Positions 1 to 64,000 of a DNA stretch of 64,000 nt are shown here, one piece after another. Location: assembly GCA_017430535.1 (NCBI GenBank), contig JAFRMR010000003.1, forward strand, positions 186,001 through 250,000, given 5' to 3'. Numbering within the stretch: the stretch's first letter is position 1; each line of letters begins with the position of its first letter. The notes beneath the pieces are model-generated. The model was not told the DNA's origin and searched no databases. It saw nothing but the letters and a program-made list of their open reading frames with translations. Source of the DNA: Clostridia bacterium (lineage in GTDB: Bacteria > Bacillota > Clostridia > Oscillospirales > Acutalibacteraceae). The position numbers and the translations under genes were made by a program.

Positions 1-1197
1 TCAGACGGCAGAGGCGTAACTATTTTTTCTGTGCTGGATGCTTACGGACTTGCCAATAGTGATGTAAGAGCCATCAGGGGCGAATTTGCAAAATGGGCCG
101 AAAAAGAAGGTATTAAACTCACTGCCGTAAACATCTCCGTTCTTCATCAGCATTCCTGCGTTGATACTTTCGGCATGAACGGCGATATTGTAAGCGCCCT
201 TTTCCTCTCAAGCATTAAAAGCCTGCTGGGCATCAAACTCCCCAGCGGCCAGAATCCCGAATATATGGACCACCTTTACGATGTTACCATAGGCTCAATG
301 AAGGATGCCGTAAAAAATATGGAAACAGGCATACTGTATTACGGTAAAGTTGATGTAAAAGAGTATATTTATGATAAGCGCGATCCGCAGGTATTTGAAA
401 ACAATATGAACCGTTTCCGTTTTGTGCCGGATAACGCAGAATCAAAAGAAACCTGGATTGCAAACTGCGGAATTCACTGTGTAGGCCACGGTGCCGCCGG
501 AACGGAATTAACCGGCGACTACCCCTACTATATGGAAGAATATATTAACAAAAATGATAATGCAAACCTTCTGTATATTGAGGGCGCTGAACTTGCGCTC
601 ACTCTTGAAACCGACAACATCAAGCCGGATGCCACAACCGTAGAAAAAGTAGGCGAAGACTGCGCTACCCTTGCGGAATACGGATATACCATCGCAAAGA
701 AACTTGAATCCATTACTCCCGATGATGAAACAGTTGTTGAGCCGATTCTGAACATTGCATTCAAAGAAGTATGGGTTGAGATTGAAAACAATATACTTGT
801 GCTCGCCGCTAAAGGCGGATTGCTTGTAAATAATGTTGCAAAAGACGGAATAGGCAAATATGCCATTCTTACCGAAGTCGGTTACGCAGAGTTCGGCAAG
901 GGTATTGCCGTGCCGATTATCCCCGGTGAGCTTGCTCCTGAAATTGCATTCGGAGGAGCAAATGAAGGTTTTATATCCTGGAATAACAGCAAATGGGAAG
1001 TACCCGCTTTCAATGAGCTCTGCGGCGATAAACAGCTGATTGTATTCGGCCTCACAAATGATCAGGTAGGTTACCTTATCAACGAAAACAACTGGCACTC
1101 TTATTTTACCGAAAACGAAGAAATCGTATCCTGCGGAAAATCCGCAGCAACAACCATAGCAAATACTTATGTTGACCTTTACAAAGAATATAACTGA
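1..1197 (+). CDS. Neutral/alkaline ceramidase-like protein (5'-truncated by window edge)
   Basis: The reading frame is open from base 1, so the true start lies outside the window; the first in-window start-like codon is a GTG at 31. The product resembles the N-terminal catalytic region of neutral ceramidases (PF04734), zinc amidases that hydrolyse the N-acyl bond of ceramide. Visible similarities are the VLDAYGLANSDVRAIR segment, the NISVLHQHS histidine cluster and the HCVGHGAAGTELTGDYP segment. No C-terminal immunoglobulin-like domain is evident, so it belongs to the shorter bacterial forms. It ends 5 bp before a RodA/FtsW gene, suggesting co-transcription. The family call is fairly secure; the substrate is not, because bacteria of this type seldom make ceramides. 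Confidence 0.75.
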   Translation, partial: SDGRGVTIFSVLDAYGLANSDVRAIRGEFAKWAEKEGIKLTAVNISVLHQHSCVDTFGMNGDIVSALFLSSIKSLLGIKLPSGQNPEYMDHLYDVTIGSMKDAVKNMETGILYYGKVDVKEYIYDKRDPQVFENNMNRFRFVPDNAESKETWIANCGIHCVGHGAAGTELTGDYPYYMEEYINKNDNANLLYIEGAELALTLETDNIKPDATTVEKVGEDCATLAEYGYTIAKKLESITPDDETVVEPILNIAFKEVWVEIENNILVLAAKGGLLVNNVAKDGIGKYAILTEVGYAEFGKGIAVPIIPGELAPEIAFGGANEGFISWNNSKWEVPAFNELCGDKQLIVFGLTNDQVGYLINENNWHSYFTENEEIVSCGKSAATTIANTYVDLYKEYN

Positions 1198-1202
1198 TTA
1201 AA

Positions 1203-2408
1203 ATGAACAACAGACTGAAACAATTTATAAAAGGTACAGATTTTATCCTGTATATAATCTGCATACTGACCTCGGCTTTCGGGTGCCTTATGGTTTATTC
1301 TGCCACCAGAAATGAAGCGATTACCAACGGGCTGCTTATCGGCAGAGAATGCCTTATTATGATTATTGCATCTGCCATAGGCATAGCGCTTTGCATTGTA
1401 ATCTCAATGATAGATTACAACTCGGTGGTAAGAATCTGGCCGATTATAGGGGGCGTGTGCCTCCTGCTCATAGGTGCCCTGTTTATCTGGGGCAAAGCCC
1501 CGGCTGACAGACCGGATGCGAGATGCTGGTTGCCTATTATTGAAACAAACTCATTTTCAGTTGATTTTCAGCCCTCCGAGCTTGCAAAAGTCGGATTTCT
1601 GGTTACTTTTGCAGCGCATATTGATATGGTAAAAAATGAAATCAACAAACTTAAAAACATATTGCTTTTAACAATTCACGCCCTTATTCCCATCGGCCTG
1701 ATTATACTTACAGACGATTTGGGTTCGGCAATGATTTTCGGCTTTATGTTTATAGGTATGATGTTTGCAGCCGGGCTTAAAATAAGATATTTTGCCATGG
1801 CGGCAGGTGCTTTTGCCGCAGTATCACCCATATTATGGACAAAGTTCCTCTCAAACTTCCACAGGCAGAGAATACTTGCCGTTTATTATCCGGAAGCACT
1901 CAGTGAAAGCGTTTACAAAGCAAAAATATACCAGCAGCAGAGAGCCGTAAACGCTATAGGCAGCGGCGGTCTGCTTGGCGACGGGCTTTTTAAAGGCACC
2001 TACACTCAGTCCCCCTCAGGTGTACCCGTTAACGAAAGCGACATGGTTTTTTCCGTTGTTGGTGAAGAACTTGGATTTGTGGGTGGAATACTTCTGCTGG
2101 CGGCTCTCATTTTTATCTGCGTAAGAGTAATGCAGACAGGCCGTAAATCCGCAACCCTTCACGGAGCAATCATCTGCTACGGCACAGCTTTTATGATCAG
2201 CTCCCAGGTTATAATGAATATAGGAATGTGCCTTAAGCTTTTGCCCTGCATCGGCATTACCCTGCCGTTCATAAGTGCCGGCGGCTCGGCAAATATGTGC
2301 GTATATTTTGCAATCGGGCTTTGTATGAGTGTTTACCGGTATAACAAAAACAATGTGGCTGAAAACTTCAGGTATGTGGGCTACAACACCCCATTTGCAG
2401 AAGCATAA
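1203..2408 (+). CDS. RodA/FtsW/SpoVE family (SEDS) peptidoglycan glycosyltransferase
   Basis: A polytopic membrane protein of 401 residues with about ten hydrophobic segments. SEDS proteins polymerise lipid II into glycan strands together with a class B PBP. Diagnostic segments are [15 protein letters not shown] near residue 120, [12 protein letters not shown] near 180, [16 protein letters not shown] near 275 and a C-terminal [14 protein letters not shown]. The Asp in the NESDMVF segment matches the family's conserved catalytic-region Asp. Length is normal. No PBP lies next to it; instead it is sandwiched between a ceramidase-like gene and rubrerythrin, so RodA cannot be told from FtsW or SpoVE by context. 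Confidence 0.9.
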
Positions 2409-2436
2409 ATTTTTATTAAAAAAGGAGATACAAGTT

Positions 2437-2985
2437 ATGTCAAACAAAACCAATCCATATTCAGGAACACAAACCGAAAAAAATCTTGAAGCCGCTTTTG
2501 CCGGTGAAAGCCAGGCAAGAAACAAGTACACTTATTTTGCATCAAAAGCAAAGAAAGACGGTTTTGAGCAGATTGCCGCCCTTTTCCTGAAAACTGCTGA
2601 CAACGAAAAAGAGCACGCAAAAATGTGGTTCAAGGAGCTAAACGGAATCGGCTCAACCCCCGAAAACCTTGCAGCTGCAGCTGACGGCGAAAACTTTGAA
2701 TGGACAGATATGTATGAAGGATTTGCCGTAACTGCCGAGCAGGAAGGTTTCCCTGAGCTTGCAGAAAAATTCCGTATGGTTGCTCTTATTGAAAAACATC
2801 ATGAGGAGAGGTACCGTGCACTTCTTAAGAATATTGAAATGCAGGAAGTATTCAAAAAGAGCGAAGTAAAAGTATGGGAATGCCGTAACTGCGGCCATAT
2901 AGTGGTTGGCACAAATGCTCCCGAAATCTGCCCTGTGTGCGCTCATCCTCAAAGTTTCTTTGAAATCCATGCCGAAAACTATTGA
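2437..2985 (+). CDS. rbr: Rubrerythrin
   Basis: Non-haem diiron peroxidase that reduces hydrogen peroxide in anaerobes. The N-terminal ferritin-like four-helix domain has the iron-binding Glu/His residues ([42 protein letters not shown]), and the C-terminal rubredoxin-like domain has two CxxC pairs (CRNCG and CPVCAHP). The ATG at 2437 follows an AAAGGAG at 2421-2427; an in-frame ATG at 2329 lies inside the upstream SEDS gene and is rejected. It is 182 residues long, the usual size. It lies 18 bp upstream of desulfoferrodoxin, forming a classic anaerobic oxidative-stress pair. Confidence 0.97.
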
Positions 2986-3003
2986 TAAAGCGGAGGAATC
3001 TGT

Positions 3004-3375
3004 ATGAAGTTTTATAAATGCGAACACTGCGGCAATATTATTGCTTACATCAACGATTCAGGTGTAAGGTGCGTATGCTGCGGTGAAGAAATGAAGCCCA
3101 TTACCCCAAATACATCTGACGGCGCAGGTGAAAAGCACGTACCCATAATCAAAGCCGACGGAAACACCGTAACTGTTACCGTCGGTTCTGTTGAACACCC
3201 GATGATTGATGCGCACTACATTATGTGGATTATGCTTGAAACCAAAGAAGGCCGTCAGCGCAAAACACTTAAACCCGGCGATAAACCCGAAGCCGTGTTT
3301 GCGCTTACCCCCGGAGATTCCGTTGTTGCCGCTTATGAATACTGCAACCTTCACGGTCTCTGGAAATCGGAATAA
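3004..3375 (+). CDS. dfx: Desulfoferrodoxin (class I superoxide reductase)
   Basis: Reduces superoxide to hydrogen peroxide without making oxygen; rubrerythrin next door would then remove the peroxide. Both iron centres are intact: the desulforedoxin-type FeCys4 site with C6, C9, C25 and C26, and the catalytic Fe(His4Cys) site with H45, H65, H71, C114 and H117, plus the lid Glu43. The 123-residue length and spacing match the two-centre family. The ATG is preceded by a GGAGG at about 2991-2995. A hairpin at 3391-3421 probably ends transcription. Confidence 0.97.
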   Translation: MKFYKCEHCGNIIAYINDSGVRCVCCGEEMKPITPNTSDGAGEKHVPIIKADGNTVTVTVGSVEHPMIDAHYIMWIMLETKEGRQRKTLKPGDKPEAVFALTPGDSVVAAYEYCNLHGLWKSE

Positions 3376-3390
3376 TAGTTTATTAATTAT

Positions 3391-3421
3391 TCACGGCAGG
3401 CTTTTATTTAACCTGCCGTGA
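3391..3421 (+). terminator. Hairpin terminator after dfx
   Basis: An inverted repeat (TCACGGCAGG and CCTGCCGTGA) closes a T-rich loop 16 bp after the dfx stop. The following bases are only moderately T-rich, so efficiency is uncertain. Confidence 0.7.
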
Positions 3422-3458
3422 GATATTTATATGAAACTGTATAATTATAATAAAATTA

Positions 3459-3487
3459 TTGACAAATTCATTATCATTTGATATTAT
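3459..3487 (+). promoter_or_regulatory. Sigma-A-type promoter of the tRNA pair
   Basis: TTGACA at 3459-3464 and TATTAT at 3482-3487 are separated by 17 bp. The expected start near 3494 lies just upstream of tRNA-Met. Confidence 0.85.
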
Positions 3488-3506
3488 ATATGGCGTTCCA
3501 CTATGT

Positions 3507-3583
3507 GGGCCATTAGCTCAGTTGGTTAGAGCACTCGGCTCATAACCGAATGGTCCGGGGTTCGAGTCCCTGATGGCCCACCA
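3507..3583 (+). tRNA. tRNA-Met(CAT), elongator or Ile2 type
   Basis: A complete 77-nt cloverleaf with encoded CCA. The acceptor stem GGGCCAT pairs with ATGGCCC, the D-arm reads GCTCAGTTGGTTAGAGC, the anticodon loop is CTCATAA and the T-loop TTCGAGT. The first acceptor pair is G-C, so it is not an initiator tRNA. A CAT anticodon in this context could be elongator Met or the lysidine-modified Ile2 read by TilS; sequence alone does not decide. tilS is encoded at 16.4-17.8 kb. Confidence 0.95.
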
Positions 3584-3589
3584 TATCTT

Positions 3590-3665
3590 AGGGGTATAGC
3601 TCAGTTGGTAGAGCAGCGGTCTCCAAAACCGCGTGCCGAGGGTTCAAGTCCTTCTGCCCCTGCCA
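3590..3665 (+). tRNA. tRNA-Trp(CCA)
   Basis: A complete 76-nt cloverleaf with encoded CCA. The acceptor stem AGGGGTA pairs with TGCCCCT, the anticodon loop is CTCCAAA (anticodon CCA) and the T-loop TTCAAGT. It lies 6 bp after tRNA-Met and shares its promoter. Its 3' end is duplicated exactly at 3865-3889. Confidence 0.97.
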
Positions 3666-3889
3666 AAGAAAAACCGTCCCGAATGGGGCGGTTTTTACTT
3701 TGGCAAGCAGAGAACCCGAAGGCACGCGGAGCGCGCCGGGGCGAAGCGTGACGCCGCTGCCTGTGGCAGATGAAGGCGTTACGCTGAGGTGAGCAAACAG
3801 GGAGAATTGCGAAGCGAACCAGCGAGCAAGGCGACCATTGTTTGCGAGGGGGTTGTAGAGCAACTTCAAGTCCTTCTGCCCCTGCCAAA
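3643..3889 (+). repeat. 25-bp direct repeat of the tRNA-Trp 3' end flanking a GC-rich remnant
   Basis: The last bases of tRNA-Trp (T-loop to CCA plus two A, 3643-3667) recur exactly at 3865-3889, starting TTCAAGTCCTTCTGCCCC. The DNA between, after the terminator, is GC-rich and full of short inverted repeats, and holds no credible gene. A duplicated tRNA 3' end is the usual footprint of a tyrosine-recombinase element (attL/attR), here reduced to about 200 bp. The element itself is absent, so the mechanism is inferred. Confidence 0.75.
3668..3697 (+). terminator. Rho-independent terminator of the tRNA operon
   Basis: ACCGTCCC pairs with GGGGCGGT around a GAAT loop and is followed by five T residues, directly after tRNA-Trp. 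Confidence 0.9.
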
Positions 3890-4060
3890 CAACTTGAAGT
3901 CCGTAATTCCTTATATATCAAGGGATTGCGGATTTCTTTTTACCTAAAACTTGCCGATTTTAATATTCTGTATTGGAAACAAATTTTGCAAAAATACACC
4001 GTTTTTTCATAAAAATGTCGTCAAAGCGTCGTCAAAAATCCGCCCTAAAAACAAAAAACA

Positions 4061-4102
4061 AAAAAATTGCCTCGCAGAAGATATGATCTTTTCTGCGAGG
4101 CA
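4061..4102 (-). terminator. Strong leftward terminator hairpin
   Basis: TGCCTCGCAGAA and TTCTGCGAGGCA form a 12-bp stem at 4068-4102. On the minus strand it is followed by seven T residues. GH31 already has its own terminator upstream, so this one may serve a separate short leftward transcript. Confidence 0.8.
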
Positions 4103-4210
4103 TATTGATTTATCCTTTTTGTCTTTTCACTCATAACAGTACCTCATAAAACAGTAATCCAATGTTACATCTGTAATATACTATACAATGGGTAACAAAA
4201 GGGTGACAAA

Positions 4211-4246
4211 AAGCAAAAAACACCGCATCGGTTTAAATGATGCGGT
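4211..4246 (-). terminator. Terminator of the symporter-GH31 operon
   Basis: ACCGCATC pairs with GATGCGGT at 4222-4246, and on the minus strand a T-rich tract follows, about 20 bp after the GH31 stop. Confidence 0.85.
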
Positions 4247-4264
4247 TAAAATTATACTGCAACA

Positions 4265-6247
4265 TCATGTTTTCATGCTGTTTATCTCATCAATTAAAGA
4301 TTTTGCATCATTAAAAACAGCTTCAAGGCAATCGGAGGGGGAATTTTTAAGCACAAAAACAGGTATAGCTTCCAGCGGCACACTGCGATTTTTTATCACA
4401 ATACCGCCCGTATATTCTACTCCTGTAAAAAAATCAATCCATTCCCCTTTCGGCAAATAAATATTTCTCCTGTTTTTTCTGCCGAGTACAGGGGCAACCA
4501 AAAGACCGCAGCCGAGCATATATTCATCTTCAATATCAAGATTTCTCTTATCCCCGCTGTCATAAAGAAACAAGTGACGCATCAGAGGCAGCCCCGTTTT
4601 ACAGGACACCTCTGCCTGCTCAATAAGATAAGGCCGCAGGCAATTATGCAGCTTGGAATAAGCACGGTAAACATCCTTGGTGTGCTCATCAAAATCGTAT
4701 GGCCTTTTGATTTTGCCGTGAGTCTGAATATTAGCTGAAAAAGCAGTGAATTCCAGGCCTCTTATAAAAACTCTGTCTTCGTGGCGTTTATCACTCGGAT
4801 TAAATGACGGCTGATACCCGGCCATATCCCAGCTTACAAAAGAAACACCGGAAAGACCGAGAGACAATGCGGCTTTAATTACAACTTTAAGAAAGAAAAA
4901 CTCGCGCCTCTGATCCCCTGCCCAAACAAACGGATACCTCTGAGCGCCGATTCCTCCTCCCCTTGAAAAACACACTCCGCCGTCGGGCTTCATATTAAAC
5001 CTGCGGAAGCTCAGAGCGTTATAGAGAGTTGGATACCAGTGATGAGCCCCCATTGGACTGCGGCCGTCTGCAAATCTGATTGAAGGGCTGTCGGGGAACT
5101 GCTCACAAAAGTCAATTTTAGCTCCGTCCACATCCATTTCATCTACATACAGATTCCTGAAACCGCCCCATTTTTCAAGCGCTTTTTCGCTTGTAAGGTC
5201 AACACAGCGCATTTTTTTGCGGCTGAAATTATCAATCAGATTGAAAGATTTTGTTTCATCAAGATATGTTCCATTATCCGATAAAACTGCGCAGGAATCA
5301 TCAAGGCCGAAAAGCTCTTCGCTGTTCTGAGTAAATCTGCCGCACTGCTCGTAAAGCATAACCTTTTTGCCCAGGGAGTGAACTGTATTGCTGATTTCAA
5401 GCAGCTCCGGAAAGCTTTCTTTTTTATACGGCCTGAAGCCCTCAAGTATAACTGCATCCCAGGGAAAGTCGTTTTCGCGCATAGCATCAACCATTGCAAA
5501 TACGCCCTCTCTAGTTTGAAACTCGGGATGATAACGGCATACAAGTGTGCCGAAAGACCACTCGGGAGGCATGGGAGCAAAACCTGTTAACCGGCAATAG
5601 GCAGAAATAATTTCAGAGGGATTACCGATTGTGAAAACATACAAATCCAAAGGTGAATACTTTTGCTCAATGCGGATTAAACTGCCGTTTGTTTTACAGA
5701 TATCAAAAACAGACCTTTCATATCTGTTCATCAGCAAAGCGTTGCCACGGGATGAGAAAAGGAAGGGAACCGGAATATAACTGTCTCCTCTGGTACGGCA
5801 CCAGCGGTCAACAGCATATAAATCCAGCTTTTTACCCCGCTGATTAACTTTATCAAACCTTTCTCCGGTGCCGTAAAAGCGTTCATCTTTATATGCTTTT
5901 AGGCAGACAAACACACTGTCACCTTTTGATTTTATACTTTTAATCTCCCTGACAGGCTTACCCTCGGCATTAAAAAACAAGATTTTTCTTTTTTCAGCCG
6001 ACACAAAAGAACCATCGGGCGCCTTAACAGTAAAATTACCGCTGCCGGCAGAAAAATTCACCGGCAGCGGTTTATAAGAATATTCTTCGCCCAGATCGCG
6101 CGCAAGGGTCTGAGCGGCACCCATATCATCAAAAGAAGACTCTCTTTCGCTCCTGAGGCGCCACACACCCTTATCGGTACAATTGAGCATCAGTTTAATG
6201 CCGCAAAACTCAAAGCTAGCATTTAATCCGTCAGATTGCGCTTTCAT
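4265..6247 (-). CDS. Glycoside hydrolase family 31 (alpha-glucosidase/alpha-xylosidase type)
   Basis: Hydrolyses terminal alpha-linked glucose or xylose from oligosaccharides; no signal peptide, so it acts in the cytoplasm. Counting from the ATG at 6247, the nucleophile is D379 in the DGAKIDFCEQ motif and the acid/base D445 in WAGDQ. GERFDKVNQRG near residue 130 and PEWSFGTLVCRYH near 230 are further GH31 marks. About 660 residues is typical. An in-frame TTG at 6256 is possible, but the GGAGG inside the upstream gene fits ATG 6247 or GTG 6250 better. The start overlaps the end of the symporter gene, implying translational coupling and intracellular cleavage of the imported glycoside. Confidence 0.92.
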   Translation of the reverse strand: MKAQSDGLNASFEFCGIKLMLNCTDKGVWRLRSERESSFDDMGAAQTLARDLGEEYSYKPLPVNFSAGSGNFTVKAPDGSFVSAEKRKILFFNAEGKPVREIKSIKSKGDSVFVCLKAYKDERFYGTGERFDKVNQRGKKLDLYAVDRWCRTRGDSYIPVPFLFSSRGNALLMNRYERSVFDICKTNGSLIRIEQKYSPLDLYVFTIGNPSEIISAYCRLTGFAPMPPEWSFGTLVCRYHPEFQTREGVFAMVDAMRENDFPWDAVILEGFRPYKKESFPELLEISNTVHSLGKKVMLYEQCGRFTQNSEELFGLDDSCAVLSDNGTYLDETKSFNLIDNFSRKKMRCVDLTSEKALEKWGGFRNLYVDEMDVDGAKIDFCEQFPDSPSIRFADGRSPMGAHHWYPTLYNALSFRRFNMKPDGGVCFSRGGGIGAQRYPFVWAGDQRREFFFLKVVIKAALSLGLSGVSFVSWDMAGYQPSFNPSDKRHEDRVFIRGLEFTAFSANIQTHGKIKRPYDFDEHTKDVYRAYSKLHNCLRPYLIEQAEVSCKTGLPLMRHLFLYDSGDKRNLDIEDEYMLGCGLLVAPVLGRKNRRNIYLPKGEWIDFFTGVEYTGGIVIKNRSVPLEAIPVFVLKNSPSDCLEAVFNDAKSLIDEINSMKT

Positions 6248-7760
6248 CACTAACAAGTTCCTCCGCTTTTTCTTCTCTGAGTTTTCTCATTTCAATCAGC
6301 TCTGCATAAATCTTTTCTTTTCTCTTGCCGCTGTAATTATCAAACAGGAAGCAAAGAGCCGGCAAAATATTGCCGAGCAGGCCGCAGAGAGAAATCATAG
6401 CATAAATGCCTCTTAAAGTCTGTGGAGTCTGTATTGCAGCCTCTCCGGTTTTAAGATTCTTTGATTTATACCCGATAACGGCAAGCAGACCGTTTGTAAG
6501 GTTAACTTTTATAAGCGATGTGATTTTTGACACAATATTCTGTGCTGCGCAAAGAAGACCGTCACTTCTTATGGGTACACCGTAAGTTTTCTCAGAGTAC
6601 CATTCCATATAGTCTGTGGAATCGCCAACTATAATTCTGCGGGCAGCTCCCTGAGCTGCATTGGGCATACCTGCAAGGGCAATGCACATTCCGGGAATAT
6701 ATCTGAGTTTTCTGACTCTTTCAAGATTGAAGTTGATATTGAAAGAGGAAATAATGGTATAGAAAAATGCGGTGTAGTAGTATCCGCCGGCAAGCATTGC
6801 TTTGGCGGAAATCTTTTTGCCCACAAAGGGAACAGCCATAAGTCCCACATAAGAAAGGGCTGCGCTGATGCTTTCAACAATGGTTTTCATGGGAAGGTCG
6901 TCAAAGGTGTTTTTATAAAGATAAATCAAAGTGTCATAAGTAACTTTTCTTATAGTTTCAAATATCATTGAAACCATAAGCACCATAAACGGCCTGTTAT
7001 GGAGCAGAGCCAGAACAGTATCTTTATTCCAGTTTACTTTCTCTTCTTTTTTATCCTCGGACGGGGTAAAAAAGCTGACCCTTTCCTCAATAGTCATATA
7101 GGGAGCATACATGGCAGAAACACCGATAATACAGAAACCGAGGGCCACGAAGAAATAACTCCACTGCTCTCTTGCGGGAGTTTTTGCCATACCTACAACA
7201 ATGGGTATAATGCCGCCGGGAAGAAGCGAACCCAATGTGGCCGCTATGGATTCAAAAGTGAAAAACTTTTTGCGGTCCGCCGGATCGGAAACCATTTTAA
7301 GGCCTAGAGAATTCAGCGCAATATCATAGAATGTATCCGCAATTGAGAATAATATGCTTAAAAACAGAGTCCATATAAAATTATAAACTGCACTTGTTGT
7401 TGGAACGATAAAAAGAAGCATAGAGGTAACGGCAAAAGGAATAGGAGCCACCAGAAGAGCGGTGCGAAGATGGCTTCTTTTGCCTTTTTTGATGGGCATA
7501 TCAAAAAGAGCCCCGGCAACGGGAGGAATAACAAAGCTGAGGATTGTGCTTATATTATCCTTGACAGCGGACATACCGTTTGTAAGGCCGGCATAGTCAC
7601 GCCCGAAATTACCGGCGAATGTACCTATGCTGTCCTGCCCCATGGCGTTGCCGAAAATACCGCCTGCATAACCGAGCTGTTCTTTATTGGAAACAGATTC
7701 GTTATCAAGATAGGTGCTTTTCAGACCGCGCAGCAACGATTTTACCGACATGCTTTTCAC
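6231..7760 (-). CDS. GPH-family sugar:cation symporter (MFS)
   Basis: A 509-residue polytopic protein with about twelve membrane segments. The GPH (glycoside-pentoside-hexuronide) features are an N-terminal NKEQLGYAGGIFGNAMGQD stretch and a loop carrying DMPIKKGKRSHLRT, which resembles the D-x-x-x-G-k-x-R signature of the MelB/XynB group. It presumably imports an alpha-glycoside with Na+ or H+ for the overlapping GH31 enzyme. The ATG is preceded by AGGAAGGTG. The C-terminus is charged and cytoplasmic. The substrate is inferred from the neighbour only. Confidence 0.85.
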   Translation of the reverse strand: MKSMSVKSLLRGLKSTYLDNESVSNKEQLGYAGGIFGNAMGQDSIGTFAGNFGRDYAGLTNGMSAVKDNISTILSFVIPPVAGALFDMPIKKGKRSHLRTALLVAPIPFAVTSMLLFIVPTTSAVYNFIWTLFLSILFSIADTFYDIALNSLGLKMVSDPADRKKFFTFESIAATLGSLLPGGIIPIVVGMAKTPAREQWSYFFVALGFCIIGVSAMYAPYMTIEERVSFFTPSEDKKEEKVNWNKDTVLALLHNRPFMVLMVSMIFETIRKVTYDTLIYLYKNTFDDLPMKTIVESISAALSYVGLMAVPFVGKKISAKAMLAGGYYYTAFFYTIISSFNINFNLERVRKLRYIPGMCIALAGMPNAAQGAARRIIVGDSTDYMEWYSEKTYGVPIRSDGLLCAAQNIVSKITSLIKVNLTNGLLAVIGYKSKNLKTGEAAIQTPQTLRGIYAMISLCGLLGNILPALCFLFDNYSGKRKEKIYAELIEMRKLREEKAEELVSDESAI

Positions 7761-7865
7761 CTTCCTGTTATTTTATATTAAAATGATACCACTATGTACT
7801 GATTATTTCAATAATAATATTATATATCGGATCAACTTTTTTCCGAAACGGCATAATAGCTGCGC

Positions 7866-7894
7866 AAAAATAACGGCAGCCTTTCCGGCTGCCG
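7866..7894 (-). terminator. Terminator after the DUF2238-like gene
   Basis: CGGCAGCC pairs with GGCTGCCG around TTTCC at 7874-7894, with a T-rich run on the minus strand. Confidence 0.85.
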
Positions 7895-7901
7895 CTGTCA
7901 A

Positions 7902-8684
7902 TTACTTCTTTTCGTTTTGCATCTCGGTTATTTTTGCGTTGATATCGTTTGCTCCTCTGTGGCGATAAGGGAAAAACCGCAGAATCAGGTACATAATTAT
8001 TCCGCCGACAAAGTTCATTACGATATCGGCCATAGTATCCATAAGGGCAAAACGCTGAATAAACACATCGTAATCATGAATGGGGAACATCTGGAAAATC
8101 TGCTTCCAGTCCCCTCCCGCCTGTTTTATGGCGTTATTTATATTCCAGTGCTGTGCATCTCCGCCGAAAAACTGATCGTATATAAACTCAAACAGTTCCC
8201 AGCCGCTGGCAAGGACAAAACCTATACCGAGGCTGTTCATAGCGGCAATCTCCGGCGGGCAGGTTTTCTTTTTCTTGAGCTGAATTGCGCAGGTCAGTTC
8301 ATAGCCGATATAAACGCCTTCTGCGGTGCCTGTAGCGTGAAGTATCTTATCATACATAGGCAGAGCATAATAGAGGTTCAGATAAGCGCCGCCGAATGAA
8401 CCGAGTAAGAAGCCCAGGGCGGTAATATTCTGAAATCTGGGGCTGAGTTTTCTTAAAAGGGACTTTTCGGGGAAAAACTGAATAATCTCATAGGCAAACA
8501 TACCCACAAGATTTGCAGCCACCTGCTGCCAGGGGTTGCTGCCGGCATATTCTTCGTTGCCGTTTACAAGAGTATCAATAAGAGCATATATCATCAAAAG
8601 CCTTAAAATCCACCAGTAAACCAGCTCGCTCTTTTTTACATCTCTGAAAATACGGCTGAAATAGTTCTTAAAATAATTCTTCAA
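7902..8684 (-). CDS. DUF2238 (YjdF)-like integral membrane protein
   Basis: A 260-residue protein with about six hydrophobic segments. Conserved polar motifs inside or near membrane segments are YDKILHATGTAEGVYIGYE (residues about 130-150), SGWELFEFIYDQFFG (about 180) and a C-terminal MADIVMNFVGGI. This D-H/E-E/D-N pattern matches the DUF2238/YjdF group, which has no established function. It is a monocistronic gene with its own terminator, divergent from the YqeG-like gene. RBS CGGAGATG precedes the ATG. Confidence 0.7.
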   Translation of the reverse strand: MKNYFKNYFSRIFRDVKKSELVYWWILRLLMIYALIDTLVNGNEEYAGSNPWQQVAANLVGMFAYEIIQFFPEKSLLRKLSPRFQNITALGFLLGSFGGAYLNLYYALPMYDKILHATGTAEGVYIGYELTCAIQLKKKKTCPPEIAAMNSLGIGFVLASGWELFEFIYDQFFGGDAQHWNINNAIKQAGGDWKQIFQMFPIHDYDVFIQRFALMDTMADIVMNFVGGIIMYLILRFFPYRHRGANDINAKITEMQNEKK

Positions 8685-8905
8685 ATAATCATCTCCGTGT
8701 ATATTTTAAAGTTAGACAAATGTTTCAAATACGATTTAACTGCGTGAATTGTATCAAAAAACAGCAAAAATATCAATATACATAATACACTAAATGTCAC
8801 AAAATAAAAAAATTTAAATAATATGCAACAAAAACTGTTTTTTTCATTACTTATGTACATAAGACGAAAATGACAAACTTTATATACATTATCTGGAGAA
8901 CAATT

Positions 8906-9424
8906 ATGATTTCGGAAATACTGAAAAAAGATTACGATAACCTTGAGCCGGATTATTTATACGACACTTTAACGGATATATCGGCTTACAGCATTAAAAA
9001 AATGGGTGTAAAAGCCATTGCGCTTGATCTTGACAATACGGTACTGCCCTACGGTTCATTCAGCTTTGATGAAAAATATACCGAATGGGTAAAAGCAATG
9101 AACGAATCGGGCATCCCGGTAATAATCATATCAAATACAGTTCTGTCAAGAGCATTTATCCTTTCAAAAAAATTAGGCGGTATTCCTTTTGTAGCTCCGG
9201 CCTTCAAGCCGAGTGTGCTGGGCCTGAAGCTTGCATCCAAAAAGATGAACATTCCGGCATCAAAAATCGCTATGATAGGCGATCAGGCCGATACCGATAT
9301 ACTCGCCGCAAATAAAATCGGAGCCGTTTCAATAAAGGTAAACGGTATCAAAGAGAGAGAAACAAAAAGAGCACGGGTTTCAAAAAAGACTGCTGTTGCC
9401 GCCCTGATTTCAACAATCAGATAA
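8906..9424 (+). CDS. YqeG-family HAD-IIIA phosphatase
   Basis: A 172-residue HAD-superfamily hydrolase. Motif I is LDLDNTVLPYG (both Asp present), motif II IIISNT, motif III a Lys in the FKPSVLGLKLA region, and motif IV GDQADTDILAANKIG. This set and the length fit the YqeG family of Firmicutes, whose B. subtilis member sits beside the GTPase YqeH; no such neighbour is present here. The ATG at 8906 has a GGAGA 6 bp upstream; the in-frame ATG at 8870 has no ribosome-binding site. A terminator at 9431-9466 follows. The physiological substrate is unknown. Confidence 0.88.
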   Translation: MISEILKKDYDNLEPDYLYDTLTDISAYSIKKMGVKAIALDLDNTVLPYGSFSFDEKYTEWVKAMNESGIPVIIISNTVLSRAFILSKKLGGIPFVAPAFKPSVLGLKLASKKMNIPASKIAMIGDQADTDILAANKIGAVSIKVNGIKERETKRARVSKKTAVAALISTIR

Positions 9425-9430
9425 CATTAT

Positions 9431-9466
9431 GACTCTCCCGCATAAAACTGTGAGAGAGTCTTTAAT
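9431..9466 (+). terminator. Terminator after the YqeG-like gene
   Basis: GACTCTC pairs with GAGAGTC at 9431-9460 and is followed by a T-rich run. Confidence 0.8.
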
Positions 9467-9473
9467 TTTATTA

Positions 9474-9502
9474 TTTACTTTTTTGTGAATGGGTGATATA
9501 CT
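9474..9502 (+). promoter_or_regulatory. Promoter of thrH
   Basis: TTTACT at 9474-9479 and TATACT at 9497-9502 have a 17-bp spacer, about 25 bp upstream of the thrH start. Confidence 0.7.
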
Positions 9503-9526
9503 TTCATAGAAACGGAGTGAATAATT

Positions 9527-10126
9527 ATGAATATTGTTTGCCTTGATATGGAAGGCGTTCTTGTGCCTGAAATCTGGATAGCTTTTGCAGAAGAAGTAGG
9601 AATACCTGAACTTAAGCGCACAACAAGAGATGAGCCGGATTATGACAAGCTTATGAAATACAGAATCAATATCCTTAAGGAGAATAATCTTGGCCTTAGA
9701 GAAATTCAGGCAGTTATAGCAAAAATTGACCTTATGCCCGGCGCAAAGGAATTCCTTGATAAGCTTCGCGAAATAACCCAAGTAATTATACTCAGCGATA
9801 CTTTTGAGCAGTTTGCCACTCCCCTTATGAAAAAACTGGATTGGCCTACCATATTCTGCAATTCCCTTGAAGTAAGTAAAGCCGGTGAAATAACAGGTTT
9901 TAAAATGAGATGTGAAAAGTCAAAGCTTTCCACCGTAAAAGCACTGCAAAGCATCGGATTTGAAACCATCGCTGCCGGTGACAGTTTCAACGACCTTGGA
10001 ATGATTCAGGCCGGCAAATCCGGATTCTTATTCAAGACAACAGATAAAATAAAAGCGGATTATCCGCAGATACCCGCATATGATACTTACGATGAACTGT
10101 TTGAGGCGATAGTAAAAGCACTTTAA
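9527..10126 (+). CDS. thrH: ThrH: phosphoserine phosphatase / homoserine phosphotransferase
   Basis: HAD-family enzyme of 199 residues. The Pseudomonas homologue dephosphorylates phosphoserine and can transfer the phosphate to homoserine, linking serine and threonine synthesis. Motif I is CLDMEGVLVPEIW, where Glu replaces the usual third Thr position as in known ThrH proteins; motif II is ILSDTFEQF and motif IV AAGDSFNDLGM. The long matching N-terminal stretch through TTRDEPDYD supports ThrH over SerB. The start follows a CGGAG. No thr or ser genes are nearby. Confidence 0.92.
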   Translation: MNIVCLDMEGVLVPEIWIAFAEEVGIPELKRTTRDEPDYDKLMKYRINILKENNLGLREIQAVIAKIDLMPGAKEFLDKLREITQVIILSDTFEQFATPLMKKLDWPTIFCNSLEVSKAGEITGFKMRCEKSKLSTVKALQSIGFETIAAGDSFNDLGMIQAGKSGFLFKTTDKIKADYPQIPAYDTYDELFEAIVKAL

Positions 10127-10171
10127 CATATCACAGGCCGATAAGTATTATATGCTTTCGGAGGACTTTTT

Positions 10172-11020
10172 ATGCAAGCATTTATTTCGGTATTTCTGGC
10201 AGTGTTTCAGGCCATAGCCGCATTTATTACCGGATTATTCGGTACATCTTCAACACCTATTACGCCTATAAGCGGCAAAACAACTGCTTCACAGTCAATA
10301 GTTATGAAAATCGGAGCAATTGATAAAATAAGACAGTTTGAAGGCGCCTGTTCCGACGGTGAATATGTATATCAGATTATGATTGAGCCGTCTTCTTCCA
10401 CCGGAGGAGATGAAAAAGCGGTTGTTCTTAAAATTGACCCGAAAACCTGGACCTTGGCGGAAAACGGCCGCTCGGAAATGCTTACCGAACTTAACCACGC
10501 AAATGATATAACCTATGATCCCCGTATCAAGCTGCTTATGATTTCAAATAACGCACCTAACTATACTCTTGTTTCGGCGTTATATCCCGATTCATTACAA
10601 TATAAGGCCGGTATGACCATAGAGCATCCCCTTTACTCCCTTGCTTATGTTGACACAGGCAGCACAAGCTATTACTATGCAGGTATTTCCGGCACATATA
10701 ATTTCGGTGAATATAACGGTGCTTTTGATACAATCAAAACTTTCAAAGGCATTGACAATGGTTATGTGAAGCAATCCATAGAAACCGACAATCAATATCT
10801 CTACTGTTTGTTTTCCGATTCAAACTGCATTTATAAATATGATTTTTCGGGCAATTATTTAGGCCGCTGTTTCCTGCCGAATCCCGAATCCGGATTAAAC
10901 AGTTACGAAGCCGAAGGCATCTTTTTCCACGGCGGTAAAATGTATGTTTCGTACAATATTTTGGGTAAAAACAACGGCGGCGTAATTTGTAAAATTGATA
11001 AAATAGAATTCAAAAAATGA
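10172..11020 (+). CDS. Hypothetical exported or membrane-anchored beta-propeller-like protein
   Basis: I do not recognise the family. The first ~25 residues are hydrophobic (a signal peptide or anchor), followed by a Ser/Thr/Pro/Gly linker. The remaining ~230 residues are beta-rich, with segments such as GEYVYQIMIE, DNQYLYCLFS and GGKMYVSYNI that resemble blades of a propeller reading a repeated aromatic pattern. No catalytic motif is evident. RBS CGGAGGAC lies 8 bp before the ATG, and a strong terminator follows. It may bind a cell-surface ligand, but this is a guess from localisation. Confidence 0.7.
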   Translation: MQAFISVFLAVFQAIAAFITGLFGTSSTPITPISGKTTASQSIVMKIGAIDKIRQFEGACSDGEYVYQIMIEPSSSTGGDEKAVVLKIDPKTWTLAENGRSEMLTELNHANDITYDPRIKLLMISNNAPNYTLVSALYPDSLQYKAGMTIEHPLYSLAYVDTGSTSYYYAGISGTYNFGEYNGAFDTIKTFKGIDNGYVKQSIETDNQYLYCLFSDSNCIYKYDFSGNYLGRCFLPNPESGLNSYEAEGIFFHGGKMYVSYNILGKNNGGVICKIDKIEFKK

Positions 11021-11034
11021 TAATATAACCCTGA

Positions 11035-11059
11035 AGCCCGCTTTTGCGGGCTTTTTTTT
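11035..11059 (+). terminator. Rho-independent terminator
   Basis: AGCCCGC pairs with GCGGGCT around TTTT and is followed by seven T residues. Confidence 0.95.
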
Positions 11060-11072
11060 GCACAATTTTATA

Positions 11073-11101
11073 TTGAAGATAACGGTATTTACTGGTATTA
11101 T
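11073..11101 (+). promoter_or_regulatory. Promoter of the TMEM43-like/Tim44-like gene
   Basis: TTGAAG at 11073-11078 and TATTAT at 11096-11101 with a 17-bp spacer. Confidence 0.7.
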
Positions 11102-11134
11102 ATTGTAAAAGATTTTTAAAAGGAGATGAAAAGG

Positions 11135-13069
11135 GTGACAAAAAATAAAAAAAGGAAAAAATCCTTACTGAATATACCTACAGCATCCATAATACTATTT
11201 TCACTGTTCATTTTCCTTTTAAGCTGGAGCGTTTACCAAAAACATCTTTACACAGAATCTGCAGCTTTATTTGACAATTCAGATATCAGCCTTTCTTTTC
11301 CCGAAGCCGGAGACGGAGATTATGTTTTCCTCACCGGGAAACCCGATATTGCGATTAAACCGACTGACAGACTTCTCGATGTAAGTGCAGATGGATATGT
11401 GCTGGCAAGAAATGTGGAAATGTATCAGTACTATATTTCATCCGACTCTTTAAAAGAGGGCTTCTGTTCATCGCAAAAAGCCGAGGTTATTTATAAAAAC
11501 AGTGATAAATACATAAACCCTGTATGGCCAGAAGGTCTTGAAAGCGAAGTATATTACGGGAAAATATCGATAGGCCCTGATAAAGCGGTTTTGGGAGAGA
11601 ACTTTATCTCCGCTTTCAGAAACGGATGCAAATATTTTGAATCCGAGCACAATAAAGAAAAGCTTACAAATCTACCGGCTGTAAAAAACAGCTACGGACT
11701 CACACCTTACAGTGACGGTTATTACAGCGGCGACCCCGATAATCCCCGGCTCGGTGATATAAGGGTAACTTATGAATATATTCCCGTAACCTCCTTTAAC
11801 GAAATATCCGTTTTGGGTGTACGATCGGGCAACGCCCTTGGTGCAGGCGATATCAACTTTATGGCGGATTACGCCGCAACCCCGGAGAGCACCAAAACAG
11901 TCCTTTGCAAAACCCCTGAAAGCACATATAAACTTCTGAGAATAATGGCTTTTGCTTCACTTATATTTGCCGTTATCCTGCTTCTAAAAGAAGGAATTAC
12001 AACAGCAGGTGCAAAAAAGAAGCTCAGAATCCTCCTGATGTTTGCACTGCTTATTTGCACAACACTCCTTCCAATTCAGAAGGCTAAAGCTGATTTCGGT
12101 GATTACGGTGGAGGCAGCGACTACGGAGGATATGACTACGGCGGATACGATTACGGCAGCCATGACTATGGCGGCAGCGACTATAATAATAATGACAGCA
12201 ACGACAGCTATCAGCAGGAAAAAGTAACATATTACAGTTACGGATTTTATCCCGATTCTTCATATGTTTATAAGGGCACGGTAAAAGTATTCAATTACCT
12301 TTATAATGAGTTTGAAGAGGGCAAGATAACAGGGATGGAGGTACGGGATGAAAGCGGCGCAAGTGCAATTGCCGGCGAATTCTTCCTGCTTGGTATAGTT
12401 GATACTGTTTTAATTGTTTTTAAAAACCAAAAGAAAAAATACAGATTCAAGCCCCTGCCTAAAGGCGCAATATCAACATCCCCGGCACTTCTGAACAGCA
12501 TCAAATCATATATTGAAACAAAAGATGAAAACTTCAGCGAAGAGACATTCAGAAAGAAAGCGGGATCAATGTATATAAGGTTACAGAACGCATGGCAGGC
12601 AAAGGATCTGGAGCCGGTAAGAGACTGCCTAACCGATGAATTCTATAATAAAAACAATACTCAGCTTGATAATTACAGAAAGAATCATCAGACTAATATC
12701 ATTGAGGATATATCCGTTGAATCCGTATTCATAAAAGGCTGGAAAGAAGAAAACGGAAACGATGTGATCATTGCAAATCTGAAAACGAATATAACGGACT
12801 ATGTTATTGATGATAACACCGGTGAAGTAATAAAAGGCAGCAGAAACGAATACAAAAAGATGAATTATGAATTCTCATTTATACGAAAGTCCGGAATCAA
12901 AACAGGCGAAAACGAAAAAGAATTTGTCTGCCCCAACTGCGGCGCTCCCCTTGATATTAACAGCTCTGCAAAATGCGAATATTGTGACTCTGTTATTATC
13001 AAAGATGCAACCGACTGGTGCATAAATAGCATTAAAGGTATTTCTCAGAGAACATATCCGAAAACATAA
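11135..13069 (+). CDS. Multidomain membrane protein: TMEM43-like region, Tyr/Gly repeat, Tim44-like domain, zinc ribbon
   Basis: The GTG at 11135 has AGGAG 9 bp upstream; the ATG at 11126 touches that AGGAG, so GTG is preferred (644 residues). In order: a membrane segment (about residues 17-35); an extracytoplasmic region whose DYVFLTGKPDIAI and LARNVEMYQYY segments recall TMEM43-family proteins; two more hydrophobic segments near 270-320; a tyrosine/glycine/aspartate repeat of YGGYDYGG type near 325-350; a further hydrophobic stretch near 410; a Tim44-like domain starting FSEETFRKKAGSMYIRLQNA (about 470-600); and a zinc ribbon with CPNC and CEYC. The last two modules recur in the gene at 31970-32509. 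Function unknown; the architecture suggests a membrane-anchored scaffold. Confidence 0.7.
   Translation: MTKNKKRKKSLLNIPTASIILFSLFIFLLSWSVYQKHLYTESAALFDNSDISLSFPEAGDGDYVFLTGKPDIAIKPTDRLLDVSADGYVLARNVEMYQYYISSDSLKEGFCSSQKAEVIYKNSDKYINPVWPEGLESEVYYGKISIGPDKAVLGENFISAFRNGCKYFESEHNKEKLTNLPAVKNSYGLTPYSDGYYSGDPDNPRLGDIRVTYEYIPVTSFNEISVLGVRSGNALGAGDINFMADYAATPESTKTVLCKTPESTYKLLRIMAFASLIFAVILLLKEGITTAGAKKKLRILLMFALLICTTLLPIQKAKADFGDYGGGSDYGGYDYGGYDYGSHDYGGSDYNNNDSNDSYQQEKVTYYSYGFYPDSSYVYKGTVKVFNYLYNEFEEGKITGMEVRDESGASAIAGEFFLLGIVDTVLIVFKNQKKKYRFKPLPKGAISTSPALLNSIKSYIETKDENFSEETFRKKAGSMYIRLQNAWQAKDLEPVRDCLTDEFYNKNNTQLDNYRKNHQTNIIEDISVESVFIKGWKEENGNDVIIANLKTNITDYVIDDNTGEVIKGSRNEYKKMNYEFSFIRKSGIKTGENEKEFVCPNCGAPLDINSSAKCEYCDSVIIKDATDWCINSIKGISQRTYPKT
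12096..12189 (+). repeat. Short tandem repeat encoding Tyr/Gly/Asp-rich linker
   Basis: Imperfect 12-15-bp units of the GACTACGGCGGA type encode about seven DYGG-like units in the linker between the last N-terminal membrane segment and the downstream domains. Such tracts are prone to slippage, so copy number may vary between strains. Confidence 0.75.
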
Positions 13070-13071
13070 AG

Positions 13072-13097
13072 AAACATCCGCCCTTTGGGCGAATGTT
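13072..13097 (+). terminator. Hairpin after the Tim44-like gene (copy 1)
   Basis: AACATCCGCCC and GGGCGAATGTT form a stem with one mismatch, directly after the stop. A 17-bp core starting CATCCGCCC is repeated at 13358-13374. Confidence 0.6.
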
Positions 13098-13112
13098 CGT
13101 AAATCAGTATTG

Positions 13113-13340
13113 GTTTTCGCGGAAAACTAAAACCGCAGCACATCGTCAGATTTGTTCACCATACACAAAGTATGATTCGCAAATCTTCCTTGTTCTGCGG
13201 CTTATTTTTCACGAGAAAACTGCTTCGCACCTCAAAAAGATGAGATTTGTGCATATTTGCAGGTTTTGACAACGAGGAATACTTGGCTGTATTCCGAGGA
13301 GGAATGCCTGCACAAGATGCGCAAAGGTCGCTTTTTGAGG
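13113..13340. repeat. Structured intergenic element between duplicated hairpins
   Basis: This gene-free stretch is packed with inverted repeats. GTTTTC/GAAAAC is at 13113-13127. A hairpin at 13133-13200 has CCGCAG/CTGCGG outside AGATTTG/CAAATCT. A second structure at 13230-13340 has a perfect CCTCAAAAAG/CTTTTTGAGG outer stem, inner TTGTGCA/TGCACAA, and a central GGAATAC/GTATTCC hairpin with loop TTGGCT. The whole is flanked by direct repeats of the 17-bp hairpin core (13075-13091 and 13358-13374). It could be a palindromic interspersed repeat (MITE-like) or a structured RNA. I recall similar GAGGAATACTTGGCTGTATT sequence in other gut Clostridia but cannot verify it here. Confidence 0.6.
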
Positions 13341-13354
13341 CATTACTGTTTTAT

Positions 13355-13381
13355 GAGCATCCGCCCTTTGGGCGGATGTTT
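13355..13381 (-). terminator. Hairpin downstream of trxA (copy 2)
   Basis: CATCCGCCC pairs with GGGCGGATG around TTT at 13358-13379, immediately beyond the trxA stop. It has four T residues on the plus strand and a weaker run on the minus strand, so it may act in both directions. Confidence 0.65.
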
Positions 13382-13392
13382 TCTGTTATAAG

Positions 13393-13704
13393 TTATTTGA
13401 GCAATTCCAAAAGAGCTGCTTTGGGTTTATATCCGATTGATGTGCCTGCAATTTTACCGTCTTTGATAAGAACTATGGTGGGAATACTTGAAATACCGAA
13501 GCTTGCCGCCAATGCAGTCTGCTCATCAACATTAACTTTGCCGACTTTGACTTTACCTGAGTATTCCTCTGCAATTTCGGCAACAACAGGGGCAACCATT
13601 CTGCAGGGGCCGCACCACTCAGCCCAGAAATCAAGCAAAACAGGTATATCGGAATTCATAACCTCTTTATCAAAGTTTTCATTTGTAATAACAATTTCTG
13701 CCAT
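13393..13704 (-). CDS. trxA: Thioredoxin
   Basis: Small cytoplasmic dithiol oxidoreductase with the WAEWCGPCRM active site and the conserved cis-Pro segment SSIPT. The ATG at 13704 has GGGGGA 8 bp upstream and gives a normal 103-residue protein; the upstream in-frame ATG at 13719 only adds MGEMK. It lies directly downstream of an FTR-like iron-sulfur protein, which suggests it is reduced by that protein from ferredoxin rather than by NADPH-thioredoxin reductase. Last gene of the rnj-to-trxA unit. Confidence 0.96.
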   Translation of the reverse strand: MAEIVITNENFDKEVMNSDIPVLLDFWAEWCGPCRMVAPVVAEIAEEYSGKVKVGKVNVDEQTALAASFGISSIPTIVLIKDGKIAGTSIGYKPKAALLELLK

Positions 13705-13719
13705 TTTCATTTCCCCCAT

Positions 13720-13917
13720 TCATTTTTGTTTATAGTAAAGCATACAGTGGCAAAAGCCCTCAAAATCCGGATCTTTTATCTGCTCTCTGAATTCACGGCA
13801 CATACACTTTGTATCTTCCGTCCGCTCTCTGCGGCAGGGGCAGTATCCTCCGGTTCTTTCAAGCCCTTCTTTTACCACTTTTACTATTTCTTCATCGGGA
13901 TTAAATGTTATCTTCAT
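13720..13917 (-). CDS. Ferredoxin:thioredoxin reductase catalytic-subunit-like protein
   Basis: A 65-residue protein with three CxC motifs: C26-P-C28, C38-M-C40 and C56-H-C58. FTR catalytic (beta) subunits hold a 4Fe-4S cluster next to a redox disulfide and pass electrons one at a time from ferredoxin to a thioredoxin disulfide. The plant-type spacing (16 then 8 residues between the pairs) is not kept: here it is 9 then 15, as in the short bacterial and archaeal variants. No alpha subunit is present. The start overlaps the end of ftsH and the stop abuts trxA, making a partner relation likely. Activity is inferred. Confidence 0.82.
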
Positions 13918-15853
13918 TTTCCGGTTCGTCTGTTACTGTAACGGTTTCGGTGCTGTCATCGGGGGCACACCCTTCCATGATAGCCGTAAACTCTTTTCCT
14001 TCAATCTTATCCTGCTGAAGCAAAATCTCGGCTACCTGATGCAGTTTATCCATATGATCATTCAGAATCTGCTTGGTTTTCTCATAAGCTTCGGAAATAA
14101 GGCGCTCAATTTCATCATCAATCTGTGATGCAACATTTTCGGAATAATCCCTTACATGGCTGAAATCTTTACCGAGAAACACCTCATTATTATCGCTTCC
14201 GAAGAAAATTGGGCCTATCTTATCGCTCATACCGTACTTGGTAACCATATCCCTTGCAATCTGTGTTGCCCTCTGAATATCATTTGAAGCGCCGCTTGAT
14301 ATATCGCCGAGTACAAGTTCTTCGGCAACTCTGCCGCCGAGGAGTGACACAAGATTATCAAGAAGCTCGTTTTTGGATGTATAGGTTTTATCTTCAACCG
14401 GCCTGTAAAGGGTATAACCGCCAGCAAGACCTCTGGGAATTATCGATATCTGATGAACAGGATCTTTATGCTCAAGATAGTAAGATGAAACAGCATGGCC
14501 TGCTTCATGGAAAGCAGTTAACTTTTTGGCGCTTTCGCTCATCTTATGGGATTTCTTTTCTCCGCCTACTTCAACTTTAAGGGCCGCTTCATCAACCTCA
14601 GCCATTGTAATGGCTTTTTTGCCCCTTCTTGCAGCGAGAAGAGCGGCTTCGTTAAGCAGGTTTTCAAGATCTGCACCGGTAAAACCGACGGTTGCATGAG
14701 CAACACTTTCAAAATCAACATCAGGGCCTATAGGTTTGCCCTTGGCGTGAACTTTAAGTATGGCTACCCTGCCCTTCTGATCCGGGTAATTAACGGTAAC
14801 CTGTCTGTCAAATCTGCCTGGTCTGAGAAGCGCGGGATCAAGTATATCCGGCCTGTTTGTGGCGGCAATAACTATTACTCCCTCATTGGCGCCGAAGCCG
14901 TCCATTTCAACAAGCAGCTGGTTAAGAGTCTGTTCTCTTTCATCATGTCCGCCGCCCATGCCTGCGCCTCTGTGGCGGCCCACGGCATCAATTTCATCAA
15001 TGAATATAATTGAAGGAGCCTGTCTCTTTGCTTTATCAAATAAATCTCTTACACGGGAAGCACCAACGCCTACATACATTTCAACAAAGTCACTGCCCGA
15101 GATTGAAAGGAAGGGAACGCCCGCTTCACCGGCAACAGCCCTTGCAAGAAGAGTTTTACCCGTGCCCGGAGGGCCCACAAGCAATACGCCTTTGGGTATT
15201 CTTGCACCAAGCTGATCGAATTTTTTAGGATCCTTAAGGAACTCAACTATTTCAGCCAGCTCTTCTTTTTCTTCATCCGCGCCTGCAACATCATCAAATG
15301 TTGTTTTGCGTTTTTCATCAGAAGTCTGCTTTACTCTTGCCTTGCCGAAGGAAAGGGTTCTGTTGTTTTCGCTGCCTATGGTCTGATTCATTCTTCTCAG
15401 CATAAAGAACAGCATTGCTCCCATAAGACCGAAAAGAATAAGAGAAGGCAGTATGCTTACAAGCAGCGAATTTGAAGAACCGGCAATATACTTTGCCTCA
15501 ATTTTTTCATCCGGGTGAGCTCTGTTATATTCAATTACTCCCGAATGTATATCTTCAATAAAAAGGCTCACACTGGGCACCGAATATCTGTGGCCCTGTG
15601 ATTTTTGGGGATCCTCACCTTCAAGGAAGTATACCAGAGCTCCGTTGCTCAGATTAAGTTGATAACTCTTGACCTTACCTTCGTCAAAAAGAGCCACTAC
15701 CTCATAATATTCCAGGTTTTCATTTTTCTGCTTATCGGCATAGAAAGATATGCCTGCAATAATAAGAATCGGTATAAGTATATACGGCAGGAATGAAATA
15801 ATCTTTTTTGAAGGCGGTACCTTGCCGTTTTTGTTATCAGGTTTTCCGTTCAA
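13901..15853 (-). CDS. ftsH: ATP-dependent zinc metalloprotease FtsH
   Basis: Membrane-anchored AAA+ protease that degrades misfolded membrane and regulatory proteins. It has two N-terminal membrane segments (about 20-37 and 130-150), an AAA domain with GPPGTGKT (about residue 225) and [12 protein letters not shown], the second-region-of-homology arginines in RPGRFDR, and the zinc site HEAGH. The length of 650 is normal. The start is a TTG overlapping the hpt stop as TTGA, with AAGGAG 8 bp upstream. The tilS-hpt-ftsH order is common in Firmicutes. Confidence 0.98.
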
Positions 15854-16410
15854 TTCATTTTCTCCTTCTCTTCGTATATTTCTCTTTTCAAAACGCCTAT
15901 AAAAGGCAGATTTCTGTATTTTTCAGCATAATCAAGACCATAGCCAACTACAAATTCATCGGGAACATCTGTGCCCCAGTAATCCGCTTTAAGGTCAACA
16001 ACTCTTCTCTCGGGTTTGTCCAGAAATGTGCAGATTCTAATGCTGCTCGGGTTTCTTGTAAGCAGAACATTCTTTACATAATTCAGAGTTCTGCCTGAAT
16101 CAAGAATATCCTCAACAAGAAGCACATCAAATCCTTCAAGATTAACATCAAGGTCCTGCTCTATTTTAACGGCACCGGTAGTATTCTCGGTTTTATTACC
16201 GTAAGAGGATACAACCATAAAGTTTATCTGGCAAGGAACCGTGATTGCTCTCATCAGGTCCGCCATAAATACAACTGAGCCTTTCAGTATTGAAACGAGC
16301 AGCAGATTTTTACCGGCATAATCACGGCTGATTTGCTTTCCGAGCCTTTCAACTATTTTCTTTATTTCGTCCTCACTTAGCAGGACTTCACTGATATCAT
16401 CATATATCAT
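15850..16410 (-). CDS. hpt: Hypoxanthine (guanine) phosphoribosyltransferase
   Basis: Purine salvage enzyme making IMP/GMP from base and PRPP. The PRPP-binding motif is [14 protein letters not shown], the SILKGSVVF loop lies upstream, and [19 protein letters not shown] lies near the C-terminus. I chose the ATG at 16410 ([12 protein letters not shown]), which matches the usual N-terminus; an ATG at 16440 would add ten residues inside tilS. Overlaps tilS by 11 bp and ftsH by 4 bp. Confidence 0.96.
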
Positions 16411-17776
16411 AGTCAGCTGTTTTTCTCCTGTATATTGCATTAACAGTTATACTGCATATATTCTCGGTTTCTGTAGAAACGGCAACACGCTTGTCAACGC
16501 CGCATCCGCAGGCGCCGATTACGCCCGCTTCATCTTCAAAAACAGGTAATGTATCCCTTGCTTCAGGCGGAATATGATATTCATTCTGAAGCTTTCGAAG
16601 CGGTTTTGTAATGCCCCTTGAAGCAGGAGACAGAGTGTCCCCTTCTTTCCTGGTTCTTACCGTAATCTTTCCGATGATTTTATCACTGTCAAAATACATA
16701 ATATTTGACAAACCGTTAACTTTTTTGGAATTATCCGGAAGAGAGGCTGTTTTTTCAAATCGAATATTATACTCTCCGAAGCAAATATCCCCCGGCTGTA
16801 ATACGATTTCGCAAGTCTCAGACAAGGGCGTTTCAACCTTTTCAAGTAGTCCGGCCCGGATTCTTAAAAAGCAATTTCCGTAAATCTGGATTTTTTCTCC
16901 GGAACTGCCGCACCTTACGGCATTGATTATATCATCAATAATTCTGCTGTCAGCCCTGAATCCGGTATAATCAAAAACAATCTGTGCCGCTGCTCTTCTG
17001 AGGAGCGAATCCGGCATACCGGAGAGAAACGATATATCGTATCCTCCGCCTGTTTTTGCCGATTGTATCTTTTCGGCAGCCAGCACTGATAAATAAGCCT
17101 CATCTTCGTTTATATTATCAATGCAGCGCCCGGCAGCCCACAAGAAGCCCGGATTAAGCTTTGTAAGCTCACTTACAACATTATGCCTTATTCTGTTTCT
17201 TGCATAGGTTATATCCGAATTGGTTCTGTCCGTTACAAATGGAATCGAATTACTGTTACAGTAGTTTACAATCTCTTCTTTTGTGCAGTTAATCAAAGGC
17301 CTGATAATATTATCTCTTTTTACCGGAATTGAACAAAGGCCTTTAAGAGAAGATCCTCTGGTAAAGTTAAAAAGAAATGTTTCAACCCTGTCATCAAGAT
17401 TGTGAGCAGTGGCAATCAGCACATCACTTCCGAAAGAGGCAAAAAAATCATACCTCACCTGTCTTCCGGCTTCTTCTTCAGACAGTTTTTCGTCTGCCGC
17501 TTTCTTTTTAACATCTGCAGATAAAACATGGCATTTTATACCTTTGTTATCGCAGTAATCTCTGACAAACGCTTCATCCGAATCTGCCTCTTTGCCGCGG
17601 ATTCCGTGATTCACATGGGCAGCCTCAAGAGTAAAACCAAGCTCATCTTTAAGTGCAAGAAGAATATTGAACAGCGCCATTGAATCACTTCCGCCGGATA
17701 AAGCGGCTATAACTCTGCTGCCCGGCGGAATCAGATTATTATCGGTTATAAAAGCTCTGGCCTTATCAATCATCAT
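16400..17776 (-). CDS. tilS: tRNA(Ile)-lysidine synthase
   Basis: Converts C34 of tRNA-Ile2(CAU) to lysidine so that it reads AUA. The N-terminal PP-loop ATPase has the SGGSDSMAL motif (about residue 27), followed by HVNHGIRG and [20 protein letters not shown]. The central and C-terminal TilS substrate-binding domains are present, with RNRIRHNVV and RKEGDTLSP. Length of 458 is typical. It overlaps dnaB by 11 bp through an ATGATGATTGA junction, so it is translationally coupled. Confidence 0.97.
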
Positions 17777-19139
17777 GCCGTTTATCTATCTGAATAAAGA
17801 GAGTATGATCGCCGTCCCAGGCAAAATCAACCGTTCCCGTTGAACCGTGCCTGTTCTTTTCAACAATGACAGATACAGTATTGATTTCTCTGCTGTCTGC
17901 CGAATCCTCGCCTTTATCCTCATTTCTGTCATTCTTGTAGTAGTCTTCACGGTAAAGCATCATAACTATATCCGCATCCTGCTCAATTGAACCGGATTCT
18001 CTCAGATCCGAAAGCTGCGGCCTGTGGGATTTACCGGATTCTGTGCCTCTGTTAAGCTGGGCAAGACAGATAACGGGAATATTCAGTTCCTTTGCCATAG
18101 CTTTAAGAGCTTTTGTGATATATGTTACTTCGTTTACCCTGTTTTCAAACCGTCCGCCCGGATTTATCAGACCTAAATAGTCAATTATTACACATTCCGC
18201 TTTTTCACGGCGGGCTTTGGATTTTATTTCCTGCACGGTAATCATAGCCGTATCGTCAAAATACAGCTCCGCCGAGCTGAGGATACCTACGGCAGCACCC
18301 AGCTTTTTCCAGTCATCCTGAGTAATGTTTCCGTTCCTCATTTTAGAAACGGAAACCCGGGCCTCTGTGCCCAAAACTCTCATTGCAACCTGCTCCTTTG
18401 TCATTTCAAGGGAGAAAAAGAGCACCTTTTTCTTGCTGAGAACAGATACATTCCTTGCGATGTTAAGACCGAAACTGGTTTTACCCATAGCAGGGCGTGC
18501 GCCCACAATAATAAGATCGGATTTATTAAGACCCGTAAGAATATTATCAAGATCCGTAAACCCGGTGGAATATCCTTTATACTGGTCTTTTTCATCGCCG
18601 CTGAGTTTCTTAAGTGTATCAAAAACACTGCCCGTGATAATATCATTAAGCTTTGATACTTCATTGGTATTTCTTCCCTGTGAAATATCATAGAGCTCTC
18701 TTTCGGCCTTTTCAATCAATTCGCCGGCAGTTGATTTTTTATTGACCGCATCCTCAATAATATCGGATGAAATTGTAATAAGAGACCTTATAACATAGTT
18801 TTCTCTGACAATTTTTGCGTAAAGCTCAACATTTGCCGTTGAAGGCACAGATTGAGCCATATTGAGAAGATACTGCCTGCCCTGGTCCTTATCAAAAGTA
18901 TCAGGCACAAGCATATCAAGAACCACAAGGGGATCAATATTGGTTCCCGAGCTTGAAAGGGTCATTATCGCGCTGTAAATATCTTTATGCTGAGGAATAA
19001 AGAAATGCTTTGTTTCAAGAAAAGATACCCTGTCAAGACATTCGGGGTATGACAGAATACACCCCAGCACGGCCTGCTCGGCATCCATGCTGTAGGGCAA
19101 ATTTATATCATTAAGAGTGAAAAAATTATTATCAGCCAT
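17766..19139 (-). CDS. dnaB: Replicative DNA helicase DnaB
   Basis: Hexameric 5'-3' fork helicase. It has an N-terminal primase-interacting domain (PYSMDAEQAVLGCIL), Walker A GARPAMGKTS, the FFSLEMTKEQVAMR segment, Walker B VIIDYLGLI and a C-terminal SDLRESGSIEQDADIVMMLY. The ATG at 19139 has AGAGGA 8 bp upstream; the in-frame start at 19181 lies inside rplI and is rejected. The rplI-dnaB order is widely conserved in Firmicutes. No intein is seen. Confidence 0.98.
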   Translation of the reverse strand: MADNNFFTLNDINLPYSMDAEQAVLGCILSYPECLDRVSFLETKHFFIPQHKDIYSAIMTLSSSGTNIDPLVVLDMLVPDTFDKDQGRQYLLNMAQSVPSTANVELYAKIVRENYVIRSLITISSDIIEDAVNKKSTAGELIEKAERELYDISQGRNTNEVSKLNDIITGSVFDTLKKLSGDEKDQYKGYSTGFTDLDNILTGLNKSDLIIVGARPAMGKTSFGLNIARNVSVLSKKKVLFFSLEMTKEQVAMRVLGTEARVSVSKMRNGNITQDDWKKLGAAVGILSSAELYFDDTAMITVQEIKSKARREKAECVIIDYLGLINPGGRFENRVNEVTYITKALKAMAKELNIPVICLAQLNRGTESGKSHRPQLSDLRESGSIEQDADIVMMLYREDYYKNDRNEDKGEDSADSREINTVSVIVEKNRHGSTGTVDFAWDGDHTLFIQIDKRHDD

Positions 19140-19161
19140 TACCGGTTCCTCTTTAATACTC

Positions 19162-19602
19162 TTATTCGCCGACCGAAACAAAAAGCTTTGCGGAAATACC
19201 GCCGTAAAGTTTTACCTCAACGGGATAAATGCCGAAGTTCTTTATATCTTCAACAGATACCTTTTTCTTATCTATATCGGTTCCGAAAGTGTTGTTGATT
19301 GCAGATGTTACATCTTTTGAAGTAACGGAGCCGAAAAGTTTGCCGTTTGAGCCGGCGTTGGCAGTCAGCTTTACTGTTTTGCCCTCAAGCTCAGCTGCAA
19401 GTTCTTTTGCGGCAGCAGTTTCAGTTTCTATGCGGTGCTTCTCGGCACTTTCTCTGTTTTTAAGCTCGCTCATAGCCTGCTTATTTGCCTCTGCGGCAAG
19501 CTTGCGGGGTAAAAGAAAGTTCCTGACATATCCGTCTGATGCGTTAACAAGCTCGCCTTTTTTCCCAAGGCCCTTGACATCCTGAAGCAATACAACTTTC
19601 AT
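19162..19602 (-). CDS. rplI: 50S ribosomal protein L9
   Basis: Two-domain rRNA-binding protein of 146 residues. The N-terminal domain has [17 protein letters not shown] and [15 protein letters not shown], a long charged connecting helix follows, and the C-terminal domain has [12 protein letters not shown]. It starts 2 bp after gdpP and is followed by dnaB. Confidence 0.98.
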
Positions 19603-19604
19603 AA

Positions 19605-21566
19605 TTATTCCTCTCCTTTATCACAAAGTAAATTGATTTTTTCAACTATCATTTCTTCCGCTTGTTCAAAGCTTATTTCGCCCAGCTGGCAGGCTGCCAT
19701 AGTCTGGTGCCCGCCGCCGCCCATAGACTCCATAATAAGCTGAACATTAACCTCGCCGAGGCTTCTTGCGGAAATACATGTATTATTCTTATCGCGGTAA
19801 ATAACAAATGATGCTTCAACCTCGCTGGCGGCAAGGAGCTCATCTGCGGCTTTTGCAGCAATCAGCCTGCTGCTTTCATTTTCCGGCGGCACAGAAGCAA
19901 TTGCGTACTGATCAAAAACTTTTGCCGCACAGATTACACTGCTTTTTACTTTGGTAATTTTCATGGAATTTGCAAAAAGCCTGTTGACCGAAACCACATC
20001 CGCTCCCCTTTCCTTAAGGTAAGCGGCCGCCTGGAAAGTTCTGACACCGGTATGTGAAATGAAATTTTTTGTATCAAGCATAATACCGGAGAGAAGTGAC
20101 TCGGCAATAATTGATGATACTTTGAAATCATCCACAACATAGGTTATATATTCCGTTACAATCTCGCAAGCAGATGAAGCAACGGGGTTATGGAACAAAT
20201 GAGCATCCTCCTCTTTAAACGAAGGCGAGAGCCGGTGGTGGTCAATTATTGCATATCTTTCGCATTTTTCAAAAATCTCGGGGCATTCGCAGAATGAAGG
20301 TGTATTGGTATCCACCATTACAAACAGAGTTTTTCTGTTTACAAGTTTTTCTGCAGATGATTTATCGATAAGAACATTTTCAAATCCGTTTTTCTGAAGG
20401 CGGCTTATGAGCATACCTGCAAGAGATTCATCTTTATTTATCACAATATATGCCGGTACATCGCAGCTCAGCGCAATGCCGGCAACGCCAACCGAGGCAC
20501 CCAGCGAATCATAATCAGAGAACCTGTGGCCGCATATTATAACATTGCTGCTTTCTCTGATTTCGCCGGCAAGCTTATTTGCTCGCATACGGGCTCTGGT
20601 TTTTGAGTACTTTTCTGCACTTCTTGAAACGCCGCCCATAAACTCGTATGAGCCGTCTTCTTTGCGGAAGGCAACCTGGTCCCCGCCTCTGCCCAAAGCC
20701 ATATCAAGAGCTTTTTTGGCGTTCTTTTCAGCTGTTTTTATTGTATCGCCGAAAGAAACGCCCACGGAAATAGTAATACCGGCATTCTTTTCTTTATATT
20801 CAAATTTTCTGATATCAGAAAGAATGCTGAATTTATCCTCACGCATTCTGTCAACATTCTTTTTTTCGGTAACAATCATCAGCCTGTCATCGCTGATTCT
20901 TTTTGAAACGGAATCGTACCTATCACACCAGTCGGCAATCATTGTTTCCATTCGGCCCTTGATTTCGGATTTTTCACTGTCTCTGAAATCAGAGCGGGAA
21001 TCATCAATATTATCTGTTTCTATAACAATTACATAAGGTCTGGTGGTGTTGTATTTAAACTCAGTCTGTTTTAAATCGGTAATATCTATAAAACAGTAAA
21101 CAGTATATTTATTGCCGTCTTTGTGAAAATCAAGCGTATAGGCAGTGAAGTATTTATCATCAACCTTGGCATATATATCGGGAAAATGCGAATTTAAAGC
21201 TACAATAGAGCCGATATTGAAGGACTGGGTTATTTCGCCGTCGCTGATTTCTGAAACAAATGTATCATTGCACCATTTTACAAAGCCGTCCTCATCGCAT
21301 ACGGCAGCGGGGAAAGGAAAGGAGGAGAGCACTTTGGTATCTGAATAATCCATCTTTTCTGATGCGCGTTTCATCATACGCCTGTATTTTTTGCGCGACA
21401 TCAGAATTCTTACAACAGCAAAACAGCCTACGGCAGCTATTGCAATAAGCTCCGCAAGCGCAAGAGCTGAATCCCCCTTCATAGCCGTATAGCCCGTAAA
21501 AGCCAGAGCAGCTATCAAGGAGAATAATATTAGGACACCGTCATACCAAAAGCCCTTTAACTTCAT
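19605..21566 (-). CDS. gdpP: Cyclic-di-AMP phosphodiesterase GdpP (YybT)
   Basis: Membrane-bound enzyme that hydrolyses c-di-AMP to pApA. In order: two N-terminal membrane segments (about 10-60), a PAS-like domain, a degenerate GGDEF domain (about 170-300), and a DHH/DHHA1 domain with [27 protein letters not shown] and [12 protein letters not shown]. The length of 653 fits. It abuts rnj and rplI with almost no spacing; gdpP-rplI-dnaB is the standard Firmicutes order. Confidence 0.97.
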
Positions 21567-23480
21567 TTAAACCTCCATTATTATCGGCAGTATCATAGGA
21601 TCCCTGCGGGTCTGCTCGTGAACAAACTTTGAAACCGCATCCCTGACCTTGCCTTTTATGGCGTTAATATCGGATATATTTGAATAATAGCAGTTTTCTA
21701 TTGCTTTTTCTGCTACCTTACGGGCGGATTCAATAAGTTCTTCCGCCTCTTTAACATAAACAAATCCTCTGGATATTACCTCGGGGCCGGCAATAAGCTG
21801 ACCGGTTTCATAATCAAGAGAAACCGTAACTACAATTATGCCGTCCTCACCGAGCCTTTTTCTGTCTCTCAAAACAACGGAGCCGACATCGCCTACGCCG
21901 CTGCCGTCAACAAAAACTATGCCGGCTGTAACGGATGTTCCGGCTTTCATTGATCTGTCGGTTAATTCGGCAACCATACCGTTATCGCCGATAAACACAT
22001 TCGAGGAAGGTATTCCCATTGCCTCTGCGAGCAGGGCGTGCTTCCTGAGATGTTTCTGCTCACCGTGAACAGGAATAAAGAACTTAGGTTTAACCAGGCC
22101 CATAACAAGCTTAAGCTCTTCCTGGCAGGCGTGGCCGGAAACATGAACATCATACATCTTTTCATATATGACATTTGCCCCAAGCTTCATAAGCTCATTA
22201 ACAACATTGCCTACGGTTTTTTCGTTGCCGGGAATCGGTGTTGCCGAAATAATGACATAGTCGTTGGGCCTTATCTCAACCTTCCTGTGGTCAGAAAATG
22301 CCATCCTTGTAAGGGCAGACATAGGCTCGCCCTGGCTGCCGGTAGTAATAATAACCAGCTTGTCGGGAGTATAGCTTCCGATACTGTCGGCGCTTATAAG
22401 AACATTATCCGGCACATTTAGATACCCCAGCTGGGCGGAAATATTAACTACATTTTCAAGTGATCTGCCCACCAGTGCAACTTTTCTGCCGAGAGAGTTG
22501 GCCACATTTATAATCTGCTGCACTCGGTGGATATTTGATGCAAAGGTGGCAACAATTATCCTGTTTTTGCCGGCCTTTCTGAAAAGCACCTCAAAGGATT
22601 CGCCCACTTTTCTTTCGCTTTCGGTAAAGCCGGGCCTTTCGGCATTGGTGGAATCCGAAAGAAGAGCAAGAACCCCTTCATTACCGAGCTGAGAAAACCT
22701 TGCAAGGTCAATCATATCGCCGTCAATGGGCGTGGAATCAATCTTGAAGTCACCGGTCTGGATAATTGTGCCGGTATCACATTTGATTGCAAGGGCAATT
22801 GCATCGGGAATAGAGTGATTAACATGAATGGTCTCTACGGTAAATGCGCCGAGTTTTATAATATCCCCCGGCTTAACTTCATTGAGAACGGCAGAAGACA
22901 GTATGCCGTGCTCCTTCAGTTTACCCTGAATAAGACCGATGGTGAGTTTTGTTGCATAAACCGGGATATTAACTGCTTTAAGCAGATACGGAAGGCCGCC
23001 GATATGATCTTCGTGGCCATGGGTAATGACTATGCCCTTGATTTTTTCACGGTTTCTCTCCACAAAGGAAAAATCGGGAATAACTGCGTCAACACCAAGC
23101 ATATCCGGCTCAGGGAACGCAAGCCCGCAGTCTACTATAAACATATCATTGCCGTATTCATACAAAGTCATATTTTTTCCGACTTCATTTATACCGCCGA
23201 GGAAAGCTATTTTTACGGGGTTCTTTTCTATTTTGGATGAATACTTTTTCTGTGAGCCGTTGCGGGGCTTTCTGCCGGTTGTGGTTTTAGTGTTCTTTTT
23301 CTGGGGTTTATTTACGGATGCTGGGGCTGAAACAGCTTCCTGCTTGCCGGCATTCTTTGCCCGGGTATTCTTTCTGCCGGCTGATTTGGAAATGTTTTTT
23401 TCAGCGGCTGAATTTTTCTTTTTGTTTTTACCGCCGTTAGTATTATCGTTTGAATTTTTTTTATTTTTATTATTCTGCAT
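21567..23480 (-). CDS. rnj: Ribonuclease J
   Basis: Metallo-beta-lactamase endo/5'-exoribonuclease of mRNA decay and rRNA processing. The zinc motif is THGHEDHIGGLP, with SDSTNAERPGFT and the C-terminal SGHACQEEL also visible. The first ~85 residues are an unusually long Lys/Asn/Ser-rich, probably disordered basic tail, likely an RNA-binding extension; such tails are known in some clostridial and actinobacterial RNase J. The ATG at 23480 has AGGAG 6 bp upstream and is preferred over 23510. First gene of the nine-gene unit. Confidence 0.96.
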   Translation of the reverse strand: MQNNKNKKNSNDNTNGGKNKKKNSAAEKNISKSAGRKNTRAKNAGKQEAVSAPASVNKPQKKNTKTTTGRKPRNGSQKKYSSKIEKNPVKIAFLGGINEVGKNMTLYEYGNDMFIVDCGLAFPEPDMLGVDAVIPDFSFVERNREKIKGIVITHGHEDHIGGLPYLLKAVNIPVYATKLTIGLIQGKLKEHGILSSAVLNEVKPGDIIKLGAFTVETIHVNHSIPDAIALAIKCDTGTIIQTGDFKIDSTPIDGDMIDLARFSQLGNEGVLALLSDSTNAERPGFTESERKVGESFEVLFRKAGKNRIIVATFASNIHRVQQIINVANSLGRKVALVGRSLENVVNISAQLGYLNVPDNVLISADSIGSYTPDKLVIITTGSQGEPMSALTRMAFSDHRKVEIRPNDYVIISATPIPGNEKTVGNVVNELMKLGANVIYEKMYDVHVSGHACQEELKLVMGLVKPKFFIPVHGEQKHLRKHALLAEAMGIPSSNVFIGDNGMVAELTDRSMKAGTSVTAGIVFVDGSGVGDVGSVVLRDRKRLGEDGIIVVTVSLDYETGQLIAGPEVISRGFVYVKEAEELIESARKVAEKAIENCYYSNISDINAIKGKVRDAVSKFVHEQTRRDPMILPIIMEV

Positions 23481-23586
23481 ATTTTCTCCTGTTTTAATTT
23501 CTATATTCAAATCAAACTTGTCAATTACTATATCCGATGCAAGGCTTAATGTAAAAGCCGTAAAAACGGCCTATTTCACCTATAAT

Positions 23587-23615
23587 ATAATAATATTATA
23601 TTTAATAAATGTCAA
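23587..23615 (-). promoter_or_regulatory. Promoter of the rnj-to-trxA unit
   Basis: On the minus strand TTGACA (23615-23610) and TATTAT (23592-23587) are 17 bp apart. The predicted leader is about 100 nt and contains a GCCGTAAAAACGGC hairpin near 23550-23570, a possible autoregulatory site. Confidence 0.8.
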
Positions 23616-23629
23616 GTTGAATACGGCAT

Positions 23630-23670
23630 ACAAAAACCGGATATTGCAGGTACATCTGCAATATCCGGTT
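23630..23670 (-). terminator. Terminator of the ireB operon
   Basis: A perfect 15-bp stem, AACCGGATATTGCAG with CTGCAATATCCGGTT, at 23635-23670, followed by five T residues on the minus strand. Confidence 0.95.
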
Positions 23671-23675
23671 AAGTA

Positions 23676-23969
23676 TCAGTTTGCGGCGGCTTTAAGCTCT
23701 CTCTCAAGCCAGATACAGCCAATTTCAAGAGCGCTGTAAAGACCGAACCTTTCGGTTTTTTTAACAATCTTGTCCTTCAGCTTGGTAATGGCGGGATCGG
23801 TTCTGAAAAGCTGAACATTTACTTTATCCGCTACCTGCTCGCCTCCCAGCTCCTTGGTGGTCATAATCTGAAGGATTGCCACAACAGGCTGGTCCATATA
23901 TCCGTAATACAGCACATTACCGCTGCGGACCAAGGGCTTGCCTTTATACATCAAGATATCTTCTGACAT
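23676..23969 (-). CDS. Conserved hypothetical small protein downstream of ireB
   Basis: I do not recognise a named family. The 97 residues have no signal peptide or membrane segment. Segments KGKPLVRSGNVLYYGYMDQ and VAILQIMTTKELGGEQVA suggest a small beta-rich N-terminal fold followed by helices (KLKDKIVKKTERFGLYSALE). It is 15 bp after ireB and before the shared terminator, the slot where ruvX is usual in Firmicutes, but it has no RuvX motifs. A link to the IreB/PrkC signalling system is only positional. Confidence 0.75.
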   Translation of the reverse strand: MSEDILMYKGKPLVRSGNVLYYGYMDQPVVAILQIMTTKELGGEQVADKVNVQLFRTDPAITKLKDKIVKKTERFGLYSALEIGCIWLERELKAAAN

Positions 23970-23984
23970 GCTTAATCTCCTGTT

Positions 23985-24233
23985 TTATTTTATTCCCAGA
24001 TAAGTTTTAACCATCGCCTGAAGAAGCTCATCTCTGTCAAGCTTTCTGACTAAGCTTCTGGCGTTGTTATGAGTTGTGATATAGGTCGGGTCTTCAGACA
24101 GAATGTAGCCGACAATCTGGCTGATGGAATTATAGCCCTTTTCATTCAGCGCTTCGTAAACCGCCGTAAGGGTACGCTTCATCTCTTCTTCGTTTTCATC
24201 TTTTATGGAAAACTTTATGGTTTTATCATTCAT
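23985..24233 (-). CDS. ireB: IreB-family regulatory phosphoprotein (UPF0297/YrzL)
   Basis: An 82-residue protein. In Enterococcus, IreB is a substrate of the Ser/Thr kinase IreK and affects cephalosporin resistance. Family features are the N-terminal [16 protein letters not shown] and the highly conserved [21 protein letters not shown] and HNNAR segments. The ATG at 24233 has GGAGG 8 bp upstream; an in-frame start at 24275 would overlap the promoter. The usual partners ruvX and alaS are not adjacent. Confidence 0.93.
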
Positions 24234-24255
24234 TCTGTCGCCTCCATTCGTATTG

Positions 24256-24284
24256 ATTATAACCCATAAATGCAAATATTACAA
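24256..24284 (-). promoter_or_regulatory. Promoter of ireB
   Basis: On the minus strand TTGTAA (24284-24279) and TATAAT (24261-24256) with a 17-bp spacer, close upstream of the ireB ribosome-binding site. Confidence 0.75.
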
Positions 24285-24306
24285 CATTTTTTTGGATTAT
24301 GCCGTG

Positions 24307-26670
24307 TTACGCCTTAAGAACAACACCTATTTCGGAAAGATTTTCGAGAATTTTGCCGATATACTTCTGAACCTCGGTCATCTCAAGCGTACGGTCCATA
24401 GCAACAAAATTGAACCTTACGGTGATGCTACGCACCCCGAGGCGCTCAAAAGTATCTATTACTTCATAGCTTTCAAGCTCTTCAATGTTTTCGCAGGTCC
24501 AGCATTTTTCAATATCGGAAAACTTATGGTCAGGGCCAAGCACCACGGACAGGTCATAATAGATTGGCTGCATTTCGCTCTTTTTGCTGAAAACAATCTG
24601 AGAAGCACTGACCGAATTGAAAGCATCAATATCAATTTCAATACAAACAACTGCGGCAGTTTTATCAAATTTTGTTTTTACGGAAGGATAAAGGGTGTTT
24701 ATAACTCCTACATTCTTGTCGCCGGCGATTATTGCAGCGGTATTTTTCGGATGCTGCCAGTTATGAGCGGGCTCAATCTTTTCAAAAGCGGGTTTACTCT
24801 GTTTTATCTGAGAAACGAGAGTATTTACAATTTCTATACCCTTAAAGTAAAGTGACTTTTCATCACCGCTCTTATCATAAAGCACTATGCCCAGGTGCTT
24901 TTTCTCATTGCAGGCTCCGTCTGAATCTGTGCCGTCAACAATTCTTCCGATTTCAAATATTCCATAATAATCGGAAAACGACTTGTTTTCGTTAGCCATA
25001 CAGATAAGTGTGGGAACCATAGAATTCCTGAGAACTCCGTTATCGGAGTTTTCAATATTCAGAACCTTGACATTATCTTCAACATCCATGCCCAGCTTTT
25101 TGAATTTCTTGCCGTCGCACCAGATATAGGAATTAACCTCATGCAGGGAAAAACGCTTTACAAGGATATCCTTGATTTCCTCCTCTTCCTGCTTGCCGTA
25201 ATCAGCGGGAGCGGGCTTTAAGGGGCTTAATGTGGTTGTAATATTGAAATTATCATAGCCGTAAATTCTTGTGATTTCTTCAATTATATCGGCTTTGATG
25301 GTAACATCCTTTGTGGCTCTCCAGGAAGGAACATCCACCTTGAATTCACCGCTGTTATATTCAACGCCGAACCCGAGAGATTTCAGGGTATCAATTATTC
25401 TTTCATCTGAAATCTCAATACCGGTATATCTGTCAACATATTTCTTATCAAAAGAAATCGTGATTGCAGGATATTTCCTTACATAAACATCGGTTAGTTT
25501 TGAAGCAACTTTTGCGCCGGAATCTATGCTTTCAACAAGATATACAAACCTGCCTACAGCATCGGCGGTAAGCTGGGGATCCAGCATTTTTTCATACCTT
25601 GCGCTGGAATCGGTCCTGTGGCCGAGGCGTGATGATGATTTTCTGATACTTACGCCGTCAAAGCAGGCTGATTCAAGCACAACAGATCCTGTATTATCAA
25701 CAATTTCACTGTCAAGGCCGCCCATAATACCTGCTATGGCAACGGGAGTATCATTGTTGTATATCATCAGGGTATCTTCATCAATTGTTCTTTCAACAGA
25801 ATCAAGGGTGGTAAACTGCATTTTTTCTTTCGGGGTGTCAACCCTGATATGATCAATGCACTGTGCATTAAAAGCGTGAGTGGGCTGACCCACTTCAAGC
25901 ATAATATAGTTAGTAACATCCGCAAGAAGATTTATTGCCCTCATACCGCAGTAATAAAGGCGGATCTGCATCCACATAGGACTTTCGTTAACGGTGATGC
26001 CCTCCATTTTAAGGGCGGTATATCTGTAAATAAGATCCTCGCGGCCTATTGTAACAGGCACGCTGTAATCGCCGTTATAGGATAAATCACCCATGGCAAG
26101 GGGCTTAAGGGGTCTGCCGGTAAGGGCGGAGAATTCCCTGGCAATGCCGTAGTGTCCCCAAAGGTCGGGCCTGTTGGTGAGGGATTTGTTATCAATCTCA
26201 AAGATAATATCTTCTATGGGAAGTATTTCTTTTATATCTGTTCCACAGGGAGCATCGGCTGTTATTTCCATAATACCGCTGTGGTCATCGCTTATGCCCA
26301 GTTCCTTTGCGGAGCAGCACATACCCTCGGATTCATAGCCGCCCACTGTTGCAACTTTTATTTCACCATCGGGCACTCTGCCGGGAGCAAGCGCAAGGGC
26401 AACCTTAATACCCTCCCTCACATTGGGAGCGCCGCAGACAATATTGCAGACTTTGCTTCCTGCATCAACCTTGAGCAGATGGAGCTTTTTTGATTCGGGG
26501 TGATTTTCAACAGAAATGATTTTACCTACAACTACATTTTCTATATCCTTACCCTTGTAATAAACATCCTCAACCTCTGCAGTGGCAAGAGTAAAATTGT
26601 CTATAAGCTTTTTTATGTCAAGGCCGTCAAGGTCAACATAATCTTTTATCCAGTTAATTGATACAAACAT
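24307..26670 (-). CDS. pheT: Phenylalanyl-tRNA synthetase beta subunit
   Basis: Large subunit of the (alpha-beta)2 enzyme charging tRNA-Phe; carries editing and tRNA-binding functions. It has an EMAP-like tRNA-binding domain (VVVGKIISVENHPES, about 45), the B3/B4 editing region with HAFN (about 260), B5 with GRWRA-like PSWRATKDVTIKAD, and the C-terminal anticodon-binding FDX-ACB domain (about 690-787). The length of 787 is normal. It follows pheS by 15 bp under the T-box. Confidence 0.97.
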   Translation of the reverse strand: MFVSINWIKDYVDLDGLDIKKLIDNFTLATAEVEDVYYKGKDIENVVVGKIISVENHPESKKLHLLKVDAGSKVCNIVCGAPNVREGIKVALALAPGRVPDGEIKVATVGGYESEGMCCSAKELGISDDHSGIMEITADAPCGTDIKEILPIEDIIFEIDNKSLTNRPDLWGHYGIAREFSALTGRPLKPLAMGDLSYNGDYSVPVTIGREDLIYRYTALKMEGITVNESPMWMQIRLYYCGMRAINLLADVTNYIMLEVGQPTHAFNAQCIDHIRVDTPKEKMQFTTLDSVERTIDEDTLMIYNNDTPVAIAGIMGGLDSEIVDNTGSVVLESACFDGVSIRKSSSRLGHRTDSSARYEKMLDPQLTADAVGRFVYLVESIDSGAKVASKLTDVYVRKYPAITISFDKKYVDRYTGIEISDERIIDTLKSLGFGVEYNSGEFKVDVPSWRATKDVTIKADIIEEITRIYGYDNFNITTTLSPLKPAPADYGKQEEEEIKDILVKRFSLHEVNSYIWCDGKKFKKLGMDVEDNVKVLNIENSDNGVLRNSMVPTLICMANENKSFSDYYGIFEIGRIVDGTDSDGACNEKKHLGIVLYDKSGDEKSLYFKGIEIVNTLVSQIKQSKPAFEKIEPAHNWQHPKNTAAIIAGDKNVGVINTLYPSVKTKFDKTAAVVCIEIDIDAFNSVSASQIVFSKKSEMQPIYYDLSVVLGPDHKFSDIEKCWTCENIEELESYEVIDTFERLGVRSITVRFNFVAMDRTLEMTEVQKYIGKILENLSEIGVVLKA

Positions 26671-26685
26671 ACCTTACGCCTCCTA

Positions 26686-27756
26686 TTATTCGTTTACGGG
26701 TCTTGAAAAGTTCTTTTCGGTAAACTGAGACAGTTCCCTGAGATTGCCGCTATTAAAGAGCCTTATATCATTAACGCCGTAGCGCATCATTGCAAGCCTT
26801 GTAAGGCCGAGGCCGAAAGCAAAGCCGATATATTCTTCGGGATCGATTCCGGCGGCAGTAAGCACATTGGGGTGAATCATACCGCAGGGGCAAAGCTCAA
26901 GCCAGCCGCTGTCTTTGCAGGAGGGGCAGCCTTTACCATTACAGATAAGGCACTGAATATCAAGCTCAAATCCGGGTTCAACAAAGGGGAAGAAACCGGG
27001 GCGGAGCCTTACGGTAATATCGGTTTTAAAAACCTCGGAAAGCATGGTTTTCATAAAATAAATCAGATTTGAAATTGATATATTCTTATCAACCATTATG
27101 CCTTCCATCTGGAAGAAAGTATTTTCGTGGCAGGCATCGATTTTTTCATTTCTGAAGCATCTGCCGGGGAATATGGCCCTGATTGGATTACCGGAATCAA
27201 GGTTGCTCTTATACTTTCTGAGGATAGTATTCTGAGCAGCGGAAGTATGGGTTTTAAGAAGCTGGTTTGAGGAAAGATAATATGTATCCTGCATATCTCT
27301 TGCGGGATGATACTTGGGGATATTCAAGGCCTCAAAGCAGTTGTAATCATCTGTTATTTCAGAATAATCCTCAACCGTAAATCCCATACCCTTGAATATT
27401 TCTTCCACTTCTCTTTTAACAAGAGTAATAGGATGATATGAGCCCATATCCTTTGAAACGGGCATGGATTCATCATAAGCCTCGGCAGAATCAATAAGCA
27501 GTTTTTCTTCAAGCTTTTTGATTTCCTCCATTTTTTCCGAAATGGAGTTTTCTATATACTGCTTTATTTCATTTATCTTCTGGCCGGCCTCTTTTTTATG
27601 CTCATTGGGCACATTTCTCAGCTCCTGCATAAGGCCGGAAACAAAACCTTTTTTGCCGAGAAACTCAATTCTGAGCTGTTCAACATCTGAAACAGCCTTG
27701 ATTTCTTTTGATTTTGAATTGAATAATTCTTTTAATTCATCGGGTTTTTCAAACAT
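26686..27756 (-). CDS. pheS: Phenylalanyl-tRNA synthetase alpha subunit
   Basis: Catalytic class II subunit. An N-terminal coiled coil (about 1-90) is followed by motif 1 region HPARDMQDTYY, motif 2 FPGRCFRNEKIDACHENTFFQ and motif 3 GFAFGLGLTRLAMMRYG. An insert with CLICNGKGCPSCKDSGW looks like a zinc knuckle. The ATG at 27756 follows AAGGAAGG; an in-frame ATG at 27795 falls in the T-box terminator. Expression is controlled by the upstream T-box. Confidence 0.97.
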   Translation of the reverse strand: MFEKPDELKELFNSKSKEIKAVSDVEQLRIEFLGKKGFVSGLMQELRNVPNEHKKEAGQKINEIKQYIENSISEKMEEIKKLEEKLLIDSAEAYDESMPVSKDMGSYHPITLVKREVEEIFKGMGFTVEDYSEITDDYNCFEALNIPKYHPARDMQDTYYLSSNQLLKTHTSAAQNTILRKYKSNLDSGNPIRAIFPGRCFRNEKIDACHENTFFQMEGIMVDKNISISNLIYFMKTMLSEVFKTDITVRLRPGFFPFVEPGFELDIQCLICNGKGCPSCKDSGWLELCPCGMIHPNVLTAAGIDPEEYIGFAFGLGLTRLAMMRYGVNDIRLFNSGNLRELSQFTEKNFSRPVNE

Positions 27757-27778
27757 GATAATCCTTCCTTTCCAAAGA

Positions 27779-28008
27779 AAAATCCCCCACTGCAAAAATG
27801 CAATGAGGGACGAATAATATCCGCGGTACCACCCTGCGTTCCCGAAAAACGGGCGCTCGATGTTATAACGGAACAGCCGTCGGCAACTACTGCAATTTTC
27901 ACTGCCGCCGCTCGCGGGCGAACTTCAGAACATACCTTTACGGATGCTTACAGCCAAAGGCATCCTTCTCTGCAGTAAAAGTACAGACCTACTCTCCCGG
28001 TCATAGCG
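27779..28008 (-). promoter_or_regulatory. T-box riboswitch of pheST
   Basis: The minus strand carries the T-box sequence AACGCAGGGTGGTACCGCGG (27840-27821), an upstream stem I with an AGTA motif near 27990, and a terminator stem (CCTCATTGCA with TGCAGTGGGG, 27810-27784) followed by TTTTT before pheS. Two TTC (Phe) triplets at 27930-27928 and 27922-27920 lie in the expected specifier region; I cannot tell which is read. Uncharged tRNA-Phe should stabilise the antiterminator and switch on pheST. Confidence 0.93.
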
Positions 28009-28020
28009 TTTGTTTTTATA

Positions 28021-28050
28021 ATAAACGGCAGGGAGCACCCTGCCGTTTAT
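28021..28050 (-). terminator. Hairpin downstream of rpmF
   Basis: AAACGGCAGGG pairs with CCCTGCCGTTT at 28023-28048, an 11-bp stem. The minus-strand tail is AT-rich rather than pure T. It separates rpmF from the T-box leader. Confidence 0.75.
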
Positions 28051-28102
28051 CTTGTTCCTTTACGGAACAGTGGGGCTCTGCAACTTATTATATTGCAGAT
28101 GC

Positions 28103-28285
28103 TTAAGCTTCCTTAACCACTACCTGCTTGCCGTTATAATAACCGCATTCAGGGCAGAGTCTGTGAGCTCTCTTGTACTGGCCGCAGTTTGAGCATTTCT
28201 CAAGCTGAGGGGCATTCATTTTCCATACATTGGAGCGTCTCTTATCTCTTCTTGCCTTGGAAACTCTTCTCTTAGGTACTGCCAT
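28103..28285 (-). CDS. rpmF: 50S ribosomal protein L32
   Basis: A 60-residue protein with the L32 N-terminus MAVPKRRVSKARRDKRR and a zinc ribbon with CSNCG and CPECG. It directly follows the YceD-like gene, the conserved bacterial arrangement. All four zinc Cys are kept, so this is the zinc-binding form. Confidence 0.98.
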   Translation of the reverse strand: MAVPKRRVSKARRDKRRSNVWKMNAPQLEKCSNCGQYKRAHRLCPECGYYNGKQVVVKEA

Positions 28286-28322
28286 ATAAAAGCACCTCCT
28301 TAAACTGTGCTGAATTTATAAG

Positions 28323-28817
28323 TCAATTATCAAGAAGCTGCTGTAAAACAGCCAATCTCGGGTCAACTTCTTTTTTGCAGCGGCATTCTTCTCTGTTGAG
28401 GTCTGCTCCGCAGCCGGCGCAGACTCCTTTGCAGTCATCTTTGCACAAAAACTTTGAGGGCAGGCTGAGAAAAATATCGTCTGTTATAAGCTCATCAAGG
28501 TTAAAGTTTTTAACATCAATGCAAATGATATCATCGCTGTCTTCATTTTCAAGCGAAGGGGCAAGAATGTGCCGGAACTCAAAATCAAATTGCCTGCTTA
28601 CGGAAGAAGCGCATCTGTCACAGGCCGCAACAAAGGGAAATACTACCCCGGCGCAGAGCTCAACAACACTGCATTCATTCTGTATGCGCCCTTTGACTTT
28701 TACGGGCTCGGCAAATGGAAATGCTCCGCCGTACTCCTCCGATGTTAAATCGATTGTGTAATCAATATCAACATATTTACCCGGACAATTAAAGACAGGT
28801 TCTAAATCAATAACCAT
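28323..28817 (-). CDS. YceD/DUF177 family protein
   Basis: A 164-residue protein of the family encoded beside rpmF in most bacteria and implicated in 23S rRNA/large-subunit accumulation. Visible features are a CDRCASSV pair, a central acidic stretch, and a C-terminal zinc-finger-like CKDDCKGVCAGCGADLNREECRC. The linkage to rpmF is the strongest support. The gene has a very good promoter but a weak ribosome-binding site (TTGGT). Confidence 0.9.
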   Translation of the reverse strand: MVIDLEPVFNCPGKYVDIDYTIDLTSEEYGGAFPFAEPVKVKGRIQNECSVVELCAGVVFPFVAACDRCASSVSRQFDFEFRHILAPSLENEDSDDIICIDVKNFNLDELITDDIFLSLPSKFLCKDDCKGVCAGCGADLNREECRCKKEVDPRLAVLQQLLDN

Positions 28818-28842
28818 AACTTATACCAAAGTGACAGAGTGT

Positions 28843-28871
28843 ATTATATTATTATAATACAGATTTGTCAA
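28843..28871 (-). promoter_or_regulatory. Promoter of yceD-rpmF
   Basis: On the minus strand a consensus TTGACA (28871-28866), a 17-bp spacer and a consensus TATAAT (28848-28843). Confidence 0.9.
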
Positions 28872-28879
28872 TATTTTTT

Positions 28880-29296
28880 TTATATTTTTTCACAATAGTC
28901 AAAAATTTCTAAAGGAAGCTCAGACTCATCTGCAGAAACAGTGAATGTGAAATCCTGATCGGAAACCTTGCTTAAATCGGAAATCTTTTTGAGAAATGCG
29001 GCAAGCTCGCCGTAATCCCTGCCGCCGATTTTAAGAGTGGCATCAATAAGAATATCTGTTATATCATGATCCCCTGCAACAATACCGCTGAGGAAGCCGT
29101 AAAACATATCATAACCGGAAACATTGAAATGATCGGTTTCTACAAGCCTTGCTCTGTAGTTAACCGCATAGGTAAGCAGCCTTTCTTTTTCAACGCATAC
29201 AACATTGCCGTTGGACTTTTCAACCGCTTCATTTACGCGGTCAATAAGCTTCTTTGTTTTTCCGGAACCTTTGTTTCCGATAATAAGATAGACCAT
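28880..29296 (-). CDS. Small P-loop ATP-binding protein
   Basis: A 138-residue protein with an N-terminal Walker A, GNKGSGKTKKL, right after a hydrophobic beta strand (MVYLII) and a possible Walker B-like ILIDATLKIGG near residue 85. It is much shorter than RecA- or PilT-type ATPases and lacks their other motifs. I do not know the function. It sits 25 bp after pgi with a GGAGGTAA ribosome-binding site. Confidence 0.75.
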   Translation of the reverse strand: MVYLIIGNKGSGKTKKLIDRVNEAVEKSNGNVVCVEKERLLTYAVNYRARLVETDHFNVSGYDMFYGFLSGIVAGDHDITDILIDATLKIGGRDYGELAAFLKKISDLSKVSDQDFTFTVSADESELPLEIFDYCEKI

Positions 29297-29321
29297 ATTT
29301 ATTACCTCCGAATGATTTTTC

Positions 29322-30659
29322 TTATTTTAATCTTTCTGTAAGAATATTCTTCAGTTCTTCATAGCCGGGCTTTTCAAGCAGCGCAAACATATTCTTTTTG
29401 TAGCTCTCAACGCCGGGCTGATCAAAAGGATTGATTCCAAGCACATAACCGCTTATACCGCAGGCAAGCTCAAAGAAATAGATAAGCTCGCCGAGATTAT
29501 ATTCATCCTGCCTGTCAATCTCAATAACAATATTGGGAACAGAGCCGTCTGTATGGGCAAGCAAAGTGCCCCTGAAAGCCCTTTCATTTACATAGTGCAT
29601 TGTTTTGCCTGCAAGAAAATTAAGACCGTCGCCGTTGATTTCATCAAAGGGTACTTCTATATCGGCAATGGGATTTTTAACCCAGGTAACAGTTTCAAAC
29701 ATAAGCCTTTCGCCCTGCTGAATATACTGACCAAGAGAGTGAAGATCGGTTGAAAAGACAACAGATGCGGGATAAAGACCTTTTCCCTCTTTGCCTTCGC
29801 TTTCGCCGAAAAGCTGTTTGAGCCATTCGTTCCACATAGTCATTGAAGGCTCGTAGGAAACCATAAGCTCCATTTTCTTGCCGGACCTGTAAAGCAGATT
29901 TCTTACCGCTGCATACTTATAGCATTCATTTGCGGTAATATCCGGGTTCATGTATTTTATGCGGGCATCGGCAGCGCCTTTCATAAGCGCATCAATATCA
30001 ATACCGGCAACGGCAATGGGAAGAAGGCCTACTGCAGTAAGCACGGAATATCTGCCGCCGACATCATCAGGAACAACAAAGGTTTCGTATCCTTCGCTGT
30101 CGGCAAGGGCTTTAAGTGCGCCTTTCTTTCTGTCGGTAGTAACATATATTCTTTCGGCAGCGCCCTGCTTACCGTATTTTTCCTCTGCAATCTGCTTTAA
30201 AAACCTGAAAGCAACTGCGGTTTCGGTGGTAGTGCCGGACTTTGAAATAACATTAACGGAAAAATCCTTGCCGTCAATAAGCTTTTTCAGCTCAACAACC
30301 GCAGAAGAACTCAGGGTGTTTCCGCCGAAATAAATCTGAGGAGTGTCACCGACAACAAGATTGTAGTTATTTGATTTGATAAACTCAATTACGGCTCTTG
30401 CGCCGAGATATGAGCCGCCTATACCGAGAACAACAAGAACATCGGAATCTTTTTTGATTTTTTCGGCGCATTCTTTTATGCGGGCAAACTCCTCTTTATC
30501 ATAATTCACCGGCAGATCAATCCAGCCGAGATAATCATTACCGAGGCCGGTTCCGCCGCGCAATGCGGAATCAGCATTTGTTATCTCGCCCTGAATAGCT
30601 GTAAGCTCATTTTCTTTGATGCAGTTTTCTGCGTAACCGAAATTAACTTTAATAGACAT
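29322..30659 (-). CDS. pgi: Glucose-6-phosphate isomerase
   Basis: Interconverts glucose-6-P and fructose-6-P. SIS-domain features: [17 protein letters not shown], the [15 protein letters not shown] sugar-phosphate loop, [17 protein letters not shown], and a C-terminal [14 protein letters not shown] holding the catalytic Lys region. The length of 445 matches the shorter Firmicutes PGI. It has its own promoter. Confidence 0.98.
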
Positions 30660-30692
30660 TTCTGAACCTCACGGGGTAAAATATTGGCTTAT

Positions 30693-30721
30693 ATTTTACA
30701 GTATAAAAGCATTTTTTGCAA
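30693..30721 (-). promoter_or_regulatory. Promoter of pgi
   Basis: On the minus strand TTGCAA (30721-30716) and TAAAAT (30698-30693) with a 17-bp spacer. Confidence 0.7.
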
Positions 30722-30738
30722 GTAATTTTAAGTAATTT

Positions 30739-31947
30739 TTACACTTTAAAAGAATTACTTTTTGCAGGAATCTCTGATTTCGTTTTCCAGAATGAACCGG
30801 CATAGATTTCAACATTATATTCTCCGGGTTCAATATCATCAAAACTAACTGTCAGATACTCGGGCATATCATAAAAATAGTATTCGCTCCAGATATTTTT
30901 TTCTGCGGCAACAGTACCGTCGGAGCGTAAAAGATAGATATTATAGTCGTTTACATAGTCGGTTTTGACATGTGCCTGCCTGAAGCGAACGCTGATTTCA
31001 CCTAAACCCGTAACCCGGACCTCGGGTACATTATCGGCATCAAACCATGGGGCTTCGGCGGTTTTGTACCGTTTGTCGGTATAAATAAAACTGCGGGGAT
31101 CCCAGGGAGTATCAATCTTCCACACATAGGGGAAGAAATTGCCGGTAATAAGGTCATAGGGGTAAACCCTTACCCTGCCTTCATTATCAGCCTCCACAAG
31201 GAGCATCTGAGCTGCTTTCTCTTTACCGGGGAAGCAGGTGCCGTAATACTTATCAAACTCATCGTTTTCAAAATAGCTGAGCGTACCGGTTCCAAGGCTC
31301 GTAAAGTGCATCTGATGAACAGAACGGGGGTCATTTACGGGCGCATGAGAATGGCCCGAAAAATCAATAACCTGCGGGTAATTGCAAAGAATATCATAGA
31401 GTTCGTCCTCGCCCCAGGCAATGCTGCCGTAAACCGTATCCTGAATATGAGGATGCTGAAAGAAGAAAATGGGCTTTTTCCGGTTATCCCGGGCAGCTTC
31501 TTTCAACGCTTTACGGGCAAACTCTCTCTGAGGTTCATCAAAGTGACAGCCTCTTGTGCAGCCCACTGAAATAAAGTGAAAACCGTTGATAATTCTGTGT
31601 GTATCCGGCTCCAGGCCGAAGATATCTTTTAACCTCCGAAGCGCACCTTCTTCGCCGTCATAGCCGAATTCATGCGAGGCAAGGGACACATTCCAGACGG
31701 TACCCGGTTTAATATGCTCATCCAGTGTTTTTCTGAATGCAGCCATCTGAGCCGGACTTCCGCTGTTTGCAAAATCCCCGACTACATAAACGGCGTCAAG
31801 GGCAGAGTAAGCCTGAGACTCGCTGAGATCATAAGCTCTGTCAATGGCAAGTGCCATTCTGTCCCTTTCAACAGTGTGCTCATCTTTATAATGAACATCA
31901 CTGCACACCATAAACCTTAAAACCGGGTTAAAATCAGTATCAAACAT
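30739..31947 (-). CDS. Calcineurin-like metallophosphoesterase with C-terminal beta domain
   Basis: A 402-residue protein with no signal peptide. Metal-binding motifs are SDVHY (about 17), VVGDFANSG (about 62), FFQHPH (about 172) and SGHSHAP (about 205). The usual GNHE motif is replaced by ASHE near residue 90, losing the Asn that ligates the second metal in typical members. The last ~130 residues look like a fibronectin-type beta domain (YNIYLLRSDGTV, GEYNVEIYAG). It is the last gene of an operon with GH130 and a Tim44-like protein. The substrate is unknown; activity may be altered. Confidence 0.85.
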   Translation of the reverse strand: MFDTDFNPVLRFMVCSDVHYKDEHTVERDRMALAIDRAYDLSESQAYSALDAVYVVGDFANSGSPAQMAAFRKTLDEHIKPGTVWNVSLASHEFGYDGEEGALRRLKDIFGLEPDTHRIINGFHFISVGCTRGCHFDEPQREFARKALKEAARDNRKKPIFFFQHPHIQDTVYGSIAWGEDELYDILCNYPQVIDFSGHSHAPVNDPRSVHQMHFTSLGTGTLSYFENDEFDKYYGTCFPGKEKAAQMLLVEADNEGRVRVYPYDLITGNFFPYVWKIDTPWDPRSFIYTDKRYKTAEAPWFDADNVPEVRVTGLGEISVRFRQAHVKTDYVNDYNIYLLRSDGTVAAEKNIWSEYYFYDMPEYLTVSFDDIEPGEYNVEIYAGSFWKTKSEIPAKSNSFKV

Positions 31948-31969
31948 TCTGTAATTACCTTTTGTAATG

Positions 31970-32509
31970 CTATTTTTTTATCAGGCTGAAAACCTTCCAG
32001 TTGAAATTATCCGTATCAAGTATTGAATCGCAGTATTCACAGCGGGCTGTTCTGTTGATATTTACAGGTGCTCCGCAGTGCGGACAGTTCTGGGCATTGA
32101 ATTTTGACTGAGGTATTGTTTTAAGCCCCACAAGGCGGCAAAAATCAAACTCCAGATCATCAAAGCTGTCCCCTGCTCTGATTTTCAAATCGATAATTAT
32201 GTGATCATAATCATCTTTTTCATATCTGCCTTTTATATTGGCATCAAGAACAGCAACCCTTTCGTTGCTTTCTTTTCGGTGAAAAAAGGAGCTGTATTTA
32301 TCAAAGAAATCCAGGTCAATATACGGGCTGACGCCCTCAATATCTTTCTTTGATTCACAATTATACAGGCGGATAAACAAATTCACGGCCTTTTCCCTGA
32401 ACATTGATTCGGAAAAATCCGGGTCTTTGTCCTTAATGGTATTTACTTCAAAAAATCCCGGACCGTCCGTTATACTCTGCTCTTTATCCGATTTGAAAAA
32501 TCCGAACAT
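31970..32509 (-). CDS. Tim44-like domain protein with C-terminal zinc ribbon
   Basis: A 179-residue soluble protein. A Tim44-like domain (FSESMFREKAVNLFIRLYNC at about 33-52, then a cystatin-like alpha/beta fold) is followed by a zinc ribbon, CPHCGAPVNINRTARCEYCD. Both modules match the C-terminus of the membrane protein at 11135-13069, including a NINxxAxCEYCDS core. It has no membrane anchor. It sits between GH130 (15 bp) and the metallophosphoesterase (22 bp). Function unknown. Confidence 0.78.
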   Translation of the reverse strand: MFGFFKSDKEQSITDGPGFFEVNTIKDKDPDFSESMFREKAVNLFIRLYNCESKKDIEGVSPYIDLDFFDKYSSFFHRKESNERVAVLDANIKGRYEKDDYDHIIIDLKIRAGDSFDDLEFDFCRLVGLKTIPQSKFNAQNCPHCGAPVNINRTARCEYCDSILDTDNFNWKVFSLIKK

Positions 32510-32524
32510 ACAATGCCCTCCGGC

Positions 32525-33475
32525 TTAAGTCAGATTATGTTCTTTAATATACTTTACGGTTTCGTCAACTGTAGTAAAAGCAAGGCCGACGGAGGTATCT
32601 GCCGCACCGTAATAGATGGCGATTTTACCGCTCTCTTCTTCAAGCAGGGCAGCACAGGGGAAAACCACATTGGGCACATCGCCGCTGACCTCATAGGGCT
32701 CATGAGGGGCAAGCAGGTAACTGTCTGCCCTGTAAAGAACCTTCCAGGGTTCATCGCGGTCAAGGATTGCCGCACCCATACTGTAAGTAAAACCGTTACA
32801 GCTTGTGATAACGCCGTGATAGAAAAGCAACCAGCCTTCATCGGTTTCAATGGGGGTGGGTCCTGCGCCTATTTTAGTCATTTCCCAGTTTTTTACAGGG
32901 CTCATAACAAAGCGGTATTTGCCCCAGTACTCAAGATCTTTGCTTCTCTGAATAAAAATATCACCGTAAGGGGTGTGACCTCTGTCACAGGGCCTTAAAA
33001 GAAGCATATATTCATCGTTTATTTTCCTTGGGAAAAGTACACCGTTGCGGGCAACGGGATAACAGGCCTCTTCAAGCTCAGTCCAGGATTCAAAATCACG
33101 GGTATAAGCTATGCCGATAACCGTGCCCTTGGGGGTAAGTTTAACCCAGCTTAAATAATACTTGTCGTCTATTTTGCAGATACGGGGGTCATAGCCCTCA
33201 AATATCACTTTTTCATTTAATTTCCAGTTAATTCCGTCATCGCTGAAGCCGGTAACAATAACCTGATCTCTTGTGCGCAGGTCAACACGGAAAACGCCTG
33301 CAAACCCTTTGCCGAAAGCAACAACGGCAGAGTTGAAGATACTGTTTGCCATAAACAGGTTATCCCTTGTGATTATGGGGTTCCCGTCATATCTCCACAC
33401 AGGGTATTTATACCCTTCGGGCTTATCCTGCCAGGGTATGCTGTTATGAGAGCCGCCGGCGATTATTTTTGACAT
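32525..33475 (-). CDS. Glycoside hydrolase family 130 (mannoside phosphorylase/mannosidase type)
   Basis: GH130 enzymes phosphorolyse beta-mannosides (for example mannosyl-glucose or mannobiose), releasing mannose-1-phosphate; some are hydrolases. Five-bladed propeller features: RYDGNPIITRDNLF at the N-terminus, GYDPRICKIDDKYYL holding the likely catalytic Asp, and KIGAGPTPIETDEGWLLFYH. The length of 316 is typical. No signal peptide, so it is cytoplasmic, acting on imported oligosaccharides. The exact linkage cannot be read from sequence here. Confidence 0.92.
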   Translation of the reverse strand: MSKIIAGGSHNSIPWQDKPEGYKYPVWRYDGNPIITRDNLFMANSIFNSAVVAFGKGFAGVFRVDLRTRDQVIVTGFSDDGINWKLNEKVIFEGYDPRICKIDDKYYLSWVKLTPKGTVIGIAYTRDFESWTELEEACYPVARNGVLFPRKINDEYMLLLRPCDRGHTPYGDIFIQRSKDLEYWGKYRFVMSPVKNWEMTKIGAGPTPIETDEGWLLFYHGVITSCNGFTYSMGAAILDRDEPWKVLYRADSYLLAPHEPYEVSGDVPNVVFPCAALLEEESGKIAIYYGAADTSVGLAFTTVDETVKYIKEHNLT

Positions 33476-33602
33476 TTTTTATTCTCCCTTCGCTTGCAAA
33501 AATACTTGAAATCAGTATATCATACATTTATGATTAAGTCCACAGAAAACCAACGCAAAAAATAAACAAAGTGTAACTATTATGATAATTTTTATTTTAA
33601 GG

Positions 33603-33631
33603 TTGTATTTTTTTTATACCTATGTTAAAAT
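33603..33631 (+). promoter_or_regulatory. Promoter of the DivIVA-like/signal-peptidase-like pair
   Basis: TTGTAT at 33603-33608 and TAAAAT at 33626-33631 with a 17-bp, mostly T, spacer. Confidence 0.6.
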
Positions 33632-33664
33632 CAATTGAGAAAATAATTTGAAAGGATGACTATT

Positions 33665-33886
33665 ATGGATACCAAGCAGTTATTCCCTGTTGAAAACGAA
33701 GGCTACAACCGCGCAGCAGTTGAGAAATATATTGATGCTCTCAAAGCGGAATACAAAAAGGTTTACGATTACGCCAAAAGTGTTGAAGAGAGCAAAAAGA
33801 TTACAGACGCCAATAATGAGAAATTAAAAAAGATTTGCCGCGTACTCAAGAAAGAAAACGACGGCTTCAAGGCTAACCAGGGTTAA
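33665..33886 (+). CDS. Small DivIVA-like coiled-coil protein
   Basis: A 73-residue protein. The N-terminus (LFPVENEGYNRAAVEKYID) resembles the membrane-targeting start of DivIVA/GpsB-type proteins, where a hydrophobic/aromatic turn precedes V-x-x-Y-I, and the rest is a charged coiled coil. It is far shorter than DivIVA or GpsB. The ATG at 33665 is preferred since AAAGG lies 9 bp upstream; the ATG at 33656 directly adjoins that AAAGG. It lies 39 bp before a membrane protein. Localisation to septum or pole is inferred. Confidence 0.65.
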   Translation: MDTKQLFPVENEGYNRAAVEKYIDALKAEYKKVYDYAKSVEESKKITDANNEKLKKICRVLKKENDGFKANQG

Positions 33887-33925
33887 TCTAAAGTAAACCA
33901 GATTACAGAAAGGCAAATCACAGTT

Positions 33926-34780
33926 ATGGACGGATTCAGACTTAAAACCATAGATGAATTTGACGAGGAATTTGTCGCATCGTTAAACAGTGAAATAAAC
34001 GATATGATTTCCTCGGCAAAAAGTTCGCTTATACCCGAAATGTCCAATACACCGGGCCAGGCGGATAATATAATGCCCCCTTCGCTGAGCGAGAATACTC
34101 TTTATGCTAGCGAGCGGATGAGCGAAACCGAGTTTGTTCCCCCTTCGGGAGCTGCTGCAAAAGAAAAGGTTAAGAGCTCCAAGGGCGCGCTTGCAGGAAA
34201 GATTATTTCAATAATCCTGCTTGTGGCAACAATCGTAATATTCCTTTCCGGTTGTTTCGTATCCATATTCCTCGATAACAAGGGCCAGACAATCGGCGGA
34301 TACACTCTAAACAATCTGTCGGCAGATATTGAAAAAATATCCGTTAAGAAGGGTGATATGATAATCGCCAAGAAGCTCAAAGCTTCCGATTACAAACCCG
34401 GTGACCTGATTGCTGTACCTGCATCCAATGAGAGCGGATGCCTTATAGTTTCCGTTGCTTCATCGGCTGTAACCGAGGAAACCTCGGTTATCACAGTCAA
34501 CGACCTTATGGGCACCTCCGGATCGCCCATCAGCTTCAATGCAGATGATGTTCTGGGGCAGATTCAGAGTTATATTCCCCACCTCGGCGGTTTGATTTCC
34601 TTTGCAATGGATAACGCTGTTATAGTATGTGTGGTATTTGTGCTGCTTGCAGTGCTCTGGTGCCTGATTCTGGTGCTTATTGAAATATCCGAATCAAAGA
34701 AAGCCAGAAAACAGCTTGAAGCGGAAAACGATGAGCCGAAAGAATTTGTGCTCAATATCGAAGACGATTATAATTATTGA
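33926..34780 (+). CDS. Signal peptidase I-like (S26B/SipW-like) membrane protein lacking the catalytic motif
   Basis: A 284-residue protein: a ~90-residue acidic cytoplasmic N-terminus, a membrane segment (about 95-120), an external beta domain, and a second membrane segment (about 225-250). The external part, with ISVKKGDMIIAKKL, DYKPGDLIAVPA and SYIPHLGGLISF, follows the order seen in SipW/S26B peptidases. The SGSMEPT active-site box is replaced by a GGYTLNNLSADIEK-type stretch, so the nucleophilic Ser context is lost. It may be a pseudoenzyme. It is probably co-transcribed with the DivIVA-like gene. The homology call rests on pattern reading. Confidence 0.6.
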   Translation: MDGFRLKTIDEFDEEFVASLNSEINDMISSAKSSLIPEMSNTPGQADNIMPPSLSENTLYASERMSETEFVPPSGAAAKEKVKSSKGALAGKIISIILLVATIVIFLSGCFVSIFLDNKGQTIGGYTLNNLSADIEKISVKKGDMIIAKKLKASDYKPGDLIAVPASNESGCLIVSVASSAVTEETSVITVNDLMGTSGSPISFNADDVLGQIQSYIPHLGGLISFAMDNAVIVCVVFVLLAVLWCLILVLIEISESKKARKQLEAENDEPKEFVLNIEDDYNY

Positions 34781-34797
34781 TAATTAAACTTAAAACG

Positions 34798-34824
34798 GCA
34801 GCTGAAGTAAATTCTTCAGCTGCC
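34798..34824. terminator. Bidirectional terminator between convergent genes
   Basis: GGCAGCTGAAG and CTTCAGCTGCC form an 11-bp stem, with T-rich sequence after it on the plus strand and a TTTTAAG run on the minus strand. Confidence 0.9.
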
Positions 34825-34830
34825 TTATTT

Positions 34831-36468
34831 TTATGATTTAACCGGAGGCATAAGGAAGTTAATAATAAAGGTCAATGCCGTAAACAGGAACCTGAAACCG
34901 GGCTTAATCTTTTTAAAAAATGAACTTCCTGCGCCGCTGTAATAATTATCCAGCCGCGTTTTGTGGACCTCGGGATTGAAAGGCACAAGGCCATCGGCTT
35001 CCTCATCATAAAACATATACTGGGGATATCCGGGGTTTGTGTTTATATCCATCCCATCGGTATTGACTATTTCGAAAATAATATCATTTGCGCTCTCCGG
35101 AAAGCTTTTATGAGCAAGATTTTTAACAAACCAGGTTGTATCCTTAAGCCAGGTTGTTGAGGCGTCTATACATAAATCCGGTGAAATATATTTATCTGTT
35201 CCCTTTGATTTTGCTTTGTCGGTATAAGACTTATCAAAGGTTTTGCCTAAATCTACGGAATTCACGCCCCAACCGGCATTTTTAACGCTGCAGATCTTAT
35301 CGGACTGAACATCGCAGTTTTCAATTACAGGATGAATTGCAAAACCGTATTTGACTATATTCGAAACCTCAATGCCGTGGCTCTGAGCTTCTTTGATTAT
35401 CTGCTCGGATTTATTCATTATATCGTAATGATATCTGTCCAGCTTTTCTATCATTACGGAATACTCATCCTCTTTGCCGCCGAAAACGGTTTTCTTTGCT
35501 TCATCATAATACTCATCGGCAACCATGGTCCAGTAACCGGGAAATGTTGCGTAACTGTTTCTGAGAGTTTCGGGAACTATATTTACATAAATCTGGGCAT
35601 AAACATTATTTACAGCCCAGCAGGCTAAGTCAAGACCGTAAGTATCGCTGATTACGGTAACAATCTTTCTTAAAGCTTCATCAGTTATTGCAAAACTGCC
35701 GACTATAGGTTTGTTTATGCCGAAATCATTATCGTAAATATATCTTTCAACAGCATCGGAATTAACATACAGTTTGCCGGCAAAGGCTTCACCTATGGGG
35801 GAAGCGCCAAGAGCCGCCGATGAATACATTACTATATCGGTTATCCTGTTATCGTATTCACCGCCGTGGGTATCTTTATAATACTCAAGGTACTGAAGTA
35901 TCATACAGGCGCCTTCGCATCTTCCGCAAATGGCGTACTTTTCGCTGCCGGTGACTTTGAGAACCATATCAATATAGTTTTCAAGCTCATCCATATTCTC
36001 AAGAGGATCAAGCCGCCAGTCATAATCAAAACGGAATGTATCAAGGCCCAGATTCTTTTTGAGCCAGTTGTTTCTGATACTTGCCTCTGTAGGCCTCCAT
36101 GCAACGGTAGAGTTATCATACGGCTCTCCGTTTTTATCAAGAGCAAATTCACTGAAGGCATCGGTCATGGTATCAACTATAAGGTCGCAGAAATCGGTCC
36201 AGTCCTGAGTGAAAAACGCTTTAAAGAAAACATTTTTATTCTCAAGCGCTGCTTCTACAAGCTTATTCTTATCAATCTTATAGGTAATCTCCGTAAACGA
36301 GCCGTCTTCATTGGGGATGCCGAGAGGCGCGCCCTGGCCGTGAATAAAAATTATGGGCACTTTACCTTTGTATTCGGCAAAGGAACTTACCGAAAAGGCA
36401 AAGAAAGCGGAAGCGGTAATTACCGCTGCCATAAATACAGAAAGTATCTTTTTAAAGGAAGCTTTCAT
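34831..36468 (-). CDS. Secreted alpha/beta hydrolase (lipase-like) with Cys at the nucleophile elbow
   Basis: A 545-residue exported protein with a signal peptide ending near SVSSFAEYKG. An oxyanion strand, VPIIFIHGQG, begins the hydrolase fold. The nucleophile elbow is GRCEG with C184 where lipases have Ser (GxSxG). The spacing and the following helix ACMILQYLEYY are normal. A late Asp/His region (EEADGLVPFNPEVHK, about 490) could complete a triad. The C-terminus ends in a hydrophobic stretch that may reattach it to the membrane. Cys nucleophiles occur in dienelactone hydrolases, so it may be active. It lies 77 bp after a GH3-type gene. Confidence 0.8.
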   Translation of the reverse strand: MKASFKKILSVFMAAVITASAFFAFSVSSFAEYKGKVPIIFIHGQGAPLGIPNEDGSFTEITYKIDKNKLVEAALENKNVFFKAFFTQDWTDFCDLIVDTMTDAFSEFALDKNGEPYDNSTVAWRPTEASIRNNWLKKNLGLDTFRFDYDWRLDPLENMDELENYIDMVLKVTGSEKYAICGRCEGACMILQYLEYYKDTHGGEYDNRITDIVMYSSAALGASPIGEAFAGKLYVNSDAVERYIYDNDFGINKPIVGSFAITDEALRKIVTVISDTYGLDLACWAVNNVYAQIYVNIVPETLRNSYATFPGYWTMVADEYYDEAKKTVFGGKEDEYSVMIEKLDRYHYDIMNKSEQIIKEAQSHGIEVSNIVKYGFAIHPVIENCDVQSDKICSVKNAGWGVNSVDLGKTFDKSYTDKAKSKGTDKYISPDLCIDASTTWLKDTTWFVKNLAHKSFPESANDIIFEIVNTDGMDINTNPGYPQYMFYDEEADGLVPFNPEVHKTRLDNYYSGAGSSFFKKIKPGFRFLFTALTFIINFLMPPVKS

Positions 36469-36545
36469 AATAATTCCTCAATACTCTTATACTCGGCTAC
36501 CCTTCATCCGGAGCAAATCGCAAATGAAGGGCAGCTGATTAAAAG

Positions 36546-38285
36546 TTATTCTTTGTTTTTCTCTTTCACGTAATCAACAAGGGGTGTTTCAGTGGCAACA
36601 TGGGAGAAGAAATAATTCTCTCTGTCTTTGCTGTTGATAACGGTAACGGGCTTAATCTGGTTAAGAACAACACCCTTGGATGCAAGGTAATCATTGTAAC
36701 CAACATAAGTTTTGGGCTCAAGGAAAAGCACCTCAGGCCTGTTGAGCATACGCCAGCGTCTGTACTTATAGTACTTTTCGTTGATTTCATCAAACTGATG
36801 GTCAATGATATCAATAAGTTTTTCACGAAGCTCTTCGGTAGGCTCGGCATCGCGGAGCTCGCAGAGCATAGTATACCTGGGAGGCTTTGTGGAAAAATCG
36901 GGATAGAAGCTGAAACCCTGGAACTCAACACCTGCCTCTTTGGCGGCGTTCTGAGCACCGGCAATAACCATATCGGTAGAGGTCTTTTCATTGGCAACAT
37001 TCATTGAAAGGTTCTGCCTGAAAAGAAGCTCGATTTCGGGAGTGTTGTTATACATCCTGGTAACCTTTACAACATCCTGAATCTTATATCTGTAAAGGCC
37101 GGAGAAATTGGTAACAACCATTTCGTAGTTTTTGCCTACCTTAAGCTCGTGCATAAGCAGGGGCCTTACAGTATCATCGGCAGACTCTTCCTCATCTGAG
37201 ATGGGAAGGAACTCAAGGAATATGCACCAGGGCAGAAGCACATAGTCGCTTACATCAAGCTCTGTGGGGGCTGCAAAGAAACCCTCAGCGGCAGCATAAC
37301 CCATATTGTGCATGGGAACCTTGGGACCGATGTGTTTTCTAAGCTTTTCAACATATACGGAAAGGTTGGAACCCATCATACCGTATGCCCACTGAAGGCG
37401 GGGCCAGATACGGGGGCCGATGGGATCATCAAAGCCCTTTTCGAACTCTTTGCGGAGCTCAGCAGCTCTTTCAGGGTTGGGCTTAAGCCTTTTTTCAAAC
37501 TTTTTACGAAGTTCGGGGGTAATATCTATATTGGGGTTTATAATACCTTTTTCAATATCATCGCAGAGCATTTCCCAGTTCTCTTCAAGGTAGTCAAACA
37601 TGCAGGTAAGCAGTGTAACTACTATGGAGCCGAGATAGCTGACCTTCTTATTCTCAAGGCAGAAACGAAGGTGAAGATAGGAAGTATCAAGCTTATCCTC
37701 AAGGTTTGGGAAAAGAAGCTCAATGGGAGATGTGCAGAAAAACGGAAGTAAGGATTTAAGATAAATAAGAGGAATCTGGCCTGCGCCGTTACAATCCTTG
37801 CCGTCATTGAGCTTATGGCCGGAAAGGTTAATGGCAAGAGGACCTACCTGATTATACATCCTGATGCCGTAATTATCCTTGAGCCAGTGGAAAGCGGTGG
37901 CAACAGATGCAGAAAAACCTATACACTGCATCTTCCACAGGTCGTTTACACCCTTGGGCAGGATTTTGGGCTTGCCTACGGAGCCGGACGATGATGCGTA
38001 CCTTATGGTTTTGCCGGAGAACATGAGCCTGTCTTCGCCGTTATTGAGCATACGGTCAACATAGGGCTCGTAATCCTCATAAGTGGTAAAGGGAACTTTT
38101 GCCTGGAATTCCTCTATTGAGTGAACATCCTTCAGGTTAAGCTTTTTTCCAAGCTCGCAGTTCTTGTTTCTTCTGATAATCTTCTTGAGTACGTTTTTCT
38201 GAGCTTTGAGGGGATCCTTGGTGTAGTGATTAATTTCCCATCTGGAAATATCACCGAGAAATACACCGAAATCTGAAAAAGGCAT
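36546..38285 (-). CDS. GH3 family (auxin-responsive GH3-like) acyl-acid amido synthetase homologue
   Basis: A 579-residue ANL-type adenylating enzyme. Plant GH3 proteins adenylate acids such as IAA or jasmonate and join them to amino acids; bacterial members are poorly known. The ATP motif is YASSSGSVGKPK (about 95-106), with PFTTYEDYEPYVDRM upstream, GMMGSNLSVYVEKLR in the middle, and YEMVVTNFSGLYRYKIQD followed by the hinge near 400. No signal peptide. Length is typical. It is preceded by a consensus promoter and followed by a secreted hydrolase gene. Confidence 0.9.
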   Translation of the reverse strand: MPFSDFGVFLGDISRWEINHYTKDPLKAQKNVLKKIIRRNKNCELGKKLNLKDVHSIEEFQAKVPFTTYEDYEPYVDRMLNNGEDRLMFSGKTIRYASSSGSVGKPKILPKGVNDLWKMQCIGFSASVATAFHWLKDNYGIRMYNQVGPLAINLSGHKLNDGKDCNGAGQIPLIYLKSLLPFFCTSPIELLFPNLEDKLDTSYLHLRFCLENKKVSYLGSIVVTLLTCMFDYLEENWEMLCDDIEKGIINPNIDITPELRKKFEKRLKPNPERAAELRKEFEKGFDDPIGPRIWPRLQWAYGMMGSNLSVYVEKLRKHIGPKVPMHNMGYAAAEGFFAAPTELDVSDYVLLPWCIFLEFLPISDEEESADDTVRPLLMHELKVGKNYEMVVTNFSGLYRYKIQDVVKVTRMYNNTPEIELLFRQNLSMNVANEKTSTDMVIAGAQNAAKEAGVEFQGFSFYPDFSTKPPRYTMLCELRDAEPTEELREKLIDIIDHQFDEINEKYYKYRRWRMLNRPEVLFLEPKTYVGYNDYLASKGVVLNQIKPVTVINSKDRENYFFSHVATETPLVDYVKEKNKE

Positions 38286-38314
38286 ATTATCTCTCCTTAA
38301 TTAAAATCTTAAGT

Positions 38315-38343
38315 ATTATATATTATTTTCATTATTTTGTCAA
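38315..38343 (-). promoter_or_regulatory. Promoter of the GH3-like gene
   Basis: On the minus strand TTGACA (38343-38338) and TATAAT (38320-38315) with a 17-bp spacer; RBS AAGGAGAG lies just before the ATG. Confidence 0.9.
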
Positions 38344-38353
38344 TTTTATTCAT

Positions 38354-38380
38354 CAAAAAAAAGAGCTCCGAAAGGAGCTC
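38354..38380 (-). terminator. Terminator of rplU-prp-rpmA
   Basis: GAGCTCC and GGAGCTC with a GAAA tetraloop at 38363-38380, followed by eight T residues on the minus strand. Confidence 0.95.
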
Positions 38381-38393
38381 ATTAAATATCATT

Positions 38394-38678
38394 TTACTGC
38401 TCTACTGCGTAAACGCTGACCTTTTTGCGGTCCTTGCCCATACGCTCAAATCTTACGGTACCGTCAATAAGAGCAAAGAGAGTGTCATCAGAGCCGATGC
38501 CGACATTGTTGCCGGGATGGATTTTGGTGCCTCTCTGCCTTACAAGGATGTTACCTGCAAGAACAAACTGGCCGTCAGCTCTCTTGGCGCCGAGTCTCTT
38601 GGATTCGGAATCACGGCCGTTACGGGTTGAACCCATACCTTTTTTATGAGCAAAAAGCTGAAGATTAATCTTAAGCAT
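38394..38678 (-). CDS. rpmA: 50S ribosomal protein L27 with cleavable N-terminal extension
   Basis: A 94-residue protein. The Firmicutes-type extension MLKINLQLF precedes [15 protein letters not shown]; Prp cleaves after the Phe so that the mature N-terminus can reach the peptidyl-transferase centre. The ATG at 38678 overlaps the end of prp, and an upstream start at 38738 would run through prp. The rplU-prp-rpmA order is conserved. Confidence 0.97.
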
Positions 38679-38994
38679 TCTTAATTCCTCCATTATTGAT
38701 TGTAATGTATTCCGGGTATTGTTTTGAAACCTCTTCAAGGTGTAGCCTCAGGCCTTCAAGCACTTTAACTGCGTTTTCATCGTATTCCGAAAGGATAAAC
38801 TTCAGAAAACCGTCTTCCGTTTCCGCTTCAGCCTTGCAGCCGAAAATTTCGGTAACGGTGTTTGCGCTCATAAGAGCTGCCGAGGAAACTGCGGAGCAGA
38901 TTATATCGGTGCCCTCTTCGCTGTAACCTGAGTGACCTTTTATTTCAAAACCGTTTAAATGAGAATCTCTTGATATAAAATCAACAGTAATCAT
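38671..38994 (-). CDS. prp: Ribosomal-processing cysteine protease Prp
   Basis: Removes the N-terminal extension of L27. The catalytic His is in [13 protein letters not shown] (about residue 20) and the Cys in [16 protein letters not shown] (about 33). The 107-residue size and the position between rplU and rpmA are diagnostic. It overlaps rpmA by 8 bp. Confidence 0.96.
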
Positions 38995-39001
38995 TGAAAG
39001 C

Positions 39002-39313
39002 TTATGCGTTTATGGCCGAGATTTCAACCTTGGTATAGGGCTGCCTGTGGCCGAGCTTGCGCTTTTCATTCTTTTTGGGCTTGTAGGTCATAACGGTAAT
39101 CTTTTTGCCCTTACCGTTCTTGATAACTTTACCCGAAACGCTTGCGCCGTCAATATAAGGTGTGCCGGCTTTGATGCCGTCATCGGCGCCGATTGCAACA
39201 ACCTTATCAAAGGTGTAAGTGCTTTCTTCTTCAGCGTTGAGCTTTTCTACAAAGATGGTATCGCCTACTTCAACTTTGTACTGCTTTCCGCCGGTCATAA
39301 TAATTGCGTACAT
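39002..39313 (-). CDS. rplU: 50S ribosomal protein L21
   Basis: A 103-residue protein starting [18 protein letters not shown] and ending in the family's basic region ([17 protein letters not shown]-like). The ATG at 39313 is the usual start; the ATG at 39325 is directly next to the AAGGA. First gene of the rplU-prp-rpmA operon, read from a consensus promoter through an L21 leader. Confidence 0.97.
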
Positions 39314-39325
39314 GTGAAAAACCAT

Positions 39326-39398
39326 TCCTTTTTTAAGACTCGCTACGGGAGGCTCACCTTGTGATTAACGGGATACAACCCGCCCCCTTATAAGCGGC
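39326..39398 (-). promoter_or_regulatory. Ribosomal L21 leader RNA
   Basis: The minus-strand leader has an inverted pair GCGGGTTGTATCCCGT and a GGTGAGCCTCCCGTAGCGAG stretch just before the ribosome-binding site, in the style of the Firmicutes L21 leader, an autogenous control element. I matched it by recall of the family pattern and location. Confidence 0.7.
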
Positions 39399-39404
39399 AG
39401 TGGG

Positions 39405-39433
39405 ATTATACCACTTAATTTATATAATGTCAA
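39405..39433 (-). promoter_or_regulatory. Promoter of rplU-prp-rpmA
   Basis: On the minus strand a consensus TTGACA (39433-39428), a 17-bp spacer and a consensus TATAAT (39410-39405). It starts 9 bp beyond the folD stop with no terminator between, so folD transcripts may read into it. Confidence 0.93.
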
Positions 39434-39441
39434 ACATTATT

Positions 39442-40284
39442 TTAAAAAGTTTTTGCGGCAATAACCGTGTTATTCATAAGCATGGCTATGGTCATAGGCC
39501 CTACTCCGCCGGGCACCGGGGTAATCATGGATGCTTTTTCTTTGCAATCCTCAAAATCAACATCACCGCAGATTTTTCCCTCTGCGTTTCTGTTGATACC
39601 CACATCAAGAACCACCGCGCCCTCTTTTATCATATCGGATTTAAGGAAATAGGGCTTTTTAACCGCAACAACAACGATATCCGCCGTGCGGGTTATATCG
39701 GCAAGGTTCTTTGTTTTGGAGTGGCAAACGGTAACGGTTGCATCCCTCTGAAGCATAAGCATTGCCATAGGTTTGCCCACAATATCGCTTCTGCCGATTA
39801 TAACGCAGTGCTTACCGGTAATTTCAACGCCCATATAATCAAGCATTTCAACCATACCTGCGGGGGTGCAGGGCAGGAAAACATTATCGCCCTGTGAAAG
39901 CTTACCCACATTGAATGGGTGGAAACAATCCACATCTTTATAGGGGCTTATTCTCTCAAGCACGGCTTTTGAATCTATATGAGCAGGAACAGGCATCTGG
40001 CAGAGTATGCCGGTAATGGAACTGTCCGCATTGAGCTTATCAATAAGGTCAAGCAGTTCTTCTGTTGTTGTGCTTTCGGGCAAAGCATATTCTTTTGACT
40101 CAATGCCTATGGATTCACAGGCTTTTTTCTTGTTATTAACATACACTCTGGAAGCGGCGTCATCGCCCACAATAATTACGCATAGGCAGGGATTTTTTCC
40201 GCCCGCCTTAAGAGCCGAAACCTGCTCCCTGAGTCTGTCAAGAACGCTGTCTCTTATCTGCTTTCCGTCAATAATTTTTGCCAT
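39442..40284 (-). CDS. folD: Methylenetetrahydrofolate dehydrogenase/cyclohydrolase FolD
   Basis: Bifunctional one-carbon enzyme. Motifs: VGDDAASRVYVNNKKKACE with the catalytic Lys, ILCQMPVPAHID, the nucleotide-binding IIGRSDIVGKPMAMLM, and the C-terminal PGGVGPMTIAML. The length of 280 is normal. It abuts lgt with no spacer. The 5-FCL at 51.0 kb acts in the same folate cycle. Confidence 0.97.
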   Translation of the reverse strand: MAKIIDGKQIRDSVLDRLREQVSALKAGGKNPCLCVIIVGDDAASRVYVNNKKKACESIGIESKEYALPESTTTEELLDLIDKLNADSSITGILCQMPVPAHIDSKAVLERISPYKDVDCFHPFNVGKLSQGDNVFLPCTPAGMVEMLDYMGVEITGKHCVIIGRSDIVGKPMAMLMLQRDATVTVCHSKTKNLADITRTADIVVVAVKKPYFLKSDMIKEGAVVLDVGINRNAEGKICGDVDFEDCKEKASMITPVPGGVGPMTIAMLMNNTVIAAKTF

Positions 40285-41343
40285 TTATTCCTGATCCTCA
40301 CTTCTGACTGTATCTGTGTTATCGGGTTCTGCATTTTCTGCCGGAGGCTCAGCCTCATCCGAACCGGTTTCTTCGCTTTCAGCGCTGATTTCTTCTGCAG
40401 GAGCAGTATCGTCTTCCGCTGCGGCTTCGGTTTCTTTTTCAGTAAAGAAATCTATACCGTCAACAGGTTTCGGGTTCTTTTTGTACTTTGCCGTAAGAGC
40501 TGCAAGAATTACAAGGCAAACCGCGGCAACAATAATTGAAATAAGCTGTGAAACCCTGATATTTGAGCTGCCGATATAAAGACTGTCTGTCCTCAGGCCT
40601 TCAACAATGGCTCTTTCAACACCGTACCATACACCGTACCACAGGAACATCTGGCCGCTGAATCTTCTGAACTTTCTGCACACAAGGTAAAGCACAACTA
40701 CGCCGATAAGGCACCAGAGAGATTCATAAAGAAATGTGGGATGAACCGGTGAAGACGGATCTACGGTAATGCCTTTATTAACAAGCTCATAATAGTGAGC
40801 CGAAAGGTAGGTCTGGGTTTTTGAGCTGAACATACCCCAGGGAAGGGTTGTGTTTGTGCCGAAAGCTTCCTGATTGAAGAAATTACCCCAGCGGCCTATA
40901 CCCTGCCCTACAAGCAGAGAAATAGCAACACAGTCCAGCAGATTAAAGAAATTCATCTTCCTAACTCTGCATACAATATACGCCGCAATAATACCGCAGA
41001 TAATTCCACCGTAAATTGCAAGGCCGCCTTCCCAGATTTTGAACATTTCGGAAATGTGCTTTCCGTAATAATCCCATTTTGAGAAAACATAGAAAAGCCT
41101 GGCCCCGATAATACCTGCGATTGTGCCGTAAATAAGCACATCTATCATCTTATCAAGGCTCATCTTCCAGGTGTAGGCAATTCTGCCGCCGAGAAGCACC
41201 GCAAGCAGAAAACCAAATGCGATTACGGCGCCGTAGGTGTGAACTGTGATGTGCAGGCCGAAAATCGAAAACTCTGCAAGAATTGCAGGAACATTCAGCC
41301 CCTTTGACAGGCAGTTGAAATATACAACGGTAAAATCTGACAT
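40285..41343 (-). CDS. lgt: Prolipoprotein diacylglyceryl transferase with acidic tail
   Basis: Transfers diacylglycerol from phosphatidylglycerol to the lipobox Cys of prolipoproteins. Seven membrane segments; essential motifs HTYGAVIAFGF and GRWGNFFNQEAFG. After the last membrane segment comes an extra ~60-residue Glu/Ala/Ser-rich acidic tail absent from standard Lgt (about 270-290 residues), so this one reaches 352. The tail is probably disordered and cytoplasmic. Confidence 0.96.
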   Translation of the reverse strand: MSDFTVVYFNCLSKGLNVPAILAEFSIFGLHITVHTYGAVIAFGFLLAVLLGGRIAYTWKMSLDKMIDVLIYGTIAGIIGARLFYVFSKWDYYGKHISEMFKIWEGGLAIYGGIICGIIAAYIVCRVRKMNFFNLLDCVAISLLVGQGIGRWGNFFNQEAFGTNTTLPWGMFSSKTQTYLSAHYYELVNKGITVDPSSPVHPTFLYESLWCLIGVVVLYLVCRKFRRFSGQMFLWYGVWYGVERAIVEGLRTDSLYIGSSNIRVSQLISIIVAAVCLVILAALTAKYKKNPKPVDGIDFFTEKETEAAAEDDTAPAEEISAESEETGSDEAEPPAENAEPDNTDTVRSEDQE

Positions 41344-41364
41344 AGTGTCATCTCCCCTCTTAAA

Positions 41365-42633
41365 TCAGGCAGGAATAATAACCGAAAGAGCGCTTGCCTT
41401 TTCATCTATTACAGACAGTCTCTTATTAACCTTTGCTGCGGTGATTTTCTGAACGGCCTTCATATCATCAAAAGGCTTATTGCCGCTGAAATAAAGACCC
41501 ACAAGAAGATTTGCTACATTTTCAATATCATTGTAGCCCATAACCATACGGCCGTAGAATTTGCGCTTTGCCCTTTCAACACAGGCCTCTTCAATGCCGT
41601 TTTTCTTTGCGGCGGCAATTTCGGCCTTTATACATTTGGCGGCTTTTTCCGGATCATCGCAGGCGCCGCCTATCATAAACACGCTGTAGCCGTATCCGTT
41701 GAAAAGAGATGCGCTGAAATCAGCGCCGATAAGGCCTTCGTCAAGATATTTTTTATAAAACTTTGATGTTTTGCCGAAAAGCGCTTCCATAAGCACGGCA
41801 CTGCTGTATTCATCCTCAATTTTCATAACGGGGGTCTGAATATTCTCTTTGTAGCCGAGCAGGAACTGCTTTCTTGCAACGGAAAGCTTTGCTTCGGTAT
41901 ATTTTTTAACAGCCGACGGTTTTTCGGGCACAAAGTTTCTTACGGGCACAGGCTGCTTTTTGCGGAGAATGGATTTCTCAACCTGTTCAAATATTTTATC
42001 GGGATCAACAGAACCGACTATGGTAAGCACCATATTTGAGGGATTGTAAAATCTGTCATACAGGCTGTAAAGCAGTTTATCATCAATTTCCGCAATGGAT
42101 TCCTGTGTGCCGGCAATATCAATGCGCACGGGATTCTGTTTATAGAGAGCTTTAAGCAGGTTAAACATTACAACCCAATCGGGCAAATCCTGATACATTC
42201 TTATTTCCTGGCCGATTATACCCTGCTCTTTGCGAACGGTTTCGGCTGTGAAGTAGGGTTTCTGAACAAAATCCAGAAGATAGCCAAGAGATTCGCTTAT
42301 CTTTTCGGAACCCTTAAACAGATACGCAGTCTGTTCAAAGGAAGTGTAAGCGTTTGCGCTGGCTCCGGTTCTTGCAAAAAGCTCAAAAGCATCCAGTTCT
42401 TCGGATTCAAACAGCTTATGCTCAAGGAAATGCGCCGTACCCTCGGGTATGGGTGAGAAGGAACCGTCATCATTCTGAAGGAAAGTATCAACGGAACCAT
42501 ATTTCACTGCAAATATCGCAAAGGCAGATTTTATACCGCTTTTGGGCACAACCATTATTTCAAGACCCGATGAATGCTTTGCGCTGTAAACTATTTCGCC
42601 TAATTTTTCGTCTTCGTAAACCTTAACCTTCAT
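41365..42633 (-). CDS. M16 zinc peptidase (YmfH-like), catalytic
   Basis: Inverzincin-type metallopeptidase of 422 residues. The zinc site HFLEH is present in EGTAHFLEHKLFES (about 65) with the downstream Glu in the FEQTAYLF region. The ATG at 42633 has AGGAGGG 6 bp upstream; the in-frame start at 42681 lies within the partner gene. It overlaps the inactive M16 partner upstream by 11 bp. YmfF/YmfH pairs are common in Firmicutes; substrate unknown. Confidence 0.92.
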   Translation of the reverse strand: MKVKVYEDEKLGEIVYSAKHSSGLEIMVVPKSGIKSAFAIFAVKYGSVDTFLQNDDGSFSPIPEGTAHFLEHKLFESEELDAFELFARTGASANAYTSFEQTAYLFKGSEKISESLGYLLDFVQKPYFTAETVRKEQGIIGQEIRMYQDLPDWVVMFNLLKALYKQNPVRIDIAGTQESIAEIDDKLLYSLYDRFYNPSNMVLTIVGSVDPDKIFEQVEKSILRKKQPVPVRNFVPEKPSAVKKYTEAKLSVARKQFLLGYKENIQTPVMKIEDEYSSAVLMEALFGKTSKFYKKYLDEGLIGADFSASLFNGYGYSVFMIGGACDDPEKAAKCIKAEIAAAKKNGIEEACVERAKRKFYGRMVMGYNDIENVANLLVGLYFSGNKPFDDMKAVQKITAAKVNKRLSVIDEKASALSVIIPA

Positions 42634-43900
42634 CGTTTCCCTCCTGTGCGCCCTCGGCAACGAGCATAAATATTTTATCAAGGCTCATACGCGATGCGGC
42701 CGCGCAAATCTCTTCTCTGGTAACCTTCTCAATATTATCCGCAGTTTCTTTCGGGGTGCGGATTGTATCATAGAGAATCTGGCTTGAATACCAGGCGCAG
42801 TAATCATCGGGGGATGTAAAGGTAAGCGATTCTTTGATTGCAAGTTTACTGGATTTGATAATATCATCCGTAAATTTGCCGTTTCTGACCTCATTGAGCT
42901 GGTTTATAACGCCGGCTGAAACGGATTTTTCTTTTTCTGTATCAATACCGCTCTGAACTATTACAATACCTTTGCTGGCTATGAGCCTTGCGCTGCAGTA
43001 ATATGCCAGGCTCATTTTTTCCCTTATATTGGCAAAAAGCTTTGAGTAAGTACCGCCGCCGAAAATATCCACCATAACTCTTTCGGCATAATAATTATCG
43101 TTTTCATCCTCCATACCGGCCCTGTAACCGATAACAAGCTTGCCCTGATTAACGGGCAGCTTTTCATCAACTCTGGCGAATTTGGAGCCCTTTTTGTGGA
43201 ATACGGTTTTGATTTCACAGGGTTCCCTTTCTATTTTGCCAAAACCGGTTTTGAAGGTTTTTGTAATAAAACGCTTATCAATATTGCCTACTGCGGTAAT
43301 GCGGATTTTTGCGGATTTAAGAGCATTTTTCCAGGCGGAATACACCTCTGCCATTTTGGCCTTTTCAACCTGCTCCGGGGTTCCGGCTTTAGGCAGGCCG
43401 AAGGGCTCGCCGGCACACATTACTTCAATACACTTCTGAAATGCGTAATACCTTTTATCATCCTGCTCCTCCAGAATTCTCTGAACAAGCAGGCGCTTTT
43501 CAAGCGCAAGATTATCCGCGCCGAAGCTTGAACCCTTGATATTAGGGCTGAAAAGCATTGAAGCAAGAAGCTCAACGCAATCATTAAGTATATGTTCGCC
43601 GGAAAAAGAGAAGCGGTCATCAAGGCAGGCAATTGAAAGCGAAAGAACCTGCGCGTCGCCTGTTTTGGTTACCCCTGCCCCCACATATGCGCCGTAAAGC
43701 TCATCAAGGCGGGCATTCAGCTCAATATAATCGGGATAAGCTTTGCAGGAGCGTTTAAGTAGATTTATCATCAGCGCATTTGCCGATGCGTTTTCATCCA
43801 TAGGCAGAGCCATGGAAATATCAATCATATTTGTTTTGAAGCTGTCGGTTTTAACACAGACAAGATCCACTCCGTCACAAATATCGGTTTTGCTGAACAT
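42623..43900 (-). CDS. M16 peptidase-like protein (YmfF-like), lacking the HxxEH zinc motif
   Basis: A 425-residue M16-fold protein. The region aligning with the zinc site (MALPMDENASANALMINLLK, about 30-50) has no HxxEH, so it is probably the non-catalytic half. The R-Y substrate-binding features, GGTYSKLFANIREKMSLAYY, remain in the C-terminal half, as in heterodimeric M16B pairs. Overlap with the catalytic gene suggests equal synthesis of a heterodimer. Confidence 0.88.
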   Translation of the reverse strand: MFSKTDICDGVDLVCVKTDSFKTNMIDISMALPMDENASANALMINLLKRSCKAYPDYIELNARLDELYGAYVGAGVTKTGDAQVLSLSIACLDDRFSFSGEHILNDCVELLASMLFSPNIKGSSFGADNLALEKRLLVQRILEEQDDKRYYAFQKCIEVMCAGEPFGLPKAGTPEQVEKAKMAEVYSAWKNALKSAKIRITAVGNIDKRFITKTFKTGFGKIEREPCEIKTVFHKKGSKFARVDEKLPVNQGKLVIGYRAGMEDENDNYYAERVMVDIFGGGTYSKLFANIREKMSLAYYCSARLIASKGIVIVQSGIDTEKEKSVSAGVINQLNEVRNGKFTDDIIKSSKLAIKESLTFTSPDDYCAWYSSQILYDTIRTPKETADNIEKVTREEICAAASRMSLDKIFMLVAEGAQEGNDEG

Positions 43901-43922
43901 CAGTTATCCACCCTTCAAGCAG

Positions 43923-45221
43923 TTAAATATCGCAGGAGCACATTTGTTCGTAAGTTTCGCGCTTAACAACCTCTCTGGCTTTTCCGTTCTTTACAAAAAT
44001 AACGGGAAGCTTGGGGATTCTGTTATAGTTGGAAGCCATTGAGTAGTTGTATGCGCCGGTGGAAAGAACAGCAAGAATATCACCGGGCTCCACGGGCTGA
44101 ACTCTGGTCCACTCCTGAATAAGATCGCCGCTTTCACAGCACTTGCCGGCAACCGTTACGGTCCAGTCTCTCTTTTCGCCGGCCTTATTGGCGCAGATTA
44201 CTTCGTAAGCGGACTGATAAAGAGCATATCTGGGGTTATCGCCCATACCGCCGTCAACTGAAATATATGTTCTTACATCGGGGATATCCTTTACACAGCC
44301 GACTGTATAAAGGGTAAGGCCTGCCGCACCCACTATGGAACGGCCGGGCTCAATAAGAATAAACGGGGTTTTAAGGCCGAGGTCAGCGGCATAGCTGTTA
44401 ACTGCGGTGCTTACTTTGCGCATATAGTCGCTGTAAGCCCTGGGGCGGTCGCTCTTGAGGTATTTGATACCGAAGCCGCCGCCGAGATTAAGGTCCTCAA
44501 GCTCAACGCCGGTTTCATCCTTAACCTGCTTGAAAAGGTCAAGCATAACGGTAGCTGCAAGCTCAAAGGGGTCAAGGTCAAAAATCTGGGAGCCGATATG
44601 GCAGTGAAGACCTCTGAGTTTGATATTCTCCATTGAGAGGGCCTCCTTGATACCTTCAAGGGCTTCGCCTGTTTCAAGTGAAAAGCCGAACTTGGAATCT
44701 ATCTGACCGGTCTTTATGAAAGAATGGGTATGAGCATCAATGCCGGGCTTGATTCTGAGCATAATACCTACGGTTTTGCCCTTTTCCTCTGCAATCTTAT
44801 CGAGGGTTCTCAGCTCTGTAAGGTTATCAACAACGATTCTGCCTACATTGTAATCAACGGCCATTTCAAGCTCTTCATAGGTTTTGTTGTTGCCGTGGAA
44901 AACAATATTCTCGGCAGGAAAATCAACGGAGATAGCTGTGTAAAGCTCGCCGCCGGAAACAACATCAACGCCGGCCCCTTCGGAATTACACAGGCGGAGC
45001 ATCTCCTTGCAGCAGAATGCCTTTGAAGCATAAACCACAAGACCGTTGCCGTTATATTCATCATCTATGGACTTTTTGAATTCTCTGATATTTCTTCTGA
45101 TTTCATTTTCATCAAAAGCGTAAAGAGGAGTGCCGAACTGCTTTGCAAGCTCTACGGTATCGTAGCTGCCGATGGTAAGATGTCCTCTTTCATTTACCGA
45201 AATACAATCTGATACATACAT
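43923..45221 (-). CDS. lysA: Diaminopimelate decarboxylase
   Basis: PLP-dependent last step of lysine synthesis from meso-DAP. Alanine-racemase-type fold: PLP Lys in VYASKAFCCKEM, phosphate and substrate motifs GLHCHIGSQIFD, NLGGGFGI, EPGRSIVG and CESGDLI. The length of 432 is normal. It starts 2 bp after engB. No lysine riboswitch is visible in this operon. Confidence 0.96.
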   Translation of the reverse strand: MYVSDCISVNERGHLTIGSYDTVELAKQFGTPLYAFDENEIRRNIREFKKSIDDEYNGNGLVVYASKAFCCKEMLRLCNSEGAGVDVVSGGELYTAISVDFPAENIVFHGNNKTYEELEMAVDYNVGRIVVDNLTELRTLDKIAEEKGKTVGIMLRIKPGIDAHTHSFIKTGQIDSKFGFSLETGEALEGIKEALSMENIKLRGLHCHIGSQIFDLDPFELAATVMLDLFKQVKDETGVELEDLNLGGGFGIKYLKSDRPRAYSDYMRKVSTAVNSYAADLGLKTPFILIEPGRSIVGAAGLTLYTVGCVKDIPDVRTYISVDGGMGDNPRYALYQSAYEVICANKAGEKRDWTVTVAGKCCESGDLIQEWTRVQPVEPGDILAVLSTGAYNYSMASNYNRIPKLPVIFVKNGKAREVVKRETYEQMCSCDI

Positions 45222-45222
45222 T

Positions 45223-45810
45223 TTAGTTCACCTCAACTGATTTATTTATTGCCTGTTTCAGCTCTTCCGTTCCTTCTCCGGTTACGGAAGAGAATTCAAT
45301 TTTCTGATAATCGCCGTAATCCGAAAGCTCAGATGCAAGCTCTGCTCTGCGTTTTTCTTTTTCGGATTTATTCAGCTTATCGCTTTTTGTGAGAATAATC
45401 ACAAAGGGAATCTGTTTCTGCTTAAGAAATGACAGCATAGTCATATCATCGGCAGTGGGAGCGTGGCGCATATCAAGAAGCTGGATAACCAGGGCAATAT
45501 TGCGCTCCGATTGGAAGAAGCCCTCCATAAGCTCTGCCCAGCGTTTTTTTTCGCCTTTATCCCGTTTTGCGTAACCGTAACCGGGAAGGTCAACAAACCA
45601 TACGCTGTCGCCTCTGAAAAAGTTTACGGTAATTGTTTTACCGGGAACCGAACTTACGCGGGCAAGCTGTTTTCGGTTAAAAAGCTTATTGATTAGGGAG
45701 CTTTTACCCACATTGGATTTGCCTGAAAAAACTATCTCTTTATCTGCCGAAGGCGGAAGCTGAGCGGATGTGCCGAAGGATTTGCTGAACTCTATTTTAT
45801 CAAATCTCAT
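45223..45810 (-). CDS. engB: Ribosome biogenesis GTPase EngB (YsxC/YihA)
   Basis: Circularly plain TrmE-Era-type GTPase of 195 residues needed for 50S assembly. G1 is GKSNVGKSSL, G2 PGKT, G3 DLPGYGYA, G4 LTKSDKLN and G5 SSVTGEG. It overlaps the lon stop by 4 bp; lon-engB is the standard Firmicutes pair. Confidence 0.97.
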   Translation of the reverse strand: MRFDKIEFSKSFGTSAQLPPSADKEIVFSGKSNVGKSSLINKLFNRKQLARVSSVPGKTITVNFFRGDSVWFVDLPGYGYAKRDKGEKKRWAELMEGFFQSERNIALVIQLLDMRHAPTADDMTMLSFLKQKQIPFVIILTKSDKLNKSEKEKRRAELASELSDYGDYQKIEFSSVTGEGTEELKQAINKSVEVN

Positions 45811-48173
45811 TGCGTTCCCGCCTTTCCGAAACCTTCAACGGCCTTATCCCATACCTGGTCGATAGTTCTTACGGGCATAAAGGATATTTTCTTTTTGACC
45901 TCTTCATCCACTTCATCAAGGTCGGAAACATTGCCGTAAGGAATAATTACGGTTTTAATCCCGGCCCTGTAAGCGGCCATGGACTTTTCACGGAGGCCGC
46001 CTATGGGCAGCACCCTGCCCCGAAGTGTGATTTCGCCGGTCATTGCTATATCACTGCGGATTTTATTGCCGGTAAGGGCAGATACGAGAGAGGTTGCAAT
46101 GGTGATTCCGGCGGAGGGACCGTCCTTTGGGGTTGCCCCTTCGGGCACATGAATATGAATATCAGAATTCTTGTAGAAATCTTTATCCACTTTAAGCTCA
46201 TCCGATTTTGAGCGGATGTAGCTTACGGCGGTCTGGGCGCTTTCTTTCATAACATCGCCGAGAGAGCCGGTAAGCTGAAGCTTGCCGTTGCCGTTTACAA
46301 CAACGGACTCAATCTCAAGCATTTCGCCGCCCACTGAAGTCCATGCAAGGCCGTTGGCAACGCCTACGGAATCCTCCCTTGCAAAATCACCGGGGTTAAA
46401 TTTTCTTGCGCCCAGCAGCTTCTCAATATCATCGGGGGTTACGGATATTTTTTCCGCTTCTCCCTCAATTATTTTCACTGCGCATTTTCTGCAGACAGAA
46501 GCTATATTCTGCTCAAGGGCTCTTACGCCGGCCTCTCTGGTATAGCCGTCAATTATAAGCCGGAGGGCTTTATCGGTTATGCGCAGAGAAGAGCGTTTCA
46601 GCCCGTGGCGTTTAATCTGTTTGGGGATAAGATGTTTCTTTGCAATATTGAACTTTTCCTCAAAGGTGTAGCTACCGAGCTCAATAATCTCCATCCTGTC
46701 CTGCAGCGGAGCAGGTATATCTGAGCGGACATTGGCCGTGGTTATAAACAGCACCCTGCTAAGGTCAAAGGGAAGCTCAATGTAATGATCAGTAAACTCA
46801 AAATTCTGCTCCGGGTCAAGCACCTCAAGAAGGGCCGAGGTGGGGTCACCCTTGTAATCTGCCGAGAGTTTATCAATTTCATCAAGCAGGATAAGAGGAT
46901 TTGCCGTTTTCACCTTCTGCAGGGCTTCAATTATTCTGCCCGGCATAGAGCCGATATAAGTTTTACGGTGGCCTCTTATTTCCGCCTCATCCCTTACGCC
47001 GCCGAGGGCAATGCGGGTATACTTTCTGCCGGTTGCCCGGGCAATTGAGCGGGCAATTGAGGTTTTACCCACACCGGGAGGTCCCACAAGGCAGATTATC
47101 TGCCCTTTGATATCCGGCGCTATTTCCGAAACCGCAAGATACTCAAGTATGCGCTGTTTAACTTTTTCAAGGCCGTAGTGGTCATCCTCAAGTATCTTCC
47201 TTGAAACAGCTATATCTTTATTTTCCTCGGAATAAATGCCCCAGGGCAACTCCACACAGGTTTCAATATAATTTCTGAGAACCGTAGCGTCCGGGGATGA
47301 ATTGCTCATTTTCTCAAGACGGGAACATTCCTTGAGGAGTTTTGATTTAACTTCTTCGGAAGCGTTAAGGGCAGAAATCTTGTTTCTGAAATCCGCAAGC
47401 TCATCTTCGGGCGAAAACCCGTTAAGCTCTTCCGAAATGGTTTTGAGCTGTTCCTGAAGGTAATACTCGCGCTGGTTTTTATCCATTTTTTCCTGAACCC
47501 TGTCGGATATTTCAGATTCAAGGCCCAAAAGATAAGTTTCCTCGGCTATGATAACATTTACTTCCTCAAGCCGTGAAACGGGATCCGTTATTTCAAGAAT
47601 CTTCTGCCGGTCGGTATACTCAATCATTATGTTGCCGGCAATATAGTCCGCAAGCTTGCCCGGATCTTTTTCCTCAAGAATAGTTACAAACATGTCATCG
47701 GGCATTCTGGGGGCTACATCGGCATAATCGGCAAACAGATCTTTGGTACGCCTTACAAGAGCAATATCATAGCCCGGGTTTCTTTTTTCGGATTTCTTAT
47801 CCGGTATTTCGGAAACCTCGCCCATAAGGTAGCCTTTGTTTTCAAACATTGAAAAAATTCCGGCCCTGCTGATTCCCGTAACGGAAATGTGAATGAGCCC
47901 GCGCTTTGCGGGTACTTTCAGAACCTGATCTATCCTTGCTATAACACCGCATGTATAAATATTATCCATATCGGGTATTTCATCGGAGATGCTTTTCTGA
48001 GAAACCAAGAAAACAAGATTATTACCCTTTGCAGCCGCATTTACGGCGTTGATGGATTTTTCACGGCCCACATCAAAATGAAGATGCTGGCCGGGAAAGA
48101 CCACCAGCCCCCGCAGGGCCACAACGGGAAAATATACGCTTTTTACAGCGGTCTGATTCTTTTTGTAAGCCAT
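45807..48173 (-). CDS. lon: ATP-dependent protease Lon
   Basis: Cytoplasmic AAA+ serine protease. It has an N-terminal substrate-binding domain ([15 protein letters not shown]), a coiled-coil region, Walker [10 protein letters not shown] (about 360), Walker [12 protein letters not shown], and the C-terminal protease domain with the catalytic Ser in PKDGPSAG and Lys in [11 protein letters not shown]. The length of 788 fits LonA. It has its own promoter. Confidence 0.98.
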
Positions 48174-48239
48174 ATTTATTTCCTCTCAAGTGCCGGAAAG
48201 CACAGTTAAACAAAATATAATATACAGATAGTCCACAAT

Positions 48240-48268
48240 AATATAAATTAAAATGTTAAAATTGTCAA
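48240..48268 (-). promoter_or_regulatory. Promoter of lon-engB-lysA
   Basis: On the minus strand TTGACA (48268-48263), a 17-bp spacer and TATATT (48245-48240). No CIRCE or CtsR-type direct repeat is evident. Confidence 0.8.
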
Positions 48269-48303
48269 TATTAAATTTATAATTAGTATTAGGTTATTCA
48301 GCA

Positions 48304-48340
48304 ATAAAAATCGCACAGGCAACAAACCATTGCCTGTGCG
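48304..48340 (-). terminator. Terminator after the U32 peptidase gene
   Basis: CGCACAGGCAA and TTGCCTGTGCG form an 11-bp stem at 48312-48340, followed on the minus strand by ATTTTTATT. Confidence 0.9.
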
Positions 48341-48364
48341 TTAAATGCAATATTATTACAGCTT

Positions 48365-49591
48365 TTAAGTTTTTTCTCTTCTGAGATATGAGCCTGCAGG
48401 TATTTCCCTGCCACATTCAAAACTGAGTTTCATCATAGGATGGGGAGCGTTATCAATAAGCTCTCCGTCTTCATTTCTCAAATTTTTAACGGTAACCTTG
48501 AAGGATTCCTCCCCTTTCACCATAACATCAAGAGTTTCGCCCTCAAAGAATCGGTTGCGCTGTGAGGCATACAGTATGCCGCTTTCCCATTTTTCCGCAA
48601 CGGCGGCAACTTCACAGTCCCTTATGTATCCGCCGCCGTAGTAAATCTGAGCGTCATCAGAAGGTGATGTGAAGAAAAAACCGGTGCAGTACTGGCGGTT
48701 GCTTATTTTAAGCGGCTCCTCCCTGAGCCAGGCGGGGATTTTGTAATTCTTATCAAATCCGCTTTTTTCAAAGCCGTCCAGAGCGCATCTGTAAGCATTT
48801 ACGCAGGCGGCGGTATAGTAGGCAGATTTTGCCCTGCCCTCAATTTTAAAGCTGTTAACGCCTGCATAATAAAGCTCGGGAATATGCTCAATCATGCACA
48901 TATCCCTGGAATTGAAAATATAGGTTCCGGATTCATCCTGCTCAACGGGGAAATAAACGCCTGGGCGCTTTTCTTCCTGCAAAGCGTAATTCCACCTGCA
49001 AGGCTGGGCGCAGTCCCCTCTGTTTGAATCCCTGCCGGTAAGGTAATTGGAAAGCAGGCATCTGCCGCTGAATGAAACGCACATTGCCCCGTGAACAAAA
49101 CACTCTATTTCAAGCTCATCGGGAACTTTTGCTCTTATCTCCGCTATTTCTTCAAGGCTGAGTTCTCTGGCGGTTACAATCCTTTTGGCACCCATATCGT
49201 AAAGCTGCCTGGCACAGGCATAATTGGTAACACCGGCCTGGGTGGAAATATGGATTTCGGCATCACTCCGCCTTTTTAAAATGGCGGTCATTACACCGAT
49301 ATCAGTGACAATAAAGGCATCCGCCCCGGATTCCGCAGCCCAGTCAACAAAACCGGGCAGCTCATCAAGCTCACGGTTTCTGGGCACGGTATTGCAGGTA
49401 AGGTATACTTTTGCCCCTTTGGCATGGGCAAGAGAGCAGGCCTTGGCAAGATTATCGCCGCCGAAGCTTGCAGCGGCAGTGCGCATTCCGAATTTATCTG
49501 CACCGAGGTATACGGCATCCGCTCCGTAAAGCAAAGCGGCCTCAAGCCTTTCCATATCCCCTGCAGGGGCAAGTATTTCAGGTGATTTCAT
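48365..49591 (-). CDS. Peptidase U32 family protein (RlhA/TrhP-type)
   Basis: A 408-residue U32 protein. Many members are now known to act in RNA hydroxylation (RlhA on 23S rRNA, TrhP on tRNA U34) rather than proteolysis. The TIM-barrel start is PEILAPAGDMERLEAAL; the U32 signature with its Cys residues is FVHGAMCVSFSGRCLLSNY, then RGDCAQPCRW, all consistent with an iron-sulfur cluster. The C-terminal barrel is short. It is downstream of mltG, as is common in Firmicutes. Confidence 0.93.
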   Translation of the reverse strand: MKSPEILAPAGDMERLEAALLYGADAVYLGADKFGMRTAAASFGGDNLAKACSLAHAKGAKVYLTCNTVPRNRELDELPGFVDWAAESGADAFIVTDIGVMTAILKRRSDAEIHISTQAGVTNYACARQLYDMGAKRIVTARELSLEEIAEIRAKVPDELEIECFVHGAMCVSFSGRCLLSNYLTGRDSNRGDCAQPCRWNYALQEEKRPGVYFPVEQDESGTYIFNSRDMCMIEHIPELYYAGVNSFKIEGRAKSAYYTAACVNAYRCALDGFEKSGFDKNYKIPAWLREEPLKISNRQYCTGFFFTSPSDDAQIYYGGGYIRDCEVAAVAEKWESGILYASQRNRFFEGETLDVMVKGEESFKVTVKNLRNEDGELIDNAPHPMMKLSFECGREIPAGSYLRREKT

Positions 49592-49616
49592 AATTCAATA
49601 CTCCGCAGCTGTTTTT

Positions 49617-49648
49617 AAGGACCGTCGCCGGGAAAGGTAACGGTCCTT
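49617..49648. terminator. Hairpin between mltG and the U32 gene
   Basis: AAGGACCGT pairs with ACGGTCCTT. The T-run is only on the plus strand, so termination of the leftward mltG transcript is doubtful and read-through into the U32 gene is likely. Confidence 0.55.
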
Positions 49649-49660
49649 TTATAATTTGAT

Positions 49661-51031
49661 TCAGCTTCTGCTGTTTGCCCTGAGCACTAGGTTTGCGTTT
49701 GCATCGTGCTCCGCCTGGGTAGAGGCAAGGTAGATGTTCCCGTGCTTATCGTGGCGGAAGAAATAATAATTGGTATCGTTGGGATAAAGTGCCGCCCTTA
49801 TGGCATCATCGCCGGGGTTGCATATAGGCCCGGGAGGAAGGCCCTGATTATTGTATGTATTATAATTCTGGGCATAAATCTGCGCCTGAACGGGAGAAAC
49901 ATTTTCGGTAACATAGTTTTTGACAAATGTTTCGGTTGAGTCGCAGTCAAGGGTGGGCCAGGAAGCGGAATGATTAAGCCTGTTATGAATAACAGAGGAA
50001 ATATCGGGCATCTGCTCGGCATCGGCAGCCTCGCGCTGAATAATGGATGCAATAATTATAATCTGATCCATTGTGTAGCCCATTTTGTCCGCCTGCTTCT
50101 GATATTCATCGGTCCACTCGGTCTGAAATTCCTCAAGGAATTTTCTTATGACACTGTTGGGGTCGCTGTCCACATAAAACTCATAAGTATTGGGGTATAG
50201 ATAGCCTTCCAGCTTCTGGGTCCTTTTTGAATCTGCCGATATATTCTGAATAAAGCCGTATTCATAGCTTGTGCCGGTAATTGAGGACATAAGCTTTGCC
50301 TTGGAGCAGACACCGAATTTTTCAAGGCGGTCAAAAATCTGATAAACAGTCCAGCCTTCGGGGATGGCAACCCAGGTTGTGTCCTTGCCTACCTGAGATT
50401 CCTTGAACTGGCTTATATAGGATTCAAGGCCGTCATTTTTTTCAACATCATAAACACCGCTGAGGTAAACGGGTGCTTTTACGCTCTTTTTGCCTATGGT
50501 TTTCAGCTTGACCTCGGCTTCATAGAACAGCTTGCAGAAAAACTTCTGCTTTATAAGGCCTTTATCGGCGAGCAGGTCGATTATATCATCTGTATCCGCA
50601 TCAAGGGGAACATTTACGGTAACTGTTTCATCGCTTCTGCCGAAGGCAAGAATATCGTTTATGCAGGAAATACCGTAAAGAGATGCTCCGCAGGTAAGGC
50701 CGATGAGCAGAATAAGAAACAGAGCAAGGGAACCGTAAGAAGAATTGCCCTTCTTCTTTTTGGAGGCGGAAACACTAACATCCGATTTAACAGGCTTGAT
50801 ATTTGAAAAATAGATTTCGCCTTTATACTCCGGCTGTAATTCGTCGGTTTCGCTTTCCTGCTCTTTTTCATCCAGATGCACTTCGAATTTAGGCCTTTGG
50901 GGAGCGGAAAAACGGGGCACTTCAGGCTCCGAGCCGGAAAGCAGGGCATCAAGCTCATCCGGGCTCAGATAGTCTTCATCGGATATTGTAACCTTGAAGG
51001 GCTTCTTTTTGTTTTCGTTATCTTCCGGCAT
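49661..51031 (-). CDS. mltG: Endolytic murein transglycosylase MltG (YceG-like)
   Basis: Membrane enzyme that cleaves nascent glycan strands. In order: a ~105-residue acidic cytoplasmic N-terminus, one membrane segment (LALFLILLIGLTCGASLYGI), a LysM-like subdomain with WVAIPEGWTVYQIFDRL, and the YceG catalytic domain with the Glu in IIIASIIQREAAD and a C-terminal LPPGPICNPGDDAIRAAL. The ATG at 51031 has GGAGGTG 6 bp upstream. It overlaps the 5-FCL stop. Confidence 0.95.
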   Translation of the reverse strand: MPEDNENKKKPFKVTISDEDYLSPDELDALLSGSEPEVPRFSAPQRPKFEVHLDEKEQESETDELQPEYKGEIYFSNIKPVKSDVSVSASKKKKGNSSYGSLALFLILLIGLTCGASLYGISCINDILAFGRSDETVTVNVPLDADTDDIIDLLADKGLIKQKFFCKLFYEAEVKLKTIGKKSVKAPVYLSGVYDVEKNDGLESYISQFKESQVGKDTTWVAIPEGWTVYQIFDRLEKFGVCSKAKLMSSITGTSYEYGFIQNISADSKRTQKLEGYLYPNTYEFYVDSDPNSVIRKFLEEFQTEWTDEYQKQADKMGYTMDQIIIIASIIQREAADAEQMPDISSVIHNRLNHSASWPTLDCDSTETFVKNYVTENVSPVQAQIYAQNYNTYNNQGLPPGPICNPGDDAIRAALYPNDTNYYFFRHDKHGNIYLASTQAEHDANANLVLRANSRS

Positions 51032-51590
51032 CTGTTTCACCTCCGATAATTCTTGATTCTGTTACACACATATCAACTGCAACATCATACTCTTCTTTGG
51101 GAAGAGAGCTGCTTATACATCTGTCAAAACAAACACATACGGTTTTAATACTGTTATTTTCGGATAAAAAGCGGTCATAGTAACCGCCGCCGTAACCGAG
51201 ACGGTTAAGGTTAAAATCAATCGATATACAGGGAACTATACAAAGAGCATTACTGAAATCTTTTATCGGTTCTCTGTTTTCGGGAGCGGTCAGGATATTA
51301 TATTTGCCCAAAGTAAGCTCAGAGCGGGAATTTAAGAGAACAAACTCCATTTTTTTGCCCGTTATGCGGGGAACAGCAACACTCTTGCCCCGGGATAAAG
51401 CATCATCAATAATACCGGCTGTATCCGGCTCGCTGCCGAAGGAGCAGTAAACCAGAAGCAGGCTGCAGTTCTTATACTCTTTAAGCTCTTTGATTTTATC
51501 AAAAATCACAGAGCCGGATTCTTTCCGTTCTTTCTGAGAAAAAGAATCCCTTAAGGATAAATACTTTTTTCTGAGCTCCTGCTTATTCAT
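51018..51590 (-). CDS. 5-formyltetrahydrofolate cyclo-ligase
   Basis: Converts 5-formyl-THF to 5,10-methenyl-THF with ATP. Motifs: NKQELRKKYLSLRDSF at the N-terminus and the ATP/substrate loop LGYGGGYYDRFL near the C-terminus. The start overlaps the DJ-1 stop as ATGA at 51590-51587, indicating translational coupling; an upstream GTG at 51596 is possible. The length of 190 is normal. Confidence 0.94.
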   Translation of the reverse strand: MNKQELRKKYLSLRDSFSQKERKESGSVIFDKIKELKEYKNCSLLLVYCSFGSEPDTAGIIDDALSRGKSVAVPRITGKKMEFVLLNSRSELTLGKYNILTAPENREPIKDFSNALCIVPCISIDFNLNRLGYGGGYYDRFLSENNSIKTVCVCFDRCISSSLPKEEYDVAVDMCVTESRIIGGETDAGR

Positions 51591-52126
51591 GAGCACTGGA
51601 GGGTGGATTTAAGTTTCTGAGCAAACTCATCGCCCTTGAAATACTTGACAATTTCAATACCAAAGTTAACTGCGCTGCCCATTCCCCTGCCGGTAATAAT
51701 ATTACCGTCCGATTCAACAAAGCGCTCTGAAATCACCGCGCCTTCAAGGTCTTTTTCGAAGCCGGGGAAGCAGGTAGCCTTTTTGCCTTTAAGCATGCCT
51801 TCTTTGCCCGGAATCATAGGGGCTGCGCAGATAGCTGCAATCAGTTTGCCTTGAGTAAAGCAATACTTAAGCGCATCCATAACATGGTTATCTGCAGCAA
51901 GGTTAAGTGTGCCCGGCATACCGCCCGGCAGAATAATACCGTCAAGGCCGGTAAATGTTGCCTCATCGGTATCTATATCGCATTTTACGGTTATATTATG
52001 GGAGCCGGTGATATACTTTGAGCCGACTCCTGCAGTTTCAACATCTATACCCGCGCGCCTTATAACATCAAGGGTTGCAAGGGCCTCAACTTCTTCAAAA
52101 CCTTCGGCAAGAAAAATGTAAAGCAT
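51587..52126 (-). CDS. DJ-1/PfpI family protein (YajL/ThiJ-like)
   Basis: A 179-residue flavodoxin-like protein. The nucleophile-elbow Cys is in IAAICAAPMIPG (about 100), and the conserved Glu is in FLAEGFEEVEA (about 14). Members act as chaperones, glyoxalases or deglycases; the exact role is unresolved. The ATG at 52126 has AAAGG 7 bp upstream; an in-frame start at 52159 lies inside tmk. Confidence 0.92.
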   Translation of the reverse strand: MLYIFLAEGFEEVEALATLDVIRRAGIDVETAGVGSKYITGSHNITVKCDIDTDEATFTGLDGIILPGGMPGTLNLAADNHVMDALKYCFTQGKLIAAICAAPMIPGKEGMLKGKKATCFPGFEKDLEGAVISERFVESDGNIITGRGMGSAVNFGIEIVKYFKGDEFAQKLKSTLQCS

Positions 52127-52130
52127 AATG

Positions 52131-52808
52131 TTACCTTTCACTGTGCAGGATATCTGCAATTGAATTGTAAATTTTGCCGGATATTACATCCGGAGGAATC
52201 GGACTGCCGTTTTCGGCGCAGCTGATTTTTATCCAGCCCAGTTTTTTGCAGGCATAATCCGCCGCAACTCTGCAGGCATCAAGATAATCCGTATTGCGCT
52301 CGTGTATATCCTTTTTGCCGTCATCCCCGCCGTACCTTGAGGACATAAGCTTCTGGGAAACATCCACCGGCATATCGAGGTAAACAACAGCGTCGGGCTT
52401 AGGTATACCGAGCTTATTGTATTCAAAATCTTCAAGCCAGGCAAGGTATTCATCCCAATGCTCCGGCTCGGTTTTGGCAAGCTGATGATAGGCGTTGGAG
52501 GTTGTGTATCTGTCTGCCAAAATAACGGAACCGCCGAGATACTGCTCTTTCCAGTAGCAATTGTAGCTGACGAATCTGTCAACAGCATAGAAAGATGAGG
52601 CGGCATAAGCGTTGACATCACCCGGCTTTGTGCCGAACCTGCCGGCAAGATACTGCTTTACAAGTATGCAGGCATCGTCATCATAATTGGGCAGTTTTAT
52701 ATAGTGCACGGATATGTTTTCACCGGCAAGGCGCTTTTCAAGCAGCTTTTCCTGAGTGGACTTTCCCGCGCCGTCAAGCCCTTCAATTACAATAAGCTTA
52801 CCTTTCAT
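52131..52808 (-). CDS. tmk: Thymidylate kinase-like nucleotide kinase
   Basis: Phosphorylates dTMP to dTDP. The P-loop is IEGLDGAGKSTQEK; DRYTTSNAYHQL matches the DRY/H segment, and PDAVVYLDMPVDVS precedes the lid. At 225 residues with an extra YYAV-like DAYAASSFYAVDRF region it resembles the longer thymidylate-kinase-like group rather than short E. coli Tmk, so another dNMP cannot be excluded. The ATG at 52808 follows a GGAGG. Confidence 0.88.
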   Translation of the reverse strand: MKGKLIVIEGLDGAGKSTQEKLLEKRLAGENISVHYIKLPNYDDDACILVKQYLAGRFGTKPGDVNAYAASSFYAVDRFVSYNCYWKEQYLGGSVILADRYTTSNAYHQLAKTEPEHWDEYLAWLEDFEYNKLGIPKPDAVVYLDMPVDVSQKLMSSRYGGDDGKKDIHERNTDYLDACRVAADYACKKLGWIKISCAENGSPIPPDVISGKIYNSIADILHSER

Positions 52809-52881
52809 AACTTCCTCCGATATTTTCATCTCATTATATTATAACAAAAGCATACCTTAAAATCAAGCAAAATATAAGAGA

Positions 52882-52901
52882 CTGTAACATAATTGTCACA
52901 G
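52882..52901 (-). terminator. Weak hairpin downstream of argF
   Basis: CTGTAACA pairs with TGTCACAG (one G-T pair) around TAAT. There is no clear T-run, so it may be an inefficient terminator or an mRNA 3' stabiliser. Confidence 0.45.
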
Positions 52902-52918
52902 CCTCCGGAAAAAATAAT

Positions 52919-53917
52919 TCAAGGGTTTTCGCACAGGGTTGCAGCCATAACGGCTTTGATGGTGTGCATTCTGTTTTCAGCTTCGTCAAATACAATGGAT
53001 TTACTGCTTTCAAACACCTCATCGGTAACCTCAAGTTCCTCTAAACCGAACCTGTCAAACACGGACCTGCCCACCTCGGTATTAAGGTCGTGGTATGAAG
53101 GCAGGCAGTGCATAAACCGGCACTGCTCCCCTGCAGCATCCATAAGTTTTTTGTTGACCTGATAAGGAAGAAGGGCTTCTATCCTTTCCTTCCATACTCC
53201 GTCCGGCTCACCCATTGAAACCCAGACATCCGTGTAAATAACATCGGCGTTCTGGACTGCTTTTTCGGGGTCGGTTTCAAACTCTATTGATGCGCCCGTT
53301 TCTTTTGCAATATTGCGGCAGACAGATATCAGTTCACCATCGGGGAAATATGACTCGGGAGCGCAGGCAACAAAATTCATACCCATTTTTGCGCAGCCGA
53401 CCATAAGGGAATTGCCCATATTGAACCTGGCATCACCCATATATACAAATTTAATGTCCTTTAACCTGCCGAAATGCTCTTTGACAGTAAGAAAATCGGC
53501 AAGAATCTGGGTAGGATGAAATTCATCCGTAAGACCGTTCCATACAGGTACACCGGAGTATTTAGCCAGGTCTTCAACGGTTTTCTGGCTGAAACCGCGG
53601 TATTCAATACCGTCGAACATACGCCCGAGAACCCTTGCTGTATCGGCAATACTCTCTTTTTTGCCTATCTGCGAACTCTGAGGATCAAGATAAACCGGGT
53701 GCATGCCTAAATCTGCGGCAGCCACCTCAAAAGCGCACCTGGTTCTGGTGCTTGTTTTTTCAAATATGAGAGCAATATTTTTACCCTCGCAAATCCTGTG
53801 GCTGATTCCGTTTTTCTTATCGGCTTTCAGCTTTGCGGCAAGGTTTATGAGATATTCAATTTCATCCGGTGTAAAATCAAGCAGTTTAAGGAAGCTTTTT
53901 CCCGTAAAATCAGACAT
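52919..53917 (-). CDS. argF: Ornithine carbamoyltransferase
   Basis: Makes citrulline from ornithine and carbamoyl phosphate. Motifs: carbamoyl-phosphate loop [39 protein letters not shown] and the MHCLPSYH ornithine loop. The length of 332 is typical. It stands alone with its own promoter and a ~60-nt leader; no other arg genes are nearby, so anabolic versus catabolic use is open. Confidence 0.97.
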
Positions 53918-53983
53918 AAGAACCCTCCGTATATTATCAGCACAATGCCGGATAAAGACTATTTATTTTTTTAATGTTTTATA

Positions 53984-54012
53984 ATTATATAATTGCCGCG
54001 GTGTTTAGTCAA
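53984..54012 (-). promoter_or_regulatory. Promoter of argF
   Basis: On the minus strand TTGACT (54012-54007), a 17-bp spacer and TATAAT (53989-53984). It is back-to-back with the ATP synthase promoter. Confidence 0.85.
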
Positions 54013-54052
54013 GAACAATTTAAAGTTTTGCGTAAAAAGCCAACTGTAATAT

Positions 54053-54080
54053 TTGACTTTTCATAAAACAGTGATATAAT
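54053..54080 (+). promoter_or_regulatory. Promoter of the ATP synthase operon
   Basis: TTGACT at 54053-54058 and a consensus TATAAT at 54075-54080 with a 16-bp spacer, about 35 bp before the atpB start. Confidence 0.85.
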
Positions 54081-54116
54081 TTATTCTATTCATTATAAGG
54101 GAAAGGAGTGACAGAA

Positions 54117-54944
54117 TTGAGCAAGAAAACCAAAGCAGTCAGTTCCCTTGTTTTCGCTCTGATTGCCGCAGCGCTTATAATCGGCATTATTCTTACCGGC
54201 AGTCCCGGTGAAAAGGAAGAAAGCATTAAAGAAGTGATGCGGGATGCGGTGCTTCATGAAACCGGAAAAATCAGCCTTTTCGGTATTATTCAGGTTAATC
54301 CCGGGCTTATTTCCGCCTTTACGGTTTCGGCAGTGCTGATAATTATTGCAATTATACTCCGGATTTTTGTTATACCTAAATTCACCCTGAAACCCGGTAA
54401 AATCCAATACCTGCTTGAAAGAGGAGTAGGGCTTTTTACAGGCATTGCAAAAGAAAACAGCCCCGACCACAATATTTTTGCCGGCGGATATATATTTGCA
54501 GCCGCGGTTTACATATTTTTCGGCACAATATTTGAGCTGTTCGGCATACAGGCACAGACTGTGAGAGGCATTTCAATCTCACTGCCCGCGCCCCTGGCAG
54601 ATATAAACGGAGCCATAGCCATGGGATTTCTGTCCTACGGAATAATACTGTTCGGCGGCCTGTTTACAAACGGAATAAAGGGAATGCTCAAAGCCCTGAA
54701 AGACTTTTCACTGCCTATATCAATGAGCTTCAGGCTTTTCGGCGCCCTGCTTTCCGGCGCACTTGTTACAGAGCTTGTATATTACTACGCTCTGACAAGC
54801 TATGTGCTGCCGGTTCTGGTAGGAGTGCTGTTTACCCTGCTCCATGCACTGATACAGTCTTATGTGCTTATAACTCTTGTTTCAATATTCTACGGTGAAT
54901 CCACCGAGCCTTCAAAAAAGAAAGAAAAGAGGAAAAAATCATGA
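54117..54944 (+). CDS. atpB: F-type ATP synthase subunit a
   Basis: Membrane stator half-channel subunit. Five to six hydrophobic segments; the essential Arg is in SMSFRLFGALLSGAL near residue 205, facing the c-ring Glu. The start is a TTG at 54117: AAGGAG (54103-54108) lies 8 bp upstream, whereas the GTG at 54108 overlaps that AAGGAG. An ~80-residue N-terminal portion with one membrane segment precedes the conserved core. No atpI precedes it. Confidence 0.93.
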   Translation: MSKKTKAVSSLVFALIAAALIIGIILTGSPGEKEESIKEVMRDAVLHETGKISLFGIIQVNPGLISAFTVSAVLIIIAIILRIFVIPKFTLKPGKIQYLLERGVGLFTGIAKENSPDHNIFAGGYIFAAAVYIFFGTIFELFGIQAQTVRGISISLPAPLADINGAIAMGFLSYGIILFGGLFTNGIKGMLKALKDFSLPISMSFRLFGALLSGALVTELVYYYALTSYVLPVLVGVLFTLLHALIQSYVLITLVSIFYGESTEPSKKKEKRKKS

Positions 54945-55315
54945 AAAACTTTACCAAAAAACTTCTTGCAATACTTGCGTTTATCTTTATTATCACCGCT
55001 TTGGCCGTGCCTGCTTTCGCAGCAGATGCAAAAACTGAAACAACAGCTGTTTCCGAAACCGCGGAACAGGAAGAATCCGGTGAATCCGGCGGTAATTCCG
55101 TAAAAGTAATCGGCGCAGCTGCAGTACTGGGCCTTGTTGCCGCTGTAGGCGCCGTGGGTATGGCTGTAGCTATCAAAGGCGCTTCCGACGGTATGGCACG
55201 CCAGCCCGAGGCTTCGGGAAACATAAGAACCGCTATGATGCTGGGCCTTGTTTTCATTGAAACAGCAATTATTTACGCCCTTATCGTATCAATACTTATC
55301 ATATTTGTACTCTGA
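54941..55315 (+). CDS. atpE: F-type ATP synthase subunit c with signal peptide and acidic linker
   Basis: Rotor-ring subunit. Unlike the usual 70-90 residues, this one has 124: a signal-peptide-like N-terminus ending VPAFAAD (about 28), an acidic Glu/Ser/Thr linker to about 50, then the normal hairpin of two membrane helices joined by the ARQPEA polar loop. The ion-binding Glu is in VFIETAIIYALIV. Helix 2 keeps the E-T...Y pattern of Na+ rings, but the helix-1 position that holds Gln in Na+ enzymes is Met by my alignment, so the coupling ion is unclear. Overlaps atpB by 4 bp. Confidence 0.92.
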   Translation: MKNFTKKLLAILAFIFIITALAVPAFAADAKTETTAVSETAEQEESGESGGNSVKVIGAAAVLGLVAAVGAVGMAVAIKGASDGMARQPEASGNIRTAMMLGLVFIETAIIYALIVSILIIFVL

Positions 55316-55337
55316 TTTCTGACACGGAGGATTGAAT

Positions 55338-55814
55338 ATGCCCTTAAACATAGATATTCAGCAGGTTCTTTTGCATATGCTGAATTTTGTGATACTTTTT
55401 GCCGCGTTGTATTTTTTGCTGTATAAACCGGTAAAAAAATTCATAGACGGCAGAGAAGAGTATTGCAAAGATATAGAAAAAAGAACCAAAACCACACTCA
55501 GCGATGCCGAAGAACTGAAATGCGAGTACAGCGGAAAACTGGAATCGGCTCAGGAAGAAATAAAAAAGATGAAATCGGATGCTGCCGATGAAGCAGAAAA
55601 AGAAGCCGATGAAATCAAAGATAAAGCACGGCAGGAAGCCGGCAATATAATTGAAAAGGCACGAGCCGAGGCTGAAAAAGAAAAAAGCAATATATTGAAC
55701 GGCGTGAATCCCGAAATCTGCAAACTTGCACAGGATGCAGCCGAAAAAATCGTATTTGAAAGCACATCGGATGCATATGACAGTTTTCTTGATATAACGG
55801 ATGGGGATGAATAA
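55338..55814 (+). CDS. atpF: F-type ATP synthase subunit b
   Basis: Peripheral-stalk subunit of 158 residues: one N-terminal membrane helix (LLHMLNFVILFAALYFLLY, about 9-27), then a long charged coiled coil (about 30-135). The ATG at 55338 has CGGAGG 7 bp upstream; the TTG at 55332 is too close. The next gene is not a separate delta; the b C-terminus would have to meet the delta-like segment fused to alpha. Confidence 0.95.
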   Translation: MPLNIDIQQVLLHMLNFVILFAALYFLLYKPVKKFIDGREEYCKDIEKRTKTTLSDAEELKCEYSGKLESAQEEIKKMKSDAADEAEKEADEIKDKARQEAGNIIEKARAEAEKEKSNILNGVNPEICKLAQDAAEKIVFESTSDAYDSFLDITDGDE

Positions 55815-55815
55815 T

Positions 55816-57519
55816 ATGACTCAGAACCAAGCGTATCTCTATTCAAATGAAGAACCCAGCAACAGCCAGAAATCAAGAATGATTGAATTCCTTAAGGATA
55901 AACACAACATCAGCGAATTGATTTTTGTAAAAGACGAATCCATTACCGCCGGCTTCCGCCTTATTGCAGGCAGCAAGGAATATGACTGGACCGGTGAGGG
56001 ACGGCTTAAGCAGTTCAAAGCTTCACTTGATGAGATAAAATTTGAAAAAGATGTTATTCCCCTGATTAAAGAAAAAATTGATAACTTTTCAACTGAAGTA
56101 ACCGGCACCGATATAGGCAGAGTAATAACCGTAAGCGATGATATTGCCACCGTAAGCGGACTTGACGGTGCGGAATACGGCGAAATACTGCTGTTTGAAA
56201 ACGGAATAAAAGGCCTTGTTCAGGACCTTAAAGAGGATGAAATAGGCTGTATTCTGTTTGATGAAGGCGATGATATATCCCAGGGCGGATTTGTAAGGCG
56301 CAGCGGAAAAGTTGCCGGTATGCCGGTCGGTGATAAATTTATCGGCAGGGTAACGGATGCCCTTGGCAATCCGATAGACGGCCTTGGAGATATAGAGGCA
56401 GATGATTACAGGCCCATAGAAAGGCCGGCTCCCGGTATAGTTGAAAGGCAGCCCGTAAATACTCCTATTGAAACGGGAATAATTACAATTGACACAATGT
56501 TTCCCATAGGCCGCGGCCAGAGGGAACTTATAATCGGCGACAGGCAGACGGGTAAAACCACCATTGCCGTTGACACAATCCTCAACCAGAAGGATAAAGA
56601 TGTTATATGTATTTATGTTGCAATCGGCCAGAAGGCAAGCTCTGTTGCTTCAACAGTTAATACGCTTAAATCCTTCGGCGCTATGGATTACACAACCGTA
56701 ATAAGTTCAACGGCAGCCGATCCCGATCCCCTGAAATATATTGCCCCTTACGCAGGATGCGCTCTGGGCGAGTATTTTATGGAAAAAGGGAAAGATGTTC
56801 TTATTATTTACGATGACCTTTCAAAGCATGCGGATGCTTACAGGACTTTAAGCCTGCTTCTCGGAAGATCGCCGGGGCGTGAGGCATATCCCGGCGATAT
56901 TTTCTACCTGCATTCAAGGCTACTTGAACGCTCGGCTCATCTCAGCGATGAACTGGGCGGCGGCAGCCTTACGGCAATCCCTATAGTTGAAACCCAGGCC
57001 GGTGATGTTTCCGCCTATATACCCACAAATGTAATTTCTATTACAGACGGTCAGATTTTCCTTGAAACAGGATTGTTTTTCAGCGGGCAGAGGCCTGCTG
57101 TTAATGTAGGTATTTCCGTTTCCCGTGTAGGCGGCGATGCTCAGGCAAAAATAGTTAAAAACACCTGTAAATCACTGAAAATAGAGCTTGCCCAGTACCA
57201 GGAAAAATCGGTATTCAACAAATTTTCATCGGACCTTGATGAAGAAACAAAGCAAAGCCTGCAGTTCGGCGAAAGCCTTATGATGATAATGCGCCAAAAG
57301 CAGCATACTCCCCTGTCAAGGCACAGAATTGTTATTATTATGACTGCGGCCCTCGGCAGAAAATTTGCCGGGCTGACTCTTGCCGAAACAGAGAAACTCA
57401 GCAATGAAATCTGCGCCGGATTTGAGGAAAAACATGACAGCCTCTGCAAAAAAATTGATGAGAAAGGAATACTTACGCAGGAAGAAACAGAAACCCTGAA
57501 AAACTATATTTTTGCGTAA
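55816..57519 (+). CDS. atpA: F-type ATP synthase alpha subunit with an N-terminal delta-C-terminal-domain-like fusion
   Basis: The alpha core starts near residue 75 (VIPLIKEKIDNF) and has Walker A GDRQTGKT, VAIGQKASSVAST, YDDLSKHADAYR and SRVGGDAQ, all normal. The first ~70 residues are extra. A short polar lead is followed by SRMIEFLKDKHNISELIFV, then DESITAGFRLIAGSKEY and GRLKQFKASLDE, which match the pattern of the delta C-terminal domain (D-x-S-L-x-G-G-x-x-I, then GxLxxLxxxL). No separate atpH exists in the operon, and the delta N-terminal six-helix domain is missing. The start may be ATG 55801, 55807 or 55816; all keep the fused segment. Confidence 0.93.
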   Translation: MTQNQAYLYSNEEPSNSQKSRMIEFLKDKHNISELIFVKDESITAGFRLIAGSKEYDWTGEGRLKQFKASLDEIKFEKDVIPLIKEKIDNFSTEVTGTDIGRVITVSDDIATVSGLDGAEYGEILLFENGIKGLVQDLKEDEIGCILFDEGDDISQGGFVRRSGKVAGMPVGDKFIGRVTDALGNPIDGLGDIEADDYRPIERPAPGIVERQPVNTPIETGIITIDTMFPIGRGQRELIIGDRQTGKTTIAVDTILNQKDKDVICIYVAIGQKASSVASTVNTLKSFGAMDYTTVISSTAADPDPLKYIAPYAGCALGEYFMEKGKDVLIIYDDLSKHADAYRTLSLLLGRSPGREAYPGDIFYLHSRLLERSAHLSDELGGGSLTAIPIVETQAGDVSAYIPTNVISITDGQIFLETGLFFSGQRPAVNVGISVSRVGGDAQAKIVKNTCKSLKIELAQYQEKSVFNKFSSDLDEETKQSLQFGESLMMIMRQKQHTPLSRHRIVIIMTAALGRKFAGLTLAETEKLSNEICAGFEEKHDSLCKKIDEKGILTQEETETLKNYIFA

Positions 57520-57536
57520 AGTATATCTCATAAATT

Positions 57537-60033
<2,497 letters not shown>

Positions 60034-60038
60034 TTTTT

Positions 60039-60071
60039 CTCCCCGGTTGCGATAACCGGGGAGCTCTTTTT
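60039..60071 (+). terminator. Terminator of the ATP synthase operon
   Basis: CTCCCCGGTT and AACCGGGGAG form a 10-bp stem around GCGAT, followed by CTCTTTTTA. Confidence 0.95.
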
Positions 60072-60132
60072 ATTGACTTGACTAAAATAAATGTGTTATC
60101 ATCTTTATATAAACTTTTCCGGAGGTAATGAA

Positions 60133-62520
60133 ATGAAAAATACAGCGGTTAAAATCACTGCTGCGGTTCTGAGCGCCTTATTGTTATTCGGTGTAATTCC
60201 GCTTTCATTTGCAGCTGGATTTGACAGTATCTGTCTCGGCAGTTATCCCCAGTCTCTTGTGGATGATTCTTCTTTAACAGCAGCACTCGATTCCATGGTT
60301 TCAGATGATGACTGGGTTTCTTACGGATATTACAGCAACGGCTCCCCGGCCGACTATATGTTCTATACGGATAAATATCTGAACGGTGAAAAATACAGAG
60401 GAGTCTGTTTCAGCCTTTACAGACCGACTGAGTGCAACCAAAACGCCGGAAATGAAGGAACAAAAAACTACGGCCAGCTGAATTACAATAAAAATTCAAT
60501 ATACTGGTTCCGATATGAGCCGATAAAATGGTATGTGTTGGATTATGATTCAGGGCTTGTTGTTTCTGAATATGCGCTGGACTGCATGGAATTCAGAGCA
60601 GATAATTCTGATAAAAACTACAGCACATCTGATATAAAAGAATGGCTTGAGAACAATTTTACCGAAACGGCTTTTGCCGCCGAAGAACTTGCTGCAATAA
60701 GCGGTAATGCGAAACTGCTTTCAGTTGAACAATGTGAAAATTCAGCTTTGTTTCCTACCTCTTCGGACAGAGTAGCCGCAACAACGCAGTATTCCGAAAT
60801 GCAGAATTGCTATTACGCATCCATAAACGGTGAACACTTCACTTTCTGGTGGACAAGTTCAGCCGTTGAAAATTCACTTAAAGCCTATACAATCGGTTTC
60901 ATGGGTGCAAAATCATCAACAGAATTAAACAAGATTTACGGTGTAAGACCGGCTTTGAATATTGACTTAAGCAAAGCCGTTCCATCCGACAGTACTCAGC
61001 ATACAATATACTACACACTTTATAATCCAGACGGAAGTGTTTATTCAAACAATAGCGAAAGATATAATACAGGCAGCCCGGTAACAGCCTACACGCCGGA
61101 AGTTGAAGGAATATTTTCCGGCTGGAATGATACTGTTCCTTCTGTAATGCCGGACCATGATCTTTATTACTGCTCCACTGTACAGGGCGTTCAGTACACA
61201 ATAACATATATTCTCGGCAACGTCGAAGATGATATTGTTAATTCTTATACAGCAGGAGAAACCATTATAAAACCTGCCGATCCTGTAAGAGAGCATTACA
61301 GTTTCAAAGGATGGAATACGACTGTTCCCGAAACTATGCCGGCGGAAAACATAACAATTACAGCCCTTTGGGAAATTAACAAACACGATGTTATTTATAT
61401 TGCCGATTCTCAGGAGTATGAAAGAATACCAGATGTTGCATACGGCATCACAGTACCGGAGTGCTCCAAAGGCAACCCTGAAAAAGAAGGATATAGATTC
61501 ACCGGCTGGGCTGCATCACCCTCAACTATGCCGGACGAAGATTTGTATATAGATGCCTGCTTTGAAATTGAGTCCTACACAATTACATATATTCTCAATA
61601 ACGGTGAAGAAAATATTGTAACCGAATATGAATTCGGTCAGCAGGTTGAAAAGCCGGATAACCCGGTATATGAAGGGCACTCTTTCTCAGGCTGGAGCAT
61701 CATCCCCCCGGATACTATGCCCGCCAAAGATCTAGTAATCGAAGCAAAATGGGATACTGTTCTTTATACTCTTACTCTTGATTTTGACTGTGAAAAAGAG
61801 AATGAGATACGCAACTATGAATTCGGTGAAGAAATTTCCGGCATCCCCATGCCCGAACGGACAGGTTATGTTTTTGACGGATGGAGCCCGGAAATACCGG
61901 CAACCATGCCCGCAAATAACCTGACTGTAAAGGCAAAGTGGAAGATTGTCCCTGAAACACACACCCACAATTTCATTTATGAAACTACCGATACACATCA
62001 TCGGTTTGTATGCGCCTGCGGCGAAAAGAAAGCTTATGAAAAGCACTCATTTACCTGGAAAACGGAAAAAGAACCAACGGCAACAAAACAGGGATTAACA
62101 AAGGGTATCTGCAGCAAATGCGGTTACTGTATAACAAAAGCAATTCCTCCCCTCGGCAATCCGGTAATCAATGCTCCGGCAGGCCGTAAAATTGCCTACA
62201 GGTCAAATATCAAAGTTAAGGCAACCGGTAAAGATATACCGTCAGATTGCAGGCTTGTTCTTTTTGCCGGAAACAAACCGGTCAGATACGGCGATAACAG
62301 CAAAGTGGAATATGAGGCAGAAGATATTAGAGATAATATATCTTTTACAGTTAAGGTTATGGGCAAAACCGATAACAAAGTGCGAAATAACAGCAACGGT
62401 AATCCCCTTATCAAATCCTTTGATGTAACCCTGAATAAAGGATTTTTCCAGAGAATAATCGCATTTTTTGTTCATCTTTTCAAGCTCACAAAAACCGAAA
62501 GATTTGAGCCAACCGCATAA
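60133..62520 (+). CDS. Secreted DUF6273 / InlB-repeat surface protein
   Basis: A 795-residue exported protein. The signal peptide ends near SFAAGFDS. A DUF6273-like domain (about 25-300) has CLGSYPQSL, NSIYWFRYEPIKWYVLDYD, DIKEWLENNF, FWWTSSAV and GVRPALNI. Five InlB B-type repeats follow (GW..PxTMPA..L.. pattern), then a Cys/His region (FVCACGEKKAYEKHSFTW, CSKCGYC) and a beta domain. It ends with a short hydrophobic segment, FFQRIIAFFVHLFKL. The ATG at 60133 follows a GGAGG. Such proteins are usually cell-surface structural or adhesive; no LPXTG is seen. Confidence 0.85.
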   Translation: MKNTAVKITAAVLSALLLFGVIPLSFAAGFDSICLGSYPQSLVDDSSLTAALDSMVSDDDWVSYGYYSNGSPADYMFYTDKYLNGEKYRGVCFSLYRPTECNQNAGNEGTKNYGQLNYNKNSIYWFRYEPIKWYVLDYDSGLVVSEYALDCMEFRADNSDKNYSTSDIKEWLENNFTETAFAAEELAAISGNAKLLSVEQCENSALFPTSSDRVAATTQYSEMQNCYYASINGEHFTFWWTSSAVENSLKAYTIGFMGAKSSTELNKIYGVRPALNIDLSKAVPSDSTQHTIYYTLYNPDGSVYSNNSERYNTGSPVTAYTPEVEGIFSGWNDTVPSVMPDHDLYYCSTVQGVQYTITYILGNVEDDIVNSYTAGETIIKPADPVREHYSFKGWNTTVPETMPAENITITALWEINKHDVIYIADSQEYERIPDVAYGITVPECSKGNPEKEGYRFTGWAASPSTMPDEDLYIDACFEIESYTITYILNNGEENIVTEYEFGQQVEKPDNPVYEGHSFSGWSIIPPDTMPAKDLVIEAKWDTVLYTLTLDFDCEKENEIRNYEFGEEISGIPMPERTGYVFDGWSPEIPATMPANNLTVKAKWKIVPETHTHNFIYETTDTHHRFVCACGEKKAYEKHSFTWKTEKEPTATKQGLTKGICSKCGYCITKAIPPLGNPVINAPAGRKIAYRSNIKVKATGKDIPSDCRLVLFAGNKPVRYGDNSKVEYEAEDIRDNISFTVKVMGKTDNKVRNNSNGNPLIKSFDVTLNKGFFQRIIAFFVHLFKLTKTERFEPTA
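61005..61941 (+). repeat. Five InlB/Listeria-Bacteroides-type protein repeats
   Basis: Each unit of about 60 residues has a YTITYIL-like strand, a central FxGW and a TMPAxxLxxxA ending. Units begin near 61005, 61195, 61378, 61567 and 61755. They differ enough in DNA sequence to be old. Confidence 0.85.
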
Positions 62521-62538
62521 TTGAAAATGATATTAAAA

Positions 62539-62571
62539 CCGCCCGGAATATCTACAAAGTATTCCGGGCGG
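62539..62571. terminator. Bidirectional terminator between convergent genes
   Basis: CCGCCCGGAATA and TATTCCGGGCGG form a perfect 12-bp stem, with AT-rich flanks on both sides. Confidence 0.9.
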
Positions 62572-62579
62572 TATTTCTG

Positions 62580-63209
62580 TTATTTAATTTCAACATCATC
62601 CATATAATTTGGTTCAGGCCTGATAAAAACAAAAATAAAATCTTTTACTCTTGCAAAAAATTCTCTTGTATGTCTGTAAAGCGCCGATGGATAATCCTGC
62701 GCTGTTTTTTCTGCGGCAACACCCGCTGCATCCATTCCAAGGCATCTTGCAGCAAACACGCTCCTGAACAGGTGATATTTCTGGGTTACAATAAGCGGTT
62801 TGCACACCCCGATTAGTTCTTTCGCTCTGTACATTGATTCATAAGTTGAAAGACCGCCTTCATCCATAATTATTATTCTGTCTTCTAGGCCCTGCTTAAT
62901 GGCGTAATCTTTCATTGCTTTCGGCTCATTATAGTATTTATCGATGCCGTCCCCACTCATAACAACATAACGGCTCTGCTTACAATTATAAAGTCTGATT
63001 GCAGTATCAAGCCTGTCTTTGAGCAAAGCGCCGGGCTCTTTTCCGTTTACGCTTGTGCCGAGTACCAGAATACAATCATAATTTTCTGTAAGCTTATCTT
63101 CTTTCTTAATGTAAACTGAGCTATATGCAATAACCGCAATATTGATTATTACAAGAGATGAAATAAGAACTGAAATTATTTTTATAACGAATTTAAAAAA
63201 CTTTTTCAT
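62580..63209 (-). CDS. DUF218 (SanA/YdcF-like) membrane protein
   Basis: A 209-residue protein: one N-terminal membrane helix (about 8-30) then a Rossmann-like DUF218 domain facing outward. Conserved segments are DCILVLGTSVNGKEPGALLKDRLD, YVVMSGDGID, EPKAMKDYA, DEGGLSTYESMYRAKEL and VTQKYHLFRSVFAA. SanA-type members affect envelope barrier function in E. coli; the biochemical role is not settled. Monocistronic with its own promoter. Confidence 0.9.
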   Translation of the reverse strand: MKKFFKFVIKIISVLISSLVIINIAVIAYSSVYIKKEDKLTENYDCILVLGTSVNGKEPGALLKDRLDTAIRLYNCKQSRYVVMSGDGIDKYYNEPKAMKDYAIKQGLEDRIIIMDEGGLSTYESMYRAKELIGVCKPLIVTQKYHLFRSVFAARCLGMDAAGVAAEKTAQDYPSALYRHTREFFARVKDFIFVFIRPEPNYMDDVEIK

Positions 63210-63240
63210 TACTGCTCATCCTGCTGATTTTTATACTGTT

Positions 63241-63269
63241 ATTTTATCATCAATCATTTTTTCAGTCAA
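63241..63269 (-). promoter_or_regulatory. Promoter of the DUF218 gene
   Basis: On the minus strand TTGACT (63269-63264), a 17-bp spacer and TAAAAT (63246-63241). Confidence 0.75.
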
Positions 63270-63292
63270 TTATCGGATTCACACCCTGTTTA

Positions 63293-63321
63293 TTGACTTT
63301 AATTTATCTTTAAGTTAAAAT
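63293..63321 (+). promoter_or_regulatory. Promoter of tgt
   Basis: TTGACT at 63293-63298, a 17-bp spacer and TAAAAT at 63316-63321, about 15 bp before the start codon, giving a very short leader. Confidence 0.8.
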
Positions 63322-63336
63322 AAGCCCGGTGATAAT

Positions 63337-64000
63337 ATGTTTGAACTTATAAAAAAAGAAAAGCTTGCAAGACGGGGAGTTCTTAAAACCGTTCACGGTG
63401 AAGTGCAGACCCCCGCTTTTATGAATGTTGCCACCTGCGGCGCAATCAAAGGGGCTCTTTCTTCAACTGACCTTGAAAATATAAACTGCCAAGTGATGCT
63501 TTCCAACACCTATCATCTGCATGTAAGGCCAGGCGACAAGCTGGTGAAAGAGCTGGGCGGCCTTCACAAATTTACAGGCTGGTCAGGTCCTATTCTGACA
63601 GACAGCGGCGGATTCCAGGTTTTTTCTCTTGCGTCACTGAGGAAAATCAAAGAGGAAGGTGTCTATTTCCAAAGTCATGTGGACGGGCGCTATATTTTCA
63701 TGGGACCGGAAGAAAGTATGCAGATACAATCCAACCTCGGCTCCACAATAGCTATGGCCTTTGATGAATGTGTTGAAAACCCCGCGACTTATGAATACGC
63801 CGAAAAATCCTGTGAAAGAACCGCCCGCTGGCTTGAAAGATGCAAAGCGGAAATGGCCAGACTGAATTCACTGCCTGATACCATAAACAAAAAGCAGCTG
63901 CTTTTCGGCATAAACCAGGGTTGCACTTTTGAAGACCTTAGAATCAATAATATGAAAGCAATCGCAAAGATGAATCTTGACGGTTATGCAATCGGCGGCC
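63337..64000 (+). CDS. tgt: tRNA-guanine transglycosylase (3'-truncated by window edge)
   Basis: Exchanges G34 for preQ1 in tRNAs with GUN anticodons during queuosine synthesis. The 221 visible codons cover the N-terminal half of the barrel: QTPAFMNVATCGAIKG, SNTYHLHVRPG, the catalytic-Asp segment ILTDSGGFQVFSL, the FDECVEN region and GINQGCTFEDLR. The reading frame stays open to the window end. The ATG at 63337 has only a weak GGTGAT upstream. Confidence 0.96.
   Translation, partial: MFELIKKEKLARRGVLKTVHGEVQTPAFMNVATCGAIKGALSSTDLENINCQVMLSNTYHLHVRPGDKLVKELGGLHKFTGWSGPILTDSGGFQVFSLASLRKIKEEGVYFQSHVDGRYIFMGPEESMQIQSNLGSTIAMAFDECVENPATYEYAEKSCERTARWLERCKAEMARLNSLPDTINKKQLLFGINQGCTFEDLRINNMKAIAKMNLDGYAIGG

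What the first reader, a model, noticed from the sequence alone, without database searches (positions are those of the whole stretch)
55801..57519. ATP synthase alpha subunit carries a delta C-terminal-domain-like segment; the delta gene is missing
The operon reads a-c-b-alpha-gamma-beta-epsilon with no separate delta. Alpha has about 70 extra N-terminal residues that follow the delta C-terminal-domain pattern (NISELIFV, then DESITAGFRLIAGSKEY, then GRLKQFKASL). In known enzymes the delta N-terminal six-helix domain binds the alpha N-termini and its C-terminal domain binds b. Here the alpha-binding half seems lost and the b-binding half joined directly to alpha. Three alphas per complex would mean three delta-C copies for an expected two b subunits, so stator stoichiometry must differ or only some copies engage. 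Known b-delta fusions (mycobacteria) are different. I know of no description of a delta-alpha fusion, but I could not search.
Basis: partly seen in the sequence, partly recalled or inferred. Interest (0 to 1): 0.78.

Follow-up and report, generated by a model that had tools for sequence, protein, structure and literature searches.

The report
ATP synthase with stalk-docks on alpha
This bacterium's ATP synthase has no separate delta subunit and instead carries delta's stalk-binding half on its alpha subunit, of which such enzymes have three, the same layout that engineers recently built to get up to three stalks, so it may be a natural example of such a machine.

Summary
Alpha (55801-57519) carries a delta/OSCP C-terminal domain at its N-terminus, and neither the operon nor the genome shows another delta gene. 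Many related Clostridia have the same fusion. It is not undescribed: Ueno et al. [quoted passage not shown] The window protein aligns collinearly with their solved chain 9jc1_I, linker included. Best reading: a natural multi-stalk F-type ATP synthase. The anatomy is shown from sequence; stalk number is inferred.

Following relatives gave more. (1) A second fused group (f52) is separate from the window's clade (AU p 0.0009). (2) A full-length delta-alpha fusion lies beside the window's clade and looks like an intermediate. (3) A third architecture, b'(transmembrane)-deltaC-alpha of about 740 aa, occurs in 13 distinct loci and in the window's own genus. I found nothing on it in ten searches of an open-access library. 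It would tie every alpha to the membrane by its own stalk helix, so it predicts three stalks by covalent stoichiometry.

The parts
54053..54080 (+). promoter-like site upstream of the operon (TTGACT-16-TATAAT, TG before the second hexamer)
   Evidence: consensus match only, 21 such sites found in the region against a mean of 12.4 in shuffles
54108..54944 (+). atpB, subunit a (start codon uncertain, GTG 54108 or TTG 54117)
   Evidence: PF00119 E 5.4e-13
54941..55315 (+). atpE, subunit c, 124 aa, with a hydrophobic signal-peptide-like N-terminus and acidic linker before the two-helix hairpin
   Evidence: PF00137 match at residues 57-120, E 1.6e-11; extension judged by eye
55332..55814 (+). atpF, subunit b, 160 aa (TTG 55332 or ATG 55338); the stop overlaps or abuts the alpha start
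   Evidence: PF00430 E 1.1e-21; the only b over the cut-off in the genome
55801..57519 (+). atpA, fused deltaC-alpha subunit, 572 aa
   Evidence: TIGR00962 residues 83-570, 687 bits; PF00213 residues 8-76
55822..56028 (+). delta/OSCP C-terminal domain (alpha residues 8-76), the b-binding dock
56029..56049 (+). linker between deltaC and ordinary alpha (residues 77-83)
   Evidence: ordinary alpha chains of the PDB begin to match at residue 84 or later; engineered chain 9jc1_I aligns through the linker with four residues more
57537..58373 (+). atpG, subunit gamma
   Evidence: PF00231 E 4.2e-72
58370..59773 (+). atpD, subunit beta
   Evidence: TIGR01039 786 bits
59770..60033 (+). atpC, subunit epsilon, 87 aa: N-terminal domain only
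   Evidence: PF02823 residues 4-78
60039..60063 (+). terminator-like stem of 11 pairs followed by T-rich tail, directly after epsilon
   Evidence: consensus match only, 12 such sites against a mean of 7.4 in shuffles

Best explanation
An F-type ATP synthase/ATPase in which each of the three alpha subunits carries its own dock for a peripheral stalk. The delta C-terminal domain that normally binds the b dimer is the N-terminal domain of alpha. The delta N-terminal domain, which in ordinary enzymes sits on the threefold axis on top of F1 and limits the enzyme to one stalk, is absent. Every F1 therefore offers three equivalent b-binding sites (this much follows from sequence). I think it most likely assembles more than one b2 stalk, up to three, each bringing its own a subunit to the c-ring (inferred from the engineered homologue). 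Protons per turn would then be the number of c times the number of a subunits, so the enzyme could make ATP at low proton-motive force, or pump more protons per ATP when run backwards in a fermenting cell (inferred).
For: DeltaC on alpha, no delta N-terminal domain and no other delta gene, one F-type alpha and one b gene in the genome, no in-frame start codon between deltaC and alpha in the window. The engineered deltaDeltaN-alpha enzyme forms up to three stalks with three a subunits and H+/ATP 5.8 against 3.0 (PMC12229609). The window protein aligns collinearly with its solved chain 9jc1_I, residues 39-523 to 36-523. The dock is conserved: in 12 relatives not chosen by motif, A11, P19, G51, F52, D62, W63, G67 and P87 do not vary.
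Against: Nothing measured in this lineage. Engineered particles lost stalks easily and averaged about two, not three. The operon has one a and one b gene like any other, and nothing in the sequence shows that more a or b is made. 43 of 60 relatives do have some in-frame ATG, GTG or TTG between deltaC and alpha (4 of these with a Shine-Dalgarno-like stretch), so a mix with plain alpha is not excluded there. No structure model could be made.
Confidence: 0.6

Rival explanations
1. Single-stalk enzyme: three docks exist but only one is used, because the a subunit, the c-ring or the supply of b allows one stalk. The fusion is gene economy or firm attachment.
For: One a and one b gene in an ordinary-looking operon. 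Engineered particles with one stalk fit the wild-type maps well.
Against: Three equal docks without the axis-blocking domain gave several stalks in the engineered enzyme. The b'-deltaC-alpha relatives tie each alpha to its own stalk helix.
Confidence: 0.27
2. Mixed alpha: cells also make alpha without deltaC, by internal start or proteolysis, so each enzyme has about one dock.
For: 43 of 60 relatives have an in-frame start codon between deltaC and alpha, 4 with a Shine-Dalgarno-like stretch.
Against: The window has no such codon and its genome has no second F-type alpha gene.
Confidence: 0.06
3. The deltaC domain no longer binds b and caps F1 or does something else; coupling to the membrane works otherwise.
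For: The domain is divergent (20% identity to free deltas in the profile alignment).
Against: Glycine and aspartate positions shared with free deltas are kept, b is an ordinary b, and no other stalk gene was seen in the operon.
Confidence: 0.05
4. Chance resemblance, or a delta gene missed by the assembly.
For: The window's PF00213 score is just under the cut-off and the assembly is 96.9% complete.
Against: 57 of 61 such N-termini hit a free-delta profile against 0 of 1480 shuffles. None of the 14 genomes with a fused alpha has a second match over the cut-off. Lachnospiraceae AC2031, whose locus lies on a 3.19 Mb contig, shows only the fused copy.
Confidence: 0.02

Closest known systems
Engineered Bacillus PS3 deltaDeltaN-alpha FoF1 (Ueno et al. 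2025, PMC12229609; PDB 9jc1)
   Same: Delta C-terminal domain on the alpha N-terminus, delta N-terminal domain absent, no separate delta, epsilon without its C-terminal domain, nearly the same linker length.
   Different: Man-made; stalk number measured there, not here. The window's c has an N-terminal extension.
Natural fusion in Acidaminococcus fermentans and UniProt G4Q3K6, A0A1I2C5T3 (Ueno et al. 2025, Discussion; Supplementary Fig. 9 not seen)
   Same: Delta-alpha gene fusion without the delta N-terminal domain.
   Different: Sequences not available here. If group f52 (L174-L176, L179) is that family, which I could not check, the window's fusion arose separately.
Mycobacterial b-delta fusion (e.g. 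7jg5 chain d)
   Same: A delta C-terminal domain joined to another subunit.
   Different: There a whole delta is joined behind a b part (445 aa). The window's b scores 22.3 bits against a cut-off of 328 for the b/delta model.
N-ATPase (alternate F1Fo ATPase)
   Same: Operon without a delta gene.
   Different: Alpha 584 against 750.5 bits, beta 592.4 against 752, b 57.1 against 224.7; gene order differs from the beta-epsilon-a-c-b-alpha-gamma order given in PMC5709465.
V-type ATPases with three peripheral stalks
   Same: Would share several stalks around one rotor, if the reading is right (comparison from general knowledge).
   Different: The window's alpha, beta, gamma, epsilon, a, b and c are F-type by Pfam and NCBIfam.

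Membership tests
Natural deltaDeltaN-alpha fused F-type ATP synthase (Ueno et al. 2025) | delta C-terminal domain fused to the alpha N-terminus | tested here: met
Natural deltaDeltaN-alpha fused F-type ATP synthase (Ueno et al. 2025) | delta N-terminal domain missing | tested here: met
   match starts at PF00213 position 102; b stop to deltaC match at most 73 nt in 60 of 60 loci of this type
Natural deltaDeltaN-alpha fused F-type ATP synthase (Ueno et al. 2025) | no separate delta gene | tested here: met
   own genome. Some other carriers do have a second, ordinary operon with its own delta
Natural deltaDeltaN-alpha fused F-type ATP synthase (Ueno et al. 2025) | more than one peripheral stalk and a subunit | not testable with these tools
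OSCP/delta family PF00213 | profile match over the curated cut-off | tested here: inconclusive
   window 21.8 bits against 22.3; 11 fused relatives pass
OSCP/delta family PF00213 | full two-domain delta | tested here: not met
   only the C-terminal domain is present, so it is a delta domain, not a delta subunit
N-ATPase | NCBIfam alt_F1F0 models over cut-off | tested here: not met
b-delta fusion (mycobacterial type) | delta fused behind b | tested here: not met
   b is 160 aa and matches PF00430 without a PF00213 match

The most novel reading that the evidence does not exclude
Multi-stalk F-type ATP synthases (up to three b2 and three a subunits) are a widespread natural class in anaerobic gut and rumen Clostridia, reached by deltaC-alpha fusion (the window's kind) and by b'-deltaC-alpha fusion, in which every alpha is tied to the membrane by its own stalk helix. 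They trade speed for a two- to three-fold higher H+/ATP ratio.
Probability: 0.5. Interest if true: 0.92.

Novelty: new member of a known kind. Interest (0 to 1): 0.7.

Why it matters
The H+/ATP ratio is usually taken to be set by c-ring size. If enzymes with several stalks and a subunits exist in nature, the ratio has a second evolved dial, which would change the energy budgets of fermenters living at low proton-motive force. The natural evidence that I found in print is a short note on Acidaminococcus and two accessions. The window belongs to a large clade that includes named strains (Eubacterium ruminantium ATCC 17233, Lachnospiraceae AC2031 and LC2019), so the question becomes testable. The b'-deltaC-alpha relatives, if real as read, would make several stalks a matter of covalent stoichiometry and are the sharpest test.

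Tried and rejected
Rejected: chance resemblance; another atpH in the genome; N-ATPase membership; an internal start giving plain alpha in the window (not excluded in relatives); one common clade of the window's type with group f52 (AU p 0.0009; the grouping was chosen after seeing the tree). Not settled: whether the window's clade and the b'-deltaC-alpha clade share one fusion. AU p was 0.062 for alpha and 0.275 for beta (45 rows), 0.037 for both joined (44 rows, L075 dropped), 0.17 with another sampling (39 rows). I do not claim separate origins there. Trees are quick searches with SH-aLRT only.

Led nowhere: phmmer of the 97-aa N-terminus against the PDB found no delta, a profile did; the b'-deltaC-alpha type was not found in 33 genomes of named loci (one weak hit, a 184-aa frame). 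An invariance of YDWTxEGRL in the 28-row alignment is not evidence, because those loci were fetched with that very pattern; I use instead. A short epsilon is not special: 12 of 56 loci of the window's type, 13 of 13 of the b'-deltaC-alpha type and also 4 of 12 ordinary ones have it.

Rows dropped: the tree leaves out near-copies and partial loci (L071, L076, L082, L083, L086, L098, L107, L116, L134, L164); later trees use subsets. tallies only the 150 rows that one search listed (more were not shown), and one gene (G122) counts twice there. L116 (Sphingomonadaceae, an 18-residue match without ATP synthase genes) was set aside as chance, leaving 35 of 36 loci. In one search the miss of L132 comes from an upstream part of its frame that pushes the domain out of the 130 residues scanned (domain at 96-166).

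Full report
WHAT IS THERE. The window holds an F-type ATP synthase operon: a (54108-54944), c (54941-55315), b (55332-55814), alpha (55801-57519), gamma (57537-58373), beta (58370-59773), epsilon (59770-60033). A promoter-like site lies before it and an 11-pair terminator-like stem directly after it; both are consensus matches only. Alpha has 572 residues. Its ordinary part begins near residue 83 (TIGR00962 83-570). [quoted passage not shown] That is 0.5 bits under Pfam's cut-off, so I tested it in other ways.

IS IT MORE THAN CHANCE? In one search, 16 of 40 genomes have a PF00213 match over the cut-off; 11 of these are fused alphas (best of the window's type: G003, E 1.7e-10) and 5 are separate deltas. 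Profile-profile comparison with four free deltas gives 97.2% probability, E 3.5e-11. A profile made only from 18 stand-alone deltas, so not circular, hits 57 of 61 alpha N-termini of this type and 13 of 13 of the larger type below at E<=1e-3, against 0 of 12 ordinary alphas and 0 of 1480 shuffles. The four misses are L064, L091 and L150 (weak hits) and L132 (domain outside the stretch scanned). In 12 relatives not chosen by motif, A11, P19, G51, F52, D62, W63, G67 and P87 do not vary.

IS DELTA REALLY GONE? The own genome (2.41 Mb, 27 contigs, 96.9% complete) shows one PF00213 match at E<=1, the fused one. None of the 14 genomes with a fused alpha has a second match over the cut-off (weak second matches, E 0.04-0.35, occur in five). 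The b stop lies within 73 nt of the deltaC match in 60 of 60 loci of this type, so the N-terminal domain of about 100 residues has no room. Of 18 genomes of named loci, 14 show only the fused copy; three show a fused copy and a full free delta (E. ruminantium ATCC 17233, E. ruminantium FB3002, the L089 genome); one (L091) shows no PF00213 hit, although its alpha matches the deltaC profile. Some genomes carry a fused operon beside an ordinary one: both operons were fetched for G402, G282, G317, G202 and G399 (G399 with the larger type), while for G275 and G359 the fused copy is known from its frame length only.

HOW MANY DOCKS? In the own genome the other alpha-like hits are its beta and a pair on contig C24 that looks like a V/A-type pair, so one F-type alpha gene was found, and one b over the cut-off. 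The window has no in-frame ATG, GTG or TTG between deltaC and alpha. Every F1 should thus bear three deltaC domains. This is deduced, not measured. In relatives 43 of 60 do have such a codon, 4 of them with a Shine-Dalgarno-like stretch.

WHAT IT WORKS LIKE. Ueno et al. 2025 (PMC12229609; abstract, passages and sections 10 and 13 seen) deleted delta residues 2-104 of Bacillus PS3, fused the rest to alpha, and used an epsilon without its C-terminal domain. They found up to three b2 stalks and three a subunits, about two on average, and H+/ATP 5.8 against 3.0. They argue that delta's N-terminal domain, on the threefold axis, limits the enzyme to one stalk. The window protein aligns with their chain 9jc1_I collinearly (39-523 to 36-523), the engineered linker being four residues longer; the other 40 chains listed begin to match at residue 84 or later. 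The window's epsilon is also an N-terminal domain only (87 aa), but this is not specific to fused operons. My best reading is therefore a natural multi-stalk enzyme. Shown: docks present, N-terminal domain absent. Inferred: several stalks, several a subunits, higher H+/ATP.

PRIOR ART. The same paper's Discussion reports a natural fusion in A. fermentans and UniProt G4Q3K6 and A0A1I2C5T3 (Supplementary Fig. 9 not seen). So the kind is known. A survey of transcription units (PMC5709465; passages seen) lists units in Clostridia without delta; the passages that I saw do not mention deltaC on alpha. Ten searches of the held open-access library gave no other description of a delta-alpha fusion and none of a b-delta-alpha fusion. 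Subscription journals and preprints were not searched.

HOW WIDE. In the window's genus (45 genomes) 26 have a deltaC match: 19 with the window's type (two of them short frames, 474 and 277 aa), 5 with a 738-aa frame, 3 with a free delta (G420 has the 738-aa frame and a free delta); 19 have none. In the order (394 genomes, 206 with a match), of the 150 rows listed 94 are free deltas, 41 are 570-690 aa, 12 are 735-785 aa and 3 are other. Among the rows listed for 398 genomes of the phylum, fused frames are few (capped list). The genome-contig scan, restricted to the pattern YDWTxEGRL, gave 35 usable loci of 36, titled mostly as Clostridia of rumen and gut; two bear the title Acholeplasmatales.

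HOW IT AROSE. An alpha-core tree without deltaC (85 rows) puts the window's type in one clade (support 100) and the larger type in another (support 100). A fused group in family f52 (L174-L176, L179) stands apart; one clade with the window's type is rejected (AU p 0.0009). Beside the window's clade stands L177, a nearly full-length delta (PF00213 26-171, E 3e-21) fused to alpha. This reads as the intermediate: fusion first, loss of the N-terminal domain later (inference).

A THIRD ARCHITECTURE. In 13 distinct loci and two near-copies, alpha is about 740 aa. It begins with a strongly hydrophobic helix (hydropathy 2.0-2.8 over 19 residues, against at most 1.73 in the first 170 residues of the window's type; the type label itself used a threshold of 1.6). 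Then come a b-like stretch (PF00430 over its cut-off in 5 of 6 tested, 26.2 against 28 bits in the sixth), deltaC (PF00213 E 7e-11 or better in 6 of 6) and alpha. A separate b gene precedes it in 14 of the 15 loci by profile label, and in the fifteenth (L074) likewise, with 468-544 nt between the b stop and deltaC in 13 of 13. Four carriers from the window's genus were fetched (G002, G011, G420, G426); a fifth, G857, is known by frame length. Each alpha would be joined to the membrane by its own b', which predicts three stalks more strongly still. Whether this type shares its fusion event with the window's clade is open.

LIMITS. No structure model could be made. Most relatives are unnamed or metagenome-assembled genomes. 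Performance at low proton-motive force is inferred from the engineered enzyme.

Noticed in passing
L074:3400-5613, L076, L152-L164: Alpha of about 740 aa with an N-terminal transmembrane helix, a b-like stretch and deltaC (b'-deltaC-alpha), beside a separate b gene.
   Followed up: yes
L177:3271-5343 (G803): Nearly full-length delta fused to alpha (691-aa frame), sister to the window's clade; the same genome also has an ordinary operon (L180).
   Followed up: partly
L142:3523-5565 (G122): Tandem deltaC-deltaC-alpha, 681-aa frame: two PF00213 stretches before alpha.
   Followed up: no
window 54941-55315 and c genes of the same type: Subunit c has a hydrophobic, signal-peptide-like N-terminus and an acidic Ala/Glu-rich linker before the two-helix hairpin; seen by eye in c frames of this type not cut by contig ends, not in the ordinary, f52 or b'-deltaC-alpha operons. 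No signal-peptide program was run.
   Followed up: partly
G000:C24:22324-24578 (outside the window): Two further alpha/beta-like genes with frames of 592 and 467 codons, probably A and B of a V/A-type ATPase (by frame length and weak similarity; no family search).
   Followed up: no
L093, L105, L111 (genomes G441, G432, G433): A read-through PF00213 match runs from upstream of the fused alpha across a single TAA, so b and alpha seem to lie in one frame with one stop between them.
   Followed up: no
window 60091-62520: Downstream of the terminator-like stem lies an 809-aa open frame with a hydrophobic N-terminus and repeated blocks, perhaps a surface protein (by eye; no search).
   Followed up: no
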